DNA of 64,000 nucleotides from an uncultured Ignavibacteriota bacterium (GTDB taxonomy: Bacteria > Bacteroidota > Ignavibacteria > UBA10030 > UBA8401). Under the pieces are notes generated by a model. That model was not told where the DNA came from. It worked only from the letters and a program-made list of their open reading frames with translations, and ran no database searches. The stretch covers positions 62,001 to 126,000 of the forward strand of contig CAISDA010000033.1 of NCBI GenBank assembly GCA_903884005.1. Direction: 5' to 3'. The position numbers and the translations under genes were made by a program. This document shows, one piece after another, positions 1-64,000 of the stretch. Position 1 is the first letter of the stretch. Every line of letters begins with the position of its first letter.

Positions 1-3000
1 ACAGAGGTGGGCTCCCGATCCATCGATATGAGCGCCCTGATGCCGGCTTCATACGCTATCGTTATCGATTTCATTTCATAGGCAACCGATCGCACGTTGC
101 CGGTAAACGACAGTATTCGCGCCTGCAGCTTATACGTTGAAAACGAGGCCACCGAATTATCTGAAATCAATGCCTCGTGTACGCCTGCGGGAATGGTAAA
201 CATATTTTGCCGGAACGGAGCGACAAGGATTCCATCGACGCTGATCGCCTTGACCGACTTCGGCAATTTAATGGAAAATGAATACGGGGAATCGAACTCG
301 TATCCATTGGCCACATACGAATATTTCACACCCGACGACGACGCATAGGGGAAATACGCCAGATCCTGCGCATTCACACTCGACTCGGCATAAATTGTGA
401 ACCGGGGAACACCGGCCGATGCCGCCTGGACGAGATGATAACTTTCCGTTCCCGTTTGTATCAGCGTTGGGAAAGGAGTGATCGCATTTTCCTTCCGGAA
501 ACTGAGTATGTTCAGATCCAACATCAACCGCGAATCCCCTCCCATCAGCGCGGAATACCGATTGCCCATGGCCGCATACCGCAGCGGGTTTGTGGACCAG
601 AGATGCTCCGGATCTTCGATCTGCAGCGTAAAATCATATTTCTTTTGAAGCGATAAGATGCTGTTCATATCGACGCCCAAATAGTCGCGCAGCTCCGGCG
701 ATTCGAGCTCGTCCATCGCCGTGACGATGATTTCGAATCCGGGTTTTTTACTCGCGATGCGGGAAATAGCGGACAACAACGCGTCGTACACTTCACTCAA
801 TTTTTCAACCCGGTAGTCGACAATGCTCTTCTTGACAAAAGGATTGCTGCGCCAATAAAACGGTGACGACGGAGTGAAAATATCATTCAATACAATTCCG
901 TATTTTTTCAATACCTCGGCCCGCGCCGAAGGATGCATGGGCGTGAAGAGATTCGGCTCTTCGAGCCCTTTGCCCGCGTCAAAATACAGTTCGGCAAGAT
1001 CGACTCCGTCCCAATCGAACTGCGTCAAGAGCGTCTCGAATTCTTTGGTCACGGCATCCACACATGCCGGACTGGTGAGCGCGATCGGAAATCGAAACGA
1101 TGGCTGGACATCCTCGTTTAAATAATTTTTTTCGCGCCAGGCGGGATGCTCGTTCCAAAATTTTTGGCTCACCTGGGGCGGCTCAAGCCATGCATAGACC
1201 AGGATTCCATTCGCATGCGCGAGCGTGATCAACCGTTCATAATCGTAATTATATTTAGGGTATTGATGCCAGCCCGCCACATGGATGATCCGTATCCCCT
1301 GCGCCACCCATTGCTTGACAAGATTTTCCACGCTGAAATTTTTCCGAAATCCCGGGTCAAAAAACATTTCCAGATTGTCTCTTCGTACGATCGGCCTGAG
1401 GGCGAGATACTTCGCAACATGGTCCACCAGATAAGGATATAAACTGTATCCGTTTTGAGTGTACGGATCGAAACGGGAATTAATATAAATCAATTTACCG
1501 CTCCCGACTTCCTTCCCGATCATCATGGGCATCCGCGTTATTTCATCTTCGCAGAGAATTTCATCGTTATCATCCAGATCGATTTTATTGACCAATTCAC
1601 TATACCGCCAGACGATCGATTCTTCCGGATACGATTTATCCCGAATTCTGCTCACCTTCAAATCGTTCTTCGTGAACCGAATATTGAATTTTTCCGCCAA
1701 CTGGCTCTTGCCATCCAGAACAAGGTTTCCCCCTTGTTGAACAAATTCCGCTATCTGGCTCTGATCGTGTTCCGACAGTGAATCGGTCACCGTATGCGGA
1801 ACGACAACAAGATTGTAGTTGCTCAGATCGATCTCCTGGCCGAGGAAAAGCGTGTCCACATTGATATTCACGCTTTTGAAAATGGAACCCAGCGACGCTT
1901 CATCGTTAAACGCCCCCCCTTTCGCAAAATGATTCCACAGTATCACAACTCGAGCTTCCTTCCAATTTTCATTCGATGGAGCCAGGTTGTGATAATACGT
2001 CCCCATCTGATTTTTCACCTTCTCATACAGCGAGCGTTTCTTCTCTTTGTATTCGCTGGGCTCGGCATAATACACTTCACCCGGCTCCAGCACGATGGAT
2101 TTTGAAACTGATCCCGTGATCCGATTATCGGAAAAGACCTTCTGCTTTATCTCCCCATCCTTGCTGTAATATGATTCAACCAGGTATTGGTCGGCCAATC
2201 TGATGGAATACGACTGCGTTCCCGTCAGAATGACCCGGTCTTTTGTTTTGACCCAATTCGGTTGTTCCCGTAGATCCACATAGGTATAGCCCATTGCCGT
2301 AATGCCGTCCACAATTTGTTCAAGCAGCTTCAGGTCGTTAAAGGAATGGAAAAAACATGCGGCGAATCCATCACGGACTTGAAAGCTCGCTTTCGCCCCC
2401 TTAAGAATATTTTTAACCGCTTCTTCGCCGACAGTGACATCCGTGTCGTAGGGTACATACCCTAAATTTTCCGGATAAATTTTCTGGCCGAACAGATCCT
2501 TCTTGATGATATAGGGGAAGTATTGGCTTTGATCAAAATCTTCAATCGCCAATCGAGGCTCCATCGCGGAACTGAAATACTTTGCGACCGTTCTGTAGAA
2601 CAAGAATGACGCAGTGTAGTGGGGAGTTTCCCACACGATGGGAAACAAACCGTTCTTTAAAAATTGCTGAATCCCATCCTCGATTTTCCTGGAGAACTCC
2701 GCTTCATTTTCATCTTTGATGGGCCGATTGGTGTTCTGATCCCAGAATTCAAAATCGGACGCTGTTACCCCCTTGTATTGATGCGTGCTCCCGTGCATGA
2801 TCAATGAGCCGCCGTTCCGCGCGGCATACTTCAATGCATCCACCATATCGGGTTTTTCCGAGAGGCTCACTCTCAGACCGGTGCCGGGATTGACATAGTA
2901 TGGGATCACACCGATTAAAAATGGAATCCCGCGTTTGGAAAGGAGGTCGGCGATCTCCCGGATCTTGTCGGGATTGTCGACGGGACTGATATCTTCAATC

Positions 3001-3728
3001 CGAATCAATGCGGAGTGCACTTCGTCGTGCTGCTCTCCCAGGATATCATGGAGCATATCGGCAAAGAGAAGATAGCGGTCTGTTTCAGTGGCGTACGCGA
3101 AGGGCGAGTCGGCGATGTAATAGAGATTCTTCGACCGTACGATGTAGGGGGTCTCTTTTTTCCTGAGCGAGGAATACGCAGTCGCCAATACCTGGACGTT
3201 ATTTTTATCGGCAATTTGTATGACGCCAAGGGATCGGTCTATTCTTGTAAAAATTGAATTTCCGCTTTTCACGATGTCGTAGCCGATGATCGAATCGATG
3301 CTTGCGACGGAATACCCGAATTTTTTTTTGCAATCGTGTGCGCGGGAAAAATCGATGAACCCTGTCCCCATCCACACGATTGTTGTTTTGGTCGTCAGAA
3401 TATCCGAGAGAAATTTTTCGGGAACGATGTTCTTAAATGAGTCGCCATAGTAAAAGGCAAAATCATAATTGTTCACCTCGCCAGCGGTGTATTGGCTGAC
3501 ACCTTTGATCGTGGATTTTGTGTCGAAATGCCCGAGCAGCGTTGCCAATTGTCTGCCGGTCGCCATGGGAACGTGTTTGATATCCGAATCCCCCTCCACG
3601 AGGATCAGAATATTCTTCACCTTCGATTGCGCCGCACTCGTGAATGCTCCCAGCACGAAGCAGGCACACACGCACGCCACGAAGATCCGCCGGAAAGCTC
3701 CGCATCCCGATACTGTATTCTTTTTCAC
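1..3728 (-). CDS. DUF2334 deacetylase-like / glycosidase-like giant secreted protein (C-terminus outside window)
   Basis: The reading frame is open without a stop from a GTG at 3728 to the left edge, giving about 1242 residues with the C-terminus missing. GTG was chosen because GGAAGG lies 8 nt upstream and a signal peptide follows at once (VKKN...RRIFVACVCACFVLGAFTSAAQ). Three parts are visible. Around residues 235-480 is a DUF2334 (polysaccharide-deacetylase-like) domain with the RIED motif (243-246), a VIPYY strand and the HGSTH pair (H312, H316). Around 570-690 is a Rossmann/GATase1-like segment (VVILWNHF..., LVVVPHTV, FVQQGGNLVLDG). From about 775 to 1040 is a TIM-barrel glycosidase-like domain (GIRIIHVAGWHQYP, AWLEPPQ, DGVDLAELYFD). 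Family knowledge suggests deacetylation plus hydrolysis of an extracellular polysaccharide; the substrate is unknown. The N-terminal 200 residues match nothing I recognise. A T9SS tail could lie beyond the edge. Confidence 0.8.
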   Translation of the reverse strand, partial: MKKNTVSGCGAFRRIFVACVCACFVLGAFTSAAQSKVKNILILVEGDSDIKHVPMATGRQLATLLGHFDTKSTIKGVSQYTAGEVNNYDFAFYYGDSFKNIVPEKFLSDILTTKTTIVWMGTGFIDFSRAHDCKKKFGYSVASIDSIIGYDIVKSGNSIFTRIDRSLGVIQIADKNNVQVLATAYSSLRKKETPYIVRSKNLYYIADSPFAYATETDRYLLFADMLHDILGEQHDEVHSALIRIEDISPVDNPDKIREIADLLSKRGIPFLIGVIPYYVNPGTGLRVSLSEKPDMVDALKYAARNGGSLIMHGSTHQYKGVTASDFEFWDQNTNRPIKDENEAEFSRKIEDGIQQFLKNGLFPIVWETPHYTASFLFYRTVAKYFSSAMEPRLAIEDFDQSQYFPYIIKKDLFGQKIYPENLGYVPYDTDVTVGEEAVKNILKGAKASFQVRDGFAACFFHSFNDLKLLEQIVDGITAMGYTYVDLREQPNWVKTKDRVILTGTQSYSIRLADQYLVESYYSKDGEIKQKVFSDNRITGSVSKSIVLEPGEVYYAEPSEYKEKKRSLYEKVKNQMGTYYHNLAPSNENWKEARVVILWNHFAKGGAFNDEASLGSIFKSVNINVDTLFLGQEIDLSNYNLVVVPHTVTDSLSEHDQSQIAEFVQQGGNLVLDGKSQLAEKFNIRFTKNDLKVSRIRDKSYPEESIVWRYSELVNKIDLDDNDEILCEDEITRMPMMIGKEVGSGKLIYINSRFDPYTQNGYSLYPYLVDHVAKYLALRPIVRRDNLEMFFDPGFRKNFSVENLVKQWVAQGIRIIHVAGWHQYPKYNYDYERLITLAHANGILVYAWLEPPQVSQKFWNEHPAWREKNYLNEDVQPSFRFPIALTSPACVDAVTKEFETLLTQFDWDGVDLAELYFDAGKGLEEPNLFTPMHPSARAEVLKKYGIVLNDIFTPSSPFYWRSNPFVKKSIVDYRVEKLSEVYDALLSAISRIASKKPGFEIIVTAMDELESPELRDYLGVDMNSILSLQKKYDFTLQIEDPEHLWSTNPLRYAAMGNRYSALMGGDSRLMLDLNILSFRKENAITPFPTLIQTGTESYHLVQAASAGVPRFTIYAESSVNAQDLAYFPYASSSGVKYSYVANGYEFDSPYSFSIKLPKSVKAISVDGILVAPFRQNMFTIPAGVHEALISDNSVASFSTYKLQARILSFTGNVRSVAYEMKSITIAYEAGIRALISMDREPTS

Positions 3729-3840
3729 TGCACTGTCCTTCCGCATTCATGGAAATAACTTGGTGATAGTACCTGCTTCCGATCGATCCGTACGGGATTC
3801 GTTCGCCGCGGAGCAAAACGAGAGGCGTCGCGAACACCGT

Positions 3841-3873
3841 AACGCCCGCAGGGCTCTTCGCTCTGCGGGCGTT
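3841..3873 (-). terminator. hairpin downstream of the sugar transporter gene
   Basis: There is an 11-bp perfect inverted repeat, AACGCCCGCAG (3841-3851) and CTGCGGGCGTT (3863-3873), with an 11-nt loop, 57 nt after the stop of the transporter gene. No U-run follows on the minus strand, so intrinsic termination is only weakly supported; it may instead act as an mRNA-stabilising hairpin between the transporter and the DUF2334 gene. Confidence 0.4.
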
Positions 3874-3929
3874 GTCGGTTCACGACGATGAGCAGATACT
3901 GGGCATAGCACATTGCCGGACTATGGCGA

Positions 3930-5531
3930 TCAATGGCCGCCGGCGATCTGCGTATCGAAATCCAATCCCTGCTTACTGAGCACTCTTTTCATCTGATACG
4001 CTAACCCCGCAAGAGCAAGGAAGCAGACGACGGCCACGATGTACGACATATGTATGCCGACCGAATCCGCAAGCGCGCCCTGAAACGGAGGAATGATCGC
4101 GCCTCCAAGGATCATCATAATGAGAAACGCTGAACCTTCGGACGTGTATTTTCCCAGCCCCGCGATGCCGAGCGAGAAGATGCACGGCCACATCACGGAG
4201 CAGAAGAGCCCGCCGGCCACAAAGGCATAAATGGCCACCATGCCCGTCGTCATCATGCCGATGACCATCGAGACAGAGGCAAGAAGGGCTAATGTCATGA
4301 GCGTCTTGATCGGCTTGTCCTGCCCGAAGAATATCCCGGCGATGAGGATCGCGATGCACACGACGTAGAGATACAGATCCTTCACGTCATTACCCCTTCC
4401 CGCATTGACCAGCAAAATGATCGCGAATGCTCCGAGAGGAACGAGCACGGTCAATATTTGTTTCGTTGTTTTTTTCAGGTTGAAGACCGACAGAGCGGCC
4501 GTCCATCGCCCGATCATCAGGCTTCCCCAGTAGAGCGAAATAAAATGAGAGTTGTGCGATTCGTCGAATGCGCCGAATGCCGACGTCTTCAACAGCGCTC
4601 CAAAATTGCTTTGTATCGTCACCTCAACGCCGACGTAGATAAAAATGCCGACCATGCCGAGGATCAACTGCGGATATTTCATTGCTCCCCATCCGTCGCC
4701 CTGTTTTCCGGCAAAATGATAGGATGCGAAGAGCACGAGAAACACGACGATCAGCGCAAGCGTCGAAAGGTTCAACTTGCTCAGCTCAGGCACGACCTGC
4801 CCCAACACGACCACAGCGCCCAGTGCCAGCGTCAACCCCGTTAAACTCATCAGCGCCTTGTTGCTGGCCTCGACGTGTTCTTCAAAGCTGTTATCGGGCA
4901 GCTTCCGGGAAAAGATGAAAATCAACGCGGCTAAAAAGAATACGGCTGCAACGATCATGTAGAGGACCTTGACCTGGCCGATATCCGCATTGCCCGCCGC
5001 GCCTTCGCTGATCGAACCGAACAGCGCAACGCTGACGATCAACGGACCCACCGTCGTGCCGAATGAATTGACGCTTCCTCCCATATTCAACCGATGCGAG
5101 CCGGTAGACGGATCGCCGAGCGAAACGGCGAAAGGCTGCGCCGCCGTCTGTTGAAGAGAGAAGCCCAGTGCGATCACGAAGAGCGCGCCGAGGATAAAAT
5201 AGAACGAACCCGATCCGACCGCAGGGATCATCAACACGGCACCCAGGATGGAGATGAACAACCCCGCGATAATGCCTTTGCGGTATCCGATCTTGTTCAG
5301 GATGTCGATCTTTGTGAGTGCGGCGCTTAAAAACAACAGATACGAACCGATGTAATACGCGCCGTAAAATGCGGTATCGATCAGCTGCGATTGAAACTGG
5401 GTGAGGCTGAAGAATTTTTTACAGAAAGGAATGAAGATGCCGTTTGATGCGGCAATGAATCCCCAAAAGAAAAATACCGTCACCAATGTCGCCAACGCTC
5501 CGGTATTCGTTGGCTGTTTCGTCTGGCTCAT
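3930..5531 (-). CDS. FHS-family sugar:H+ symporter (FucP/GluP-like MFS permease), enlarged
   Basis: An inner-membrane major facilitator of the fucose/galactose/hexose symporter type. Typical FHS features are the first helix with FFFWGFIAASNGIFIPF, the FYGAYYIGSYLL segment, and GFSLQQTAAQPFAVSLG followed by a conserved RLNMGGSVNSFGTTVGPL stretch. At 533 residues it is about 100 longer than usual FHS proteins (around 430). The extra length looks like additional hydrophobic segments in the central loop (ALMSLTGLTLALGAVVVLG and LNLSTLALIVVFLVLFA) and further C-terminal segments. AGAAGGAT lies about 11 nt upstream of the ATG. The substrate cannot be fixed from sequence; fucose is suggested by the fucose isomerase-like gene and beta-helix glycosidase elsewhere in the window, but glucose/galactose is equally possible. 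Confidence 0.85.
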   Translation of the reverse strand: MSQTKQPTNTGALATLVTVFFFWGFIAASNGIFIPFCKKFFSLTQFQSQLIDTAFYGAYYIGSYLLFLSAALTKIDILNKIGYRKGIIAGLFISILGAVLMIPAVGSGSFYFILGALFVIALGFSLQQTAAQPFAVSLGDPSTGSHRLNMGGSVNSFGTTVGPLIVSVALFGSISEGAAGNADIGQVKVLYMIVAAVFFLAALIFIFSRKLPDNSFEEHVEASNKALMSLTGLTLALGAVVVLGQVVPELSKLNLSTLALIVVFLVLFASYHFAGKQGDGWGAMKYPQLILGMVGIFIYVGVEVTIQSNFGALLKTSAFGAFDESHNSHFISLYWGSLMIGRWTAALSVFNLKKTTKQILTVLVPLGAFAIILLVNAGRGNDVKDLYLYVVCIAILIAGIFFGQDKPIKTLMTLALLASVSMVIGMMTTGMVAIYAFVAGGLFCSVMWPCIFSLGIAGLGKYTSEGSAFLIMMILGGAIIPPFQGALADSVGIHMSYIVAVVCFLALAGLAYQMKRVLSKQGLDFDTQIAGGH

Positions 5532-5619
5532 GTGTCTGTGATCCTTCTCGTTCTACAGCATTCATGTGAGTGCCTGCAGTGTTTCATCGTATGCTGAGGA
5601 TGAGACAACGCGGACTGTG

Positions 5620-7323
5620 TTATTTTTTCTGTTGTCCTTTTTGTTCGATCTTTGCCCAAGCATCTCTCAGCGATACGATCCGGTTGAATACCGGAGCACC
5701 CGGCTTCGTGTCCCGGGCATCTGCGCAGAAATAGCCGAGGCGTTCGAATTGAAAACGATCTCCCGGCGCCGCGGCGCCGAGCATCCGTTCAACCTTGCAC
5801 TGCTGCAGCACCTGGAGAGAATGGGGATTGAGGTTCGAGAGAAAATCGTTCCCCTCTTCCGCATCGTCCGGATTTTCTTTCACGAACAGCCTGTCGTACA
5901 GGCGCACCTCGGCATCCACGGCGTCGTTCGCAGACACCCAGTGTATGGTTGCCTTCACTTTTCGGCTTGCCCCCGGCATGCCGCTGCGCGTGTCCGCATC
6001 GTACGTGCAATGGATCTCCGTGATCGTTCCGTTGTCGTCCTTCACGATCGTCTCGCACTTGATGATGTAGGCATAGCGCAGACGCACTTCCGTTCCCGGA
6101 GAGAGCCGGTAATATTTGGGCGGCGGCACTTCGCGGAAATCGTCCTGCTCAATATAGATCTCCCGGCCGAACGGCAGCTGCCGTGTGCCGGCCGTTTCGT
6201 CCTCGGGATTATTGACGGCCTCCAGCGATTCGACGGAACCTTCGGGATAATTCGTGATGATAACCTTCACCGGATGCAGCACAGCCATCACGCGCGCCGC
6301 CTTTGTGTTCAGGTCTTCGCGTATGCCGTGCTCGAGCAGTGCAACATCGATCGTGCTGTCCCGCTTGGCGACGCCGATAATGTCACAGAAATTCTTGATC
6401 GCATCCGCGGTGTACCCTCGCCGCCGGTATCCGACGATCGTCGGCATGCGCGGATCGTCCCATCCGGAGACATGGTGCTCCTGCACCAGCCGCAGCAGTT
6501 TTCGCTTGCTGAGGATGGTGTACGTAAGATTCAATCTGGCGAATTCGATCTGCCGGGGATGAAAGATGCCCAATTGTTCGATGTACCAGTCGTATAAGGG
6601 CCGGTGGTTTTCGAATTCGAGCGTGCAGATCGAATGCGTCACACCCTCGATCGAATCTTCAAGGCCATGCGCCCAGTCGTAGGTCGGATAAATGCACCAT
6701 GTGCTTCCCTGGCGGTGATGCTCCTCATGCACGATGCGGTACATGATCGGATCCCGCATGTTGATGTTGGGCGAGGCCATGTCGATCTTGGCGCGCAGCG
6801 TTTTTGTACCGTCTGGAAATTCCCCCGACTTCATGCGGGCGAACAGCGCCAGATTTTCTTCGGCGCTTCTGGTGCGATACGGACTTTCGCTTCCCGGCTC
6901 CGTGAGCGTACCGCGCATGGCGCGTATCTCGTCTCCAGTCAGATCGCAGACGTAGGCCTTTCCGTGCGCAATGAGCTTCTCCGCCCATTCGTACATCCGG
7001 TCAAAATAATCGGACGCATAGAACAGCCTGTCTTCAAAATCGCCGCCAAGCCATTTCACATCGTCGATGATCGAATCGACGTATTCCTGATCCTCTTTGG
7101 TCGGATTGGTGTCGTCGAACCGGAGATTGAATTTGCCGTTGTACTCCCGGGCAATGCCGTAGTTCAGGCAGATCGATTTTGCGTGGCCGATATGGAGGTA
7201 GCCGTTCGGTTCGGGAGGAAAGCGCGTGTGTACTCGTTGCTGAAATTTTTCCGCCTGTTGATCCTCGTTAATGATATCGCGGATAAAATCGGATTTCTCG
7301 CTGATAGGCTCGGTCATGGTCAT
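5620..7323 (-). CDS. glnS: glutaminyl-tRNA synthetase
   Basis: Class I aminoacyl-tRNA synthetase charging tRNA-Gln in the cytosol. The Rossmann catalytic core carries [18 protein letters not shown] with HIGH at residues 44-47, and the KMSKS equivalent is LSKRKL (271-276). The segment after it ([10 protein letters not shown], then [15 protein letters not shown]) is typical of GlnRS rather than GluRS, and the C-terminal half is the beta-barrel anticodon-binding region. Length 567 fits the family (around 550). Two in-frame ATGs (residues 1 and 3) have no clear ribosome site; the longer is used. Having GlnRS implies that direct charging of Gln-tRNA is available. It lies upstream of the sugar transporter on the same strand with an 88-bp gap, so linkage is uncertain. 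Confidence 0.97.
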
Positions 7324-7486
7324 GTCAAAGTGGTTATGCGTGAATGCGTACAGTGCCTCAATAATAAGGAATTTTTAGGCATGAATCAAAGGTCATCGGG
7401 AGATCGGACACGGGCCGCATCGTGTGTGCACACGGATACACGCATCGATGGATATGGAGGCATGGTATTTTCCGCTCGCCCGCATT

Positions 7487-7514
7487 TTGAGGACAACTTA
7501 TCATCGCGTATATT
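7487..7514 (+). promoter_or_regulatory. putative sigma70-type promoter of the potassium channel gene
   Basis: TTGAGG (7487-7492), a 16-bp spacer and TATATT (7509-7514), ending 30 bp before the channel ATG. The hexamers are close to consensus and the position fits, but there is no other support. Confidence 0.45.
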
Positions 7515-7544
7515 AGGGAAAATCATCTCTCAGCCGGCATACTT

Positions 7545-9251
7545 ATGATCAGGACCCTCTTACGGCCGCTTAAGCTCATCAAACGTCTTCCCGGACGATC
7601 CATGCTCATGTTCGAGCAGAACGTCAGCCGGAAAAACGCGCTCTTGCTCACACGGCTCATCGCCATTTTCATACTCGTCGTCAGCGTCTATTCCGCGATC
7701 TTTCATTACCTCATGCTCCGCGAAGGCAAAGATCTGCATTGGTTTGTCGGCGTCTACTGGACCGTCGCCACAATGACGACCGTCGGTTTCGGCGATGTGG
7801 TGTTTTCGACATTTTCCGGCATGCTCTTCTCTGTCGTCGTTATCATCTCGGGCATTTTTTTCATACTCATCATCATACCGTTCACGCTCATTCAGTTGTT
7901 TCAGTCGGCCGCCCGCGTTCCCCGCGAAGCGCCGAAGGGAATTACAGGCCATGTCATCCTGACCCATTACGGCCCGGTGACGAATGTGCTCATACGCAAA
8001 CTCGGGTACTACACGTCGCCGTATATCATGCTCACATCGGATTTCAAGCAGGCTGCCGACTTGCGCGATCGCGGCATTCGGGCGGTGTTCGGCGAGGTCG
8101 ATGATCCCCAGACATACGCGCAGATGGCGATCGAGAATGCCGCTCTCCTTGTGACAACGGCTGATGATGTGACGAACACGATGGTCATTCATGCGGCCCG
8201 CCAGATCTCTCCGACGGTGAATGTTCTTTCCACATCCACGGAACAGGAATCCATCGAGATCCTTCGCGCCGCGGGCGCCGATGAAATACTCTCGCTCGAC
8301 GAAATGATGGGCCAGTCGCTTGCGCGCAGAACGATCGCCGGCGATGCCATCGCGCACATCATCGGGCAGCTCGGCTCTCTCACCATCGCCGAAGCGGCGG
8401 CTCTGGCAACGCCGTTGGTGAATAAAAAACTGAAGGAGACGCAGCTGCGCTCGCTCACGGGCGTTGTTGTCATCGGTGTTCTGGAGGGCCCCGATTTTTA
8501 TCTGCCCGATGCCGAGCGCGTGATCACGAAACATTCAATACTCATTCTGGCCGGCGCGCCGGAAGCGATCATGCGCTACAACGAACTCTTCTGCATCTAT
8601 AATTCGTCGAACGATCCTGTCATCATCATCGGCGCGGGCAATGTGGGCCGATGGGTGGCCCGCTCGTTTGAAGAGCACGGGCTCGAATACTGCATCATGG
8701 AAAAAGCCGCTGAAAAAACGGCCGATGCTTCGCATGCCTCCGTCCTCGACGCCGCAAAAGTGGAGAACCTCCGGACCGCCGGTTTTTTCAACGCGCCCGC
8801 AGTCGTTATCTCCACACACAAGGACGATACCAATATCTATCTGGCGACGCTCTTCCGCAGCCTCCGCGCGGATATACAGATCGTCAGCCGTGCCACGCTC
8901 GACCGCAATGTGGCGCTGCTCCATCGGGCGGGATGCGACATCGTGTTATCGTACGCGTCGTTCGGCTCTAATTTCATACTCAATCATGTGAAGCGCGGAA
9001 CCTACCTGATGCTCTCCGAAGGCGTGGATGTGTTCAAGGTACGGACGCCCCAGCGGCTGGTCGGAAAATCGATCGACGAGATCCGCCTCCGTGAATCGAT
9101 AGGATGCCATGTCGTGGCGATCGTGCGCGGCGAAAAGACGGAGCTGATTGCGGGACCGGACACCGTGTTTCCGGAAGATTCGGAGATCATACTGATCGCA
9201 GACAACGAGTCCGAATCGCTGTTCCTGAAAAAATACGGTCGTGAAATGTGA
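7545..9251 (+). CDS. two-TM potassium channel with tandem RCK (TrkA-N/TrkA-C) domains
   Basis: Inner-membrane K+ channel. A transmembrane helix at about residues 33-58 is followed by the pore loop with filter TVGFGD (79-84) and a second helix (about 90-115). Two cytosolic RCK modules follow. In the first (about 128-345) the nucleotide-binding glycine motif is degenerate (ILTHYGPVTNVLIRKLG). The second (about 352-565) has an intact GAGNVG motif, and each module ends in a TrkA-C-like domain (GSLTIAEAAALATPLVNKKL; VRTPQRLVGKSIDEIRL). A single chain with two RCKs resembles MthK/GsuK-type ligand-gated channels, so gating by NAD(H), nucleotides or Ca2+ is possible but not shown. It is convergent with the UbiA-like gene (14 bp between the stops). 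Confidence 0.92.
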   Translation: MIRTLLRPLKLIKRLPGRSMLMFEQNVSRKNALLLTRLIAIFILVVSVYSAIFHYLMLREGKDLHWFVGVYWTVATMTTVGFGDVVFSTFSGMLFSVVVIISGIFFILIIIPFTLIQLFQSAARVPREAPKGITGHVILTHYGPVTNVLIRKLGYYTSPYIMLTSDFKQAADLRDRGIRAVFGEVDDPQTYAQMAIENAALLVTTADDVTNTMVIHAARQISPTVNVLSTSTEQESIEILRAAGADEILSLDEMMGQSLARRTIAGDAIAHIIGQLGSLTIAEAAALATPLVNKKLKETQLRSLTGVVVIGVLEGPDFYLPDAERVITKHSILILAGAPEAIMRYNELFCIYNSSNDPVIIIGAGNVGRWVARSFEEHGLEYCIMEKAAEKTADASHASVLDAAKVENLRTAGFFNAPAVVISTHKDDTNIYLATLFRSLRADIQIVSRATLDRNVALLHRAGCDIVLSYASFGSNFILNHVKRGTYLMLSEGVDVFKVRTPQRLVGKSIDEIRLRESIGCHVVAIVRGEKTELIAGPDTVFPEDSEIILIADNESESLFLKKYGREM

Positions 9252-9265
9252 ACCGGACGCCCCGC

Positions 9266-10138
9266 TCACACTCCGCTGTGGCGAGCCAGCAGGTAGAAAC
9301 ATGCGATCCACAGAACGATCACGATCTGAAGGAACCGGTCCCTGTACAGCACGTCCGTCGGATTCGTGTTGCCGTTCTCAACGAACACGATCTGCATATA
9401 GCGCAGAATGCCGACGATGACAAACAGTGATGAGATGTACAGCTTGTTCGTCGAAAATTTCTGCTGTATCTCCGACGATACGGTGTAGAGAAGATACGAG
9501 ACGATGATCACTCCCGCCATCAACACCATGGTCGCATTGATGAACTCGAGATTGTAGTGATAGATGTTTTTCCGCGTCTCGAGGCCCCGCTCGCCGAGCC
9601 TGACGTCTTCCCGCCGTTTTGCGATCCCCAAAAAAACGGCGAGCAGGAACGTCATGATCACCAGCCACATCGATATCGGAATGTGTGTAACGATGCCGCC
9701 GGCCATGACCCGAAGGAGGAAACCGAACGCGAGGCAGACAATGTCGAGAATCGCCACGTATTTCAGTTTGAGTGTGTAGAGCAGATTGATGACAATATAG
9801 AGGCTCACGGTGATAAAAAGGCCGGTGCCGGCGGCTCCGCTCATGATCAATGCCAGCACCAGCAGTACCGGCGCCAGCATAAAGGCCGTGCTCATGCTGA
9901 CGTCACCGCTTGCCAGGGGCCTGTGGCATTTTTCGGGATGCCGCCTGTCTTCGTCGACATCGATGATGTCGTTCATGATATAGATGCCGCTTGCAGCGAT
10001 GCAGAAACAGACAAACGCTTCCACTGAACGGACAAGTTTTTCCATGTCCCCAAACGAGAAAGAAAAAAATATAGCGCTAAAAACCAGAAAATTTTTTATA
10101 TATTGCTTGGGGCGCAGCAGGTGCAGAACGTGCTTCAT
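9266..10138 (-). CDS. UbiA-superfamily decaprenyl-phosphate phosphoribosyltransferase-like protein
   Basis: Polytopic inner-membrane prenyltransferase. The N-terminus RPKQYIKNFLVFSAIFF and the Mg-binding motif NDIIDVDEDRRHPEKCHRPL (N56, D57, D60, D64) match the subgroup of mycobacterial Rv3806c, which moves phosphoribose from PRPP onto a polyprenyl phosphate. The later motif KRREDVRLGERG also fits that subgroup. About eight hydrophobic segments are visible. Length 290 is normal. GAAGGAACTCC precedes the ATG. No DprE1/DprE2-like epimerase genes lie nearby, so the fate of the product is unknown. A generic UbiA function (ubiquinone, menaquinone or heme) is less likely because of the HRPLASG context. 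Confidence 0.85.
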   Translation of the reverse strand: MKHVLHLLRPKQYIKNFLVFSAIFFSFSFGDMEKLVRSVEAFVCFCIAASGIYIMNDIIDVDEDRRHPEKCHRPLASGDVSMSTAFMLAPVLLVLALIMSGAAGTGLFITVSLYIVINLLYTLKLKYVAILDIVCLAFGFLLRVMAGGIVTHIPISMWLVIMTFLLAVFLGIAKRREDVRLGERGLETRKNIYHYNLEFINATMVLMAGVIIVSYLLYTVSSEIQQKFSTNKLYISSLFVIVGILRYMQIVFVENGNTNPTDVLYRDRFLQIVIVLWIACFYLLARHSGV

Positions 10139-10207
10139 GGAGTTCCTTCATGATGAATTGTACTGCTTCTAAATGCCGAAATAATCCGTAACATGCAAGA
10201 GAGCCCG

Positions 10208-10345
10208 GGCTGTTCGCCAATGGCAAATTATTTTCTCGACGTACCTCGCGGCCGTTGCATTGGTGCGCATGTAGGGCGAGATGTTATCTAGCCCGCTCGA
10301 GCGAAGCGGTGCAAGTTTTTGTGAGTTACCCGGGAGCTCAGGCGC
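10208..10345 (+). repeat. extended REP-like element R1
   Basis: Extended copy of the dispersed family. A left flank (ctgttcgccaatggcaaatt..., ctcg.gtacctcgc.gccgttgca) leads into GTAG (10271-10274) and the palindrome GGGCGAGAT-GTT-ATCTAGCCC (10274-10294, one stem mismatch). GCTCGAGC (10295-10302), the agcggtgca tail and a gtttttgtgagtt stretch follow. The flank recurs at 11336 and 32075. It lies just before the VOC gene and probably does not code. Confidence 0.8.
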
Positions 10346-10385
10346 CCCCGCCGATGCATTCATTTATTTACGAAGGAACTGTCCA

Positions 10386-11309
10386 ATGGCCGGATCACCA
10401 TCCCGTTCAACTTTCATGCGAAGCGCTGCATTCCTCATCATGGCCGTGGCGGCATTCACAATCGCCCGGTCAAAGGATGCCCTTCAATCCCCACAGGAGA
10501 AAGCAATGCCCGTTCATATCGTTGCCCGTTTTGAGCATATCGCCGTCAATGTTCCCGAACCCAAAGCGATGGCACAGTGGTATGCCGCCAATCTTGGATT
10601 CCGGATCGTCAGAGAAAGCGCAACGCCCTCCTATTCGGCATTCATCGCCGATTCTGCCGGACATATGATGTTCGAAATTTATCACAAAGCGGACCAACCT
10701 CTGCTCAAAGCCGATACGATCCACCACATGTCCATGCACTTCGCATTTGTGGATGACAGCATTCTCATGGTGAAGGACAGGCTTCTCAAGACAGGCGCCT
10801 CCATTGCGGAGGATATCAAAACGTCCGCTTCGGGCGATCAGGTGTTCACACTCCGTGATCCGTGGGGATTTTCAATCCAGTTTGTCCAGCGCGTGAAACC
10901 TCTGCTGCAGGCAAAGGGGCTGTATGCGGAACATTACGCGTTGAATGTGGAAGATTCGAGGGCCAAGGTCCAATGGCTCGTCGACAATCTCGGCCTGGTC
11001 GTCATGACAGAAGGGAAAGCCCCGTCGTATGGCATGTTGGTGGCCGATGCGGGGAAACATCTGATGATGGAAATTTATCAGAATACGAAGTTCCCTGTCA
11101 TCAATTTTTCTGATGTCAGCCACAATGCGACACATCTGGCATTCACGGTGCCGGACATCGCCGCCGCGAAACGGCAATGCGTCGGCGCGGGCGCGACGGT
11201 GGTCGAGGATGTCCTGAAAACGCCGGGCGGAGATTTTGTGCTCATGCTGCGCGACCCGTGGGGTGAACCGCTCCAGCTCGTGACCCGCCTTGCGCCCATG
11301 CTGAAATAA
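10386..11309 (+). CDS. exported double VOC (glyoxalase/dioxygenase fold) protein
   Basis: 307 residues. The ATG at 10386 is preferred over an upstream in-frame ATG at 10281, because the upstream one lies inside a REP element and GAAGGAAC sits 7 nt before 10386. An N-terminal hydrophobic stretch (FMRSAAFLIMAVAAFTIARS) suggests export or a membrane anchor. Two tandem VOC modules follow: residues about 45-165 (FEHIAVNVPEPKAMAQWYAANLG ... DPWGFSIQFVQ) and about 172-305 (AEHYALNVEDSRAKVQWLVDNLG ... DPWGEPLQLV). Each has a C-terminal DPWG motif and Glu in MFEIY / MMEIY at the usual metal-ligand site, with histidines near the N-terminus. Substrate and reaction (isomerase, dioxygenase, drug binding) cannot be told. 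No operon partner is seen. Confidence 0.85.
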   Translation: MAGSPSRSTFMRSAAFLIMAVAAFTIARSKDALQSPQEKAMPVHIVARFEHIAVNVPEPKAMAQWYAANLGFRIVRESATPSYSAFIADSAGHMMFEIYHKADQPLLKADTIHHMSMHFAFVDDSILMVKDRLLKTGASIAEDIKTSASGDQVFTLRDPWGFSIQFVQRVKPLLQAKGLYAEHYALNVEDSRAKVQWLVDNLGLVVMTEGKAPSYGMLVADAGKHLMMEIYQNTKFPVINFSDVSHNATHLAFTVPDIAAAKRQCVGAGATVVEDVLKTPGGDFVLMLRDPWGEPLQLVTRLAPMLK

Positions 11310-11335
11310 CATTACGGTTTTTTTTAGAGCGCGGT

Positions 11336-11409
11336 CTGTTCGCCAACGGCAAACTATTTTCTCGGAAGTACCTCGCTGCCGTTGCACCGCGTGCGCGGTG
11401 CAAGTTACC
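11336..11409 (+). repeat. REP-like element R2 (flank copy lacking the GGCGAGAT palindrome)
   Basis: It shares the flank of R1 (ctgttcgccaacggcaaact, then ctcg..agtacctcgctgccgttgca). The central GTAG hairpin is replaced by another palindrome, GCACCGCGTGCGCGGTGC (11385-11402), followed by aagtt. It looks like a deletion derivative. It lies between the convergent VOC and carboxylase genes. Confidence 0.65.
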
Positions 11410-11419
11410 TATGAGCGCG

Positions 11420-12970
11420 TTATAAGGGTATGTTCCCGTGCTTCTTCTTCGGAAGCGTCTGTTCCTTCCCTTCAAGCATCTCGAAGGCCTTGATGAGTTT
11501 GAGCCGCGTCGTCGCCGGTACGATCACGTCGTCGACGTACCCGCGCTGCGCCGCCATATACGGGCCGGCGAATTTTTCGGAATACTCCGTTTTCAGTTCG
11601 AGCTTTCGTTTTGCCGGATCACTGGCCTTTGCGATCTCGGTGCTGTACAACACCTCGACGGCGCCATCGGGCCCCATCACCGCGATCTCAGCCGTAGGCC
11701 ATGCATAACTGATGTCGCCCCGAATATGCTTCGAGTTCATCACGCAGTACGCACCGCCGTACGCTTTTCTCACGATCACGGTAATGCGCGGCACGGTGCT
11801 CTCGGCAAACGCAAACAACAGTTTGGCGCCGTTGCGTATGATGCCGTTATATTCCTGGAGCGCTCCCGGCATGAATCCCGGAACATCTTCGAAGACGAGC
11901 AGCGGAATGCTGAACGCATCGCAAAACCTGATGAATCGCGCCGCCTTGATCGACGCGTTGTTGTCCAGCACTCCCGCAAGTACCTTCGGCTGGTTCGCGA
12001 TCACACCAATGGACTTCCCGTGCAGCCGGGCGAAGCCGATCACGATATTGGCCGCAAACTTCGGCTGCAGCTCGAAGAAATCATTATTGTCCACGATCTC
12101 TTTGATGACCTCTTTCATATCGTAGGGCCTGTTCGCGCTCTCGGGAACGATCGTGTTCAATCGTTCGCAGTTGCGGTCGGCGGGATCCGTCGTCGGAAGC
12201 ACCGGAGGACGCTCATAATTTTTTTGCGGAAGGAACGACAACAGCCTTCGGACGCCCTTGAACGTCTCCTCTTCATCGGCATAGACCGCGTGCGCCACAC
12301 CGCTCTTCGTGGCATGCACGCCGGCGCCTCCCAGCTGCTCGGCGGTGATCTCCTCCTGCGTCACTTGCTTCAACACTTTGGGGCCCGTCAGGAACATGTA
12401 CGAAATATCTTCCGTCATGAAGACAAAATCCATGATCGCCGGCGAGTACACCGCTCCCCCGGCACATGGTCCGAGCACCAGCGATATCTGCGGTATCACC
12501 CCGGAGTAGAGTACGTTCCTCAGGAAGATTTCGGCATACCCGGCGAGCGATACGACCCCCTCCTGAATGCGCGCCCCGCCCGAATCGTTGATGCCGATCA
12601 GCGGAGCCCCCACCTTCGCGGCCATGTCCATGACCTTGATGATTTTTTCAGCATGCGCCATGGACAACGATCCGCCGAAAATCGTGAAATCCTGTGCGAA
12701 GAGGAACACCAGCCGCCCGTGTATGGTGCCATACCCGGTGATCACGCCGTCTGTAAGCGGCCGATTCTTGTCCATATCAAAGTCGGTGCATTGATGCGTC
12801 ACGAAGGCGTCGAACTCTTCAAAGCTGTTCTTGTCCAACAGTTTTAACACACGCTCGCGCGCGGTGAATTTTCCGCGTTCGTGCTGGCTCTGTATCCGTT
12901 TTTTTCCGCCGGCGAGTTGTACGCGTTCCTTGAGTTCCTGAAGTCGAAGAAGCCGGTTTTCAGAAGCCAT
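11420..12970 (-). CDS. acyl-CoA carboxylase carboxyltransferase (beta) subunit, propionyl/methylmalonyl-CoA type
   Basis: 516 residues, the usual size for PccB/MmdA. The start is set at 12970 because GGAGG lies 5 nt upstream and the protein then begins MASENRLLRLQELKERV; an in-frame ATG at 13048 would add 26 residues without homology. Biotin-dependent carboxyltransferase folds are seen in both halves: the crotonase-like N-terminal half has DSGGARIQEGV and GPCAGGAVYSPAIMDFVFM, and the C-terminal half has ANQPKVLAGVLD, RFCDAFSIPLLVFEDVPGF and RKAYGGAYCVMNS. It transfers CO2 between carboxybiotin and propionyl-CoA (or decarboxylates methylmalonyl-CoA). Biotin carboxylase, biotin carrier and membrane subunits are not adjacent, so the complex is probably completed from elsewhere. 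Confidence 0.93.
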   Translation of the reverse strand: MASENRLLRLQELKERVQLAGGKKRIQSQHERGKFTARERVLKLLDKNSFEEFDAFVTHQCTDFDMDKNRPLTDGVITGYGTIHGRLVFLFAQDFTIFGGSLSMAHAEKIIKVMDMAAKVGAPLIGINDSGGARIQEGVVSLAGYAEIFLRNVLYSGVIPQISLVLGPCAGGAVYSPAIMDFVFMTEDISYMFLTGPKVLKQVTQEEITAEQLGGAGVHATKSGVAHAVYADEEETFKGVRRLLSFLPQKNYERPPVLPTTDPADRNCERLNTIVPESANRPYDMKEVIKEIVDNNDFFELQPKFAANIVIGFARLHGKSIGVIANQPKVLAGVLDNNASIKAARFIRFCDAFSIPLLVFEDVPGFMPGALQEYNGIIRNGAKLLFAFAESTVPRITVIVRKAYGGAYCVMNSKHIRGDISYAWPTAEIAVMGPDGAVEVLYSTEIAKASDPAKRKLELKTEYSEKFAGPYMAAQRGYVDDVIVPATTRLKLIKAFEMLEGKEQTLPKKKHGNIPL

Positions 12971-13079
12971 GGTGCCTCCGTGAGCATGATGTGATACTAT
13001 GTGGACACGGCTGCATGTGTCTGTGCGATTGCCGCGAAAAAAAATCACTGTTCTTCTGCCGATGATACGGCAGGTGATG

Positions 13080-15092
13080 CTATTTAAGCACGATGAACCG
13101 CTTCGTATCGGTAAACGCCGCCGAACCGTTTCGCGCCGTCAAGCGGTACAGATACACGCCGCTCGAGAGTGAGCCCGCATCAAACACCGCAGTATGATAC
13201 CCCGCCGGCAGTACTCGATCGACGACCGTCGATATCAACCGGCCCGCCGTGTCGAACACTTCCATCACGACCCTGTTGCTCGACGGCAGAGCAAACGACA
13301 GCGTGGTGGAAGGGTTGAACGGATTCGGATAATTTTGAAACAACCGACATCCCGTGGGGATCATGCTTCCCGGCTCTTCCACGCCCGTGACGTTTCCTTC
13401 ACTCGCAAAATATCCGGCAACGAACACGAGCGGAGCGTTCCAATTGATCGCGATCTCGTTCGATGCATAGCTGCTCTGGTCGTCGAGATAGACCAGCGCA
13501 GGAGGGCTCGACGACGTAAACTTTGCCTTCAGCGCATCATCGTCCCGATTTTGATTCGGCCCGCCGGCCATGAGACCGGGCACCGGTTCATCGATCCCGT
13601 CGGAGGCCGACGGCCGGTGATGAGGATGCATCATATGGCGCGCGCCGATGCCTGTGACGAAGGAAATATTATTCCCGTTCTTTCCGAGAATGTAATCGAG
13701 CTGCGACAGCGCCGCATTGAGCATCGCACTGCTGCCAGCCTCGCGCGACGCAAGGATCAGGAGGATCGCTCTATTCAATACTTCCGAATTGCTGCCCCAA
13801 TTATATTCCCCCGGTTTGATCGCGACCGAAAATCCCTCGGTGCCGATCGATGTCACGAGCGACTGACCGTAATCGGTGAGCGATTGACGCAGCGACGATT
13901 TGATCAGGGAACTCGCAGAGGACTGCTGCGTATAGAGGTATGCGAGATGTGCCATCGTTCGGACATTCGGCCATCCCATGGTTTGCGTGAGAAGGGCGCC
14001 CTTTCCGTACTGCAGCGTGTAGTACGAATTGAACGGCGTTTCGCCGGTCGCGGAAAACAATTCAGCAGCAGCCCACAATCGCTCATCGGAGTCGTTAGAG
14101 TCTCCGTATTCGCCTGTTGCGGTCCCCGCGGGATTTGTAAACCCGCCTGTCGGCACAATCGCGGTATGCGTCTGCAAGTAGCCCCAGGCGAGCCTGGCGG
14201 CGGCAAGGCAGGTTTCGGAAAACGGCTTGTCGAATCCCCGATAGATGCGCGACGCTCGTGCCATCACTGCGGCAAAGTCTCCCGTCGCCGTCGTTGAGAG
14301 CTGATAAATATTTCTCGACCCGGCATCGGCAGACGGCATGACGAAGCCCTCGAATTGCGGGTGCGTCACCTTAAAATATACTCCGCCTCCCCAATGCTGC
14401 ATCTTGAGCATCCACGTCAATTCGTACCTGACTTCATCCAGCAGGTCCGGCACTCCGTTGCCGCTCTCCGGAATTCCCGCCTCATCGGAGTTGAACCGGG
14501 CGGGAAATAATTCGTACGACATGAGGAGCGTGCCGACCGTCACGCCGGCGTTGACGACGTATTTTCCGTAATCGCCCGCATCATGCCATCCCCCGCGCAC
14601 CTCCATGAAACCGCTTGTGTCCGTGGATGCGTGGAAGAAGCCGTCAATGGAATGACACGTTGCGCGGGAATAGATCCCCGCATACGCCGGGAGAAGGTCC
14701 GTCCCGCAGCGCTGATAATAAAAACCGCGGAGCGACCTTGTATAGACGGAACGGAATACGGTGTCGGCAATCATGAAGAGCGGTGATTTTTCGGACGCGG
14801 AGAGCGACACCAGATACGTTCCGGATCGCTTCAATGAAGTGAAATCGCCCTTGTAGACGGTCAGCCCGGTGGCCGGATCATTCGCCCGCGATACGGTCAC
14901 CTTCCCCGAAAAATACACGATGCCGGTGGACGGGTCGGTGATTGAAAAACTATCGGCGGCTGTGGTTGCGAAGAATATTTTTTGCGAGCCCGGCAGATAC
15001 CCGGCCTGATTGACCATGACCGACGCACGCGCATCCGGTATGGCGCACACGAGAGCGATCAACAACGTCAGCACAATGTTGGGGAACTTCAT
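13080..15092 (-). CDS. GH9 cellulase with CelD-type Ig domain and T9SS sorting domain
   Basis: 670 residues. An upstream ATG at 15131 is possible; 15092 was chosen because a signal peptide begins there (MKFPNIVLTLLIALVCAIPDARA). Residues about 22-105 form the N-terminal Ig-like domain of GH9 enzymes (VMVNQAGYLPGSQKIFF, FTSLKRSGTYLVS). The (alpha/alpha)6 catalytic domain covers about 110-560 with GWHDAGDYGKYVVN near residue 168 (catalytic Asp pair), MHPHHRPSASDG, and NEIAINWNAP near 545 (proton-donor Glu). A C-terminal type IX sorting domain starts at YPNPFNPSTTLSFALP and ends RFIVLK. It is therefore exported and probably surface-bound or released by T9SS, acting on beta-1,4-glucan or mixed-linkage glucan. 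No carbohydrate-binding module is obvious. Confidence 0.94.
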   Translation of the reverse strand: MKFPNIVLTLLIALVCAIPDARASVMVNQAGYLPGSQKIFFATTAADSFSITDPSTGIVYFSGKVTVSRANDPATGLTVYKGDFTSLKRSGTYLVSLSASEKSPLFMIADTVFRSVYTRSLRGFYYQRCGTDLLPAYAGIYSRATCHSIDGFFHASTDTSGFMEVRGGWHDAGDYGKYVVNAGVTVGTLLMSYELFPARFNSDEAGIPESGNGVPDLLDEVRYELTWMLKMQHWGGGVYFKVTHPQFEGFVMPSADAGSRNIYQLSTTATGDFAAVMARASRIYRGFDKPFSETCLAAARLAWGYLQTHTAIVPTGGFTNPAGTATGEYGDSNDSDERLWAAAELFSATGETPFNSYYTLQYGKGALLTQTMGWPNVRTMAHLAYLYTQQSSASSLIKSSLRQSLTDYGQSLVTSIGTEGFSVAIKPGEYNWGSNSEVLNRAILLILASREAGSSAMLNAALSQLDYILGKNGNNISFVTGIGARHMMHPHHRPSASDGIDEPVPGLMAGGPNQNRDDDALKAKFTSSSPPALVYLDDQSSYASNEIAINWNAPLVFVAGYFASEGNVTGVEEPGSMIPTGCRLFQNYPNPFNPSTTLSFALPSSNRVVMEVFDTAGRLISTVVDRVLPAGYHTAVFDAGSLSSGVYLYRLTARNGSAAFTDTKRFIVLK

Positions 15093-15159
15093 ATTTTCTC
15101 TGAAATGGTTGGAAAGAAAATATGTAATCATTTTTCACGCTAAGTGCAATGATCGCTCC

Positions 15160-15669
15160 TCAATGATTTTTTAGCAGTGTCCCCATGGCGGCCAATGCTT
15201 TTTGCGCCGCGAGCGCCGCCATGACGTTCGGCCCCAGGGAGCGCAGCGAGTCGACCACGGCGATCGTTTCATCGTTCAGGAGCCCCTCCCGTTCGAATGC
15301 ATGAAGCACATGGTGCGCGCCCTGCCTGACGAACGGCGATTCGAATTTTTTTTCGAGGAGTTCCAGAAGCGGAAGGACTGCAGCCGTCTTCAGCATGATG
15401 AGCGCCTCAGCCGCAAGCCATTGCACAGCCATGCTCTCATCGTTGAGCGCATTGACGAGAGCCTCGGCGGTGGACACGTCCTTGATGCGTCTCAGTGCCT
15501 TGCACGCTTCCCAGCGCACGATCTCGCTCTTGTCTGTGAGAAGTTCCACGAGGAATGGGACGGCTGGTTTTCCGATCGTTACCAGTGCCTCCCGCGCCTG
15601 CATACGGCGGGCGCCGTCTTTGCTGCGCAGTTCACTGATCAGGTCTTCGAAACTATGAATTGTTTTCAT
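15160..15669 (-). CDS. HEAT-repeat protein
   Basis: 169 residues built almost wholly of HEAT/PBS-lyase-like helical pairs, for example DGARRMQAREALVTIGKPAV, DKSEIVRWEACKALRRIKD and DESMAVQWLAAEALIMLK. There is no signal peptide or enzyme motif, so it is probably a cytosolic protein-protein interaction scaffold. AGGAG lies 7 nt before the ATG. It has its own consensus-like promoter about 125 bp upstream. The partner is unknown; neighbours are the GH9 and GH lipoprotein genes on the same strand. Confidence 0.85.
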   Translation of the reverse strand: MKTIHSFEDLISELRSKDGARRMQAREALVTIGKPAVPFLVELLTDKSEIVRWEACKALRRIKDVSTAEALVNALNDESMAVQWLAAEALIMLKTAAVLPLLELLEKKFESPFVRQGAHHVLHAFEREGLLNDETIAVVDSLRSLGPNVMAALAAQKALAAMGTLLKNH

Positions 15670-15798
15670 TGTTGTACTCCTTTATAGAGAAACAAGAAAA
15701 CCAATACCATAATGCCGATCTCCGAAGCCTCAGCGCTTTTGTGCGTCGACATCCTGTCGCCTTTTTCACACAATGCTGATGGCGTGCTATGGTGTACT

Positions 15799-15827
15799 AT
15801 TATATCCTTATTTATGCATTTTGTCAA
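15799..15827 (-). promoter_or_regulatory. perfect-consensus sigma70 promoter for the HEAT-repeat gene
   Basis: On the minus strand TTGACA (15827-15822), a 17-bp spacer and TATAAT (15804-15799). Transcription would begin near 15792 and leave a leader of about 120 nt before the HEAT gene ATG at 15669. Confidence 0.75.
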
Positions 15828-15870
15828 TATCCATCCGTCACCATCCCGGTGCGGGTCTCATCCCCTGTCT

Positions 15871-17034
15871 CTACCTGCTGAATGGCAAATTCACATAGAC
15901 CTGGCCCAGTTCCGAAAGCTGGCCGTCGGCGGGCGACAATAGATAGGTGAATTTTGTGTCGGGCAATCCTCCCCGGCCGTAGAACCAGGCATACCGAAAG
16001 ACATCCGTTCTCGTTTCGCATATGTTTACCATGTCCTGCATCTGCGCTTCCTGTTTCGCATACGAGTTGATCTGAACATTCCAATTCGCCATTTCTGTCA
16101 CCCAGACCTTCTTTCCGTATTTTGTCAGCCTGTAGAGCTGACTCGCCAGTCCGTAATCGTACCAATGGAATGCAAGATAATCGATATGCGGTAATTTCCC
16201 ATTCGCGGCCTGATATGCCGCGTAAAATGCATCGAGCCAGACAACGGGATCCGAAAAACCGGGCATTGTTCCCCAGTTCATTGCCGGACCGACAATGTAC
16301 ACGGTTCGCCCCTGTGATGCGAGGTCAGCAACGACCTGCTCATACTTCAGCCAGTCTGCGGCCGCCTGCACGGGCGTGCGGTTGGCCTGGTCGGTTAAAT
16401 TCGGTTCGTTCATCACCAGCAGATACTTAATTTCGGAATGAGCAAGAATGAATGTTTTCACGGCGGCCATGTCCGAAGCGCTCGTCGCGCCTCCCCACAA
16501 CATGGGAATGTAATCCATGCCGAATGTCTGATAGTAGCCCGGCAGCACGCCGCTATTCGGGGTCTTTCCCCAATTATACCACCAGCTGACTCCCTTCGAT
16601 AACGCCGCAATGTCTGCCGACGATGCAAGGTCGAATGCAATTCCCCGCTTCGGACTCCGTGTGATCAGCGATGAATACACGTAGATGTCGCTGACGGCGG
16701 ATGCTCCCACATTCCCTGCCGCATCCGTTGCCTTTGCCATAATGGAATACCCGCCCGTGATGCCGATCGTGCTCCACGCATACTGATAGGGAGCCGAATT
16801 ATCCGTCCCCGCTTTCGCGCCGTTAATATAGAACTCGACGAATGACACACTTTTATCGTCACTGGCGATTGCGGTGATCGTGTAGGTTGTGTCGGACCTG
16901 AGTTCGGCCCCGGTAGCGGGAAAGGATATCGACACGACGGGTGCCTGCATATCGGCCTCTGTTGCAGTGTCTTTCGCGCAGCCCGAGAGTGCGGCAAGGA
17001 GAATAAGGAGGGGGAAAAAAAAATTAGTGGCCAT
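15871..17034 (-). CDS. glycosyl hydrolase-like lipoprotein (Glyco_hydro_cc type) with N-terminal Ig domain
   Basis: 387 residues. The ATG at 17034 is preferred: AGGAAG lies just upstream, it avoids overlap with the regulator gene, and it starts a lipoprotein signal ending in the lipobox ALSGC. Residues about 35-120 form a bacterial Ig-like domain (PVVSISFPATGAELRSDTTYTITAIASDD, SVSFVEFYINGAKAG). Residues about 130-385 form a TIM barrel of the Glyco_hydro_cc (Asl1-like) clan with MNEPN near 206 (acid/base Glu), FHWYDYG, and WVTEMANWN near 310 (nucleophile Glu). Family members cleave beta-1,3-glucans or related chains; the substrate here is inferred only. It is anchored to a membrane by lipid, and is the last gene after the SPFH/RHH pair (37 bp). 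Confidence 0.85.
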   Translation of the reverse strand: MATNFFFPLLILLAALSGCAKDTATEADMQAPVVSISFPATGAELRSDTTYTITAIASDDKSVSFVEFYINGAKAGTDNSAPYQYAWSTIGITGGYSIMAKATDAAGNVGASAVSDIYVYSSLITRSPKRGIAFDLASSADIAALSKGVSWWYNWGKTPNSGVLPGYYQTFGMDYIPMLWGGATSASDMAAVKTFILAHSEIKYLLVMNEPNLTDQANRTPVQAAADWLKYEQVVADLASQGRTVYIVGPAMNWGTMPGFSDPVVWLDAFYAAYQAANGKLPHIDYLAFHWYDYGLASQLYRLTKYGKKVWVTEMANWNVQINSYAKQEAQMQDMVNICETRTDVFRYAWFYGRGGLPDTKFTYLLSPADGQLSELGQVYVNLPFSR

Positions 17035-17071
17035 GCATCTTCCTGCATTAATATGTTCGGTATGCCCGCGA

Positions 17072-17281
17072 TCAATCCAAAAAATTTTCGTCCGCTGTGT
17101 GCGGCGTATCATCGTCATCCCGGACGGACGGACGCACCGGCCTCCCCGCCCGTTTCACCGCCTGGTTCAGGAGAAATTCCATCTGAGCATTGATGCTCCG
17201 CAGATCGTCCGCCGCCCACTTCTCGAGTGCGTTATACACGCCCGCATCAATGCGCAGAAGGAATTTTTTTTTCTCGCTCAT
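17072..17281 (-). CDS. Arc-like ribbon-helix-helix DNA-binding protein
   Basis: 69 residues. The N-terminal strand KKFLLRIDAGVYNALEKWAADDLRSINAQMEFLLNQAV is the Arc/MetJ type ribbon-helix-helix, followed by an acidic tail (DDDD). It binds DNA as a dimer or tetramer. Its ATG overlaps the TAA of the SPFH gene (TAATG), so the two are translationally coupled. A 28-bp near-perfect palindrome over the SPFH promoter is the obvious candidate operator, suggesting autoregulation. There is no toxin gene next to it, so it is more likely a partner of SPFH than an antitoxin. Confidence 0.85.
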   Translation of the reverse strand: MSEKKKFLLRIDAGVYNALEKWAADDLRSINAQMEFLLNQAVKRAGRPVRPSVRDDDDTPHTADENFLD

Positions 17282-18153
17282 TAATATAATGACCCTGTAT
17301 TGATGACCGGCTGCGCCTGGCTCTCGGACACGAGCGCGACCAGAAGATTGTTCACCATTGTTGCTTTTTTTTCTTCATCCAGCGTCACGATGTGCTGCTC
17401 TGCCAGTGACTTCAGCGCCTGATCGACCATGCCGACGGCTCCCTCAACGATCAGTTTGCGGGCGGCGATGATCGCCTGCGCCTGCTGACGCCGCAGCATT
17501 GCCTGCGCTATTTCGGGCGAGTATGCGAGATGGCTCAGTCGTGACTCTATGACTTCGACTCCGGCGACCTCGAGCCTGGTCTGCAGCTGCACTTTCAACG
17601 CATCGGCTATCTCCTGTTGATTGCCCCTGAGAGACGACCGCTCTCCATCCTGCGCGTCGTACGGATATTCGGTCGCAAGCGTCCGTATCGCCGTCTCGGC
17701 CTGTATGGCGACGAACTGTTCGTAGTTGTCTACATCGAACAGCGCGCGCGACGAATCGATCACGTGCCATACTACGACGGCAGCGATCTCGATCGGATTG
17801 CCATGAAGATCGTTCACCTTGATCTTTTCGCTGTTGAAGTTCCGGATGCGCAGCGATACATGCTGTTTCACCGTGAACGGATTCGCCCACCAGAATCCGG
17901 CATCGCGCACGGTGCCGATGTATTTTCCGAACAGGACAAGCACACGCGCCTCGTTCGGATGAACAATGAACATACCCGCGCCGTAGAGTATGATTCCAAA
18001 GAACAATGGTATGATGATGAACAGCAGGTCTGTGTTTTCCGTCCTGATCCCTGTGGAGAGTGTGTAGATCTCGAGAACAATCATGAGAATGAATGCACTG
18101 AGCGCAAGGAATCCGCTCATTCGCTTTGCTTGAAATTCTGTCACTGTTTTCAT
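17281..18153 (-). CDS. SPFH/Band 7 domain membrane protein
   Basis: 290 residues. Two N-terminal hydrophobic segments (about 13-33 and 44-62) anchor it, followed by the SPFH domain from about 64 ([34 protein letters not shown] ... VSLRIRNF) and a helical region with [25 protein letters not shown], a typical stomatin/prohibitin-like coiled coil. It probably forms oligomeric membrane microdomains. GAAGGAGAAGAGCG precedes the ATG. It is the first gene of a unit with the RHH regulator and perhaps the GH lipoprotein. The close SPFH-RHH coupling is seen here directly; its purpose is not known to me. Confidence 0.9.
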
Positions 18154-18176
18154 CGCTCTTCTCCTTCGGATTGTTT

Positions 18177-18204
18177 GATATTATAATGATATCATTTTAA
18201 TATC
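18177..18204 (-). promoter_or_regulatory. 28-bp near-perfect palindrome over the SPFH promoter, candidate RHH operator
   Basis: The sequence from GATATTA to TAATATC is symmetric about its centre at 26 of 28 positions (the only mismatches are a pair of A/T changes), with core AATGATATCATT. It covers the -10 hexamer of the SPFH promoter, so a bound repressor would block RNA polymerase. Confidence 0.6.
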
Positions 18205-18214
18205 TCACTGTCAA
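18186..18214 (-). promoter_or_regulatory. sigma70-type promoter of the SPFH-RHH unit
   Basis: Minus strand TTGACA (18214-18209), a 17-bp spacer and TATCAT (18191-18186), about 33 bp before the SPFH ATG. The -10 lies inside the palindrome. Confidence 0.65.
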
Positions 18215-18289
18215 GCAGTGTTTTCAATGCCAGACGGCACTTTATTGCAGAGACAGTCGCAGTACAGATCGCCCAACAGACACGCCGCG

Positions 18290-20575
18290 CTATTTCAGTT
18301 CGTTCGAATAGGAGTATGGCGCATCGTCCTTCTGTGTGCCCCTTGTCATGTTCGGTGTGCCGCTCATCTCAAAACGGAGCACGCCGCCCTTCATGATGTC
18401 CTCATGTGCGACGTAGTTCCGCGTGTAAGTTTTGCGGTTCAGTTCCGCCGTGCGTATGTAGACATGGTCCTTCGCATTATTTTTCGCTTCGATCGTAAAG
18501 TGTTTCCCATTCTCGAGCGTCAGCACCACCTTGCTGAAGAGCGGCGAACCGATCACATACTGATTCGATCCGGGACAGACCGGATAAAACCCCATCGCCG
18601 AAAACACATACCACGCAGAGGTCTGACCATTATCCTCGTCGCCGCAGAGTCCGTCCGGAGTCGGTGTATACATGAGGTCCATCGTTTCTCTGACGTGCCG
18701 CTGCGCCTTCCACGGGGCTCCGGAATAATTGTACAAATAGATCGCATGCTGTATCGGCTGGTTCCCGTGCGCATACTGGCCCATGCCGGCGATGACCATT
18801 TCGGTGATCTCATGTATCTGCACTCCGTAGTACGAATAGTCGAATGTCGGCGATGCGGTGAACACAGAATCCAATTTTGCCGTGAAGCGCTCCCTGCCCC
18901 CCATCAACGTGATGAGTCCCTGCGGATCGTGGAACACGCACCACGTCCAATGCCATGAACAGCCTTCGGTGAACGCGTCCCCCCACTTGTCCGGGCGGAA
19001 GGGCGACTGAAAACTGCCGTCGCGATTTTTCCCCCGCATGAAATTGATCGACGTATCAAACACATTTTTATAATTGTACGCCCGCTTCGCAAACGTGTCT
19101 ACCTCTTCCCGGGGCCTCTTCAGCGCAACGGCCAGTTTCATCGCCGTAAAGTCGTCGTAGCTGTACTCCAGAGTCCGGGCGGCATTTTCATTGATCCCGA
19201 CGTCATACGGGATATATCCCAGCGTGTTGTAATACTTCACGCCCAAGCGCCCCACCGAACTCATCGGACCCTCGTTCTTCGAATTCTTCACGATCGCCTC
19301 ATATAACGATGCAATGTCGTATCCTCTGATCCCCTTCAGATACGAGTCGGCGATGATCGAAGCGGAGTTGGAACCGATCATGCAGTCGCGGTGCCCCGGA
19401 CTCGCCCACTCGGGCAGCCATCCGCTTTCTTTATACGCGTTGGCAAGCCCTTCCATCATCCGGCTGCTCATGTCCGGATACATCAGCGTGAAAAACGGGT
19501 ACACGGCGCGGAACGTGTCCCAGAAGCCGTTGTCGGTGAACATGTATCCGGGCAGCACCTTTCCGTTGTAGGGACTGTAATGGACCGCCTCGTTTTTTTC
19601 GTTGTATTCGAAAAATCTCCTCGGGAACAGCAGCAGTCTGTACAATGCCGTGTAGAAATTTGTCAATTGCGCCTCCGTGCCCCCTTCCACCCGCGTACGG
19701 CTGAATTCCTTGTTCCATACGCGCTGCGCCTGTGCCTTCACATCGTCAAATGTGGCGGACCCGATTTCCCTCGTCAGGTTCAATTGCGCCTGTTCCGGAC
19801 TGATGAACGACGATGCGACGCTGATCGTGACAACTTTTTTCTCCAGGTTATGGAATTTCACTGCGGCACCGACGTGCACGCCTTCCCGTTCGAGTGAATT
19901 GCTATGGACCCCGGAACTATCCCACGTCGACGCCTCTTCAAATCCCGTATCGAATGTAAGGACGAAGTAGTTGTGAAAATTTTCCGGCACCCCGCCCCGG
20001 TTGTTTCTGCAGTATCCTATGATCTTCCGTTCTTCGGGTATGATCTTTACGGCGGAGCCTTTGAAGAAGGCGTCGAGCACAAGATAGGCTTCCCGTCCCG
20101 CAGGGTATGTGATGCGAAACGACGCGGATCGCTCCGTCGGGGCGACTTCGACCCACGTATCATAATCGCCCAGATACACCTGATAGTAATACGGCTTCGA
20201 GATCTCCCGCTTGTGGCTGAACCACGAGGCTCTTTCGTCCTGATCGATCGTTAATGCTCCGGTTTCGGGCATGAGCGCAAACGCACCGTAATCGTTGATC
20301 CACGGAGAGGGTTGGTGTGTCTGTTTAAACCCGCGGATCTTATGCGTGTCAAAAGAGTATTGCCAGCCGTCTCCCATCTTACCCGTGTATGGCGTCCAAA
20401 AATTCATCCCCCACGGAAGCGCGATCGCGGGATACGTGTTCCCCGTCGACAATTTATACTCCGAATCCGTGCCGACAAGAGGGCGTGCCCAACTCGCCAG
20501 GTCACTGTCTGGTGATGTGTGTTGTGCGCGAGCGACGCACGACGCCAGGAAAAAGAGGAAGACAATGTGTTTCAT
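18290..20575 (-). CDS. GH92 exo-alpha-mannosidase
   Basis: 761 residues from the ATG at 20575, which starts a signal peptide (MKHIVFLFFLASCVARAQ); an in-frame ATG at 20623 would only add 16 residues. GH92 hallmarks are WARPLVGTDSEYKLSTGNTYPAIALPWGMNFWTPYTG at the N-terminal beta-sandwich, and in the (alpha/alpha)6 domain GYIPYDVGINENAARTLEYSYDDF, EGCSWHWTWCVFHDPQGLITLMGG, GNQPIQHAIYLYNYSGAPWKAQ and GDEDNGQTSAWYVFSAMGFYPVCPG. These enzymes are Ca2+-dependent inverting exo-mannosidases acting on alpha-mannosides of N-glycans or mannans, in the periplasm or outside. No SusC/D pair accompanies it, unlike Bacteroides PULs. Confidence 0.95.
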   Translation of the reverse strand: MKHIVFLFFLASCVARAQHTSPDSDLASWARPLVGTDSEYKLSTGNTYPAIALPWGMNFWTPYTGKMGDGWQYSFDTHKIRGFKQTHQPSPWINDYGAFALMPETGALTIDQDERASWFSHKREISKPYYYQVYLGDYDTWVEVAPTERSASFRITYPAGREAYLVLDAFFKGSAVKIIPEERKIIGYCRNNRGGVPENFHNYFVLTFDTGFEEASTWDSSGVHSNSLEREGVHVGAAVKFHNLEKKVVTISVASSFISPEQAQLNLTREIGSATFDDVKAQAQRVWNKEFSRTRVEGGTEAQLTNFYTALYRLLLFPRRFFEYNEKNEAVHYSPYNGKVLPGYMFTDNGFWDTFRAVYPFFTLMYPDMSSRMMEGLANAYKESGWLPEWASPGHRDCMIGSNSASIIADSYLKGIRGYDIASLYEAIVKNSKNEGPMSSVGRLGVKYYNTLGYIPYDVGINENAARTLEYSYDDFTAMKLAVALKRPREEVDTFAKRAYNYKNVFDTSINFMRGKNRDGSFQSPFRPDKWGDAFTEGCSWHWTWCVFHDPQGLITLMGGRERFTAKLDSVFTASPTFDYSYYGVQIHEITEMVIAGMGQYAHGNQPIQHAIYLYNYSGAPWKAQRHVRETMDLMYTPTPDGLCGDEDNGQTSAWYVFSAMGFYPVCPGSNQYVIGSPLFSKVVLTLENGKHFTIEAKNNAKDHVYIRTAELNRKTYTRNYVAHEDIMKGGVLRFEMSGTPNMTRGTQKDDAPYSYSNELK

Positions 20576-20826
20576 GAGATCTCGGATCCAAAATGTGTCG
20601 GCAGTGATAAATAGACCTAACAATGATTTTCAGGAACCAATATACACGATAATGATTTTAAAAACATCTTCAGCCGGTCCCCGCACCATTCCATCGTTGC
20701 CCCACACTACAACAATGTGAAACTTATGTGATGTCGGACGTGTTCAAAAAAGCACGGGGATACTGTACCCCGGTTTCCGAAGTGGACGAAATAATTTACA
20801 CCCGAAAAAAGAATTGTGATCGCCTT

Positions 20827-22146
20827 ATGAAAAGACAGACGCACCTGCTCGTAATGATTATCTTTGCCGCTGTTTCCGCCCATTCGCAATCGACACCAGA
20901 TACGCTGCTGCTGCACGGGACACTCGAAAATTGTGTGCGATATGCGCTCGCGCATCAGCCCTTGGTGCAGCGCTCTTTGCTCGACGAGGATATCACGGAA
21001 TCGACCATACAGAGCAAGCTTGCAGACTGGTATCCGCAGTTGAATTTTAATTACACCATCCAGCATTACCCCGATGCGCCCGTCTCTCTGGTGCAGGGGT
21101 CCCCGGTGAGAACAACGCTGCAGAATACGTCCTCTGGACAATTTTTGTTGACGCAGACACTCTTCAACAAGGATGTCCTTTTCGCGGCGCATACGGCGGA
21201 TGTTGTGCGCACGAATGCCCGGCAGCAGACGGCGGAAAACAAGATCGATGTGGTGGTGAATGTCGGCAAATCGTTCTACGCTGTGCTCGCGACAGAGGAA
21301 CAGATCCGCCTGCTCGACGAAGATGTCCGCCGGCTGGAGCAGAGCCTGAAGGATGCATACCAGCGCTATCAGGGCGGCATCGTCGACAATATAGACTATA
21401 AGCGGGCGACCATTGCGCTGAACAGCGTCAAGATCGGAAAGAAACGCAGCGAAGAACTGTTGAACGTGCGGTATGCCTCATTAAAAGAACTCATGGGCTG
21501 CCCGCTGACAACCGATGTCAGGCTGCGGTTCGACAGCGCGCAAATGGAACATGAAGTGCTGATGGATACGACACTGGCGGTCCGCTTCGAGAACAGGATA
21601 GAATATCTACTGCTCCAGTCGCGGAAGAATTTACAGGAAGCCGACCTCGCATATTATAAATGGAATTTTCTCCCTTCATTGAGCATCTTCGCCGGCTACA
21701 ATATGAATTTTATGAACGACGATCTGTCACGGTTGTACGATCATCAATATCCAAGTTCTGTGATCGGAGTGCAGTTCTCCTTCCCGATCTTTCAGGGCGG
21801 GAAACGGCTCTTCGAGGTCAAACAGGCTCAGATGGAAGTGGAACGGTACGACTACAATTTTGCCATGCTGCAGAATTCGATCAATACGGAATTTACGCAG
21901 GCATCGGCCGCCTATAAGAGCAACCTGAATACGTACGCCGTATTGAAAGAGAACCTTGACCTTGCCCGGGACGTGTACCGCACCATACAATTGCAATACA
22001 CGTCCGGCACAAAAACATATCTGGAGGTCATCACCGCGGAAACAGATCTCAGGAGCGCGGAGATCAATTATGCCGATGCGTTGTCTCTCGTGTTAAGCAG
22101 CAAACTGGATGTGCAAAAAGCGCTCGGCACCATTCACTTTCAATAA
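20827..22146 (+). CDS. TolC-family outer membrane efflux protein
   Basis: 439 residues from the ATG at 20827, which begins a signal peptide (MKRQTHLLVMIIFAAVSAHSQ); the 33 in-frame residues upstream have no signal character. Two OEP repeats are visible, beginning TLENCVRYALAHQPLVQRSL and VRFENRIEYLLLQSRKNLQEADLAYYKWNFLPSLSIFAGYN, with long amphipathic helices between and a terminal region TSGTKTYLEVITAETDLRSAEINYADAL. It forms the outer membrane channel for the adaptor and RND pump that follow on the same strand. Confidence 0.93.
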   Translation: MKRQTHLLVMIIFAAVSAHSQSTPDTLLLHGTLENCVRYALAHQPLVQRSLLDEDITESTIQSKLADWYPQLNFNYTIQHYPDAPVSLVQGSPVRTTLQNTSSGQFLLTQTLFNKDVLFAAHTADVVRTNARQQTAENKIDVVVNVGKSFYAVLATEEQIRLLDEDVRRLEQSLKDAYQRYQGGIVDNIDYKRATIALNSVKIGKKRSEELLNVRYASLKELMGCPLTTDVRLRFDSAQMEHEVLMDTTLAVRFENRIEYLLLQSRKNLQEADLAYYKWNFLPSLSIFAGYNMNFMNDDLSRLYDHQYPSSVIGVQFSFPIFQGGKRLFEVKQAQMEVERYDYNFAMLQNSINTEFTQASAAYKSNLNTYAVLKENLDLARDVYRTIQLQYTSGTKTYLEVITAETDLRSAEINYADALSLVLSSKLDVQKALGTIHFQ

Positions 22147-22482
22147 CAGCTCGGATGAGTTGAAACAGTATATTCATTAATCAGCGTCAGGGTATCGTTT
22201 ATGGCACAAATATTATCAATGCGAGGTTCGGTGGCGGATGTGTGGAAGCGCCGGCATTCGTCGTCCCGCTTATTCAGGATATTGACATCGCTCCTGTCTA
22301 CCGAAGGAATCTCATCGCAATACGACAAGCCCTCGGGCATATTCAGACTGTTGTCCGGCAATCATTCTCCCGCGCGGCTCTCCTCGCAGCGCCGCAAACT
22401 CTCCGGCATACACGAGGTATTATCGGGACACGGCCAAGGCGGAGACATTGCATCGCATCGCAGCAAGCACACCGGCTCGCCG
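22147..22482 (+). other. 336-bp leader between the TolC and adaptor genes
   Basis: The adaptor frame stays open back to an ATG at 22201, but the 94 residues (Arg- and Ser-rich, no recognisable domain) would lie in front of a lipoprotein signal peptide, which is implausible. I see no RNA gene or hairpin of note. It may be an untranslated spacer. Confidence 0.4.
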
Positions 22483-23613
22483 ATGGCCATTGTGGTGTTG
22501 TGTTCTGCTCTCATCGGTTCTTCTCTCGCGTCGGCCCTGTCGGGGTGCAGCGCGAAAGGCGGCACCGACGTGAAAGGGCCGTCCCCCATGGCCGTCGCAT
22601 CGTATCGCGTGACACCCGGCAGCGCCCGCTATTTCGACGAATACCCCGCGTCCGTGACGGCATTGAATCAGGTGGAACTGCGGCCGGAAGTGTCGGGCTA
22701 TATCACCGAGATTTTTTTTACGGATGGACAGCGCCTCAGCAAGGGCGCGAAACTGTATGCGATCGACCGGCAGCAGTACAAGGCGGCGTACGACCAGGCA
22801 CGCGCGAATTTGAACGTCGCAAAGGCGAATCTGATGAAGGCTCAGCAGGACGCGGACAGATATCAGGAACTCGCCAAGCATGATGCCGTCGCCAAACAGA
22901 TCGTGGACCACGCCCTGAACGATCTTCAGTCGGCGGCAATGCAGGTGGAAGCGGTCGAGGCGAATGTTCACAGCGTTGAAACGAATTTGCGCAACTCCAT
23001 TATCTACGCGCCCTTCGACTGCACCATCGGCATCTCCCTGGTAAAGCTTGGATCGGCGGTCACGGCCGGTCAGACGCTGCTCAACACCGTCTCATCGAAC
23101 GATCCCATGGTCGTCGATTGCAGCGTCGATGAAAAGCAGATCGGCCGCTTCACGCAGATGCTGCAGAAACCTTCCGCTGAACAGGACTCGATCTTCACGA
23201 TCGTGCTGCCCGATCAGTCGGTCTATCCCATCCCCGGCCGACTCAGTGTCATGGACAGGTCGGTCGATCCGCAGACCGGAACGATCCGTATTCGCGTGGC
23301 CTACCCCAATCCCCGCAACGTGTTGAAGGCTGGCCTCACATGCAATCTGCGCGTGCGGAACACAAGCGCTGCGGCGAGTCTGCTCATTCCTTACCGTGCA
23401 GTGATGGAGCAGATGGGAGAATATTTTGTCTATGTCATCAACGACAACAGGGTGACGCAGCGGAGGATCGATCTCGGAATGACCGTGAACGATATGGTCA
23501 TCGTGAAGAATGGGCTCCACAGCGGCGACCAGATCGTGACCGAAGGCATACAGAAATTGAAAGAAAATGCGCCGGTGTCTCTTCTGCCTGGTGCCGGAAA
23601 GTCCGCAGGCTGA
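22483..23613 (+). CDS. RND efflux periplasmic adaptor (membrane fusion lipoprotein)
   Basis: 376 residues from the ATG at 22483, chosen because it starts a lipoprotein signal ending in ALSGC. The domains are in AcrA order: barrel-sandwich half (YPASVTALNQVELRPEVSGYITEIFF, DGQRLSKGAKLYAIDRQQYK), helical hairpin (about 80-150), lipoyl second half (IIYAPFDCTIGISLVKLGSAVTAGQTL), beta-barrel and membrane-proximal domain (RAVMEQMGEYFVYVINDN, GLHSGDQIVTEGIQKLKENAPV). It links the inner-membrane RND pump, 54 bp downstream, to the TolC-like protein. No ribosome site is seen at this ATG, so the exact start is uncertain; a longer frame from 22201 exists. Confidence 0.92.
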   Translation: MAIVVLCSALIGSSLASALSGCSAKGGTDVKGPSPMAVASYRVTPGSARYFDEYPASVTALNQVELRPEVSGYITEIFFTDGQRLSKGAKLYAIDRQQYKAAYDQARANLNVAKANLMKAQQDADRYQELAKHDAVAKQIVDHALNDLQSAAMQVEAVEANVHSVETNLRNSIIYAPFDCTIGISLVKLGSAVTAGQTLLNTVSSNDPMVVDCSVDEKQIGRFTQMLQKPSAEQDSIFTIVLPDQSVYPIPGRLSVMDRSVDPQTGTIRIRVAYPNPRNVLKAGLTCNLRVRNTSAAASLLIPYRAVMEQMGEYFVYVINDNRVTQRRIDLGMTVNDMVIVKNGLHSGDQIVTEGIQKLKENAPVSLLPGAGKSAG

Positions 23614-23667
23614 CAGGAGATCGCGCAGACCACTCCTTGTCCTTTTTCATCATCCGTCTACCACACC

Positions 23668-26600
23668 ATGATCGCCAACACATTTATAGAACGCCCGGTC
23701 ACCTCCATCGTCATCTCTCTTGTCATCGTTCTGCTGGGTGTGTTGGCTGTTTTACAATTGCCCGTCGGCCAGTATCCCGATATCACACCTCCGACCGTGC
23801 AGATCACCGGATCGTTCAACGGCGCCGATGCGCAGACCGTCGAACAGACGGTGACCACCCCCATTGAATCCCAGGTGAACGGCACGCCGGGCATGGCATA
23901 TATGCAAGGCAACAGCACGAGCGACGGCAGAACGACGATCAACGTCGTGCTCGGTCTCGGCACCAATCCCGACATCGCCGCGCTCGACATACAAAACCGG
24001 GTGGGCATCGCAACACCCCAGTTGCCGGATGATGTGAAGCGTCTGGGACTCACGACAAGAAAACGGAGTCCGAGCATCTTAATGCTCGTTGCATTGTATT
24101 CGCCCAACGCCACGCACGGGGTCACGTTCGTCGATAACTATGCAAATATTTTTGTGCGCGACGCGCTCCTTCGCGTGAAGGGAGTAGGCGACGTCTTCAC
24201 CAGGGCGGACGATTTCAGCATGCGCATCTGGCTGCAGCCGGACCGTCTGGCCCAGCTCGGCCTTACATCGAGCGATGTCATTAACGCCCTGACGGAACAG
24301 AACGTCCAGATCGCGGCGGGTTCGGTCGGTGCGCCGCCTCAGAAGAACGTGCAGGCGTTCGAATATACCGTCTTCACGAACAGCCGGCTGTCTTCCGAAG
24401 AGCAATTCCGCGACATCATCGTCCGCACGAATACACGCGAAGGCTCCCAGGTCCTCCTGAAAGATGTCGCGCGCATTCAGCTCGGCAAGTTCAGTTATGC
24501 AAACAATTCCTTCGTCGACGGAAAGCGGGCATCGTTCCTGCTCGTCTATCAGGCGCCCGGCAGCAACGCGCTCGATGTCGCCCAAGGCATAACAAAATCG
24601 ATGGAAGTCCTGAAGCAGTCGTTTCCAAAGGACATCGATTATGTGGTTCCGTTCGAGTCCGTTTCCGTCGTGAAGGTTTCGATCGGCGAAGTCGTCCTGA
24701 CGCTCTTTGAAGCGCTTGGACTCGTCGTACTTGTCGTCTTTCTCTTCCTTCAAAATTGGCGGGCAACGCTCATTCCCGTGCTGGCGATCCCCGTGTCGAT
24801 CATCGGCACATTCATCTTGTTCATTCCGTTCGGTTTTACCATCAACACGCTGACGATGTTCGGCTTTGTGCTCGCCATCGGCATCGTGGTCGACGACGCG
24901 ATTATTGTGGTGGAGTCCGTGCAGCACTTTATCGACCAACAGGGACTGTCGCCGAAAGAAGCGACGATAAAGGCCATGGAAGGCATCTCCGGCCCTGTCG
25001 TTGCGATCGCACTCATTCTGGCTGCGGTGTTCGTGCCGGTCGGCTTCATTCCCGGCATTGTCGGGCGTCTCTATCAGCAGTTCGCCGTCACGATCGCGAT
25101 CTCCGTGCTCATATCCGCGTTCATCGCATTGTCTCTCACACCGGCGCTGTGCACGATGTTCCTCAGGCCGGCACATCTCGATAAAAAATCGCACGGCCTC
25201 AACAAAATTTTCTTCCGTTTCAACGAATGGTTCGACAACACGACGCGGTCCTATACGTCGGCCGTGAAGACGTGCATCGCCAAAACACCGTACGTCATCA
25301 TCCTTTTGATCTGTCTCTATGCCGGAACCGCACTCCTCTTCAAAATGAAGGCGACCGGCTTCCTGCCGACGGAGGATGAAGGCAGGCTGTACGTCACGTT
25401 TGAACTTCCCGAAGCATCCTCCACGAGCCGCAGCCTTGAAGTGCTGACCAGCATCATGGAGACGCTGAAGGACACTCCGGGCATCGCGCATTTCGCAGCG
25501 CTCGGAGGATTGAACGTTGTCACATCCGCCACGAAGTCCAACAGCGGCACGATCTTCGTCCAGTTGAAACCATGGGACGATCGAAAAGAGCAGGAGCTGC
25601 AATTGCCGGCGCTGATCGCCACGTTGCAAAAAAAATTCTCGGCCATCAAGAGCGCCAACGTCACCGTCATTTCGCCGCCGGCGATTCCCGGCCTGGGCGC
25701 CACGGGCGGCTTTACATTCGAATTGGAGCAGCATGAAAGCACCGACGACATCAAGCAGTTTGAAAAGACCGTACAGGCATTCGTGGGCGCGGCAAATAAA
25801 CGTCCCGAACTGAGCCGCGTCTTTACATTTTTCACCGCACGCACGCCCGGATACAAGGTCACTGTGGACAGGGAAAAAGTGAAGAAGCTCGGACTCTCGA
25901 TCGCCGATGTCTACTCGACGCTTCAAACTTTTCTCGGCAGCCGCTACGTGAATGATTTCACCATTTACGGAAGGAACTTTCACGTTGTGGCTCAGGCCGA
26001 TACGATGTATCGTTCCGACATACAGCGCCTTTCGGGATATTACGTGAAAAATTCTCTCGGCCAGATGATCCCCTTAAGCACACTCATCACCTCGAAGGTG
26101 GTCGAAAATGCGCCTCTCATCTCGCATTACAACCTCTTCCGCAGCGCCGAGATCAACGGCGGCGCAGCGCCCGGGTATAGCAGCGGCGAGGCGATCGCAG
26201 CGTTGAAGGAAGTGGCCGCGTCCGTTTTGCCGGCCGGCTACGATTATGAATTTTCAGGACTCAGCCGCGAAGAGATCAACGCCGGCAGCAGCACGATAAG
26301 TATTTTCCTCTTGTCGATCGTGTTCGTTTTCCTGTTTCTTGCCGCATTGTACGAAAGCTGGTCGGTGCCGTTTTCCGTGATCTTTGCCGTGCCGATCGGC
26401 GCGTTCGGCGCGATACTCACGCTGACGCTCCTGCCGCGCTTAAGCAATAATGTGTATGCACAGATCGGACTGATCACGCTGATCGGTCTGGCGGCCAAGA
26501 ACGCGATCCTCATCGTGGAGTTCGCCAAGGTGCGCGTCGATAAAGGCATGCCTCTCATCGATTCTGTCGTGGAAGCGGCAGGCCTGCGCCTGCGCCCTAT

Positions 26601-26835
26601 TCTCATGACGTCTCTCGCATTCATCCTCGGTGTATCGCCTCTTGCCTTTGCAACAGGTGCGGGCGCACAGGCACGATCTACCATCGGTTGGACTGTTCTG
26701 GGCGGCATGCTCGCTGCAACCATGTTCGCAATATTCACCGTACCAGTCCTGTTCGTAACGATCACGCGCATCGCATACGGGAAAAAGAAACTCGACAGCC
26801 TCCAGGCGAAGGGAGCAACCGATAACGGTGATTAA
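23668..26835 (+). CDS. RND multidrug efflux permease, HAE1 (AcrB-like) family
   Basis: 1055 residues, typical for HAE1. The start MIANTFIERPVTSIVISLVIVLLGVLAVLQLPVGQYPDITPPTVQI is canonical. The proton-relay pair of TM4 is seen in AIGIVVDDAIIVVESVQ, TM5-6 in VAIALILAAVFVPVGFIPGIVG, and the second half repeats in LIGLAAKNAILIVEFAKV (the TM10 Lys typical of HAE1). Two large periplasmic loops (about 40-330 and 560-870) form porter and docking domains. It pumps hydrophobic or amphiphilic compounds with the upstream adaptor and TolC protein. No TetR/MarR-type regulator lies beside the operon. Confidence 0.96.
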   Translation: MIANTFIERPVTSIVISLVIVLLGVLAVLQLPVGQYPDITPPTVQITGSFNGADAQTVEQTVTTPIESQVNGTPGMAYMQGNSTSDGRTTINVVLGLGTNPDIAALDIQNRVGIATPQLPDDVKRLGLTTRKRSPSILMLVALYSPNATHGVTFVDNYANIFVRDALLRVKGVGDVFTRADDFSMRIWLQPDRLAQLGLTSSDVINALTEQNVQIAAGSVGAPPQKNVQAFEYTVFTNSRLSSEEQFRDIIVRTNTREGSQVLLKDVARIQLGKFSYANNSFVDGKRASFLLVYQAPGSNALDVAQGITKSMEVLKQSFPKDIDYVVPFESVSVVKVSIGEVVLTLFEALGLVVLVVFLFLQNWRATLIPVLAIPVSIIGTFILFIPFGFTINTLTMFGFVLAIGIVVDDAIIVVESVQHFIDQQGLSPKEATIKAMEGISGPVVAIALILAAVFVPVGFIPGIVGRLYQQFAVTIAISVLISAFIALSLTPALCTMFLRPAHLDKKSHGLNKIFFRFNEWFDNTTRSYTSAVKTCIAKTPYVIILLICLYAGTALLFKMKATGFLPTEDEGRLYVTFELPEASSTSRSLEVLTSIMETLKDTPGIAHFAALGGLNVVTSATKSNSGTIFVQLKPWDDRKEQELQLPALIATLQKKFSAIKSANVTVISPPAIPGLGATGGFTFELEQHESTDDIKQFEKTVQAFVGAANKRPELSRVFTFFTARTPGYKVTVDREKVKKLGLSIADVYSTLQTFLGSRYVNDFTIYGRNFHVVAQADTMYRSDIQRLSGYYVKNSLGQMIPLSTLITSKVVENAPLISHYNLFRSAEINGGAAPGYSSGEAIAALKEVAASVLPAGYDYEFSGLSREEINAGSSTISIFLLSIVFVFLFLAALYESWSVPFSVIFAVPIGAFGAILTLTLLPRLSNNVYAQIGLITLIGLAAKNAILIVEFAKVRVDKGMPLIDSVVEAAGLRLRPILMTSLAFILGVSPLAFATGAGAQARSTIGWTVLGGMLAATMFAIFTVPVLFVTITRIAYGKKKLDSLQAKGATDNGD

Positions 26836-26874
26836 AGCAGGCCGCTCTCCCGCCGTGCACTGTTGTCCCGAAAC

Positions 26875-26985
26875 AACGCGCTGCCGTTCCATCGGTGCGA
26901 TGGAGGGCGAGATGTTCTATCGGTGCGATGTAGGGCGAGATGGTATCTCGCCCGCTCGAACGAAGCGGTGCACGTTGCTCTGAGG
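26875..26985 (+). repeat. extended REP-like element R3 with a 28-bp internal tandem duplication
   Basis: GTAG (26930-26933) leads into the perfect palindrome GGGCGAGAT-GGT-ATCTCGCCC (26933-26953), then cgctcgaacgaagcggtgcacgtt. Just before it, 26891-26918 and 26919-26946 are two near-identical 28-bp units (atcggtgcgat.gagggcgagatg...), the first a truncated half hairpin. It lies between the RND gene and the histidine kinase gene, convergent with it. Confidence 0.8.
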
Positions 26986-27007
26986 CACTGGGGAGCAGTT
27001 CAACGAA

Positions 27008-27041
27008 AAACCCGCAGTCTCACGTTCGAGACTGCGGGTTT
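27008..27041. terminator. bidirectional Rho-independent terminator
   Basis: 14-bp perfect inverted repeat AAACCCGCAGTCTC / GAGACTGCGGGTTT with a 6-nt loop. On the minus strand TTTTTCG follows, 34 nt after the histidine kinase stop; on the plus strand a short T-run follows. It ends the kinase gene and perhaps readthrough from the efflux operon. Confidence 0.9.
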
Positions 27042-27074
27042 TGTGACAATGCCGCCGGCGCCTGCCGTCAATTC

Positions 27075-28067
27075 TCACCCCGGTATCGTGAAATAAAAAT
27101 TACTGCCTTTGCCGAATTCGCTTGTCACCCCGACTTCTCCTCCGTGGCTCGCGACGATCCTCTTGACGATCCCAAGACCGAGACCAGTGCTGGATTCTCC
27201 CCCTGTGGGCCGCACCGATATTTGCGAATATTCATTGAACAGGTTCTTCAATTCATCCGCCGGTATCCCCTGCCCCTGGTCGATGACTTCGATTTTCACG
27301 CCCGTTCCATCGCGCGATACACGGACCGTGACAGTCGTGTTGGCGTTCGAGTATTTGATCGCATTGCTGATATAATTATCGACCGCCTGGCGGAGACGGT
27401 TCACATCTCCAAAGAGAGTATCCGACAAACCGGAAGAATCCGCCTCAACGACGATGGCGATATTCTTTGCGTCCGCTACCAACCGGTGTGTTTTCACGGT
27501 GCCTTCGACCATCTGCCCGACTATAAAATCCGATTTATTGAGGCGCAGCCGGCCGCTCTGGATGGCATTCGAATCGAAAATATCGTTGATGAGCGTCAAC
27601 GCCGATTCACCCGCGTCGATGATGTACTGCACGACCTCGCGCTGCTCGGGCAAATTTTTGATCACATCGTCGTCGTGGAGAATCGATGCAAAACCCGAGA
27701 TCGCCGCAAAGGGGTTCTTAAGATCATGCATCGTCTTTAATTGTGTTTCCCTGATCTGCAGCTCGCGTTCCTTCAATGCCCTCAGCGTCTCACTCTCGTG
27801 AAGCTTCGTCCTGATCTCTATCACTTTCACAAGCGTCAGCGCCAGCAGCCACATAAATGGCAATGCGTCGAATAATTCAATCGCATCCAGGAATGTGACG
27901 TGCGTGTGTTTTGCGATGACAAAATACCGTATCATCGTCATGAATAAATAGATGTAAATAATATATCCGGAAATAACAGCGGGATATTTGATCGGCAATT
28001 CTTTGATCGATTGAAAGAAGCCGGGCATGTTCCATGCCCGGTCTGCTGGCTCATCGTATGTCGTCAT
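27075..28067 (-). CDS. membrane-bound orphan sensor histidine kinase
   Basis: 330 residues. Two N-terminal helices (about 28-52 and 66-86), without a large extracytoplasmic domain, are followed by a short coiled coil (RTKLHESETLRALKERELQIRE) and a HisKA-like domain with H114 in MHDLKNPFAAISG, the HDLKNP variant of the H-box. The HATPase domain has DNYISNAIKYS (N-box), DQGQGIP (G1), the TGLGLGIVKRI lid/G2 and GSNFYFTIPG. The lack of a sensor domain suggests it senses within the membrane or through partners. GAGGAAAGAGA precedes the ATG. No response regulator is adjacent. A perfect 9-bp inverted repeat (28021-28041) lies in codons near the start. Confidence 0.9.
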   Translation of the reverse strand: MTTYDEPADRAWNMPGFFQSIKELPIKYPAVISGYIIYIYLFMTMIRYFVIAKHTHVTFLDAIELFDALPFMWLLALTLVKVIEIRTKLHESETLRALKERELQIRETQLKTMHDLKNPFAAISGFASILHDDDVIKNLPEQREVVQYIIDAGESALTLINDIFDSNAIQSGRLRLNKSDFIVGQMVEGTVKTHRLVADAKNIAIVVEADSSGLSDTLFGDVNRLRQAVDNYISNAIKYSNANTTVTVRVSRDGTGVKIEVIDQGQGIPADELKNLFNEYSQISVRPTGGESSTGLGLGIVKRIVASHGGEVGVTSEFGKGSNFYFTIPG

Positions 28068-28127
28068 TCTCTTTCCTCAGCGTTATGTGGTCGTATCAAT
28101 GTACGGGTTTTTTTCACAACATACCCG

Positions 28128-29096
28128 CTAACGGCCCCATCGATTTTTTCGCCATTCGATTTGCTGTTCCTTGGCAAGGTATGTCCAGGCGACGATCCGG
28201 CTGACCTTCTGTCCCTGGGCCATGGGGATCGTTCTCACATCCGTTGCGCCGGCGTGCTTTAAGGCATGATACACGGCCGGAAGATGGGCGCTTTTGGCAA
28301 CGAGCGTTGAAAACCAGAAACACGCCGCAGGTACTCGCGCGCTTTGGTCTATCATTGTGCGCACAAATGCGGTCTCGCCCCCGCGGCACCAGAGCTCGCC
28401 GTTCCGGCCTCCGAAGTTCAAGACAGGAGATGCCTTCTTCTTAAATCCCAGATTTTTCCACTTCCTCTGCGTTCCCTCCCTGGCTTCGGCGAGCGAAGCA
28501 TGAAAGGGCGGATTACACATCGTCAGATCGAACATGTCACCGGGCTGGATGATGCCGGTAAAAACATTGGAAGCGATCGGCTGGAGCCGGCATTCGATGC
28601 CGCCGGCAAGTATGCTGTTCAATTTCACAATGTGTTTCGCAGAACGTAGTGCTTCCGGATCCGTATCGGTGCCGACAAAATGCCACCCGTATTCCCGCAT
28701 GCCAATGATTGGGTAGATGCAGTTTGCCCCGACACCAATATCCAACACCGAGATATTCGGCCCCCTGGGTATGACCGATGCATTGCAGGACTTCAACAGA
28801 TCAGCAGCGTGATGAATGTAGTCGGCCCTTCCGGGTATCGGCGGACACAGGTAGCAATCGGGGATGTCCCAGTGCGCGATGCCGTAATACTGTTTCAGCA
28901 GCGCCTTGTTCAGCGATTTCACCGCTTCGGGATTGGCAAAATCGATCGACGCATCGCCATACTCATTGGGCGCCACAAACCGGGCTAGCGGCGGATGCGT
29001 CTGTACGAGCTGCGTGAAATCGTACCGGGAACGATGCCGGTTCCGCGGATGCAGGCCCCCCTTCTGTGCTGATGATTGCTTCAAGTTCTGAGACAA
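28128..29096 (-). CDS. rlmF: 23S rRNA (adenine(1618)-N(6))-methyltransferase
   Basis: 322 residues. The N-terminal basic HPRNRHRSRYDFTQL is the RlmF signature. The SAM-binding motif I is VLDIGVGANCIYPIIG (119-126 core), and motif IV is NPPF (195-198), as in N6-adenine methylases. It methylates A1618 of 23S rRNA in ribosome assembly. Family length is around 310. It stands alone, with 60 bp to the kinase gene downstream. Confidence 0.95.
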   Translation of the reverse strand: MSQNLKQSSAQKGGLHPRNRHRSRYDFTQLVQTHPPLARFVAPNEYGDASIDFANPEAVKSLNKALLKQYYGIAHWDIPDCYLCPPIPGRADYIHHAADLLKSCNASVIPRGPNISVLDIGVGANCIYPIIGMREYGWHFVGTDTDPEALRSAKHIVKLNSILAGGIECRLQPIASNVFTGIIQPGDMFDLTMCNPPFHASLAEAREGTQRKWKNLGFKKKASPVLNFGGRNGELWCRGGETAFVRTMIDQSARVPAACFWFSTLVAKSAHLPAVYHALKHAGATDVRTIPMAQGQKVSRIVAWTYLAKEQQIEWRKNRWGR

Positions 29097-29341
29097 CGTA
29101 TGCTCTTCTTCGCCGTGATGCGGTCATGGATTGTACAACATGCGTACCTAATATACGAAAAAAATCGCAGAGAATTCGCGGCGTCACCATGATTGAACCG
29201 GCCGATGGAATGAAGAATACCGTGAATTATTTATGCTGCGGCCGTGTTCTAGGGATAGACGAAACAAAAAAAGACAAGAGTGCTCACAGATCACTATATT
29301 TGTCATGATAAATATTCTATTCACTTACTCTCACACAATAC

Positions 29342-30193
29342 ATGGACTTCAATCCGCTCACCCCCGAAGAAGAACGTGTCATCGTTCGCAAAGGAACGGA
29401 AATGCCGTTCTCCGGAAAATTCAATTCCTTCTGCGAGGAAGGCATCTACACATGCAGGCGCTGCAATGCCGAACTCTATGCATCGTCCAATAAATTCGAT
29501 TCGCAATGCGGATGGCCGTCGTTCGATGACGTGATCACAGGCGCCGTTACACGGATACCGGATGCCGACGGGCACAGAATAGAGATCCAATGCGCCGCGT
29601 GCGGAGCGCATCTGGGTCATGTGTTCGCGGGCGAACATTTGACAAAGAAGAATACGCGCCACTGCGTCAATTCGATCTCCATGAGTTTCATCCCCGCAAT
29701 GAAAACAGCGGTAATCACGAAGGCAATTTTTGCAGGAGGATGTTTCTGGGGAATGGAATATCAATTCAAAAAGGCGCCTGGAGTGACCGCGGTGTATTCC
29801 GGATACACCGGAGGAACGAAAGCCGATCCGACATACAAGGAAGTCTGCTCCGGAACAACAGGCCACCTCGAGGCGATCGAAGTGTCGTTCGATCCCGCGA
29901 AGACGACGTACGAAGCATTGGCAACATTGTTTTTCGAAATACACGACCCCGCTCAGGCGAACGGCCAGGGCCCCGATATCGGTACGCAATACCGCTCGGC
30001 TGTCTTCTACGTCGACGATGAGCAGAAACACGTCGCAGAAACATTGATCGGCATCCTTCGGGAAAAAGGCTACACGATCGCGACAAGGCTCATTAAAGCC
30101 GGCACGTTCTGGAAGGCGGAAGAGTATCATCAGGACTATTACGCCAAGACCGACGGTGCGCCATACTGCCACGCGTATACGAAACGATTTTAA
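29342..30193 (+). CDS. msrBA: bifunctional methionine sulfoxide reductase, MsrB-MsrA order
   Basis: 283 residues. The N-terminal MsrB domain (1-118) has zinc ligands C38, C41, C84, C87 (CRRC and CAAC) and catalytic C108 in RHCVNSISM, preceded by the CGWPSF motif. After a linker of about 10 residues the MsrA domain (about 124-283) has catalytic C134 in GGCFWGMEY, YSGYTGG, GHLEAIEVSFDP and the EEYHQDYY tail. Together they repair both R- and S-forms of methionine sulfoxide. No signal peptide, so cytosolic. MsrB-first fusions are the less common order. The 245 bp upstream hold no gene that I can support. Confidence 0.96.
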   Translation: MDFNPLTPEEERVIVRKGTEMPFSGKFNSFCEEGIYTCRRCNAELYASSNKFDSQCGWPSFDDVITGAVTRIPDADGHRIEIQCAACGAHLGHVFAGEHLTKKNTRHCVNSISMSFIPAMKTAVITKAIFAGGCFWGMEYQFKKAPGVTAVYSGYTGGTKADPTYKEVCSGTTGHLEAIEVSFDPAKTTYEALATLFFEIHDPAQANGQGPDIGTQYRSAVFYVDDEQKHVAETLIGILREKGYTIATRLIKAGTFWKAEEYHQDYYAKTDGAPYCHAYTKRF

Positions 30194-30238
30194 TCATCCC
30201 CCGTCACCGGCAACCATTCATCACTATGTGCAGAAATC

Positions 30239-30297
30239 GTAGCACCGTAAAGCGCGGCGTTATCTCGACCGCACCGCAAAGCGGTGCGATTTGCCGA
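30239..30297 (+). repeat. degenerate REP-like element R4
   Basis: GTAG (30239-30242), then accg..aaagcgcggcgttatctcgacc and a 7-bp hairpin GCACCGC-AAA-GCGGTGC (30271-30287). It has parts of the family (ttatctcg, agcggtgc) but lost the main stem. It lies between msrBA and the isomerase gene. Confidence 0.5.
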
Positions 30298-30434
30298 AGA
30301 GCGTGATCCCGCAGTCAGATTCCCATTGCAATTCAAAGAGGATGTTTGTACACTCACTACAATTGTCCGTTGGGGCGGGGCTCCGGTGTATGCGTGCCGC
30401 CCCTTGCTTCGCTGAAATCATTTATGGAGGCTTT

Positions 30435-32033
30435 GTGAAAACCATCTACCTCATCGCAAGCGGCGACCTCAGGCCGGCCGCAAATCAGGAATGTGAACCG
30501 GCACAGGCGGCCATGGAGCAGAAGATCGTCTCCGCAGCCCGCACTCTCGGCGCAACAGTGAAACGGGCCCATCCGTTCGATCCAGAAAAAAAACACGGAT
30601 TCATCGACAGTCAAAAATACGGCATGGAAGTGTTTCGCACGATTCCGCCCGATGCCCCGATCATCGCGGCGGAAGCCGTCTGGCAATACACCCATCACAT
30701 CCTTCCGGGCCTCAGCACGCATCGCGGCCCCATACTGACCGTTGCCAATTGGGATGGAACATGGCCCGGACTCGTCGGCCTGCTGAATTTGAATGCATCG
30801 CTCACGAAGGCCGGCGTCCCATACAGCACCATCTGGAGTGAAAACTTCGACGACGCATTTTTTCTCAAAGGATTGAAACAATGGCTCACGAAGGGAACCA
30901 TACGGCACGATGTGTCCCACGCCATACCGTATGGCAAGTGCTCGATTCCGGCCGCAGCCGAACGGTCGGGCAAAAAATTCGCCGAAGACTTCAGGCGGCA
31001 AAAAGCGATCATGGGTATTTTTGATGAAGGGTGCATGGGAATGTACAACGCCATCGTTCCCGACGAGCTGATGCATCCGCTCGGCATCTTTAAGGAAAGA
31101 TTGAGCCAGTCGACGCTCTATGCCAAAATGCTGACCGTCCCTGTCGATGAGGCGCACCAGGTCTACACGTGGTTGCTCGAAAAGGGGATGAAATTTGTTT
31201 TTGGAACAGATGAAGCCTCGGAACTGACAGAACCGCAAGTGCTGAAGCAGTGCGCAATGTACATCGCCGCAGTGCGGCTTGCCGACGAGTTCGGCTGCGC
31301 CACCATCGGCATACAATACCAGCAGGGATTGAAGGACCTTACGCCGGCATCGGACCTTGCCGAGGGACTTCTCAATAATGTGGACCGTCCTCCGGTCCGT
31401 CACGAAACGACAGGAACAGTGCTCTACCCCGGCGAAGCGCTGCCTCATTTCAACGAAGTCGATGAGTGCGCGGGCATCGATGCGCTCCTGACGTACAAAC
31501 TGTGGAAACATTTGGGGCTTCAGCCGGAAACCACGCTGCACGATATACGCTGGGGAAGGCACTTCACGGGGAAAGGCATCGATGATTTCGTGTGGGTGTT
31601 CCAGATCTCGGGAGCCGTTCCGCCGGCACACCTCACCGGAGGGTACCGCGGCGCAACGAGCGAACGGCAGCCCCCCATGTATTTCAGGCTCGGCGGGGGA
31701 ACGGTCAAAGGTGTGTGCAAACCGGGAGTGATCGTCTGGAGCAGAATTTATGTCGACCGCAGCCGGTTGACATGCGATCTCGGCATCGGGAGCGTCGTAG
31801 CGCTGCCGGATCACGAGATCGATGATCGCTGGCGCAATACAACAGCGCAATGGCCGATGATGAATGTGATTCTGCAGGGAGTCTCCCGCGATCAGATGAT
31901 GGCCAAACACAAGTCGAACCATGTTCAGGTCGCATACGCTCCGGATCTTCGCGGTGCGAAAAAAGCGCTCTATGCCAAGGCATCGGTAATGATCACCCTT
32001 GGCATGAGTGTGAATCTTTGCGGCGTCGAGTGA
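30435..32033 (+). CDS. L-fucose isomerase-like protein
   Basis: 532 residues from a GTG at 30435, chosen because GGAGG lies 4 nt upstream and homologous proteins start (M/V)KTIYLIASGDLRPAANQ; the 48 in-frame codons before it are non-coding. The whole chain resembles the fucose/arabinose isomerase fold: N-terminal Rossmann-like domains (ANWDGTWPGLVGLLNLNASLTKAG, DEGCMGMYNAIVPDELMHPLGIFKERLSQSTLY) and a C-terminal substrate domain with likely metal ligands (the E and D of FGTDEASELT and FNEVDECAGIDALL, and the HETTG/HVQVAYAPD region). It would interconvert an aldose and a ketose such as L-fucose and L-fuculose. No kinase or aldolase genes are adjacent, so the pathway is incomplete here. Confidence 0.8.
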   Translation: MKTIYLIASGDLRPAANQECEPAQAAMEQKIVSAARTLGATVKRAHPFDPEKKHGFIDSQKYGMEVFRTIPPDAPIIAAEAVWQYTHHILPGLSTHRGPILTVANWDGTWPGLVGLLNLNASLTKAGVPYSTIWSENFDDAFFLKGLKQWLTKGTIRHDVSHAIPYGKCSIPAAAERSGKKFAEDFRRQKAIMGIFDEGCMGMYNAIVPDELMHPLGIFKERLSQSTLYAKMLTVPVDEAHQVYTWLLEKGMKFVFGTDEASELTEPQVLKQCAMYIAAVRLADEFGCATIGIQYQQGLKDLTPASDLAEGLLNNVDRPPVRHETTGTVLYPGEALPHFNEVDECAGIDALLTYKLWKHLGLQPETTLHDIRWGRHFTGKGIDDFVWVFQISGAVPPAHLTGGYRGATSERQPPMYFRLGGGTVKGVCKPGVIVWSRIYVDRSRLTCDLGIGSVVALPDHEIDDRWRNTTAQWPMMNVILQGVSRDQMMAKHKSNHVQVAYAPDLRGAKKALYAKASVMITLGMSVNLCGVE

Positions 32034-32059
32034 TCGTTTCATAATGAACATGGTCAATG

Positions 32060-32183
32060 CGCATGCGGCCTACTTTTTTCTCGAAGTAACTCGCTGCCGT
32101 CGCATCGGTGCGCATGTAGGGCGAGATGTTATCTCGCCCGCTCGAGCGAAGCGGTGCACGTTTTTGTGAGTTGCTCAAGAGCA
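32060..32183 (+). repeat. extended REP-like element R5
   Basis: GTAG (32116-32119) and the perfect palindrome GGGCGAGAT-GTT-ATCTCGCCC (32119-32139), with the same left flank (ctcg..gtaactcgctgccgtcgcatcggtgcgcat) and right tail (cgctcgagcgaagcggtgcacgtttttgtgagtt) as R1. R1 and R5 agree over about 110 bp. The rest of this gap, 32184-32466, is pyrimidine-rich and shows no gene. Confidence 0.85.
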
Positions 32184-32466
32184 GACAGGAACCGACACCG
32201 TCTTCACATCCGGAGACGGCGTCGGCATTCCCTCCATACCCTGAACACACTTTATTAGGGCTTATTCTCCCTACAACCCCGCATCTTTATACTTTCTTTA
32301 TAACTCCGCGCCCTTTCCTTATATCCGCATCTTTTTTTTATCCCGGCAATATTTTATATTTATTGTGTGTTGATGTGAGTTGCCATTTTTTTTCCACAAG
32401 CAGAAGGATCTCTGTTGTTCAGCAATGATGCATGCCGCCTCGTTCTGCTGGCACAGTCTATTATTT

Positions 32467-34314
32467 ATGTTCACGCCTCATTTTTACGTTACCATCGCTC
32501 TCAATCTCGCCATCTTCGGCATCTTCGGATACCTGATGACGAAAAAAGATCTCCTCTCGTATTTTTCAAATGGCAAATGGTGGCTGACATGGCTCTCCAT
32601 CGGCATCATCACGTTGATGGACGAACTCACATCCATTTTTTACGCTCCCAGCGAATCGTTCCGGTTCATCGGTCTGCACGCGATCGCGTTCCTCATTCTC
32701 ACGTCGATCCTTATTCGCTTTTTATCGATGCGCATGATCGAGATAGCTCAGATCCTGGAAGTGAACGGCATCCGCGGCGGCGGCGTCTATTCCTTCTCCT
32801 ATCTGGTGCTGGGGCCGACAGTATCGTTCATTGCGGTATCCTCGATCGTTGTCGATTACGTGCTGACCGCCAGCCTTTCAACGGTGAGTGCGGTTGAAAA
32901 CGGCATGTCCTTTTTTCCCGTCTCCGAAACCGGGAAATTCATCCTCGAGGTCGGTGTCATCTGGGCGATCGCCGGATTAAACATCCTGGGCATCAAAGAA
33001 AATGCGAAATTCACATACGGCATCTTCGTCGTGGCTGCGGTCATACTCATGAACCTGCTGTTCGGGGGCATCTATCATGCCGACCCCCAATCGTGGATGA
33101 CCATGGGAAAAAGTTTTGTCGATGTGGGCAAGACCCTCTCCGAAGGCGGTTGGTTCAGCGGATACTTCTTTGTCATCGTCGGCGTGTCGAGTTGTATCCT
33201 GGCGTATTCCGGTATCGAATCGGTGGTGCAGACGGCAAGTCTCGTCAAATCGTGGAAGGAGATCCGCAAGGCGTACACATTCCTCGGCATCACCGTGGGA
33301 ATTTTTACGCCATTGGTCGCGGCCATCGTGCTGTCGTCGCACATCAATATTTTAGAGCATGAAACGGACCTTATTACGCAATTTGCTAAGGTCGTCGGAG
33401 GCATTCCCTTCGGGTACATCGTCGGGATCCTGGCAAGCATTCTGTTGATGATGGCCGTCAACACCGCCTATGTCGCCTCGAGCGAGCTGATGGAGCGCGT
33501 CGCTCACCATTACGGATTTCAATGGATCATCAAGACCAACAAGCGCCAGTCGCTCTACCGCCTCCACATCGGCAATGCGATTTTTTACACCGTCATCATC
33601 TACATTACGGGAGGCAGCCAGAAGGTCCTTGCCGAAATGTATGCGATCGGCCTGCTGGCAAGCTTCGCGATCAACATGGGAAGCCTGCTGATCTACCGGT
33701 ATTCGAAGGGAACAAAGGAATCGCTGGAATACAATACGTCGCGCATCGGCACGCTGATCCTGTTCCTGATTCTCTTCAGCTGCTTCCTCTATCTCGGCTA
33801 TCATAAGCCGTTCGGCACCGCGATGTGGACTACGGTCACGGCGATATTCTTATTCGTCGGCTTGCGCTATGCTGAAAAACGGGCGCCCGAGAAAAAAGAA
33901 GTGCTGCAGACCGATTCGCCCATGCAGATGATCTTCCACCTTGTCGAATCGGACGAAGAGGAAGTGCATGTCTATTTCCGCCGCCCGAAAGAGGACGGAT
34001 CTCAGGTCGCCAATACGTCATCGGTCTACGTCAGTCTCTATCATCCGCGGCAGGGCATTTCGCCCAAGATCGCCGAAAATCATTTCCGCATCGCGTATCA
34101 GCGGCAGACGCTGTTTCAAGCGATCACCGAAATACTCTACGCGATCGAGTACGAACTGCCCCATAAAAAAATCACGATCCATCTCGGCTGGCCCACATCG
34201 TCCTGGCTGGACCGTCTCTCCACCGGCGTCATGATCTTCAGCGTCATGCATCTGCCGAAATATTTCCCGCGCCTGAATTTTGCGATGGAATATTTTGGGA
34301 AGGAAAAAGTCTGA
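32467..34314 (+). CDS. APC-superfamily permease with cytosolic C-terminal domain, possible KimA-like potassium transporter
   Basis: 615 residues from the ATG at 32467; in-frame ATGs at 32380 and 32425 are possible, and no clear ribosome site decides. About 12 helices are seen to residue 470, then a soluble domain of about 140 residues (QMIFHLVESDEEEVHVYFRRP ... YFPRLNFAMEYFG). APC signatures are NGIRGGGVYSFSYLVLG in TM2 and VDYVLTASLSTVSAVENG in TM3. The GGG(A/V)Y plus VDYxLT pattern and the long cytosolic tail recall KimA, the Bacillus K+/H+ symporter, rather than classical amino acid permeases. KdpD/KdpE-like regulators follow directly. Transport of K+ is inference; an amino acid substrate is the safe general call. 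Confidence 0.8.
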   Translation: MFTPHFYVTIALNLAIFGIFGYLMTKKDLLSYFSNGKWWLTWLSIGIITLMDELTSIFYAPSESFRFIGLHAIAFLILTSILIRFLSMRMIEIAQILEVNGIRGGGVYSFSYLVLGPTVSFIAVSSIVVDYVLTASLSTVSAVENGMSFFPVSETGKFILEVGVIWAIAGLNILGIKENAKFTYGIFVVAAVILMNLLFGGIYHADPQSWMTMGKSFVDVGKTLSEGGWFSGYFFVIVGVSSCILAYSGIESVVQTASLVKSWKEIRKAYTFLGITVGIFTPLVAAIVLSSHINILEHETDLITQFAKVVGGIPFGYIVGILASILLMMAVNTAYVASSELMERVAHHYGFQWIIKTNKRQSLYRLHIGNAIFYTVIIYITGGSQKVLAEMYAIGLLASFAINMGSLLIYRYSKGTKESLEYNTSRIGTLILFLILFSCFLYLGYHKPFGTAMWTTVTAIFLFVGLRYAEKRAPEKKEVLQTDSPMQMIFHLVESDEEEVHVYFRRPKEDGSQVANTSSVYVSLYHPRQGISPKIAENHFRIAYQRQTLFQAITEILYAIEYELPHKKITIHLGWPTSSWLDRLSTGVMIFSVMHLPKYFPRLNFAMEYFGKEKV

Positions 34315-34351
34315 TCGACGGTTCGGTGCAGGGAGAATTACTAACTCGCAC

Positions 34352-34381
34352 AAAGGGGAGCAGCCACCGCTGCTCCCCTTT
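34352..34381 (+). terminator. Rho-independent terminator after the APC permease
   Basis: 12-bp perfect stem AAAGGGGAGCAG / CTGCTCCCCTTT, loop CCACCG, followed by TATTTT, 38 nt after the permease stop. The sensor kinase downstream therefore probably has its own promoter in 34385-34492. Confidence 0.92.
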
Positions 34382-34492
34382 TATTTTCCATCGGATATTA
34401 TACCCCGCAGCGTCTGGAGCAGCTCTCCTGCCCGTTACCTCTTGCACATTGAGTGTTTCGATTAGCAGAATGAATTGCTATATTCGAATGAC

Positions 34493-36001
34493 ATGAATTA
34501 TTCTTTCGCGACATATACGAAGCCCGGCAGCCGCCCTGTACCGGTCCAATACGCCATCGCCGTCGGCATCATCATCGCGATTTCGCTGCTGCTGAGCCTG
34601 TCCTCCCATTATTTAGGCTACCAGGCTGTATCCCTCATCCTGTTATTCGTTGTCGCCATTCTATCCTTGCGGTTCGAGATCGGTCCCGTCCTGGCGGCCG
34701 CCGGAGCGAGCGCAGTGATCTGGAACTTTTTCTTCATCCCACCGCATTTCACACTGGCAATAGCCTCGGCTCAGGATGGTCTCCTGTTCTTTACGTATTT
34801 CGTCATCGCCGCGATCACCGTCACACTCACGTCGCGGATACGCACACGCGAGAACAGAGCCATGGCGTTGTTCACGCTCACGAAGCAGCTCATCGACGCA
34901 AAAACGCAGGATGAAGTCGCCCGGGCCGCGGTGAACAACATTGGATCGTTCTTCAACGCCGAGGTGCTCTTATACTTAAGCGAACACGACGGCGACGTCT
35001 TCACGCATCCGCATCCGGCAAGCACGCTCCATGCCGACCCCAAAGAATACAGCGTCGCCTCATGGGTGTATTGGAACGAAAAAAAAGCGGGGAAGTTCAT
35101 CGACAGGCTCCCCTTTTCTGTCGCCACCTATTACCCGATCTCCGGGCCGCGCTACCCGCTCGGCGTGCTGGGCATCCGGCTGAAAAGCGACAAGCAGGTC
35201 TCTCCCGAACAGGAGACGCTGCTGCAGAATTTTATCGGTCAGATCGCCTCCGCGCTCGAGCGCGAACAGCTCAATGAGCTCTCCAACAGAACGACGGTGT
35301 ATATGGAGTCGGAACGCCTCTATAAGACGCTCTTTAATTCCATCTCACATGAATTACGCACACCGCTGGCGGCTATACTGAACGCGGCAGAAGGACTGCA
35401 ATCCTCGCTGCCCGCTGCGAACAACTCGCAACACAACGATCTTGTCGGAGAGATACACACTGCCGTCGAACGGCTCAATCGCCTTGTCGAAAATCTTCTC
35501 GATATGACACGCATTGAATCGGGACATTGCGCCCCGTCGCTCGACTGGTGCGATATACGCGACATCATTAATGCCTCGCTCAAAAAGCTGGAAAAGGAAT
35601 TGAAGCATCACACCGTCATCGTTTCGATCGCGGACGATGTGACGCTCGTAAAATTGGATTTCGGCCTCATGGAACAGGCATTCACCAACCTGCTGCATAA
35701 CGCGTCGATCTATACTCCCGCAGGAACGACCGTCACCATTGAATCGAAGATCGAACGCAGCACGATCATCATTACGATCCATGATAACGGTCCCGGTTTC
35801 CCTCCCGAGACACTGCCGAAAATATTCGACAAGTTTTTCCGGATCCCCGGATCGAAAACCGGCGGATCGGGGCTCGGGCTGTCGATTGTCCGCGGATATG
35901 TCGAAGCCCACAAGGGAATGATCACAGCCGCAAACGTGCCGACAGGCGGAGCCCAATTCCAGCTCCGCATTCCGGCGGAAATTCATCAACCTGAACAATG
36001 A
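34493..36001 (+). CDS. KdpD-like sensor histidine kinase lacking the N-terminal KdpD/Usp domains
   Basis: 502 residues; the ATG at 34493 is used rather than a TTG six codons upstream. Four closely spaced helices (about 18-110) form the DUF4118 domain of KdpD (YLGYQAVSLILLFVVAILSLRF, FFFIPPHFTLAIASAQDGLLFFTYFVIAAITVTLTSRI), followed by a GAF-like domain (about 125-250), HisKA with H286 in NSISHELRTPLAAIL, and a HATPase with NLLHNASIYTP, DNGPGFP and GGSGLGLSIVRGY. It corresponds to the C-terminal half of E. coli KdpD; the cytoplasmic 350-residue N-terminal input region is absent. It probably responds to K+ or ionic stress and phosphorylates the following regulator (10-bp gap). Confidence 0.92.
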   Translation: MNYSFATYTKPGSRPVPVQYAIAVGIIIAISLLLSLSSHYLGYQAVSLILLFVVAILSLRFEIGPVLAAAGASAVIWNFFFIPPHFTLAIASAQDGLLFFTYFVIAAITVTLTSRIRTRENRAMALFTLTKQLIDAKTQDEVARAAVNNIGSFFNAEVLLYLSEHDGDVFTHPHPASTLHADPKEYSVASWVYWNEKKAGKFIDRLPFSVATYYPISGPRYPLGVLGIRLKSDKQVSPEQETLLQNFIGQIASALEREQLNELSNRTTVYMESERLYKTLFNSISHELRTPLAAILNAAEGLQSSLPAANNSQHNDLVGEIHTAVERLNRLVENLLDMTRIESGHCAPSLDWCDIRDIINASLKKLEKELKHHTVIVSIADDVTLVKLDFGLMEQAFTNLLHNASIYTPAGTTVTIESKIERSTIIITIHDNGPGFPPETLPKIFDKFFRIPGSKTGGSGLGLSIVRGYVEAHKGMITAANVPTGGAQFQLRIPAEIHQPEQ

Positions 36002-36011
36002 TCCATTGCCG

Positions 36012-36704
36012 ATGAGCACTTCAGCCGACATCCTGGTTATCGATGACGAAATTCAAATGCGCCGCCTGCTCCGTTCGACACTCGAATCGGCAGGGTATAC
36101 TGTGACACTCGCCGAAACCGGCAAAGACGGTATGCGTCTTGCGACCTCCGAACGATTCGACGGCATCATCCTCGATCTCGGACTGCCGGACATCGACGGC
36201 ATCGATGTGCTCAAAGAGCTGCGGCGCTGGGCGCAGTATCCCATACTCATCCTTTCCGTGCGGGCGTCGGAGCAGGAAATCGTTGCGGCGCTCGATGCAG
36301 GGGCGAATGATTATCTCACGAAGCCATTCCGCACCGAAGAGCTGCTGGCGCGGCTCCGGTCCGCGTTGCGATTATTTAATACCACGGCGTCGCGCGAAAC
36401 GGTCTTCACGGTGGGCGCGATCACCATCGATCTGGACGCGCACCTCGTGCGCAAGCACAACGAGATCGTCAAACTCACACCCACCGAGTTTTCACTTCTC
36501 GCATTGTTTGTACGGAATGCCGGAAAGGTTCTGACGCACAAGTATATCCTGCAGCAGGTGTGGGGGCCGAAGTATGAGGAACAAAGCCAATATTCGCGCG
36601 TGTACGTGGGCCAGCTGCGCAAAAAGCTCGAGGACGATCCGAACAATCCCGCAGTGTTCCTCACCGAATCGGGCATCGGCTACCGCTTCTCCGCCGGCGA
36701 CTAA
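36012..36704 (+). CDS. KdpE-like OmpR/PhoB-family response regulator
   Basis: 230 residues from the ATG at 36012 (a TTG two codons earlier is possible). The receiver domain has the acidic pair DDE (11-13), phosphoacceptor D55 in IILDLGLPD, and K in YLTKPF. The C-terminal winged helix ends VYVGQLRKKLEDDPNNPAVFLTESGIGYRF, typical of KdpE. No kdpFABC genes are in the window; a reasonable target is the APC permease upstream. It is followed by a REP-rich gap. Confidence 0.93.
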   Translation: MSTSADILVIDDEIQMRRLLRSTLESAGYTVTLAETGKDGMRLATSERFDGIILDLGLPDIDGIDVLKELRRWAQYPILILSVRASEQEIVAALDAGANDYLTKPFRTEELLARLRSALRLFNTTASRETVFTVGAITIDLDAHLVRKHNEIVKLTPTEFSLLALFVRNAGKVLTHKYILQQVWGPKYEEQSQYSRVYVGQLRKKLEDDPNNPAVFLTESGIGYRFSAGD

Positions 36705-36799
36705 CTGATCCATACGCTGATCGTATGTTGTAGTACACTGTAGCGTTCATGAAGGTGGGTTCACCACCACACACGAAAATACCCGTTTCACAGATGCAG

Positions 36800-36955
36800 C
36801 ATTGCAGGGCGAGATGTTATCTCGCCCATGCTTCACCTTTTTTCCTGTAGCGCACGCTGATATCTCGCCCTGGACGAGCGAATAGCTCGTCCTACGCGCA
36901 CCACAGATGCCGCCGAGTATTTTTTTGCAGCAGGGCGAGATGGCATCTCGCCCAT
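36800..36955. repeat. REP-like cluster R6 (three hairpins, mixed orientation)
   Basis: Three elements: GGGCGAGAT-GTT-ATCTCGCCC (36807-36827, plus, preceded by GCAG); GGACGAGC-GAATA-GCTCGTCC (36872-36892) with CTAC at its right foot, so inverted; GGGCGAGAT-GGC-ATCTCGCCC (36933-36953, plus, preceded by GCAG). A half-stem tatctcgccc lies at 36861. Head-to-tail pairing resembles a BIME. The 9-bp arms are perfect in elements 1 and 3. Confidence 0.85.
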
Positions 36956-36989
36956 TCACGGATATGTCAAAAATAAAGGAACCATCAAC

Positions 36990-39212
36990 ATGAATCGATT
37001 CATCCGCCTCTGCACGTTCGTCATCATTCTCTCATCATGCTTGCTCCTGGCCGCTGAAAAACAAAAAACATTGTACGTCTCTCACGCCGGGAGCGACATG
37101 TGGTCCGGCACGGCGGCATCGCCAAATGCGCAGAAGACCAATGGGCCCTTCGCCACGTTCGAACGCGCCCGCGATGCAGTACGGCAAGCAAAGAGCGGCG
37201 GCTTCACAGGCACGATATCCGTCTCCGTGCGCGAAGGCGTGTATCCGGTTTCACACACGCTGACTCTCGATTCCACGCTCTCTGGCTCTGCCGAGGCGCC
37301 TATTCTATGGAGCGGATATAAACGTGAATCGGTCCGCCTCATCGGCGGCACCGCGGTCAAGGGATTTGCTCCCGTCACCGACCCCGCAGTGATCGCGAGG
37401 CTGCCTCTTGACCTCCGTACGAAGATCCTTGTTGCCGATTTGAGAGCCCAGCACATCACCGACTACGGCACGATTCCCAACGGCATGAACCTGTATTATA
37501 AAGGCAAGCACATGCCCATCGCGCGCTATCCCAACCAGGGATGGCTCACCATCGCCGATGTTCCGCAATCAGGAGATTCGGTCCTCAATCCCGGCGACAA
37601 GAAGATCATTCGCAACGGAAAATTCGCGGGCAAACACTACGGCAGATTCGGTTACAGCGGCGACAGGCCGAGCCTCTGGGCGGCGAGCGGCGACAAGTGG
37701 ATGCACGGATATTTCGAATGGGACTGGCGCGACGCGTACCAGAAGATCGCGCGCATCGATACTGCTGCGCGTGAAATTTATCCCGCGCTTCCTCACCATC
37801 ATTACGGCTACGAAAAAGATCAGCGCTATTATTTCATGAATATCCTCGAAGAGCTCGATGCGCCGGGCGAATGGTTCCTCGATGCACAGAACGGGCTCCT
37901 CTATTTTCTGCCGCCCGCACCGCTTGCAGACGGAGACGTTCTCGTGTCGGCATTGAAAGAACCGATGATCGTTTTGGCCGGCGCGTCGAACATCCAGGTC
38001 CGGAACATGACGTTCGAATGTTCGCGCACAACGGCGGTGAAAATTTCAGGCGGCACCGGCAATACACTCGCAGGCTGCACCATCCGGAACATCGGCAATG
38101 AACCTGCCGTCGTCATCGACGGCGGTACACACAACGGTGTGCAGAGCTGCGATGTGTATGATGTCGGCGCCGTCGCGATCAAAATGAGCGGAGGCGACAG
38201 GAAGACGCTCGCTCCGGGCGGCAACTTTGTCGACAATAACCACATACACGGCTACGGTATGATCACGCAGGCATTCAGCGGAGCCGTCTTCTGCGAAGGA
38301 GTGGGAAACAGGGTGGCGCATAACAAAATGCACGACGCGCCGTTCTCAGGAATTCAATATTACGGGAACGAACACGTGTTCGAATACAACGACATCTACG
38401 ACCTCGCGCACGAGTCCGGCGATGTCGGCGGCATCAACACGGGCGCCGATTATTCGGACGAGGGCACCATGATCCGGTACAATTACATCCACGACTCGCA
38501 TGCGCGCGGGCACGGAGGATTTCGGGCCGTCTATCTCGATCTGCCCGGCTCGAACACCACCATCTTCAGCAATGTTTTTTTGAACGTCGACGTTGGAGTA
38601 TTTTTCAACAGCGGCAGGGACAACCTGGTGCAGAACAACATCTTCGTCCGCTGCAATCCGTCTGTGAACATCTACATCTGGCCGCACACCGCGATCTTCA
38701 AATACGGGGGGGCTTGGCGCCTTGTGGAAAAACTGGATGAGGTCAACTACAAGAATCCGCCGTACAGCCTTCGCTATCCGAAGCTCCCGAAATATCTCGA
38801 GGGAACAGATGTGGGACTTCCACATGGCAACCGGGTCGTCAACAACATCAGCTATGGAGGGAAATGGCTCGACTTCTCGGAGACGCTCGATTTCACGAAT
38901 AACACGGTAGAGAACAACCTGGTCGCAGATACCACGCTCATGGTCGTCACCAGGGCCTGGACGGAAAACATGGACCCGTATAACATCGGCTATGCGGCCA
39001 CATACCAATTCGGCGACACCACCATGACGAAAGAACTGGAACGCTGCGGCAACGTCCTCACGAAACGTGATCCAGGCTTCGTTGACCTGAAGCACGGCAA
39101 TCTGCAACTCAAGAACACGTCGCCGGCATATACGATGGGATTCAAACGGATACCGATAGAGAAGATCGGCCTCATGCGCGACGAGTTCAGACGCACACTG
39201 CCCGAACACTGA
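36990..39212 (+). CDS. secreted right-handed beta-helix glycosidase (GH141-like)
   Basis: 740 residues with signal peptide (MNRFIRLCTFVIILSSCLLLAA). It begins TLYVSHAGSDMWSGTAASP, the usual N-terminus of parallel beta-helix CAZymes. An inserted sandwich contains RYYFMNILEELDAPGEWFLD and GLLYFLPPAPL, which I associate with the GH141 family (alpha-L-fucosidases and xylanases). Helix coils follow (NIQVRNMTFECSRTTAVKISGG, NTLAGCTIRNIGNEPAVVI, NHIHGYGMITQAFSG, NDIYDLAHESGDVGGI, NYIHDSHARGHGGF). AAAGGAACC lies upstream of the ATG. It acts outside the cytosol; fucose release is plausible but not proven. It is convergent with the heparinase-like gene. Confidence 0.8.
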   Translation: MNRFIRLCTFVIILSSCLLLAAEKQKTLYVSHAGSDMWSGTAASPNAQKTNGPFATFERARDAVRQAKSGGFTGTISVSVREGVYPVSHTLTLDSTLSGSAEAPILWSGYKRESVRLIGGTAVKGFAPVTDPAVIARLPLDLRTKILVADLRAQHITDYGTIPNGMNLYYKGKHMPIARYPNQGWLTIADVPQSGDSVLNPGDKKIIRNGKFAGKHYGRFGYSGDRPSLWAASGDKWMHGYFEWDWRDAYQKIARIDTAAREIYPALPHHHYGYEKDQRYYFMNILEELDAPGEWFLDAQNGLLYFLPPAPLADGDVLVSALKEPMIVLAGASNIQVRNMTFECSRTTAVKISGGTGNTLAGCTIRNIGNEPAVVIDGGTHNGVQSCDVYDVGAVAIKMSGGDRKTLAPGGNFVDNNHIHGYGMITQAFSGAVFCEGVGNRVAHNKMHDAPFSGIQYYGNEHVFEYNDIYDLAHESGDVGGINTGADYSDEGTMIRYNYIHDSHARGHGGFRAVYLDLPGSNTTIFSNVFLNVDVGVFFNSGRDNLVQNNIFVRCNPSVNIYIWPHTAIFKYGGAWRLVEKLDEVNYKNPPYSLRYPKLPKYLEGTDVGLPHGNRVVNNISYGGKWLDFSETLDFTNNTVENNLVADTTLMVVTRAWTENMDPYNIGYAATYQFGDTTMTKELERCGNVLTKRDPGFVDLKHGNLQLKNTSPAYTMGFKRIPIEKIGLMRDEFRRTLPEH

Positions 39213-39228
39213 GAACCATGAGGCACCA

Positions 39229-39253
39229 TGTAGGGCGAGATGGTATCTCGCCC
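39229..39253 (+). repeat. REP-like element R7
   Basis: GTAG (39230-39233) and the perfect palindrome GGGCGAGAT-GGT-ATCTCGCCC (39233-39253), in the 50 bp between two convergent genes. Confidence 0.85.
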
Positions 39254-39263
39254 ATTTTTTTTT
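39233..39263 (+). terminator. REP hairpin plus T-run acting as Rho-independent terminator
   Basis: The R7 palindrome is followed directly by A and nine T residues (39255-39263), 20 nt after the beta-helix gene stop. Structure and position fit an intrinsic terminator on the plus strand. Confidence 0.8.
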
Positions 39264-41113
39264 CACCACGCAGAGAGCGGCGTCACACGCAGTGAATAGT
39301 TCGAATCCGCCCCGGGCCATTCGGGCGCTAAGAGAATGGATACGGTCACATTTCCCGCCGCCCCCGGAATCCTGACCATCAGACGGCTCACACCGATATT
39401 TTCATTCTGCGGCTGATCCTGATGAGCAGACTCGGATGAAAAAGCCGCGTTCTCGGGCGACAGGATCTTCGCGATCATCCTCTCCCCCTTGAGCGTCAGT
39501 TCTGCTTGCTTTGCGTTAATGATCCGTATCTCCGCATCGGTCGTCATACCCCAGGCGACCTCGCAGGCTTTCGCCAAACTGAATTCATCTTGTATCAGCA
39601 CCGATCTTCGTTCATCGACAACCTTCATGCCGCGAAGCACCGACGATGCACATCCGTCATACGCGTCGGTGAGATCGATGACCGAGAACGGTTCTGCGAT
39701 GCCTTCCCGATGCTTCACAAATGTTGCAACTGCATCCTCATTCTGATTTTTTCCGTTGAGCACAGGAATATTGTGACTGGCGGACATGAGCCTGTAATAG
39801 GTATACCGCAATGTGTAGAAATATTCCGGAAGGTTATAATTATCCGATCCCAGGTCGCGCGCCCATCGCACACCCATGGCATCGAGCTCAAAATTGCCCA
39901 GATCGAGATGCGCGTGATTCACCTTATTATAGCCGGCCTTGATGCCCACCCACAATGCATTCGTATCGGTCCACGAGCTTCGCGAAAAATAGAGCGCCAC
40001 CTTTCCGTCAAAAAATTTATCCAAGGCTCTTTTCGCCGGCACACTTGTATGCGGCCTGTACCAGATCACATCATACACACTGGCCGTGCGTGTTTCGAGC
40101 TGATCGATCACAAAATTCGAAAAATCATCGTTGTTATACACGTTAGCCAAGAACATCTCGGTATGGGGAGCTTCCAGCATTGTCCATTCGTGCGCATCGG
40201 CATAATTGAGCATCAGCCCGGTCGGCCCCGCCGTGTAGATCGGGAAATAACCGGTCAAGTTCATACCCGGCAGTTGTGACAATCCAAAATCCTTCCCAAG
40301 CGCCGTCTGCAGCGCGGAAATGCCATAGGCAGTGTAATCGGTAGCGTATCCCCAATACCCCGGCCCCTCACCCCACGCGCCGTCTGGACCGTAATTTTTC
40401 AGTGCAGAGGGAAGATACTCAATCGCCTTGGTAATAATGAATGAAGCCGCGGCAGAATCGGTTTCAGCAACAGCGAGCGCGCCGATAAGCAATCCGCCGT
40501 TGCACACCTGATTCCAGTTGTGTTCGACCTTCACCCACCATCTGTTTCCCTCGTACGCCGTCATCCCCCTCTTCACCGCATGCTTCATCAACCCGGCTCT
40601 GATGAGATCACGCGTCGGCTGGTCCATGTCGTTGTAGAGCCAGTCGTAGCCGATCGCCACACCATGCGTCATTTCGGCGACGTCCAGGAAGTGCGGCGGA
40701 TTCCAGTCCCTGAAAGCGCACACGGTCCGCATGTTTGCCTCAGCAGCGTCGAAATATTTTTTCTCGCCCGTCCACCGGTAGGCAAACGCAAGGTCATACA
40801 CGCGCAGCAGACATTCCTTGCTCTTGCTGAGCAGCCGCGGCCCGATGAACTCGCGCAGGATCGGCGGCTTCACCAGATGTTTGTCTGCCGCGGCGATCAC
40901 GTCCTGCGCATACCGGTTCAGGCGGCCGTCAGTGCCGCTCATTTTTTTCAGTTCCTGCAGCCGCGCATCGGTCAGAAGAAGCCGGGGATGATTTTTCGCC
41001 AGCGTTCGTAACACACCTTCTGGTTTTAATTCCTGCGCCACTTGCAATGCGCCAGCTAATCCAATACTAAGAGTCCAGAAGAGCAGGATGATTACCTGTG
41101 AAAATATTTTCAT
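39263..41113 (-). CDS. heparinase II/III-like polysaccharide lyase (alginate lyase-type fold)
   Basis: 616 residues from the ATG at 41113, which starts a signal peptide (MKIFSQVIILLFWTLSIGLAGALQ); ATGs at 41128 and 41137 are alternatives. The N-terminal alpha/alpha toroid has HPRLLLTDARLQELKKM, AFRDWNPPHFLDVAEMTHGVAIGYDWLYNDM, WWVKVEHNWNQVCNGG and DGAWGEGPGYWGYAT. The C-terminal beta-sandwich has GIKAGYNKVNHAHLDLGNFELDAMGVRWARDLGSDNY, the classical Hep II/III segment with the NHAH pair and the Asp-rich Zn site. It would cleave uronic acid polysaccharides by beta-elimination in the periplasm. No T9SS tail is present, unlike its relative at 53357. Confidence 0.9.
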   Translation of the reverse strand: MKIFSQVIILLFWTLSIGLAGALQVAQELKPEGVLRTLAKNHPRLLLTDARLQELKKMSGTDGRLNRYAQDVIAAADKHLVKPPILREFIGPRLLSKSKECLLRVYDLAFAYRWTGEKKYFDAAEANMRTVCAFRDWNPPHFLDVAEMTHGVAIGYDWLYNDMDQPTRDLIRAGLMKHAVKRGMTAYEGNRWWVKVEHNWNQVCNGGLLIGALAVAETDSAAASFIITKAIEYLPSALKNYGPDGAWGEGPGYWGYATDYTAYGISALQTALGKDFGLSQLPGMNLTGYFPIYTAGPTGLMLNYADAHEWTMLEAPHTEMFLANVYNNDDFSNFVIDQLETRTASVYDVIWYRPHTSVPAKRALDKFFDGKVALYFSRSSWTDTNALWVGIKAGYNKVNHAHLDLGNFELDAMGVRWARDLGSDNYNLPEYFYTLRYTYYRLMSASHNIPVLNGKNQNEDAVATFVKHREGIAEPFSVIDLTDAYDGCASSVLRGMKVVDERRSVLIQDEFSLAKACEVAWGMTTDAEIRIINAKQAELTLKGERMIAKILSPENAAFSSESAHQDQPQNENIGVSRLMVRIPGAAGNVTVSILLAPEWPGADSNYSLRVTPLSAW

Positions 41114-41394
41114 ATGATCTTTTGTCATGTGATCCATACCCTGCTCTAAAATTGCCGTCTGACAATGAGCCTTTTAAGTGAGCCAATATACTACTTTATA
41201 TCGGAATATTGCCGTGGCTCACTGAAATTTATCCGGTGTTTTCTCTGAGGGTGGGTCTCTGCGAAAGATTCTGAAACGCGATGAACAGAAAACACGAGAT
41301 GAGTTGACTTGGTGCTTATGAATGTGTAGTTTGAGAATCAGGTGAACACCTCCATACTCTTACGCTCTCTTCTTACAACGTCGACCACTCATTT

Positions 41395-44300
41395 ATGATA
41401 CAAACAGGCCTCTACGAGCAACTAATAAACAAATTGATAACGTCAAAATTGAATAAATTGGACCGAAACACCTTTTTCATAAAGGAGAGTCCAATTGATA
41501 AAAGTGAGGCGGCGAGGATTTTATCCCATTACTTAGTTGACGTCATACAATTCGCTTTGAATTTAGTTACTGGAGACGATAGTGTTAGCAAGCAAATTGA
41601 ACTATCGAACAACATCATCAAATTGTTACGCGATCATTTAAACGACGCTGAATTTGAAGAAGATTTAATTGAAACTCAAGCCCGCATACTCTCTGCCATC
41701 ATCTGTACGATAGATTCAGGAATCAGTGATTTCGATAGACACCTCAAAGCAATAACTCCGTACACAAGGTTATCACAGAGTGAACTGTTTACAGGAAGCA
41801 ATGCCGGGGTTTCCCTTGAAAGTGAGATCAAAAAAGAAATACTCTCTTCCGATAAGATCTGTTTTTTGGTCTCATTCATTAAGTTTTCAGGCATCATCAT
41901 ATTTAAGGATGAGCTAACCGAATTTACGCGAAATGGTGGATATCTGCAGGTGATCACGACCTCCTATATGGGTGCGACAGATTTTAAAGCAGTCGAACTA
42001 TTATCCGAGTTAAAAAATTGTGAAATTAAAATCTCATACAATACGGACCAAGAACGATTACATGCCAAAGCATATTTGTTTTTACGGAATACTGGATTCC
42101 ATACGGGCTATATAGGTTCGTCCAATATTTCCCGATCGGCATTGACTAAAGGATTAGAATGGAACCTGAAGGTGACCACGAAAGAAGTCGGTCATATTAT
42201 TGATAAATTCCAAAAGACCTTCGAAACATACTGGCAGGGCACCGAATTTGAATTGTTTAACAAGTCCCTACACTCCGAAAAATTGAAATCGGCACTAAAC
42301 AATGAAAGATGGACCGAGAAGAATAATTCAAAGATATTCTTTGATATCACTCCCTATCCGTTTCAATATGAAATCTTAGAAAAGCTCCAAACTGAACGGA
42401 TCATCCACCACCGATACAAGAACTTAATTGTAGCGGCAACCGGAACGGGTAAAACGGTTGTTTCAGCGTTCGATTTCAAAAACTTCAGGAAAGAACACCC
42501 AACGGCAACTCTTATGTATGTCGCGCATCGGAAAGAAATTCTGCAGCAGGCAGCATCTGCTTTTCAGGGAATATTACGGGATAATAATTTTGGCGAATTG
42601 TGGGTAGATGGCATTGAACCTGAAAAATATAATTGTGTTTTTGCTTCGGTTCAAACTCTGAAGAATAGAATTGGTACGATACATCTAAGCCCGTCTTATT
42701 ATGACTTCATTATTATTGATGAAGTTCATCATATTGCGGCAAGCAGTTACCGTCCGATCTTAAATCATTTTAGTCCGAAAATTCTATTGGGTCTGACTGC
42801 GACTCCCGAAAGAATGGATAACGAAGATATATTAAAGGACTTTTCAAACACTGTTGCAGCCGAAATTCGATTACCCGAAGCATTGAACCGTCAGTTACTT
42901 TGCCCTTTTCTATATTTTGGTATTACTGATAGTATCGATCTATCGAACGTTGAATGGAAGAACGGGAGATATCTGCCTGGTGAATTGACAAAAATCTATA
43001 CACAAAACGATAAACGGGTTGGCGAAATCATTCTCAACCTTCACAACTATCTGAAAGACGTCAACGATGTCAGAGCACTCTGTTTTTGTGTAACACAGGA
43101 ACATGCTCAATATATGGCTGAAAAATTCTTACTCGCAGGAATGAAATCGGATTACCTGGTAAGTTCACGTAGCGAGTTGAGAGATGACTTACGAGAAAAA
43201 TTCCGAAACAAGGAAATTAACTATTTATTTGTTGTCGATATCTTCAATGAAGGAATTGACATACCGGAAATCGACACAGTCTTATTCCTTCGGCCAACCG
43301 AAAGTTTAACGGTCTTTCTCCAGCAGCTTGGCAGAGGATTAAGACTCGCCGAGGGAAAAGAGTCCTTGACCGTTTTGGATTTTGTCGGAAATTCGCGCCC
43401 TGAGTACGACTTTGAAGGCAAGTTTCGCGCACTCGTCGGAAAAACCAATACACCGATTCAGAAGGAAATTGAAGATAATTTTCCTCACCTCCCATTGGGT
43501 TGCACAATAATTCTGGAGAAAAAGGCAAAGAATTACATTTTAGATAATATTCACAAGGCAACCTCGATCAATATCAATCAAGTGCTTAATAAAATCCGAA
43601 ATTTCAAACACCAGACGACGTTGCCACTGACACTTAAAAATTTTTCAACATTTCACCATCTGCCTCTGGAAATCATTTATAAGAGAGAAACATGGAAAAG
43701 GCTGTGTGCAATGGCTTCTCAAATTGCCGATTATCCATCGACCCATGAAATGGAAATTTATCGGGCGATTAGTAAAAAATGGCTTTCGTGCAGTTCCATT
43801 TCATATTTCGAATTTATTCTTTCCCTGGCGAAGAAGGATTTTTCAGTAAAATTGGACACGCTCAGTGAAATGGAAAAGACAATGTGTCTCATGCTTCACT
43901 ACGATGTTTGGAAATCGGCAGGAGGTTTCGATACGCTGGAACAAAGTATTGAAGCCATAGGTGAAAACCCGACGCTGACAAGAGAGATCGTTGAATTGCT
44001 GGAAATCCTCGTCGATAAAATTGATTTTCTTGAAAGCGATACCGAACTTCCGTATTCACAACCCCTAAAAATCCATAGCCGATACACACGGGATCAAATT
44101 CTGGTTGCATTCGGGTGTAGTTCGTTTGACAAAAAATCTCCAAATCGAGAAGGGGTTGCAGAGGCAAAAGAAATTAACACAGAGCTTCTGTTTGTAGACT
44201 TAACAAAAGCTGAAAAAGACTTTTCGCCGACAACGATGTATCAAGATTATGCGATAAACGATATTCTTTTCCATTGGCAAACTCAAAACGCAACCAAACC

Positions 44301-44535
44301 TGAACGTGGAAAAGGCCTCACATACATCCATCATGTAGAGCTCGGAAAAAAAATCCTTCTGTTTGTAAGGGAACGAAAAGCAAACGAGTATGGCACAACG
44401 ATGTCGTACGTCTTTCTTGGAGAAGGCCAATTAGTTGAATATTATGGATCTAAGCCCATGAGCATCACATGGAAACTAAAGCATCCCATGCCCCCATATA
44501 TCTGGAAAGATTTTGCAAAATTGGCAGTGGGATAA
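41395..44535 (+). CDS. PLD-nuclease / SF2 helicase / DUF3427 protein, predicted DNA-processing defence factor
   Basis: 1046 residues. The N-terminal region includes a phospholipase D-like nuclease domain with HAKAY (about 223) and YIGSSNISRSAL. The helicase core has Walker A AATGTGKT (about 348), DEVHH (about 441), LTATPER and QQLGRGLRLAEG (about 643). From about 760 to the end is a DUF3427 region (GKGLTYIHHVELGKKILLFVRERKANEYGTTMSYVFLGEGQLVEYYGSKPMSITWKL). Such HKD-DEAD-DUF3427 proteins are seen in restriction and defence contexts. The gene is far more AT-rich than its surroundings (19 G+C in 41401-41460; 35 in gltB at 48481-48540), which indicates acquisition by transfer. It is a single gene with no methylase next to it, and ends 38 bp from the convergent nuclease gene. 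The 281 bp before it hold no recognised feature. Confidence 0.9.
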   Translation: MIQTGLYEQLINKLITSKLNKLDRNTFFIKESPIDKSEAARILSHYLVDVIQFALNLVTGDDSVSKQIELSNNIIKLLRDHLNDAEFEEDLIETQARILSAIICTIDSGISDFDRHLKAITPYTRLSQSELFTGSNAGVSLESEIKKEILSSDKICFLVSFIKFSGIIIFKDELTEFTRNGGYLQVITTSYMGATDFKAVELLSELKNCEIKISYNTDQERLHAKAYLFLRNTGFHTGYIGSSNISRSALTKGLEWNLKVTTKEVGHIIDKFQKTFETYWQGTEFELFNKSLHSEKLKSALNNERWTEKNNSKIFFDITPYPFQYEILEKLQTERIIHHRYKNLIVAATGTGKTVVSAFDFKNFRKEHPTATLMYVAHRKEILQQAASAFQGILRDNNFGELWVDGIEPEKYNCVFASVQTLKNRIGTIHLSPSYYDFIIIDEVHHIAASSYRPILNHFSPKILLGLTATPERMDNEDILKDFSNTVAAEIRLPEALNRQLLCPFLYFGITDSIDLSNVEWKNGRYLPGELTKIYTQNDKRVGEIILNLHNYLKDVNDVRALCFCVTQEHAQYMAEKFLLAGMKSDYLVSSRSELRDDLREKFRNKEINYLFVVDIFNEGIDIPEIDTVLFLRPTESLTVFLQQLGRGLRLAEGKESLTVLDFVGNSRPEYDFEGKFRALVGKTNTPIQKEIEDNFPHLPLGCTIILEKKAKNYILDNIHKATSININQVLNKIRNFKHQTTLPLTLKNFSTFHHLPLEIIYKRETWKRLCAMASQIADYPSTHEMEIYRAISKKWLSCSSISYFEFILSLAKKDFSVKLDTLSEMEKTMCLMLHYDVWKSAGGFDTLEQSIEAIGENPTLTREIVELLEILVDKIDFLESDTELPYSQPLKIHSRYTRDQILVAFGCSSFDKKSPNREGVAEAKEINTELLFVDLTKAEKDFSPTTMYQDYAINDILFHWQTQNATKPERGKGLTYIHHVELGKKILLFVRERKANEYGTTMSYVFLGEGQLVEYYGSKPMSITWKLKHPMPPYIWKDFAKLAVG

Positions 44536-44573
44536 TTTTTTGCAGTGGCGGGTTTAGATTCCATCCGCGATAC

Positions 44574-45356
44574 TTAATTACCTTGGCTTGTTTTCTTGCT
44601 CCTCATGTATCGGACGATGAAATGCCAATTCGAGATGATCACGTGCTTTTCCAGCTTGTCGCTGAGCTGGTCGGTGAGGGACGGAAAGAAATTTATTTTT
44701 GTCAGCGTTTCGATCGAATCGATCGGGACGATATAATCGGTGATCGACGATGACGAGGGTGTATTGGGCATCAGGAATGCGATCGCCTTGCTGCCATGCT
44801 CATCATACTGAAGGACGATTTTATAGAAGTATTTCGGCACAGATACCGCGTTCGCTGAGCCGATCGTCGTGAGAGCGTCGTTCAGAACGAGTCCGGTGAC
44901 GACATAGATTGTTTTCATTTCGACGGCCCACTCGCGCACCTGCTCCTCGAGCTTTTTCCAAATCCCCCGGTTGAATCCCGGTTCCTGCGGCGACATGTTG
45001 CTCATGTAGAATGTTTCGTCCATCGCTTCGGCATCCCATTTCATGTCTGCCGCCGGACACAGGTGTCCCTTGTCGTATCCGCTCTTCGCGTAATCAGCGG
45101 GGCTCGCGCTCCCGAGCTGCACGGCGGGATCGCTTTTAAATCTGTTGCTGCGCTTCGCCGATCCCACGGTCATGAAATCTTCGAGCTTATACGCAACCCA
45201 TTCGGCATCTTTGTACCGGTCCACATACGAAAGTGTATAGTATTTATGCTTCACAATATCGGGATTGCCCGATGCGGGAATAAAATTGATATCCTCTGCC
45301 GATACCGGGGATACTAACAGCAGACAGACAACAAACGCGAAAAATATTTTTTTCAT
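44574..45356 (-). CDS. secreted DNA/RNA non-specific endonuclease (NucA/EndA type)
   Basis: 260 residues with signal peptide (MKKIFFAFVVCLLLVSPVSA). The beta-beta-alpha-metal motif is YDKGHLCPAADM with DKGH at 95-98 (H98 base), then FYMSNMSPQEPGFNRGIWKKLE with the Mg ligand Asn and support residues, and TIYVVTGLV. Members cut DNA and RNA without sequence preference, outside the cell or in the periplasm, for nutrient scavenging or self-protection. Its base composition is like the host, not like the AT-rich neighbour. REP cluster R8 lies just upstream. Confidence 0.93.
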   Translation of the reverse strand: MKKIFFAFVVCLLLVSPVSAEDINFIPASGNPDIVKHKYYTLSYVDRYKDAEWVAYKLEDFMTVGSAKRSNRFKSDPAVQLGSASPADYAKSGYDKGHLCPAADMKWDAEAMDETFYMSNMSPQEPGFNRGIWKKLEEQVREWAVEMKTIYVVTGLVLNDALTTIGSANAVSVPKYFYKIVLQYDEHGSKAIAFLMPNTPSSSSITDYIVPIDSIETLTKINFFPSLTDQLSDKLEKHVIISNWHFIVRYMRSKKTSQGN

Positions 45357-45376
45357 ATGGTATTATTCAATTCATT

Positions 45377-45536
45377 GGGCGAGATAACATCACGCCCTAC
45401 AATGGCATCCCTGTACCAGGGCGAGAGAACATCTCGCCTTGGTCTGAAAATACTCTGTATATATGGTGCGTGTAGGACGAGCTTTAGCTCGTCCTGGTTG
45501 ATGCATTGTGCCGGGGCGAGATAAATCTCGCCCTAC
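45377..45536. repeat. REP-like cluster R8 (four hairpins, mixed orientation)
   Basis: Element a: 45377-45400, minus (CTAC foot at the right, one stem mismatch). Element b: 45416-45442, CCAGGGCGAGA / TCTCGCCTTGG, one mismatch. Element c: GTAG 45472-45475 with perfect stem GGACGAGCT-TT-AGCTCGTCC (45475-45494), plus. Element d: GGGCGAGAT-AA-ATCTCGCCC (45514-45533) with CTAC foot, minus. Two stem types, GGCGAGAT and GGACGAGCT, occur together. It lies between the nuclease and alarmone synthetase genes. Confidence 0.88.
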
Positions 45537-45620
45537 AATAGCGCCAACAGATATCGACGAACGATCGAGAGGAATCGCTCTGAAAAACATGCGGCGCAAA
45601 TACACTGACTGCGTTTACTA

Positions 45621-46694
45621 CTAACCGTTATTCTCCGACAACCACAACTCGAACGACTCTCGTGCCCGGTTGGAAAGGAGGCTCGAAAAATTCGTCTTGC
45701 TTCCCAGATAGAGGCAATGCCTGATCATGGTGAAGGGATTGAGCTTGTCTGTTGTGTTCTGTTCCTCAAAAAACGTCTGATAGCGTTTCACTCGCGAAAT
45801 ATTCTCGCGCATATAGAGGTTGAATTTCCCTCGTGTGATCCCGGGCTCAAGGGCGGCGATATCCTGCGTGAAGCCGTCGACCTTGTGCGGATGGAAATCG
45901 AACGCATTGAAAAAGTGTCTCGCTGTTTTCAGAAAACCGAAAGCGTTCAATTTCATCGAGCCGTCGACGGCGGCATTGGGCTGCGGAGTCCCTTCCACAA
46001 GTTCCTGGGGCGTCTCTTCGGGTTCCGCTTCCGCTTTCCGGATCTCTTCTTCGGTTGAGTCGCGAATCTCCCTGAATTCCCTGTCCGCCAATTCGAAAAG
46101 CGCGGCAAGCGTATTAATCCGCCTTTTTAGCCTGTTGGGGATGGATTTTTTGTATTTGATCTTGTGATCCAGCACGCTCCACGAGTCTTGAATGATCGTC
46201 CTGATCTGTATTTCGAAATTAAAATCGGCATATGCCGCGTATTCCGGAAGGTTTCGGCGCGATTCTCCGAGCTTCAGATCAAGGTGAAGCCCCTTATATC
46301 CAAACGATCCCTCGGTGTTTTCAATGAGGGCGCTCTTGTTTGTGATCTCGATAAAATCGAAGTGGCTGCCGAGAACGCTCCCCACTTTTTCTATCTCATC
46401 CTCGTAAAGGCACACCACACGCAGACCGATGAGGTCGGACATGTGTGCTACAATGGAATACGGTTCGCCGGCGCTTTCCAGCTTCCGCCTGTATTTCACG
46501 CTGAATTTTCTGATGCACTCTTCTTTTTCTTTCACACGCCCTTCGACTTTCGAGACGGCAATGTTGCCCGAATGAGTGACAAGGGCGTTGACGAGAGCGA
46601 CAAACGAATTCTTCGCGTCCTCCAGCAAATGATAATTTGCGTCGTAATATTCTCTGAATTGATTTTTTTCGTGTTCAAAATCGAGTGATGGCAT
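45621..46694 (-). CDS. stand-alone RelA/SpoT-domain alarmone synthetase-like protein
   Basis: 357 residues with only the nucleotidyltransferase domain, no HD hydrolase. Synthetase motifs are complete: VSKVEGRVKEKEECIRKF (about 48-64), DLIGLRVVC (87-95), GYKGLHLDL (132-140) and FEIQIRTIIQDSWSVLDHKIKYK with E161, Q163 and R165. A C-terminal extension of about 150 residues (from about 210), beginning with an acidic stretch EAEPEETPQELVEGTP, matches nothing I recognise. Usual small alarmone synthetases are around 210-260 residues. It may make (p)ppGpp or a related product under stress; fused C-terminal domains are also known in CapRel-type phage-sensing toxins, but no such domain is identified here. 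Monocistronic. Confidence 0.85.
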   Translation of the reverse strand: MPSLDFEHEKNQFREYYDANYHLLEDAKNSFVALVNALVTHSGNIAVSKVEGRVKEKEECIRKFSVKYRRKLESAGEPYSIVAHMSDLIGLRVVCLYEDEIEKVGSVLGSHFDFIEITNKSALIENTEGSFGYKGLHLDLKLGESRRNLPEYAAYADFNFEIQIRTIIQDSWSVLDHKIKYKKSIPNRLKRRINTLAALFELADREFREIRDSTEEEIRKAEAEPEETPQELVEGTPQPNAAVDGSMKLNAFGFLKTARHFFNAFDFHPHKVDGFTQDIAALEPGITRGKFNLYMRENISRVKRYQTFFEEQNTTDKLNPFTMIRHCLYLGSKTNFSSLLSNRARESFELWLSENNG

Positions 46695-46721
46695 ATGGTA
46701 TTCCCCGGTGTATTTAAAACA

Positions 46722-46755
46722 AAATTGCCGGAGTCGATAATGAATCCGGCAATTT
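46722..46755 (-). terminator. Rho-independent terminator after gltD
   Basis: 11-bp perfect inverted repeat AAATTGCCGGA / TCCGGCAATTT with a 12-nt loop, 28 nt after the gltD stop. On the minus strand it continues TTTTGTTTTAAA; on the plus strand an eight-T run follows, so it may work both ways. Confidence 0.8.
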
Positions 46756-46782
46756 ATTTTTTTTGAATTGTTGTGCTCATTA

Positions 46783-48204
46783 TTATGGAAGGTTCGACGA
46801 TCCCATGAGATATGTGTCTATGCTCCTGGCTGCCCTGCGGCCTTCGGCAATGGCCCACACGACGAGCGACTGGCCGCGGCGCATGTCGCCGGCCGAGAAG
46901 ACGCCGGGGATATCATTCATGTAGTTGCCGTCTGTGGCGACGTTGCCGCGGCCGTCGAGCGTGATGCCCATTTTTTCGATCATGCCTTTTTTCACCGGCC
47001 CCGTGAATCCCATCGCGATGAACACGAGGTCTGCGTCGACCGTGAATTCCGACCCGGGAATGGGTTCGAACTTCGGCGCGGGGCCGACGCGCACGACGTG
47101 CAGCTTCGTGAGGTTGCCGTTTTCGTCTCCTTCAAATTTCGTGGTGGCAACGCTCCACTCTCTCGTGCCGCCTTCCTCGTGCGACGTTTCCGTGCGCAGC
47201 TGCAGCGGCCACAACGGCCACGGCGTGGACGGTGAGCGTTCATCCGGCGGCTTCGGCATGATCTCGAATTGCAGCACACTTGCCGCCCCCTGGCGCAGGC
47301 TCGTGCCCAGGCAGTCGGCTCCGGTGTCGCCGCCGCCGATGATGACCACGCGCTTTCCCGCCGCAAAAATATCCTTTGCTGGATCGAGCTTGTCGCCGGC
47401 ATTGCGCTTGTTCTGCTGCGGTAAAAACTCCATTGCAAAATAAATTCCCTTCAACTCGCGTCCGGGTATCGGCAGGTCGCGCGGCGTTTCGCTTCCGCCG
47501 CAGAGCACGACGGCGTCGTACATCCGGCGCACTTCTTCCGCCGCAATGTTCACGCCGATATGCGTCCGGGTGGTGAAGACGATGCCTTCGGCCTGCATCT
47601 GATAGATGCGCCGGTCGATGAGATGTTTCTCCAATTTAAAATCGGGTATGCCGTACCGAAGCAGCCCGCCAAGCCGGTCGTTCTTTTCATACACGGTCAC
47701 GTGATGGCCGGCGCGGTTCAACTGCTGCGCGCACGCGAGTCCCGAGGGACCGGAGCCGATGACGGCAACGCGCTTGCCCGTGCGCTTCGGCGGCGGCTCG
47801 GGCAGTATCCATCCTTTTTCAAATGCATAATCGACGATCGAGCGCTCAATGGCCTTGATCGTGACGGGCGGTTCGTTGATGCCGAGCACGCACGATGCTT
47901 CGCACGGCGCGGGACAAATGCGCCCGGTGAATTCCGGAAAATTATTTGTGGAATGAAGGATCATGATCGCTTCCTTCCACCGGTTGTGATAGACGAGGTC
48001 GTTCCAGTGCGGAATGACGTTGTTCACCGGACATCCGTTATGGCAAAACGGTATGCCGCAATCCATGCACCGCGCACTCTGTGTCTGGACGTTTGCTTCC
48101 GGGAATTCGACGTAGATCTCGTTCCAGTCCTTCATCCGCTCTTCCACCGGCCGGCGCGCCGGCACTTCCCGCTTAAATTCTATGAATCCCGTTGGCTTAC
48201 CCAT
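46783..48204 (-). CDS. gltD: glutamate synthase (NADPH) small subunit
   Basis: 473 residues, normal for GltD. The N-terminal Fe-S region has C46, C49, C54, C58 ([14 protein letters not shown]) and CPAPCEASC (C97, C101, C105). The FAD motif is [29 protein letters not shown], the NADPH motif is [21 protein letters not shown], and the C-terminal FAD motif is [23 protein letters not shown]. It feeds electrons from NADPH to GltB for glutamate formation from glutamine and 2-oxoglutarate. Its ATG overlaps the gltB stop by 8 bp, so the two are co-translated. Confidence 0.98.
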
Positions 48205-51200
48205 TGACCGTCTCCTTTACTGCGCTTGCCGATTGTGTTTTCTCGCTCAGGATGCGCTGCATCTCAAGCACCCGCTTGTAATCTTTCGGGAACACTTTCA
48301 CGAATTTCGGTCCCATCTCGTTCCACTGCGCGAGTATCGCCGCGCCGCGGAGGCTTCCCGTTGCATCCACATGCTTGGCGATCAGCGTCTGAACGATCAG
48401 CTCGTCATCCTTCGTGAGCGCATCGAGATCGACAATCGACTTGTTGCAGCGCTTCGCCGCGAATTTTCCGTCCTCATCGATCACATACGCGATGCCGCCG
48501 GACATGCCTGCGGCGAAGTTCTTTCCCGTTTTACCCAGCACCACTACCGTGCCGTTCGTCATGTATTCGCATCCGTGCGCGCCGACCGCTTCGACGACCG
48601 CCGCTGCGCCCGAATTGCGGACAGCAAACCGTTCGCCCGCCTTTCCGCAGAAGAAGACTTCGCCGCTCGTGGCTCCGTACAGCACCACGTTCCCGACGAT
48701 CATGTTGTCTGTGGCGGTGTATGACGCGACCTTTGGCGGATAGATGATGATCCTTCCTCCGGACAAGCCCTTGCCCACATAATCGTTCGCGTCACCCTCA
48801 AGCGTCAGCGTGATGCCCTTTGCGAGGAAGGCGCCGAAACTCTGTCCGGCCGATCCTTCAAAATTAATGTTGATCGTATTGTCCGGCAGCCCCTCGGCAC
48901 CGCAATGCCGTGCGATCTCGCCAGAGAGCATCGCGCCGACGGTGCGATGGATATTCCTGATCGGCATGGACAGCGTCAACGGCTCGTGCGTGTGTATGAT
49001 GTCTTTCGTTTTTTCGATGAGCTGATAATCGATCGCCTCGCTCAGCCCGTGGTCCTGCGGCATCACACAGCGGCGCGCGACGCGCTGCGGTATGGTCGGC
49101 TGGTGAAGGATCGCCGAAAGATCGATGCCCTTCGCCTTCCAATGGTCCACCGCTTTGCGCACCTCGAGCGTTTCGACATGCCCGATCATTTCATTCATAA
49201 AGCGGAAGCCGAGCTGCGCCATGATCTCGCGCACTTCTTCGGCGATATAAAAAAAGAAGTTGACGAGATTCTCGGGCGTGCCGTGGAATTTTTTCCGCAA
49301 TTCCACGTCCTGTGTGGCAATACCGACCGGACACGTGTTCAAATGACACTTTCTCATCATCACGCAGCCGAGGGCGATGAGCGGCATCGTGGCGAATCCG
49401 TATTCCTCCGCCCCGAGCAATGCCGCAATGACCACGTCGCGGCCCGTCTGCAATTTTCCATCCGTCTGTATGCGGACCCTGCTCCTCAGATCGTTCAAGA
49501 GCAGCACCTGCTGCGTTTCGGCAAGGCCGAGTTCCCACGGAATGCCCGCATGCTTGATGGACGTGAGCGGAGACGCGCCGGTGCCGCCGTTGTCGCCGCT
49601 GATCAGAATCAGATCCGCATGCGCCTTCGTGACGCCGGCTGCCACTGTTCCCACACCGACTTCGGACACGAGCTTCACCGATATGTTGGCGATCGGGTTC
49701 ACATTTTTAAGATCGAAGATGAGCTGCGCAAGGTCTTCGATGGAATAGATATCGTGATGGGGCGGCGGCGAGATGAGTCCCACGCCGGGTATCGAATGCC
49801 TCGTCTTCGCGATCACCGCGTCGACCTTGTGTCCCGGCAGCTGCCCGCCCTCGCCCGGCTTCGCACCCTGGGCGATTTTAATTTGAATTTCGTCGGCATT
49901 GATCAGGTAATGCGCCGTCACGCCGAATCGTCCCGATGCGACCTGCTTGATCGCGCTGCGCCGCAGGTCTCCGTTGGCGTCGGGCGTGAAGCGTTCCTCT
50001 TCCTCGCCGCCTTCGCCCGTGTTGGACCGTCCGCCGATGCGATTCATTGCGATGGCGAGAGTTTCATGCGCCTCTTTGCTGATCGACCCGTACGACATCG
50101 CGCCCGTCACGAACCGCTTCACGATCTCCTTTGCCGGCTCCACATCCTCTATCGGTATGCTCTTTCGTCCTTCCTTGAATTCCATCAGTCCCCGCAGCGT
50201 CGAGAGGTCCTTGTTCTGCTGGTTCATGATCGCCGAATATTCCTTGAACGTCTTGTAGTCGCCGTTGCGCACCGAGTGCTGCAGCTTCGTGACGCTCGAT
50301 GGATTGATCGAATGCTTCTCGCCGTTGATGCGGAAATGGTAACTCCCGCCAAGATCGAGTTCCGGTTCCACTTCGGTCACCGTGCGCAGCGCATAATCGT
50401 GCTTCATCTTCGCTTCGCGCACGATCACGTCCAGGCCGATGCCTTCAATGCGCGAAACTGTCCCCGTGAAATATTTCTCCACCACGCTCTTGTTCAATCC
50501 GATCGCCTCGAAGATCTGCGCGCCGCGGTAACTCTGCAGCGTCGAGATGCCCATCTTCGAGAACACTTTCAGCAATCCCTTCCCGACCGCCTTCTTGTAA
50601 TTCTTCAGCGCATACTCGAATGTGAGTCCGTCGGGCAGCTGGCCTTTGTTCGCAAGGTCCTCGAGCGTTTCAATGGCGAGGTACGGATTGACCGCACTGG
50701 CGCCGTATCCGATCAGCAGACAATAGTGCATGATCTCGCGCGGCTCGCCCGATTCAACGACAAGCGCCGCCTGTGTGCGGGTTTCCTCGCGCACGAGGTG
50801 ATTATGCACGGCCGTCAACGCCAGCAGACTCGGTATCGGCGCGTACTCGTCGTCGATGCCCCGATCAGACAGGATGATGATCGTGTACCCGGACTTGATC
50901 GCAAGCGACGCCCTGCGGCATAATCCGCTCAGCGCGCGTTCCATTTCCTCCGGCCCTCCGCCGACGCGGAACAGTGTGGGAAGCGTTGTGGCAAGAAAGT
51001 CGCCGTGGCTCACGCGCCGCAATTTTTCAAGGTCGTGGTTCGTCACAAGCGGGTCGTGCAGTTTCAGCGTATGGCAGTTCTGCGACGTCTCGACCAAAAT
51101 GTTGCGTTCGGTTCCGATGTAGCTCGTGAGAGACATCACCAGTTCCTCGCGTATCGGATCGATCGGAGGATTCGTGACCTGGGCAAAGCGCTGCTTGAAA

Positions 51201-52756
51201 TAATTGAAGAGGGGCTGCGATTTGTCCGAGAGGCACGCAAGCGGCGTATCCGATCCCATGGAACCGAGGGGCTCTTCGCCGTTCACGGCCATCGGTGTGA
51301 CGATCATGCGTATGTCTTCCTCCGTGTATCCGAACACGCGCTGGCGCATCAGGATATCGGCCGGGCTAAACGCATGCTCACGCGTCGGTTCGGGCAGGCT
51401 CTCGAGGCTGATCTGGTTTTCGGTGAGCCACTGCGCGTAGGGCTGGCGCGCGCTCAATTGTTCTTTGATCTCATCATCGGGGATCACTCGCTGCTGGTCC
51501 AGATCGACAAGCAGCATCTCGCCGGGTTCAAGGCATTCCTTGGACTTCACTCGTTCGGGAGCGATCGGCAGCACGCCTGTCTCCGACGCCATTATCAAGA
51601 GATCGTCGTGCGTCGTGATGTAGCGCGCAGGCCGAAGCCCGTTGCGGTCGAGCGTGGCGCCGACTACACGGCCGTCTGTGAATGCGACGGCTGCGGGTCC
51701 GTCCCACGGCTCCATGAGCGATGCGTGATATTCATAGAACGCCTTTTTTTCGGCGCTCATGGCGTTGTCCTTGTCCCATGCTTCGGGTATGAGCATGGCG
51801 AGCGCATGCGGCAGAGTTCGGCCGGACAGATAGAGCAGTTCCACGGCATTGTCGAGCGCGGACGAGTCGCTGCCGTGCGGCTGGATGATCGGGAATAATT
51901 TTTTAATGTCGTCGCCGAAGAGGTCACTTTTCAGCACCGACTGGCGGGCATGCATCCAGTTCGCATTGCCCTGCAGCGTATTGATCTCGCCGTTGTGGCA
52001 CACGTAACGGAACGGATGCGCCAACTGCCAGTTCGGCAGCGTGTTCGTTGAAAATCGCTGGTGCACCAGGCACAGCGCACTCGTGGTATCGACGTCCTTC
52101 AGGTCCTTGTAGAATTGCGCCATTTGCGGCGCCAGGAGCAGTCCCTTATACACGATGATCCGCGACGACAGGGACGGGATGTAGAAAAATGTTTTATCTT
52201 TTATATCCGACACGGCGATGTGCGATTCGATCCGCTTGCGGATGACATAGAGCTTCCGTTCAAATTCGTCCTGCGTGAGCGACGCACTGCGCTGGATGAA
52301 TATCTGTTCGATATACGGCTGCGAAGCGCGCGCAATGCGCCCGATCGCATTCGAGTCCACCGGCGTGTCGCGCCAGCCGATCACAGCAAGGCCTTCCTCC
52401 TGCACGATAGTGTCGATGATACCTTCGCATTGCAAACGCGACTGCGGCTCGACAGGCAGAAAGACCATGCCCACGCCGTATTCGTCCCGCGCCGGCAGCG
52501 TCATGCCAAGCTTGCCGCATTCCTTGAGGAAGAAGTCGTGAGGGATCTGTATCGTGATCCCGGCGCCGTCGCCGGTGTCCGGATCGCATCCGCATGCGCC
52601 GCGGTGCGTGAGATTGATGAGGATCTCTATTCCCTGCGTGATGATGTCATGAGACCGATGTCCCTTGAGATTGACGACGAACCCGATGCCGCATGCATCA
52701 TGTTCATTCTTCGGATCATAGAGCGGAAAGTTGTCTTGATAATGTGTATTCATCAC
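48197..52756 (-). CDS. gltB: glutamate synthase (NADPH) large subunit
   Basis: 1519 residues, normal size. A short propeptide ends before the class II amidotransferase nucleophile C22 ([14 protein letters not shown]). The amidotransferase domain runs to about 430, a linker follows, then the FMN-binding (beta/alpha)8 synthase domain (about 830-1230) with the 3Fe-4S ligands in [19 protein letters not shown], and the C-terminal beta-helix GXGXG domain ([37 protein letters not shown]). It makes two glutamates from glutamine and 2-oxoglutarate. It is the first gene of the gltBD operon, with AGGCAG before the ATG; the 600-bp upstream gap must hold its promoter. Confidence 0.98.
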
Positions 52757-53356
52757 TGCCTGCTTGTTTTGAAATAGTTAATACTCATCGGGCTGCACGC
52801 GCACTGCGCGCACTCTGGTAACACTCATCGACGAACGGAGCTGTACTGTATCCGGGGGCCGCCGCGCACGGCTCCTTTGTCACAGGCGGCATGACAAACG
52901 GAAGCGCTGCCAATATTGTTCCCATTGACGGCGGATGAGACTAATTTAGAATTGATACGCAGTAGACGATTCCGGCCGGCTGGGGGTGTGTACCGGGCAA
53001 AACAATTTTTTTTGGGTGTAAAAAATTATCACCTGCTCTTAATAATGTATGTAAAATCGGGTACACTGTCAAAATTTTGAAAGGCATCGATAGTAATTCT
53101 TCTTACTTACCTGTATACAACAGCGATTGACAGGCCATCGTTCACACGCGCATTTCGGCCACAGAATGATACTATTTTTCTTGCTAATGCGGTCGAGAGG
53201 CGGTATTTTCGAAGAGTACTGTTACAACAGGAGGCACGGCGCATGCCGTGAGAGCAGCGTTGGCTATCGGCTGCCGGGGAACGATTATTTCATCTTTTCG
53301 TTACTATTACTGACGATGCATTTTTTTATTTCAGCGGCAATGAGGAAGAATGCTGC
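52757..53356. other. 600-bp gap between divergent gltB and heparinase-like genes
   Basis: The gap should contain promoters for both genes. An AT-rich tract (53010-53080) with T8 and A6 runs is visible. I find no tRNA, repeat or convincing promoter pair. A 77-codon frame at 53127-53360 lacks any recognisable similarity and is not accepted. Confidence 0.6.
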
Positions 53357-56116
53357 ATGAAGGCTAAACTCTACATAGCGGTGATGCTGTCCTTTCTCGG
53401 AGGGCCGCAGCTTGCCGCGCGAAATCCAAAGCTCCTCTTCAATGATTCAACGCTGTTGCCCATCAAGAGGGTCTACAACAATCCCTCCATTGCGTTTCCC
53501 TTCGTCGCGCTGAAATCCATCATAGTCAACTCCGGATCAGTGACAAGTTCACCAAGCAGCGCCGGTGGAATGGCCGGCTATGACCAGGATAAGGCGTATC
53601 TTGCGGAGATGCTCGCATACCGATACTCGGTGGAAACCAATGCCGGCGTCACTCTGGGCGACAGGGCCTTCTATTGGGTCTCGACCAAATACGCCGAAGA
53701 CAAGTACGTGTACGAGACGGACAATTGGGCCCTGTGGATGGTCAACGGTCTCGCGTTGACCCACTACTGCATCGCCTTCGATCTTCTGTGCGGCGCCGGC
53801 TACTTCGATCCGGCCAGGCATCCCGGCGATACGCACGACCTGGCATACTGGAACGGGCTGAAACAAACGGCGGCCGTGCAATTGCATGACAAGGCCGCCG
53901 CGATCTATAACCGCGTGAAAAATTTCAGGACCGTCGGCGACGCAGCAACCGCGCTCCTCTTCGGAAACCAAACGGTGTTGAACGAAGCCAAATTCCATGC
54001 GCAGGTCGGCAATCACCGCATCATCGTCGCATCCGCCCTTGGCGTCGCCGCATATCTCCTGAACGATTTCGGGTATTCATCGGAAACGGACCTTTGGCTG
54101 AGCTACGCGAAAAAAGATTTTGAACAGTTTGTGCTCGGCAGAGTGAGGTACCCTCCTCAGGGCTCGCCTCCGGTCACGGTGGTCTCACAAAATATCGACG
54201 GCGCTTTCCCCGAAGGTGTCGCATACCTGAATTATTCCGGCTCCGCGTTCATTCCCTTCATGGTCGCAACCCGATTGAACGGAGGAGAGGATTATTTTCA
54301 GGATGCACACTTCAAAAAAGTCATGGACTGGTGTTACAACCTGCAGATGCCCGACGGATCAGCTCCACAGATCAATTCCACGGGCTACTTCGCATATCCC
54401 ATCAATGCGTTCACCGCATCGGTCATTCCGAACAGCTCACACTACCTTGGCCAGTTAAAACGGTTCCTCACCGCGACTCCGGGCGGACTCGACCTGGCAC
54501 CGGAGGGATTTTCGCTCCTGGATTCTGCTGCTGCAGCAAGCCCCGTCACATTCGCGCCGATAACAAACATGGCAGCACAGGGTGAATTGATCATGCGCAA
54601 TGATGCACAATCCCCGACCCGGTATCTGCTCATTACCGCAAAAAACGGCCCGGCTCGGTATGCAGCCGAACTGCATGGCTATGCCGATGCGGGAAGTTAC
54701 CTGTTCCAGGCAGACGGCAGGACGCTCGTCTTGCATGCGGGCTATGCCGGGTACAGCGACAGCCAGGAATTGGAGCGCGCTAGGGCGCACAGCACCATCT
54801 GTCCCGTTGTGGCAGACACGGTAGTCGATGACGCCCCCAACAGAGACAACGCCTCTCCGCCCGATGCGGACGCGTCATTTACCAACAGCGCATATACTCC
54901 CGATTTCAGTTATGCCGCTCTGACCATGGAGCTGTATGGGGCGAAACCCGTCAATGCATCGGACGAAGCCCTCAAACTGTTTTCTGCCGCAAGCAATCTA
55001 TCGTACGAGTACGGCAACTCTCTCCATATGACATGGAAAAATAACGGGACTCTATTCGGCACCTGCGGCAGAAAATTTTTGATGGTAAATAATTCGTACC
55101 TTGTCGTTCGCGATGATGTGACGCGAACGAATGCGGCCATGCAGTATGCAGTCTCGTACATACAGGGAAATAACGGCAACAATCTCACAAGCACATCCGC
55201 GCTCACCAGCGGAATCGCCGCCGGAGCGAACGAGGAAACAACGTGGTCCGCCGGAGCAACAAGCACCGCCCTGCGCGTGAACACTGCCGTGCTGGGAGGG
55301 AAAATTGGAAAATTTTCAACCACTGTGGCGGCGGCACATCAGTTCCCGGATCCGCTGTTAAGCGCAAATTCACCGAAGAACATCTATTATCACGCGGCGA
55401 TGCGGACCGCCTCCGCCTTTACGGACAACTACGGACAGATAATGAGCGTGATCGAATCGGACCCGTCCATTTTATCGAAGGCGGCGATCACAACAAAGAG
55501 GAATGCCGACACCAGCGCGTTCCTGCTCTACAGCGTCGACGGCCGGGGGAAAAAATACGGACGATACGATGTGGTCTTTTCCCAGAAACAATCCCGTAAA
55601 TTTTTACTCGCCGGCACGGGGCTCGCATTCCCAATCGAAACGGATGCGTCATTCTTAGTGCTGAGTTACGGCGGTGATGTGAACGATACGAGCCAGATAC
55701 GCATATTTTCAAACGGTGCAACATTTGTCCGCTCAGGCGCTACCACATTCATTCCGAAGGACGCCGGCGACGCGCAAACGGTGTTTACTGCCGCGCATGC
55801 CCCGACAGAAGTGCCGCAAAGAAACCGTGTCCCGTCGGACTACGCGCTGGATCAGAATTTTCCAAATCCTTTCAATCCGTCCACGACGATCAGAGTTGCG
55901 TTGCCCGAAGATTGCAAAGTGACGCTGCAGGTCATCAATGTTCTCGGCCAGGTCGTTGCAGACCTGATCGACGGAGAACGAACTGCAGGATGGACGAACG
56001 TTGTGTGGAATGCCCCGGCAGCCTCGGGCATGTATTTCTATCGGCTTGATGCGGCAAGCATCCATGATCCCGCAAGACATTTCGTACAAGTGCGGAGAAT
56101 GATCGTTCTGAAATAA
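53357..56116 (+). CDS. large secreted heparinase II/III-like protein with T9SS sorting domain
   Basis: 919 residues. GAGGAAG lies upstream of the ATG, and a short signal peptide follows (MKAKLYIAVMLSFLGGPQLAA). The N-terminal helical toroid domain (about 70-400) has DNWALWMVNGLALTHYCIAFDLLCG, HDLAYWNGLKQTA, VGNHRIIVASALGVAAYLLNDFGY and GAFPEGVAYLNYSGSAFIPFMVA. The middle beta-sandwich (about 410-800) has ELIMRNDAQSPTRYLLITAKNGPARYAAELHGYADAGSYLFQADGRTLVLHAGYAGY, in the position of the Hep II/III central domain. The tail from LDQNFPNPFNPSTTIRVALP to RRMIVLK is a type IX sorting domain. It is probably an extracellular lyase for a uronic acid glycan; the exact specificity is unknown and catalytic residues are less clear than in the 39263 protein. 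Confidence 0.85.
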   Translation: MKAKLYIAVMLSFLGGPQLAARNPKLLFNDSTLLPIKRVYNNPSIAFPFVALKSIIVNSGSVTSSPSSAGGMAGYDQDKAYLAEMLAYRYSVETNAGVTLGDRAFYWVSTKYAEDKYVYETDNWALWMVNGLALTHYCIAFDLLCGAGYFDPARHPGDTHDLAYWNGLKQTAAVQLHDKAAAIYNRVKNFRTVGDAATALLFGNQTVLNEAKFHAQVGNHRIIVASALGVAAYLLNDFGYSSETDLWLSYAKKDFEQFVLGRVRYPPQGSPPVTVVSQNIDGAFPEGVAYLNYSGSAFIPFMVATRLNGGEDYFQDAHFKKVMDWCYNLQMPDGSAPQINSTGYFAYPINAFTASVIPNSSHYLGQLKRFLTATPGGLDLAPEGFSLLDSAAAASPVTFAPITNMAAQGELIMRNDAQSPTRYLLITAKNGPARYAAELHGYADAGSYLFQADGRTLVLHAGYAGYSDSQELERARAHSTICPVVADTVVDDAPNRDNASPPDADASFTNSAYTPDFSYAALTMELYGAKPVNASDEALKLFSAASNLSYEYGNSLHMTWKNNGTLFGTCGRKFLMVNNSYLVVRDDVTRTNAAMQYAVSYIQGNNGNNLTSTSALTSGIAAGANEETTWSAGATSTALRVNTAVLGGKIGKFSTTVAAAHQFPDPLLSANSPKNIYYHAAMRTASAFTDNYGQIMSVIESDPSILSKAAITTKRNADTSAFLLYSVDGRGKKYGRYDVVFSQKQSRKFLLAGTGLAFPIETDASFLVLSYGGDVNDTSQIRIFSNGATFVRSGATTFIPKDAGDAQTVFTAAHAPTEVPQRNRVPSDYALDQNFPNPFNPSTTIRVALPEDCKVTLQVINVLGQVVADLIDGERTAGWTNVVWNAPAASGMYFYRLDAASIHDPARHFVQVRRMIVLK

Positions 56117-56510
56117 AAACTTGTGCCCTGCCTCATCGAAGAGGCGTGCGGCCCACACCGCATCAGTTATGCTATACTCCTTCACCCCGCTGAAACACAC
56201 CGATGAAGTGGAATAATGACACTGTGGCCATATTAAGCCACATCGAATCAAAGCCCACGCACCGGCACGCGTGTATCGCTCGCCTTCTATCGCTCATAAT
56301 ATCCCCGTTTCTTGAACATTTTCGCACTTTTGGGACCATTGTTACTTCTAAAATTTTGGCGTGTTTATTGCTTATTGATAGTATGCAGAACAGTGAAATT
56401 CATCCTATCCGGCAGGATCGTCGACAGCGTGTGTTCGTGCAGCGGGGATGATGTGCCACAATGCTCGGCCGGCCGAGGTGCAGCTGACAACCTTCATTCA
56501 GGAAAAAAAC
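56117..56510 (+). other. 394-bp gap before the carbonic anhydrase gene
   Basis: No gene is supported. A frame open to 56448 continues into the carbonic anhydrase, but its added residues lack signal or homology. No repeat or clear promoter is seen. Confidence 0.5.
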
Positions 56511-57338
56511 ATGAAACGAATATTTCTTTCTCTTGCCGCACTTGCCTTCTTTGCGTCCACCGCGTATTGCGATGATACGAAGAAACTCATGGAGATGATA
56601 CAAAAGCTCAGCACCGACCTGAAACAGCAGATCGAAAAAGAATCGATTGAACGGAAAATGGACAAGGCCGTGATCATGTCGAGGCTCAGTGCGCTGTCTG
56701 GCGGAAAAAACGACGCCGTCAAATCTGTGCCGAAGCGCAAGGCCGGTGGCAACGACGAGCTGCTCGTAGAGTCGTACATCGAACGCCTGAAAGAAGGCAA
56801 CAACCGGTTTGTAAAGGGCAAACTGTCGAGCAAAAATTTTGCGAAGCAGCGCGAAGAACTCGCCGCCGGCCAGCAGCCGTATGCGATCATACTCGGCTGT
56901 TCGGATTCACGCGTCTCGCCCGAACTCATGTTCGACGAATCGCTCGGACAGCTCTTCATCATACGCGATGCGGGGAATGTGGCGGACTCGGTGACGCTCG
57001 GCAGCATCGAATATGCGGCCGAACACCTTCACGTTAAACTGCTTGTCGTGCTCGGCCATACGTCGTGCGGCGCGGTGAAGGCGACGCTGGCGGGAGGCGA
57101 CGTGCCGCCGAACATCGGCGCCATAGCCCGGCGGATCAGTCCCGCAGCCGACAGAGCGAAGGCAAAAAATCTCGATGAAAAAGCCACTGCGCTCGATGCG
57201 TCAGCCGAGAATGTGCATGAACAGATCGACGCCTGCAGCACGCAAAGCGCGGTGCTGCGCGATCTCGTCGAATCGAACGAACTGAAAATAATCGGCGCCA
57301 TGTATAATTTGGAAACAGGCAAAGTCGAATTCCAATAA
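56511..57338 (+). CDS. exported beta-class carbonic anhydrase
   Basis: 275 residues from the ATG at 56511 (AGGAAAAAA just upstream, signal peptide MKRIFLSLAALAFFASTAYC). Residues about 22-60 form a charged helix (KKLMEMIQKLSTDLKQQIEKESIERKMDKA) that may be a coiled coil. The anhydrase domain (about 85-275) has Zn ligands C130 (CSDSR), H183 and C186 (GHTSCGAVK) and the Asp-Arg dyad D132, R134. It interconverts CO2 and bicarbonate in the periplasm. Most beta-class enzymes are cytosolic, so export is notable. It appears monocistronic and convergent with the M3 peptidase gene. Confidence 0.93.
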   Translation: MKRIFLSLAALAFFASTAYCDDTKKLMEMIQKLSTDLKQQIEKESIERKMDKAVIMSRLSALSGGKNDAVKSVPKRKAGGNDELLVESYIERLKEGNNRFVKGKLSSKNFAKQREELAAGQQPYAIILGCSDSRVSPELMFDESLGQLFIIRDAGNVADSVTLGSIEYAAEHLHVKLLVVLGHTSCGAVKATLAGGDVPPNIGAIARRISPAADRAKAKNLDEKATALDASAENVHEQIDACSTQSAVLRDLVESNELKIIGAMYNLETGKVEFQ

Positions 57339-57377
57339 CGACGGCACAAGTTCCCTTCCAGGATAGTACACAAAAAA

Positions 57378-57402
57378 AACGCCGGGCATACAGCCCGGCG
57401 TT
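57378..57402 (-). terminator. Rho-independent terminator of the M3 peptidase gene
   Basis: 10-bp perfect stem AACGCCGGGC / GCCCGGCGTT with a 5-nt loop; on the minus strand a run of seven or more T follows (complement of 57372-57379). It is 26 nt past the M3 peptidase stop, and also between convergent genes. Confidence 0.93.
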
Positions 57403-57428
57403 GCATTGTGCGGCAATAATGATCGCTG

Positions 57429-59534
57429 TCAGTTCAATCCTTTTCTCCGGATGAGCGCGTCGATCTTCGGTTCGCGGCCGCGGAATCGCTTATAGAGCGT
57501 CATTGCATTCTCGATCCCCGTCTTGCCCAGCACGTTCGTTCTGAACGACGACGCGGCATCATGGTCGAACAGCCCTTTTTCCTTGAAGGCCTGGAACGCG
57601 TCGGCGTCCAGCACCTGCGCCCAGAGATAGCTGTAATAACCTGCCGAATATCCGTTCGAAAAGCTGTGCAGATAATTGGTGGTCTGGTAGCGGGGACCGA
57701 TCTCGGGAATCAGGCCGATCCTCGCCATCGATTCCTTTTCAAATTTTTGAACGTCGCGCCCGGCCGTGTCGGCAATGGTGTGCCAGTCCATGTCCAGATA
57801 CGCCGCCGCCATATATTCCACGGTAATGAATCCCTGGTTGAAACGGCTTGCGTTGACAATTTTTTGTATCAGCTCCGGCGGCATCAATGTGCCGGTCTTA
57901 TAATGTTTGGCGAACATGTTCAACACTTCCGGCTCGGACACGAAATTTTCCATGACCTGCGACGGCAGTTCGACCACGTCGAGCTCCGAAAAATACGAGG
58001 TCCCGGGATACATTTGGCTCGCAAAAAGCCCGTCCAGCGCGTGACCGAACTCGTGGAACAATGTGGTCACATCGTCGAAGCTGAGCAGGGCGGGATTGCC
58101 GCCGACCGGTTTGGCAAAATTGCCGACATTATAGATGACCGGAGCAACGTGAACGCCGTCCATTCCAGATTCGTATCTGAAGCCGTTGCACCATGCGCCG
58201 CTCTGCTTGCCGTCGCGGGGATAATAGTCGGTCATGAACACACCGATATGTTTTCCGTCGGCACCCTGCACCTCATATGTTTTCACATCGGGGTTGTAGA
58301 GCGGAATGTCTTTTCTCTCGATGAATGTGATGCCGTAGAGTTTTGACGCGAGTGCAAACGCTCCCGCTGTCACATTATCGATCGTGAAATACGGACGCAG
58401 CATTTCTTCATCAAGCGCGTATTTTTTATTTTTTACTTTTTCAGAATAATAGAACCAATCCCACGGCTGAAGCTTGAATCCTTTTCCTTCGGCGTCGATG
58501 ATCTCCTGCATTTCAGCGGCTTCCGTCTTTGCCTTCGCGAGCGCCGGCTTCCACAACTCGTCCATGAATGTGTAGACACGCTCGGGTGTCTGCGCCATGT
58601 TTATCGCCAGCGCGAAGTCGGCAAAGTTCTTGAACCCGAGCAGGTTCGCCTTGCGCACGCGCAGCCTGATGATCCGGTCCGCGATCTTTTTATTGTCGTA
58701 TTCGTTGTTATTGTTTCCGCGTGCACAATACGCCGTGTAGATCTTTTCCCTGAGGGTACGGTTCTCGGCATATTGCAGCACGGGAATAAAGCTCGGCTTG
58801 TTCATAAAGAACGCCCAGGCCCCCTCGTGTCCTTTCGCTTTGGCGCCTTCGGCGGCAGATTGCATGACGGCATCGGGCAGTCCGGCAAGGTCCACCTTGT
58901 TTGTGACGATCAGCAGATAATTATTATTTTCTTTGAGCACGTTTTCTGTGAACTTCAACGAAAGCAGGTCCAGCTCCTCATTCACTTTTCTGAACGCCGC
59001 CTTCTCTTCCGTCCCCAGATTGATGCCTCCGCGCGTGAACCGTTTATAAAGATTGGAACACAGATTCTTCTGCTCGACCGTCAGTCCGGACGTTTCGCGG
59101 TTCGCATACACGGCACTGATCCGCGCGAACAAGCCCGCATTTAAATAGATATCGTCCGTGTGCTTCGACAACAGCGGCGATACGGTGCGCGCGATCTCCT
59201 GCATCCGGTCGTTCGACTGGGCCGAGAGCAGTCCCTGAAACACATTGTTCACGGTGGTAAGGAGCTTGCCGCATCGCTCCAGCGATTCGATGGTATTGGC
59301 GAATGTCGGCGGTTCCTGTTGATTGACGATCGCCTCGATCTCGTTGTTCTCCTGGAGTATCCCTTCTTCGATCGCAGGAAGATAATGCTCGTAGTGTATT
59401 TCATTGAAGGGAGGAGTGTTGAACGGCGTGCCGAATTTGCTGAAGAACGGATTGGCCGACGATGCACTGCCGGCCTTGCTTGAAACAGCGCTCAGAATCA
59501 TCATCATTCCGGCAAGAACTATATATTTCATCAT
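57429..59534 (-). CDS. dcp: M3-family zinc metallopeptidase (peptidyl-dipeptidase Dcp type)
   Basis: 701 residues with signal peptide (MMKYIVLAGMMMILSAVSSKAG). AGGAG lies 9 nt before the first ATG. The catalytic centre is FHEFGHALDGLFA with HEFGH near residue 492, followed by the third ligand region (ELPSQVMENFVSEPEVLNMFA). The N-terminus SKFGTPFNTPPFNEIHYEHYLPAIEEGI and the closing YSAGYYSYLWAQVLDADAFQAFKE are typical of Dcp. It removes dipeptides from the C-terminus of peptides, here probably in the periplasm. With the adjacent POT transporter, hydrolase and M14 peptidase it suggests peptide scavenging. oligopeptidase A (prlC) is the alternative family name. Confidence 0.93.
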   Translation of the reverse strand: MMKYIVLAGMMMILSAVSSKAGSASSANPFFSKFGTPFNTPPFNEIHYEHYLPAIEEGILQENNEIEAIVNQQEPPTFANTIESLERCGKLLTTVNNVFQGLLSAQSNDRMQEIARTVSPLLSKHTDDIYLNAGLFARISAVYANRETSGLTVEQKNLCSNLYKRFTRGGINLGTEEKAAFRKVNEELDLLSLKFTENVLKENNNYLLIVTNKVDLAGLPDAVMQSAAEGAKAKGHEGAWAFFMNKPSFIPVLQYAENRTLREKIYTAYCARGNNNNEYDNKKIADRIIRLRVRKANLLGFKNFADFALAINMAQTPERVYTFMDELWKPALAKAKTEAAEMQEIIDAEGKGFKLQPWDWFYYSEKVKNKKYALDEEMLRPYFTIDNVTAGAFALASKLYGITFIERKDIPLYNPDVKTYEVQGADGKHIGVFMTDYYPRDGKQSGAWCNGFRYESGMDGVHVAPVIYNVGNFAKPVGGNPALLSFDDVTTLFHEFGHALDGLFASQMYPGTSYFSELDVVELPSQVMENFVSEPEVLNMFAKHYKTGTLMPPELIQKIVNASRFNQGFITVEYMAAAYLDMDWHTIADTAGRDVQKFEKESMARIGLIPEIGPRYQTTNYLHSFSNGYSAGYYSYLWAQVLDADAFQAFKEKGLFDHDAASSFRTNVLGKTGIENAMTLYKRFRGREPKIDALIRRKGLN

Positions 59535-59809
59535 TTCTGTCTGCTCCTGTTAATAATTTTTGCATTCAATATACCGTCTTTCACAAAGAGACGCAAAATG
59601 AAGCCCGCCGGCGGCACGTGCTTTCGTACGAATGCGCGAGTGCACCAATGGTCTCTCCCGCATGAACGGGAGGAGCCGCTGCCGCTGTACCGCAATTGTG
59701 AGAAAAGGAAGTGCGAGAATCACACAACAGAAATCGAGCGCTTGATGAATTGGCAACGCTCAATAGAAATGTCAGTGTGTACGTCTCTTGGAAAGACACA
59801 AAAAAAAGT

Positions 59810-60631
59810 TTACCGAAGAGACCGTGCGGTCGCCGCGAGAAACTCGCCGACAATGCGATTGAACGCGCCGGCACGTTCGAAGTACCCAGAGTGGCCCGTC
59901 TTCGAAAGCGATCTCAATGAAGCACCGGGAACGAGAGATGCGGCGGCAGATGCAGCCATGGGTGGAAACACCAGATCTTCTTCCCCGGTCAACAGGAGGA
60001 ACGGAAGACTCAGCACCGATAATTTTTCGGACGGCAGCGTGCGGGCCTTGTGTATGGCGGCGCGCACTGCTTCCTTATACACTGCCGGCGTCAAGTCGTT
60101 GATCTGCCGATACAGATAATGAAGTGACGGCTGCTCCTCTGCCATCCGGGCGCCTGTGGCAGGAATGAGGCCGAGAGCACGTAGGCGCTCCTTCTCGCGC
60201 TCTGACCATTCCGTCCACTCCTTCATCCGTTCGGTCTCCACGTGCGTGATGGCGGCAACGTTCAGCGTGCCGGTGGACGATGCCATAACCAGTGCGCGCA
60301 CGCGCGATGGATGAGATAATGCATATTCCAGGCAGGTCCATCCTCCCATCGACTGCGCTACGAGCGAGACGTCGTCCAGGCGCAGGTGGTCGATGAGCGC
60401 CGCAAGATCGTCCGCAAATACAGCCGGTGTCGGCACCACAGACACAGCCGCATTGGGCCAAAACCCGCGATGTGAAAACGTGACGCATGTGTGGCTCTTC
60501 TCAAAACAAGGGATCTGCTGCCACCATGAAAGATAATTGCCGCCGAGTCCGTGCGCAAACACAAGCGCCGGCCCGCTTCCGGTGACTTCGTAATAGAGCT
60601 CGCAATCGGGGCGTTTCAAAATTCCGTTCAT
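59810..60631 (-). CDS. alpha/beta hydrolase
   Basis: 273 residues, cytosolic. The oxyanion HGLGGNYLSWW follows strand 3; the nucleophile elbow is VAQSMGGW (S94), the acid is likely in LTGEEDLVFPP, and the base in SKTGHSGYFE. It belongs to the general AB-hydrolase-1 family, so substrate (ester, amide or lactone) cannot be told. Its ATG overlaps the stop of the POT transporter gene by 4 bp (ATGA), so it is coupled to that operon; a peptide or amide role is possible from context. Confidence 0.88.
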   Translation of the reverse strand: MNGILKRPDCELYYEVTGSGPALVFAHGLGGNYLSWWQQIPCFEKSHTCVTFSHRGFWPNAAVSVVPTPAVFADDLAALIDHLRLDDVSLVAQSMGGWTCLEYALSHPSRVRALVMASSTGTLNVAAITHVETERMKEWTEWSEREKERLRALGLIPATGARMAEEQPSLHYLYRQINDLTPAVYKEAVRAAIHKARTLPSEKLSVLSLPFLLLTGEEDLVFPPMAASAAASLVPGASLRSLSKTGHSGYFERAGAFNRIVGEFLAATARSLR

Positions 60632-61989
60632 GCGTGTTCTGCCTCCGGCACAGGGGATACCAATCGTTTGTCATTCCGCTGCGTCACAAAGGCGAACACG
60701 AGCAGGCTCGCAGCGGCAAAAAGTCCGATAGCGATGAAATAGTACCAGATCTGGTAGGCATGCTCGTAGTACAATGCCCGTTCGATCGCGGTCAATCCGG
60801 CCGGAAGCGTTTTCGGGTCGGGGCAATACCGGTCCAGCAGATAGCCGGAGAGGATGAAACCTGCGATCGCCGCAAAAAATGAATACAGATAACTGAACCC
60901 GAGGTAGACGCCTTCCTCCCCCTTCGGGGCCAGCCGTGAAAAATATTCAAGGTACCGCGGCGAGATGAAACTCTCCGCAAATCCCTGGAGCGCAATGCCG
61001 ACCACGAGTGTGATGACAAGCGGATGTGCGGAAAAGAGTCCGAAGACCGATATCGAACTGCCGATCGCGCCTTCCATCGCCTGCCCCATGGAAATAATGA
61101 ACGCCGCTGCGGGAACCAGCATCATGCCGATGAAGATCGACGTCGCGGCCTTTCGCTTGCTCATGAGCTTCGTGATCAGGACCACAAAGAGCACGACGAT
61201 CAAGGGATTCACATTCGCGATCCATTCGGGCCGTGCGCTCTCGCCAAGCAAACGGATCACATACTTCGGCATCGTTGCATACAATTGAAACTGCGTGGTC
61301 CAAAATCCGGAGACAATAAGTATCAGCGCCATGATCCGTGGATTGGTGACGACCTTTCGGAACGAGTGAAGCACGTCGCGGAGGCTTTTCGTGGACCGCT
61401 CGGACTCGTCCTGCTTGAAGGCGAACAGGGCGAACAGCAGTGCAATGCCAGACATGGCGGCCGAAAAAAAATTGACGTAATCGAGTCCCAGCCCGATCCG
61501 TATGAATGGAACGAACGTCTTGCCGCTGAACGATCCGATATTGACGATCCAATAGAACAGGGCGAATCCCCGCGCTCGTGTATCTTCGGTCGTCAATTTC
61601 GTGATCGACCCGGTGATCAGCGGCTTGATGAATGCCCCGCCGACGGCTATCACCGCAAGGGTCGCGACAACGACTGCCTTGCTGTGGTATATCCCAAGCA
61701 CCGAATAGCCGATCGTCAGAAGCGCGAACGCCGTCACGAGTCCGTTCTTAAACCCGATCCTGTCAGAGACGGCGCCGAGGAACGGCGGAAGGAAATACAG
61801 CAGCGCCACAAAGGCGCCGGCGACATAGCCTGTTTCCTTGTCCGTGAATCCGACCCGGTCGGTGAGATACAGCGTGATCGCAATATAAAATCCATAGAAT
61901 GCGGCCCGCTCCAACAGTTCCATGAAATTCGCGGTCCAAAACGCCCGGGGAAATTTCACATTTTTTTTCGGTGCACTGTGTGTTGTCAT
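60628..61989 (-). CDS. POT/PTR-like MFS transporter
   Basis: 453 residues, about 12 helices. The N-terminal signature FMELLERAAFYGFYIAITLYLTDRVGFTDKETGYVAGAFVALLYFLPPFLGAVSDRIG resembles the ExxERFxYYG region of proton-coupled oligopeptide transporters, and GGAFIKPLITGSITKL and RARGFALFYWIVNIGSFSG continue the pattern. It is an inner-membrane symporter for peptides or related solutes; other MFS substrates are possible. It stands between nhaC (15 bp) and the hydrolase gene (overlap), clearly one operon. Confidence 0.87.
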   Translation of the reverse strand: MTTHSAPKKNVKFPRAFWTANFMELLERAAFYGFYIAITLYLTDRVGFTDKETGYVAGAFVALLYFLPPFLGAVSDRIGFKNGLVTAFALLTIGYSVLGIYHSKAVVVATLAVIAVGGAFIKPLITGSITKLTTEDTRARGFALFYWIVNIGSFSGKTFVPFIRIGLGLDYVNFFSAAMSGIALLFALFAFKQDESERSTKSLRDVLHSFRKVVTNPRIMALILIVSGFWTTQFQLYATMPKYVIRLLGESARPEWIANVNPLIVVLFVVLITKLMSKRKAATSIFIGMMLVPAAAFIISMGQAMEGAIGSSISVFGLFSAHPLVITLVVGIALQGFAESFISPRYLEYFSRLAPKGEEGVYLGFSYLYSFFAAIAGFILSGYLLDRYCPDPKTLPAGLTAIERALYYEHAYQIWYYFIAIGLFAAASLLVFAFVTQRNDKRLVSPVPEAEHA

Positions 61990-62004
61990 GAGATACTGTA
62001 TAGA

Positions 62005-63435
62005 TCAACTTCCGGCGATCGTTTCGTCTTCGCGTTTCAATGATGCTGTGGTAAAACCGATCGCTCCGTACAGCAGCGGCATCACGAAGCCGACGTAATT
62101 GAATACCGCCCAGGGGGCATACTGCCATGTGGACACACCGAGCGTTCCCGTCATGTAGACGGCGGCGATGGCCCACGGCACGACGGGGACGATCGAATGT
62201 GCTTCCTGCGTAGCACGGGCAAGATTTTTGGCCGCAAGATTTTTCGCCTTGAATGCCGGAGCAAACAGTTCGCCCGGAATGAGCACGCTCAGGTACGCGC
62301 TGCCGGTCACGAGTGCCGTTGTGAGCGCCCCTGCCACACCCGAGGCGATCAAGAGCGGCGTTGTCTTCGCAAACCGCAATATTTTTTCAAGCAGCAGATC
62401 GAGCATGCCGGCCTTCTGCACGATACCCGCAAACGCAAAAGCGCAGAATGCAAGCAGGGAGATCTTCATCATTTCCTGCAACCCGCCGCGAGAGAGGAGC
62501 TGGTTCACTTCCGGCATCGGCGTCCTGGCCACATACCCCGAAACGCAATATTCCATTCCGCGGGCCAACGGTTGGTTCTGGAACCAGGCCGCGAGCACGA
62601 GCGCGGTCGCCGCGGACAGGAGCATTCCGGGTATCGCAGGCTTTCGCATGAAGGTGAGCACAAGCACTACGAGCGGCGGCAGCAGCAAGAGCCAATGATA
62701 GGTGAAGGTAGACCGCAATGTCGTTTGTATGAGCGCGATCTTTTCGGTGTTCACTGTATGGACCGCAAAGTGCGAACCGGCGATCCAATACACGATCAGG
62801 CCAATGATGAACGCGGGAAGCGTCGTCCACAGCAGATGCTGAATGGTGTCGATCACATTGCAGCGAACGGCAGCCGACGCGAGATTGACGGAGGCGGCAA
62901 AGGGAGATATCTTGTCGCCGAAATAGGAACCGGCAACGATCGCTCCGGCTGCGGGTGCCAGAGGGATTCCCATGCCCTGGGCCACGCCGATGAATGCGAT
63001 CCCGACCGTTCCCGCCGTGCCGTATGCGGTCCCCGTCAGCAGCGAAATGATGGCGCAGACCACGCATGCCGTCACGAGAAAGAGCGACGGCGAAACGATG
63101 CCCAATCCATAATCGATGAGCATCGGTATGGAACCGCACGCGATCCACGACGCGATCATCACTCCGACGACAATGATGATCATCTGCGCGGGCATTGCTT
63201 TCGCAATCGAATCGATGATCCCGCTTTCAATGTCTTTCCATGTATATCCGAGCCGCAGCGCCATGCCGCCGGCAACAATGGACGCGCAGATCAGGAGTAT
63301 TTCCACCGGCAGCTGCAGTACGCCGTACCCGATGCCGAGAAGCAGCGCCATCGCAATGATGGGAACAAAGGCTTCCCACAGCGTCGGTATCCGCGCAGGG
63401 CCGGCCGTGTTCGGCGCGTTCGATCGTTTTTCCAT
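62005..63435 (-). CDS. nhaC: Na+/H+ antiporter NhaC family
   Basis: 476 residues, multiple helices. Typical NhaC stretches are IVVGVMIASWIACGSIPMLIDYGL, LTGTAYGTAGTVGIAFIGVAQGMGIPLAPAAGAIVAGSYFGDKISPFA and VTGSAYLSVLIPGELFAPAFKAK. AGAGGAG precedes the ATG closely. It exchanges Na+ (or Na+-malate type anions in some relatives) for H+. Placed 31 bp after the M14 peptidase gene and before the POT transporter, it may supply the ion gradient that the peptide symporter uses. Some members are amino acid or malate antiporters, so the ion assignment is by family only. Confidence 0.92.
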   Translation of the reverse strand: MEKRSNAPNTAGPARIPTLWEAFVPIIAMALLLGIGYGVLQLPVEILLICASIVAGGMALRLGYTWKDIESGIIDSIAKAMPAQMIIIVVGVMIASWIACGSIPMLIDYGLGIVSPSLFLVTACVVCAIISLLTGTAYGTAGTVGIAFIGVAQGMGIPLAPAAGAIVAGSYFGDKISPFAASVNLASAAVRCNVIDTIQHLLWTTLPAFIIGLIVYWIAGSHFAVHTVNTEKIALIQTTLRSTFTYHWLLLLPPLVVLVLTFMRKPAIPGMLLSAATALVLAAWFQNQPLARGMEYCVSGYVARTPMPEVNQLLSRGGLQEMMKISLLAFCAFAFAGIVQKAGMLDLLLEKILRFAKTTPLLIASGVAGALTTALVTGSAYLSVLIPGELFAPAFKAKNLAAKNLARATQEAHSIVPVVPWAIAAVYMTGTLGVSTWQYAPWAVFNYVGFVMPLLYGAIGFTTASLKREDETIAGS

Positions 63436-63466
63436 GCACTCCTCTATTATCGTAGTACCGCAGTTT

Positions 63467-64000
63467 TTACTTCATGATGCGATAGACGGGATAGTCTGTT
63501 CCCTTCGAACGCAGCGCCGAAAATTCGGCGTACTGCGCCAGTCCCCACATCGACGCCGGCTCAAGCGCGATCACGATGAGTGCCGAGGAAGTCTGAGCCA
63601 CCGGCACAAGAAGATCGCCCGCTGCCGCCGTGACATTCCCTTCTCTCACCTGCGTTTGAATGTCGGTGAACGACTTGTTCTCCATCCACACCTGCTTCGT
63701 ATCGGTGATCGATATGATCTCCGCATTCTTTTTTTCGGATCGAACGATCCGTTCTCCGCGGATCCCAAGACGATCGAGCGCGGCGATCAGCGCCGTTTGA
63801 CCCTGCGGGATGAGATAGGCGATCGGCCGCGATACCGTTGCGAGAGACGTTACGAGGGAAGCGTATTTTTTTGATACCGTCGTATCGGCGCCCGAGGCCA
63901 CGATCTCCATCGGCAGTGCGATCGTTTCGCCTGCATACCGGTAATCCATCTGCACAATAACGGGCTCACGGCTCTGTTCCATTGTTTTCCGTTCACTCAA
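63467..64000 (-). CDS. C-terminal part of a probable M14 zinc carboxypeptidase (N-terminus outside window)
   Basis: 178 codons open to the right edge; the catalytic zinc site would lie outside. The visible part has the typical accessory region of bacterial M14 proteins: PIAYLIPQGQTALIAALDRLGIRGERI, a middle beta-rich stretch ending GDLLVPVAQTSSALIVIALEPASMWGLAQYAEF, and the final YPVYRI. The identification rests on this pattern only. It heads a block with nhaC, POT transporter and hydrolase, consistent with peptide breakdown. Confidence 0.55.
   Translation of the reverse strand: MSERKTMEQSREPVIVQMDYRYAGETIALPMEIVASGADTTVSKKYASLVTSLATVSRPIAYLIPQGQTALIAALDRLGIRGERIVRSEKKNAEIISITDTKQVWMENKSFTDIQTQVREGNVTAAAGDLLVPVAQTSSALIVIALEPASMWGLAQYAEFSALRSKGTDYPVYRIMK

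Follow-up and report, generated by a model that had tools for sequence, protein, structure and literature searches.

In the genome of an uncultured Ignavibacteriota bacterium, the KdpDE two-component system has very probably been reassigned from an ATP-driven pump to a KimA-like importer, giving the cell a K+-limitation response without the Kdp pump. The locus lies in a stretch of 64,000 nucleotides, here called the window, in which three genes follow one another on the forward strand: a KimA-like permease of the APC superfamily, the putative K+ importer (32467..34314, 615 aa), a short KdpD (34493..36001, 502 aa) and a KdpE-like response regulator (36012..36704, 230 aa). An initial annotation of the window had placed the genes at these positions, as we find them, and had proposed potassium regulation of an APC-type K+ importer by KdpDE. 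That proposal is supported here, and we add to it a conserved box upstream of the permease, the same gene order in three MAGs, a genome lacking TrkH/KtrB and Kup, and the repeated occurrence of short KdpDE pairs beside other K+ transporters.

In textbooks KdpDE is the system that controls the Kdp pump. A published survey of KdpD architecture, drawn from 5495 species with an annotated pump, states that low K+ leads KdpD to phosphorylate KdpE, that its proposed K+ sensing sites are in the membrane and GAF parts, and that its N-terminal half acts on KdpB by phosphorylation at high K+ (PMC11018627).

Results

The permease and its likeness to KimA

The identification of the permease draws on domain, PDB, fold, site-residue and tree evidence. 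Pfam labels it AA_permease_2 and nothing else, and NCBIfam gives no match at E 0.01. Among PDB sequences KimA is the sole meaningful match (E 3.3e-10 with the single sequence, the next at 0.48 or above), and a profile search of the same sequences gives KimA at E 2.5e-14. An AF2 model built from 13 sequences (mean pLDDT 72) finds KimA best in Foldseek, at 1.7e-14, the best non-KimA structure scoring 1.5e-9. VIA-align gives a tie between KimA (Z 34.7 over the whole chain, rmsd 17-19 A) and LAT2 (Z 34.3 over the membrane part), so that the membrane part suits amino acid transporters as well as it suits KimA.

The KimA-like motifs noticed in the initial annotation are borne out by alignment, GGGVY and VDYVLT of the permease standing where KimA has GGGAY and VDYILT. 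As reported for KimA mutants, K+ uptake is abolished by changes at D36, Y43 or E233 and weakened at T121, S125 or Y377, T230 and D117 being dispensable (PMC6994465). The six residues important for uptake are all present in the permease, D36, Y43, E233, Y377, T121 and S125 corresponding to D52, Y59, E251, Y392, T134 and S138. We examined these positions in an alignment of 52 rows, including 33 orthologues, seven rows falling with KimA, three control amino acid permeases taken from related genomes, and three uncharacterised permease families of 570-700 aa, called X, Y and Z (L217, L221-L223; L028, L038; L030, L035). All six residues are kept in the seven KimA rows and, with the window among them, in 32 of the 33 orthologue rows, the exception being L181, which departs at two; none of the three amino acid permeases keeps any of them. 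As expected of dispensable residues, D117 is variable and T230 is replaced, by Ser in 32 rows and by Ala in one. Families X, Y and Z group apart and keep the six residues too, so the signature marks a wider group and does not by itself prove K+ as the substrate.

A GxG unwound motif in TM1 marks amino acid permeases. TM1 of the permease reads MDELTSIFY, as against GAIIGTGIF in the controls. The permease tree separates the orthologues (a clade with 100/100 support) from KimA with its relatives and from the amino acid permeases, each in a clade of its own; the fork ordering the orthologue clade with respect to KimA and X, Y and Z has a support of only 82/40. Thus the phylogeny that the initial annotation had called for gives no grouping with amino acid permeases, the three controls, which lack the KimA site residues, standing on their own branch. 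We infer that the permease imports K+, probably together with a proton.

A second property of KimA, control by c-di-AMP, does not carry over. R337, N237 and Y118 have roles in this control according to work on KimA (PMC10284832); in the permease R337 is replaced by Q352 and N237 by Q255, Y118 being kept, so that the c-di-AMP residues whose search had been suggested are largely missing. E. coli Kup is likewise reported without the KimA c-di-AMP residues (PMC10284832), and membership of the permease in the KUP family is therefore not excluded by their replacement. A c-di-AMP riboswitch of the ydaO type was also considered and rejected, no Rfam match reaching the gathering score between 20000 and 50000; around the three genes Rfam gave only two snoRNA matches, far under their cut-offs. 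The comparison does not support c-di-AMP control of the permease as in KimA.

A short KdpD and a KdpE-like regulator

The kinase had been described as a KdpD without its cytoplasmic input domains. This holds for the serine-kinase domain (PF02702) and Usp, both missing, and fails for GAF, which is retained: the Pfam domains are DUF4118 (the membrane domain), GAF_3, HisKA and HATPase_c. PF02702 was found neither in the kinase nor anywhere in the host genome. The best NCBIfam models are KdpD for the kinase, which aligns to positions 403-883 of that 895-long model, and KdpE for the regulator; both scores are below the equivalog cut-offs (286.8 against 1123 bits for KdpD, 255 against 325 for KdpE). 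Judged by its domains, the kinase is a histidine-kinase-only relative and not a full KdpD.

The closest PDB chain to the regulator is E. coli KdpE, at 4.9e-67. R193, R200 and T215 of KdpE are described as mattering for DNA binding (PMC3264566), and in an alignment of 25 KdpE rows the regulator keeps all three (E. coli numbering). Position 193 is His in two of the rows, L098 and L212, both from loci without the box described next; other box-less loci have Arg there.

A candidate KdpE operator

The KdpE site is reported to be a direct repeat of TTTA(T/C)A half-sites with a 5-bp spacing (PMC3264566), and the E. coli record has TTTATACTTTTTTTACA 5' of kdpF. The window has a sequence of the same form, TTTATACTTTCTTTATA (TTTATA-CTTTC-TTTATA), at 32286..32302 on the forward strand, 164 bp 5' of the permease start. 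TTTATA-N5-TTTATA has this one exact match in the window and none in 100 shuffles. The resemblance was first spotted by eye and tested afterwards, so it is the relatives that offer an independent test.

Relatives of the permease were collected as 92 loci besides the window, including the best 80 of at least 115 confirmed relatives; they hold 87 distinct permeases, five loci being present twice, and 87 of the 92 have a full 350 bp of upstream sequence. Among the listed loci the exact box occurs within 350 bp upstream only in L103, L104 and L105, at 90-93 bp from the permease start. L110, which is GC-rich, has TTTATACCTTCTTTATC, with one mismatch, about 91 bp 5' of the start. In these four the strand and place of the box are kept though the surrounding sequence has diverged. 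In an 88-row set, which omits five of the 80 loci, one-mismatch boxes also precede L159 and L182, and others precede L106, L111, L113 and L155, where they lie inside upstream coding sequence. Among the 87 distinct permeases listed outside the window, then, the box or KdpDE is confined to a small clade. Another sequence that looked conserved ahead of some orthologues, TATAAACAYGCTATNAA, proved to be the end of an upstream coding sequence (queA, read by eye) and was rejected.

Genome-wide there is no enrichment, the host genome having two exact boxes as against 10 matches to the reversed pattern, and the case for the box rests on its place and its conservation. The second exact box of the genome (G000:C8:40569-40585, L203:3570) precedes an Nramp-family gene, behind which comes an MgtE_N/CBS/PRC gene, and may be due to chance.

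Of the 73 regions that lie upstream of K-related genes at 31 loci, 13 have the exact box, compared with three of 207 other regions; the 13 include the window's own region, which prompted the test, and one L085 region counted twice, being shared by two divergent genes. The reversed pattern occurred in none of the 73, and shuffles (n=200) gave a mean of 0.095 and a maximum of 2. All three of the other boxes precede small ORFs ahead of K+ genes (L087, TrkH; L095, kdpC; L205, kdpA), and a box at L086, inside an over-extended ORF, was not counted among the 13. At the full-length kdp loci the box before the kdp genes is exact only in L095, L205 and L209, has one mismatch in L096, L105, L206 and L208, and was not seen even at one mismatch in L092, L207, L212, L213 and L215; the remaining pieces are cut or without a kdpA start.

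Transcript structure and neighbouring features

A terminator at 34352 had been taken to separate the transcripts of permease and kdpD. A terminator-like stem-loop of 13 pairs is indeed present 3' of the permease gene (34352..34381, forward strand), the longest of five stems found, as against 4.8 stems expected by chance in the region. TATATT, a candidate -10 element of kdpD noted by eye and without statistics, is at 34479..34484 (forward strand), 8 bp 5' of the kdpD ATG. The gap between permease and kdpD is much shorter in relatives than in the window, and TATATT is again seen, by eye, shortly before the presumed kdpD start in L103, L104 and L110. The terminator in the window, the short gaps in relatives and the TATATT of all four suggest that kdpDE may have its own promoter, TATATT being a candidate leaderless promoter.

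Several other features lie nearby. A dispersed palindrome, GGGCGAGATNNNATCTCGCCC, has eight copies with at most two mismatches in the window and none in shuffles (26933-26953, 32119-32139, 36807-36827, 36933-36953, 39233-39253 and three more), and looks like a REP-like intergenic repeat. Positions 29342-30193 hold a fused MsrB-MsrA methionine sulfoxide reductase gene (SelR and PMSR domains). Downstream are two convergent polysaccharide-type genes, for a right-handed beta-helix protein (36990-39212, forward) and a heparinase II/III-like protein (39263-41137, reverse).

Gene order in relatives and the KdpD tree

The order permease, short kdpD, kdpE was found by tblastn (>200 bits) in L103, L104 and L110, that is in three of the 92 listed loci; flanks exceed 3 kb on both sides in 44 of 75 loci, and short flanks cannot show the absence of KdpDE. 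The three KdpD ORFs have 507, 494 and 501 aa, respectively. Behind the L105 permease come KdpA, KdpB, KdpC and an N-terminal KdpD piece of 215 aa, where the contig ends; another contig of that genome (L202) starts with the rest of KdpD and has KdpE, and PF02702 is recognised on both pieces. KdpA is absent from the genomes of L103 (G296) and L104 (G297) and present in that of L105 (G298). Second copies of the permease occur in the genomes of L103 (L107, 72%) and L110 (L114, 68%), and L107 has neither box nor KdpDE. The named MAGs nearest by permease, among the matches listed, are called Ignavibacteriales, Ignavibacteriae or Bacteroidetes, and these matches extend, at 48-59%, to orthologues in MAGs labelled Deltaproteobacteria or carrying one of a few other names.

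In the KdpD tree the G298 kinase (L202, joined from its two contig pieces) is sister to four short forms (100/96), and L094_full branches next (96/84). L085_short groups with L209_full (97/92) inside an otherwise full-length clade. Because the permease of L105 stands ahead of kdpABC and a complete kdpD, it is probable that the serine kinase was lost along with the pump, and the simplest reading is one loss of the pump and the KdpD N-terminal half from a permease-kdp cluster.

Other K+ importers of the host

The host MAG (G000) is 4.53 Mb in 89 contigs, 100% complete with 0.37% contamination. The initial annotation had described the locus as lacking kdpFABC, and as far as KdpA is concerned this is true of the whole genome. 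It had also counted two things against its own reading, clustering with amino acid permeases and a kdpFABC operon elsewhere; neither was seen, the permease standing apart from amino acid permeases and the genome holding no KdpA. The TrkH/KtrB and Kup families have no match anywhere in the genome either. Run on 14 control genomes, the searches for KdpA, TrkH/KtrB and Kup were positive in 5, 11 and 6, respectively. With one copy in the genome at E 0.001, the permease appears to be the only member of the searched K+ importer families there.

Short KdpDE pairs across the phylum

How often does a short KdpD occur in the phylum? DUF4118 exceeds its cut-off in 29 of 296 genomes. Seventeen of these have a full-length KdpD frame (875-997 aa), nine a short one beside KdpE (G000, G035, G084, G146, G150, G202, G212, G257 and G273), and three are of other kinds (G093, G161, G214). 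Rejected as KdpD were G035:C17, G093:C23, G082:C140 and G214:C3, which score at most 102 bits to the window kinase and have no KdpE-like-scoring partner, and G161, which has no match above 100 bits; G000:C33:197263, G093:C22, G214:C5 and G047:C96 were left out of the sorting. KdpA is found in 15 of the 17 genomes with full-length KdpD and in one of the nine with the short form (G202; Fisher p = 2.3e-4, uncorrected for relatedness). In G160, one of the full-length genomes in which KdpA was not found, KdpB begins at a contig end and KdpA may be cut off.

A non-Kdp K+ transporter adjoins the short KdpDE at all nine loci: Kup at L086, L088, L089 and L091, TrkH at L087, TrkH-TrkA at L090, and a KimA-like permease in the window, at L085 (KimA at 1.9e-61) and at L098. 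Pfam confirmed one Kup, both TrkH and the TrkA; the remaining Kup proteins share 66-79% identity with that one Kup. The exact box is present in the cluster at eight of the nine loci; L098 has none even allowing one mismatch. The G212 kinase, of 658 aa, has no PF02702 or Usp match.

Discussion

We propose the following course of events. At low K+ the membrane/GAF part of the short KdpD would turn the histidine kinase on, and phosphorylated KdpE would bind the TTTATA-N5-TTTATA box at 32286-32302 and switch the permease on, which would bring in K+ by a KimA-like route, probably with a proton. With K+ sufficient, KdpD would act as a KdpE phosphatase and transcription would fall. The serine-kinase/Usp half, whose published target is KdpB of the pump, would be missing because the pump is missing. 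In a wider view, which we hold to be probable with less assurance than the reassignment at this locus, KdpDE is a portable K+-limitation switch which, in Bacteroidota, was transferred on more than one occasion from the Kdp pump to KimA-like, Kup or Trk importers, the serine-kinase half of KdpD being lost and the operator staying the same as in E. coli; in the present case the cell would be left with one regulated K+ importer.

Is the short KdpD a product of loss? The regulation could be as proposed and the short form ancestral, older than the fusion to the serine kinase. The KdpD survey does propose that the halves were once separate chains and were then fused (PMC11018627), and the 360-370 aa forms of other Bacteroidota group in a separate clade, which may be ancestral or derived. 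Against this, the short forms of the window's group are nested in full-length KdpDs, with L202 as sister and L094_full next, and L085_short sits with L209_full, which makes an ancestral short form unlikely. A slightly less likely possibility is that the permease carries another substrate, an amino acid or another cation, and that KdpDE is the leftover of a lost kdp cluster, kept for other targets. The Pfam name AA_permease_2, a TM fold common to amino acid transporters, and L105, where the permease is seen to have adjoined kdp before the loss, would all suit such a history. Yet the K+ site residues are kept, in a genome without TrkH, Kup or KdpA; the box before the permease is kept in four MAGs, in which kdp genes were lost or never adjacent; and other short KdpDE pairs adjoin proven K+ transporter families.

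One might also suppose that the K+ importer is constitutive, that the box match is due to chance, and that KdpDE controls something else. Over the whole genome the exact pattern is no commoner than chance would make it, one of its two sites precedes the Nramp-family gene, and most permease orthologues have neither the box nor an adjacent KdpDE. Chance would have to explain, however, why the box keeps its strand and place in L103, L104 and L105, with one mismatch in L110, and why 13 of the 73 regions upstream of K-related genes contain it, when the reversed pattern is in none of them and shuffles average 0.095, and we regard a constitutive importer as the least likely of these accounts. KdpDE control of a KimA-like K+ importer, following loss of the pump, is thus the reading that we prefer.

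Reassignment of KdpDE bears on the two-function model of KdpD, of which the pump-less pattern is an evolutionary test: in pump-less genomes the histidine kinase, the regulator and the operator stay, and the serine kinase that phosphorylates the pump disappears. The short KdpD is also a minimal sensor in which to study how the membrane/GAF part senses K+ when no N-terminal half is attached. For a permease family labelled by Pfam only as amino acid permease, the locus points to a function and to a regulator. Among the matches listed in the open-access literature we found no account of a KimA, Kup or Trk transporter governed by KdpDE in Bacteroidota, and none of a histidine-kinase-only KdpD in pump-less species, which is weak evidence of absence.

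Four known or newly found systems invite comparison. E. coli KdpDE-KdpFABC shares with the present locus the histidine-kinase half of KdpD, the DNA-contact residues of KdpE and the operator form, and differs in that the host genome here has no KdpA, the kinase has no serine-kinase/Usp half, and the adjacent transporter is of another family. KimA of B. subtilis, a K+/H+ symporter of the KUP family (PDB 6s3k, 8b70, 8b71), has in common with the permease its fold, its length class, all six functionally important residues and, by fold match, a cytoplasmic C-terminal domain; identity between the two is low, KimA belongs outside the 100/100 orthologue clade, and the permease here would be under KdpDE control. 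MAG JAQUOA01 (L105, L202) has an orthologous permease (82%), the box and the closest full-length KdpD, but it still has the pump and the serine-kinase half of KdpD. The other Bacteroidota short KdpDE loci found here have, like the window, a shortened KdpD, a full KdpE, a K+ transporter neighbour and, in seven of eight, the box. They differ in having other transporter families, and six of them have a still shorter kinase (359-370 aa in the aligned part); the one of these six run against Pfam, that of L086, is without GAF.
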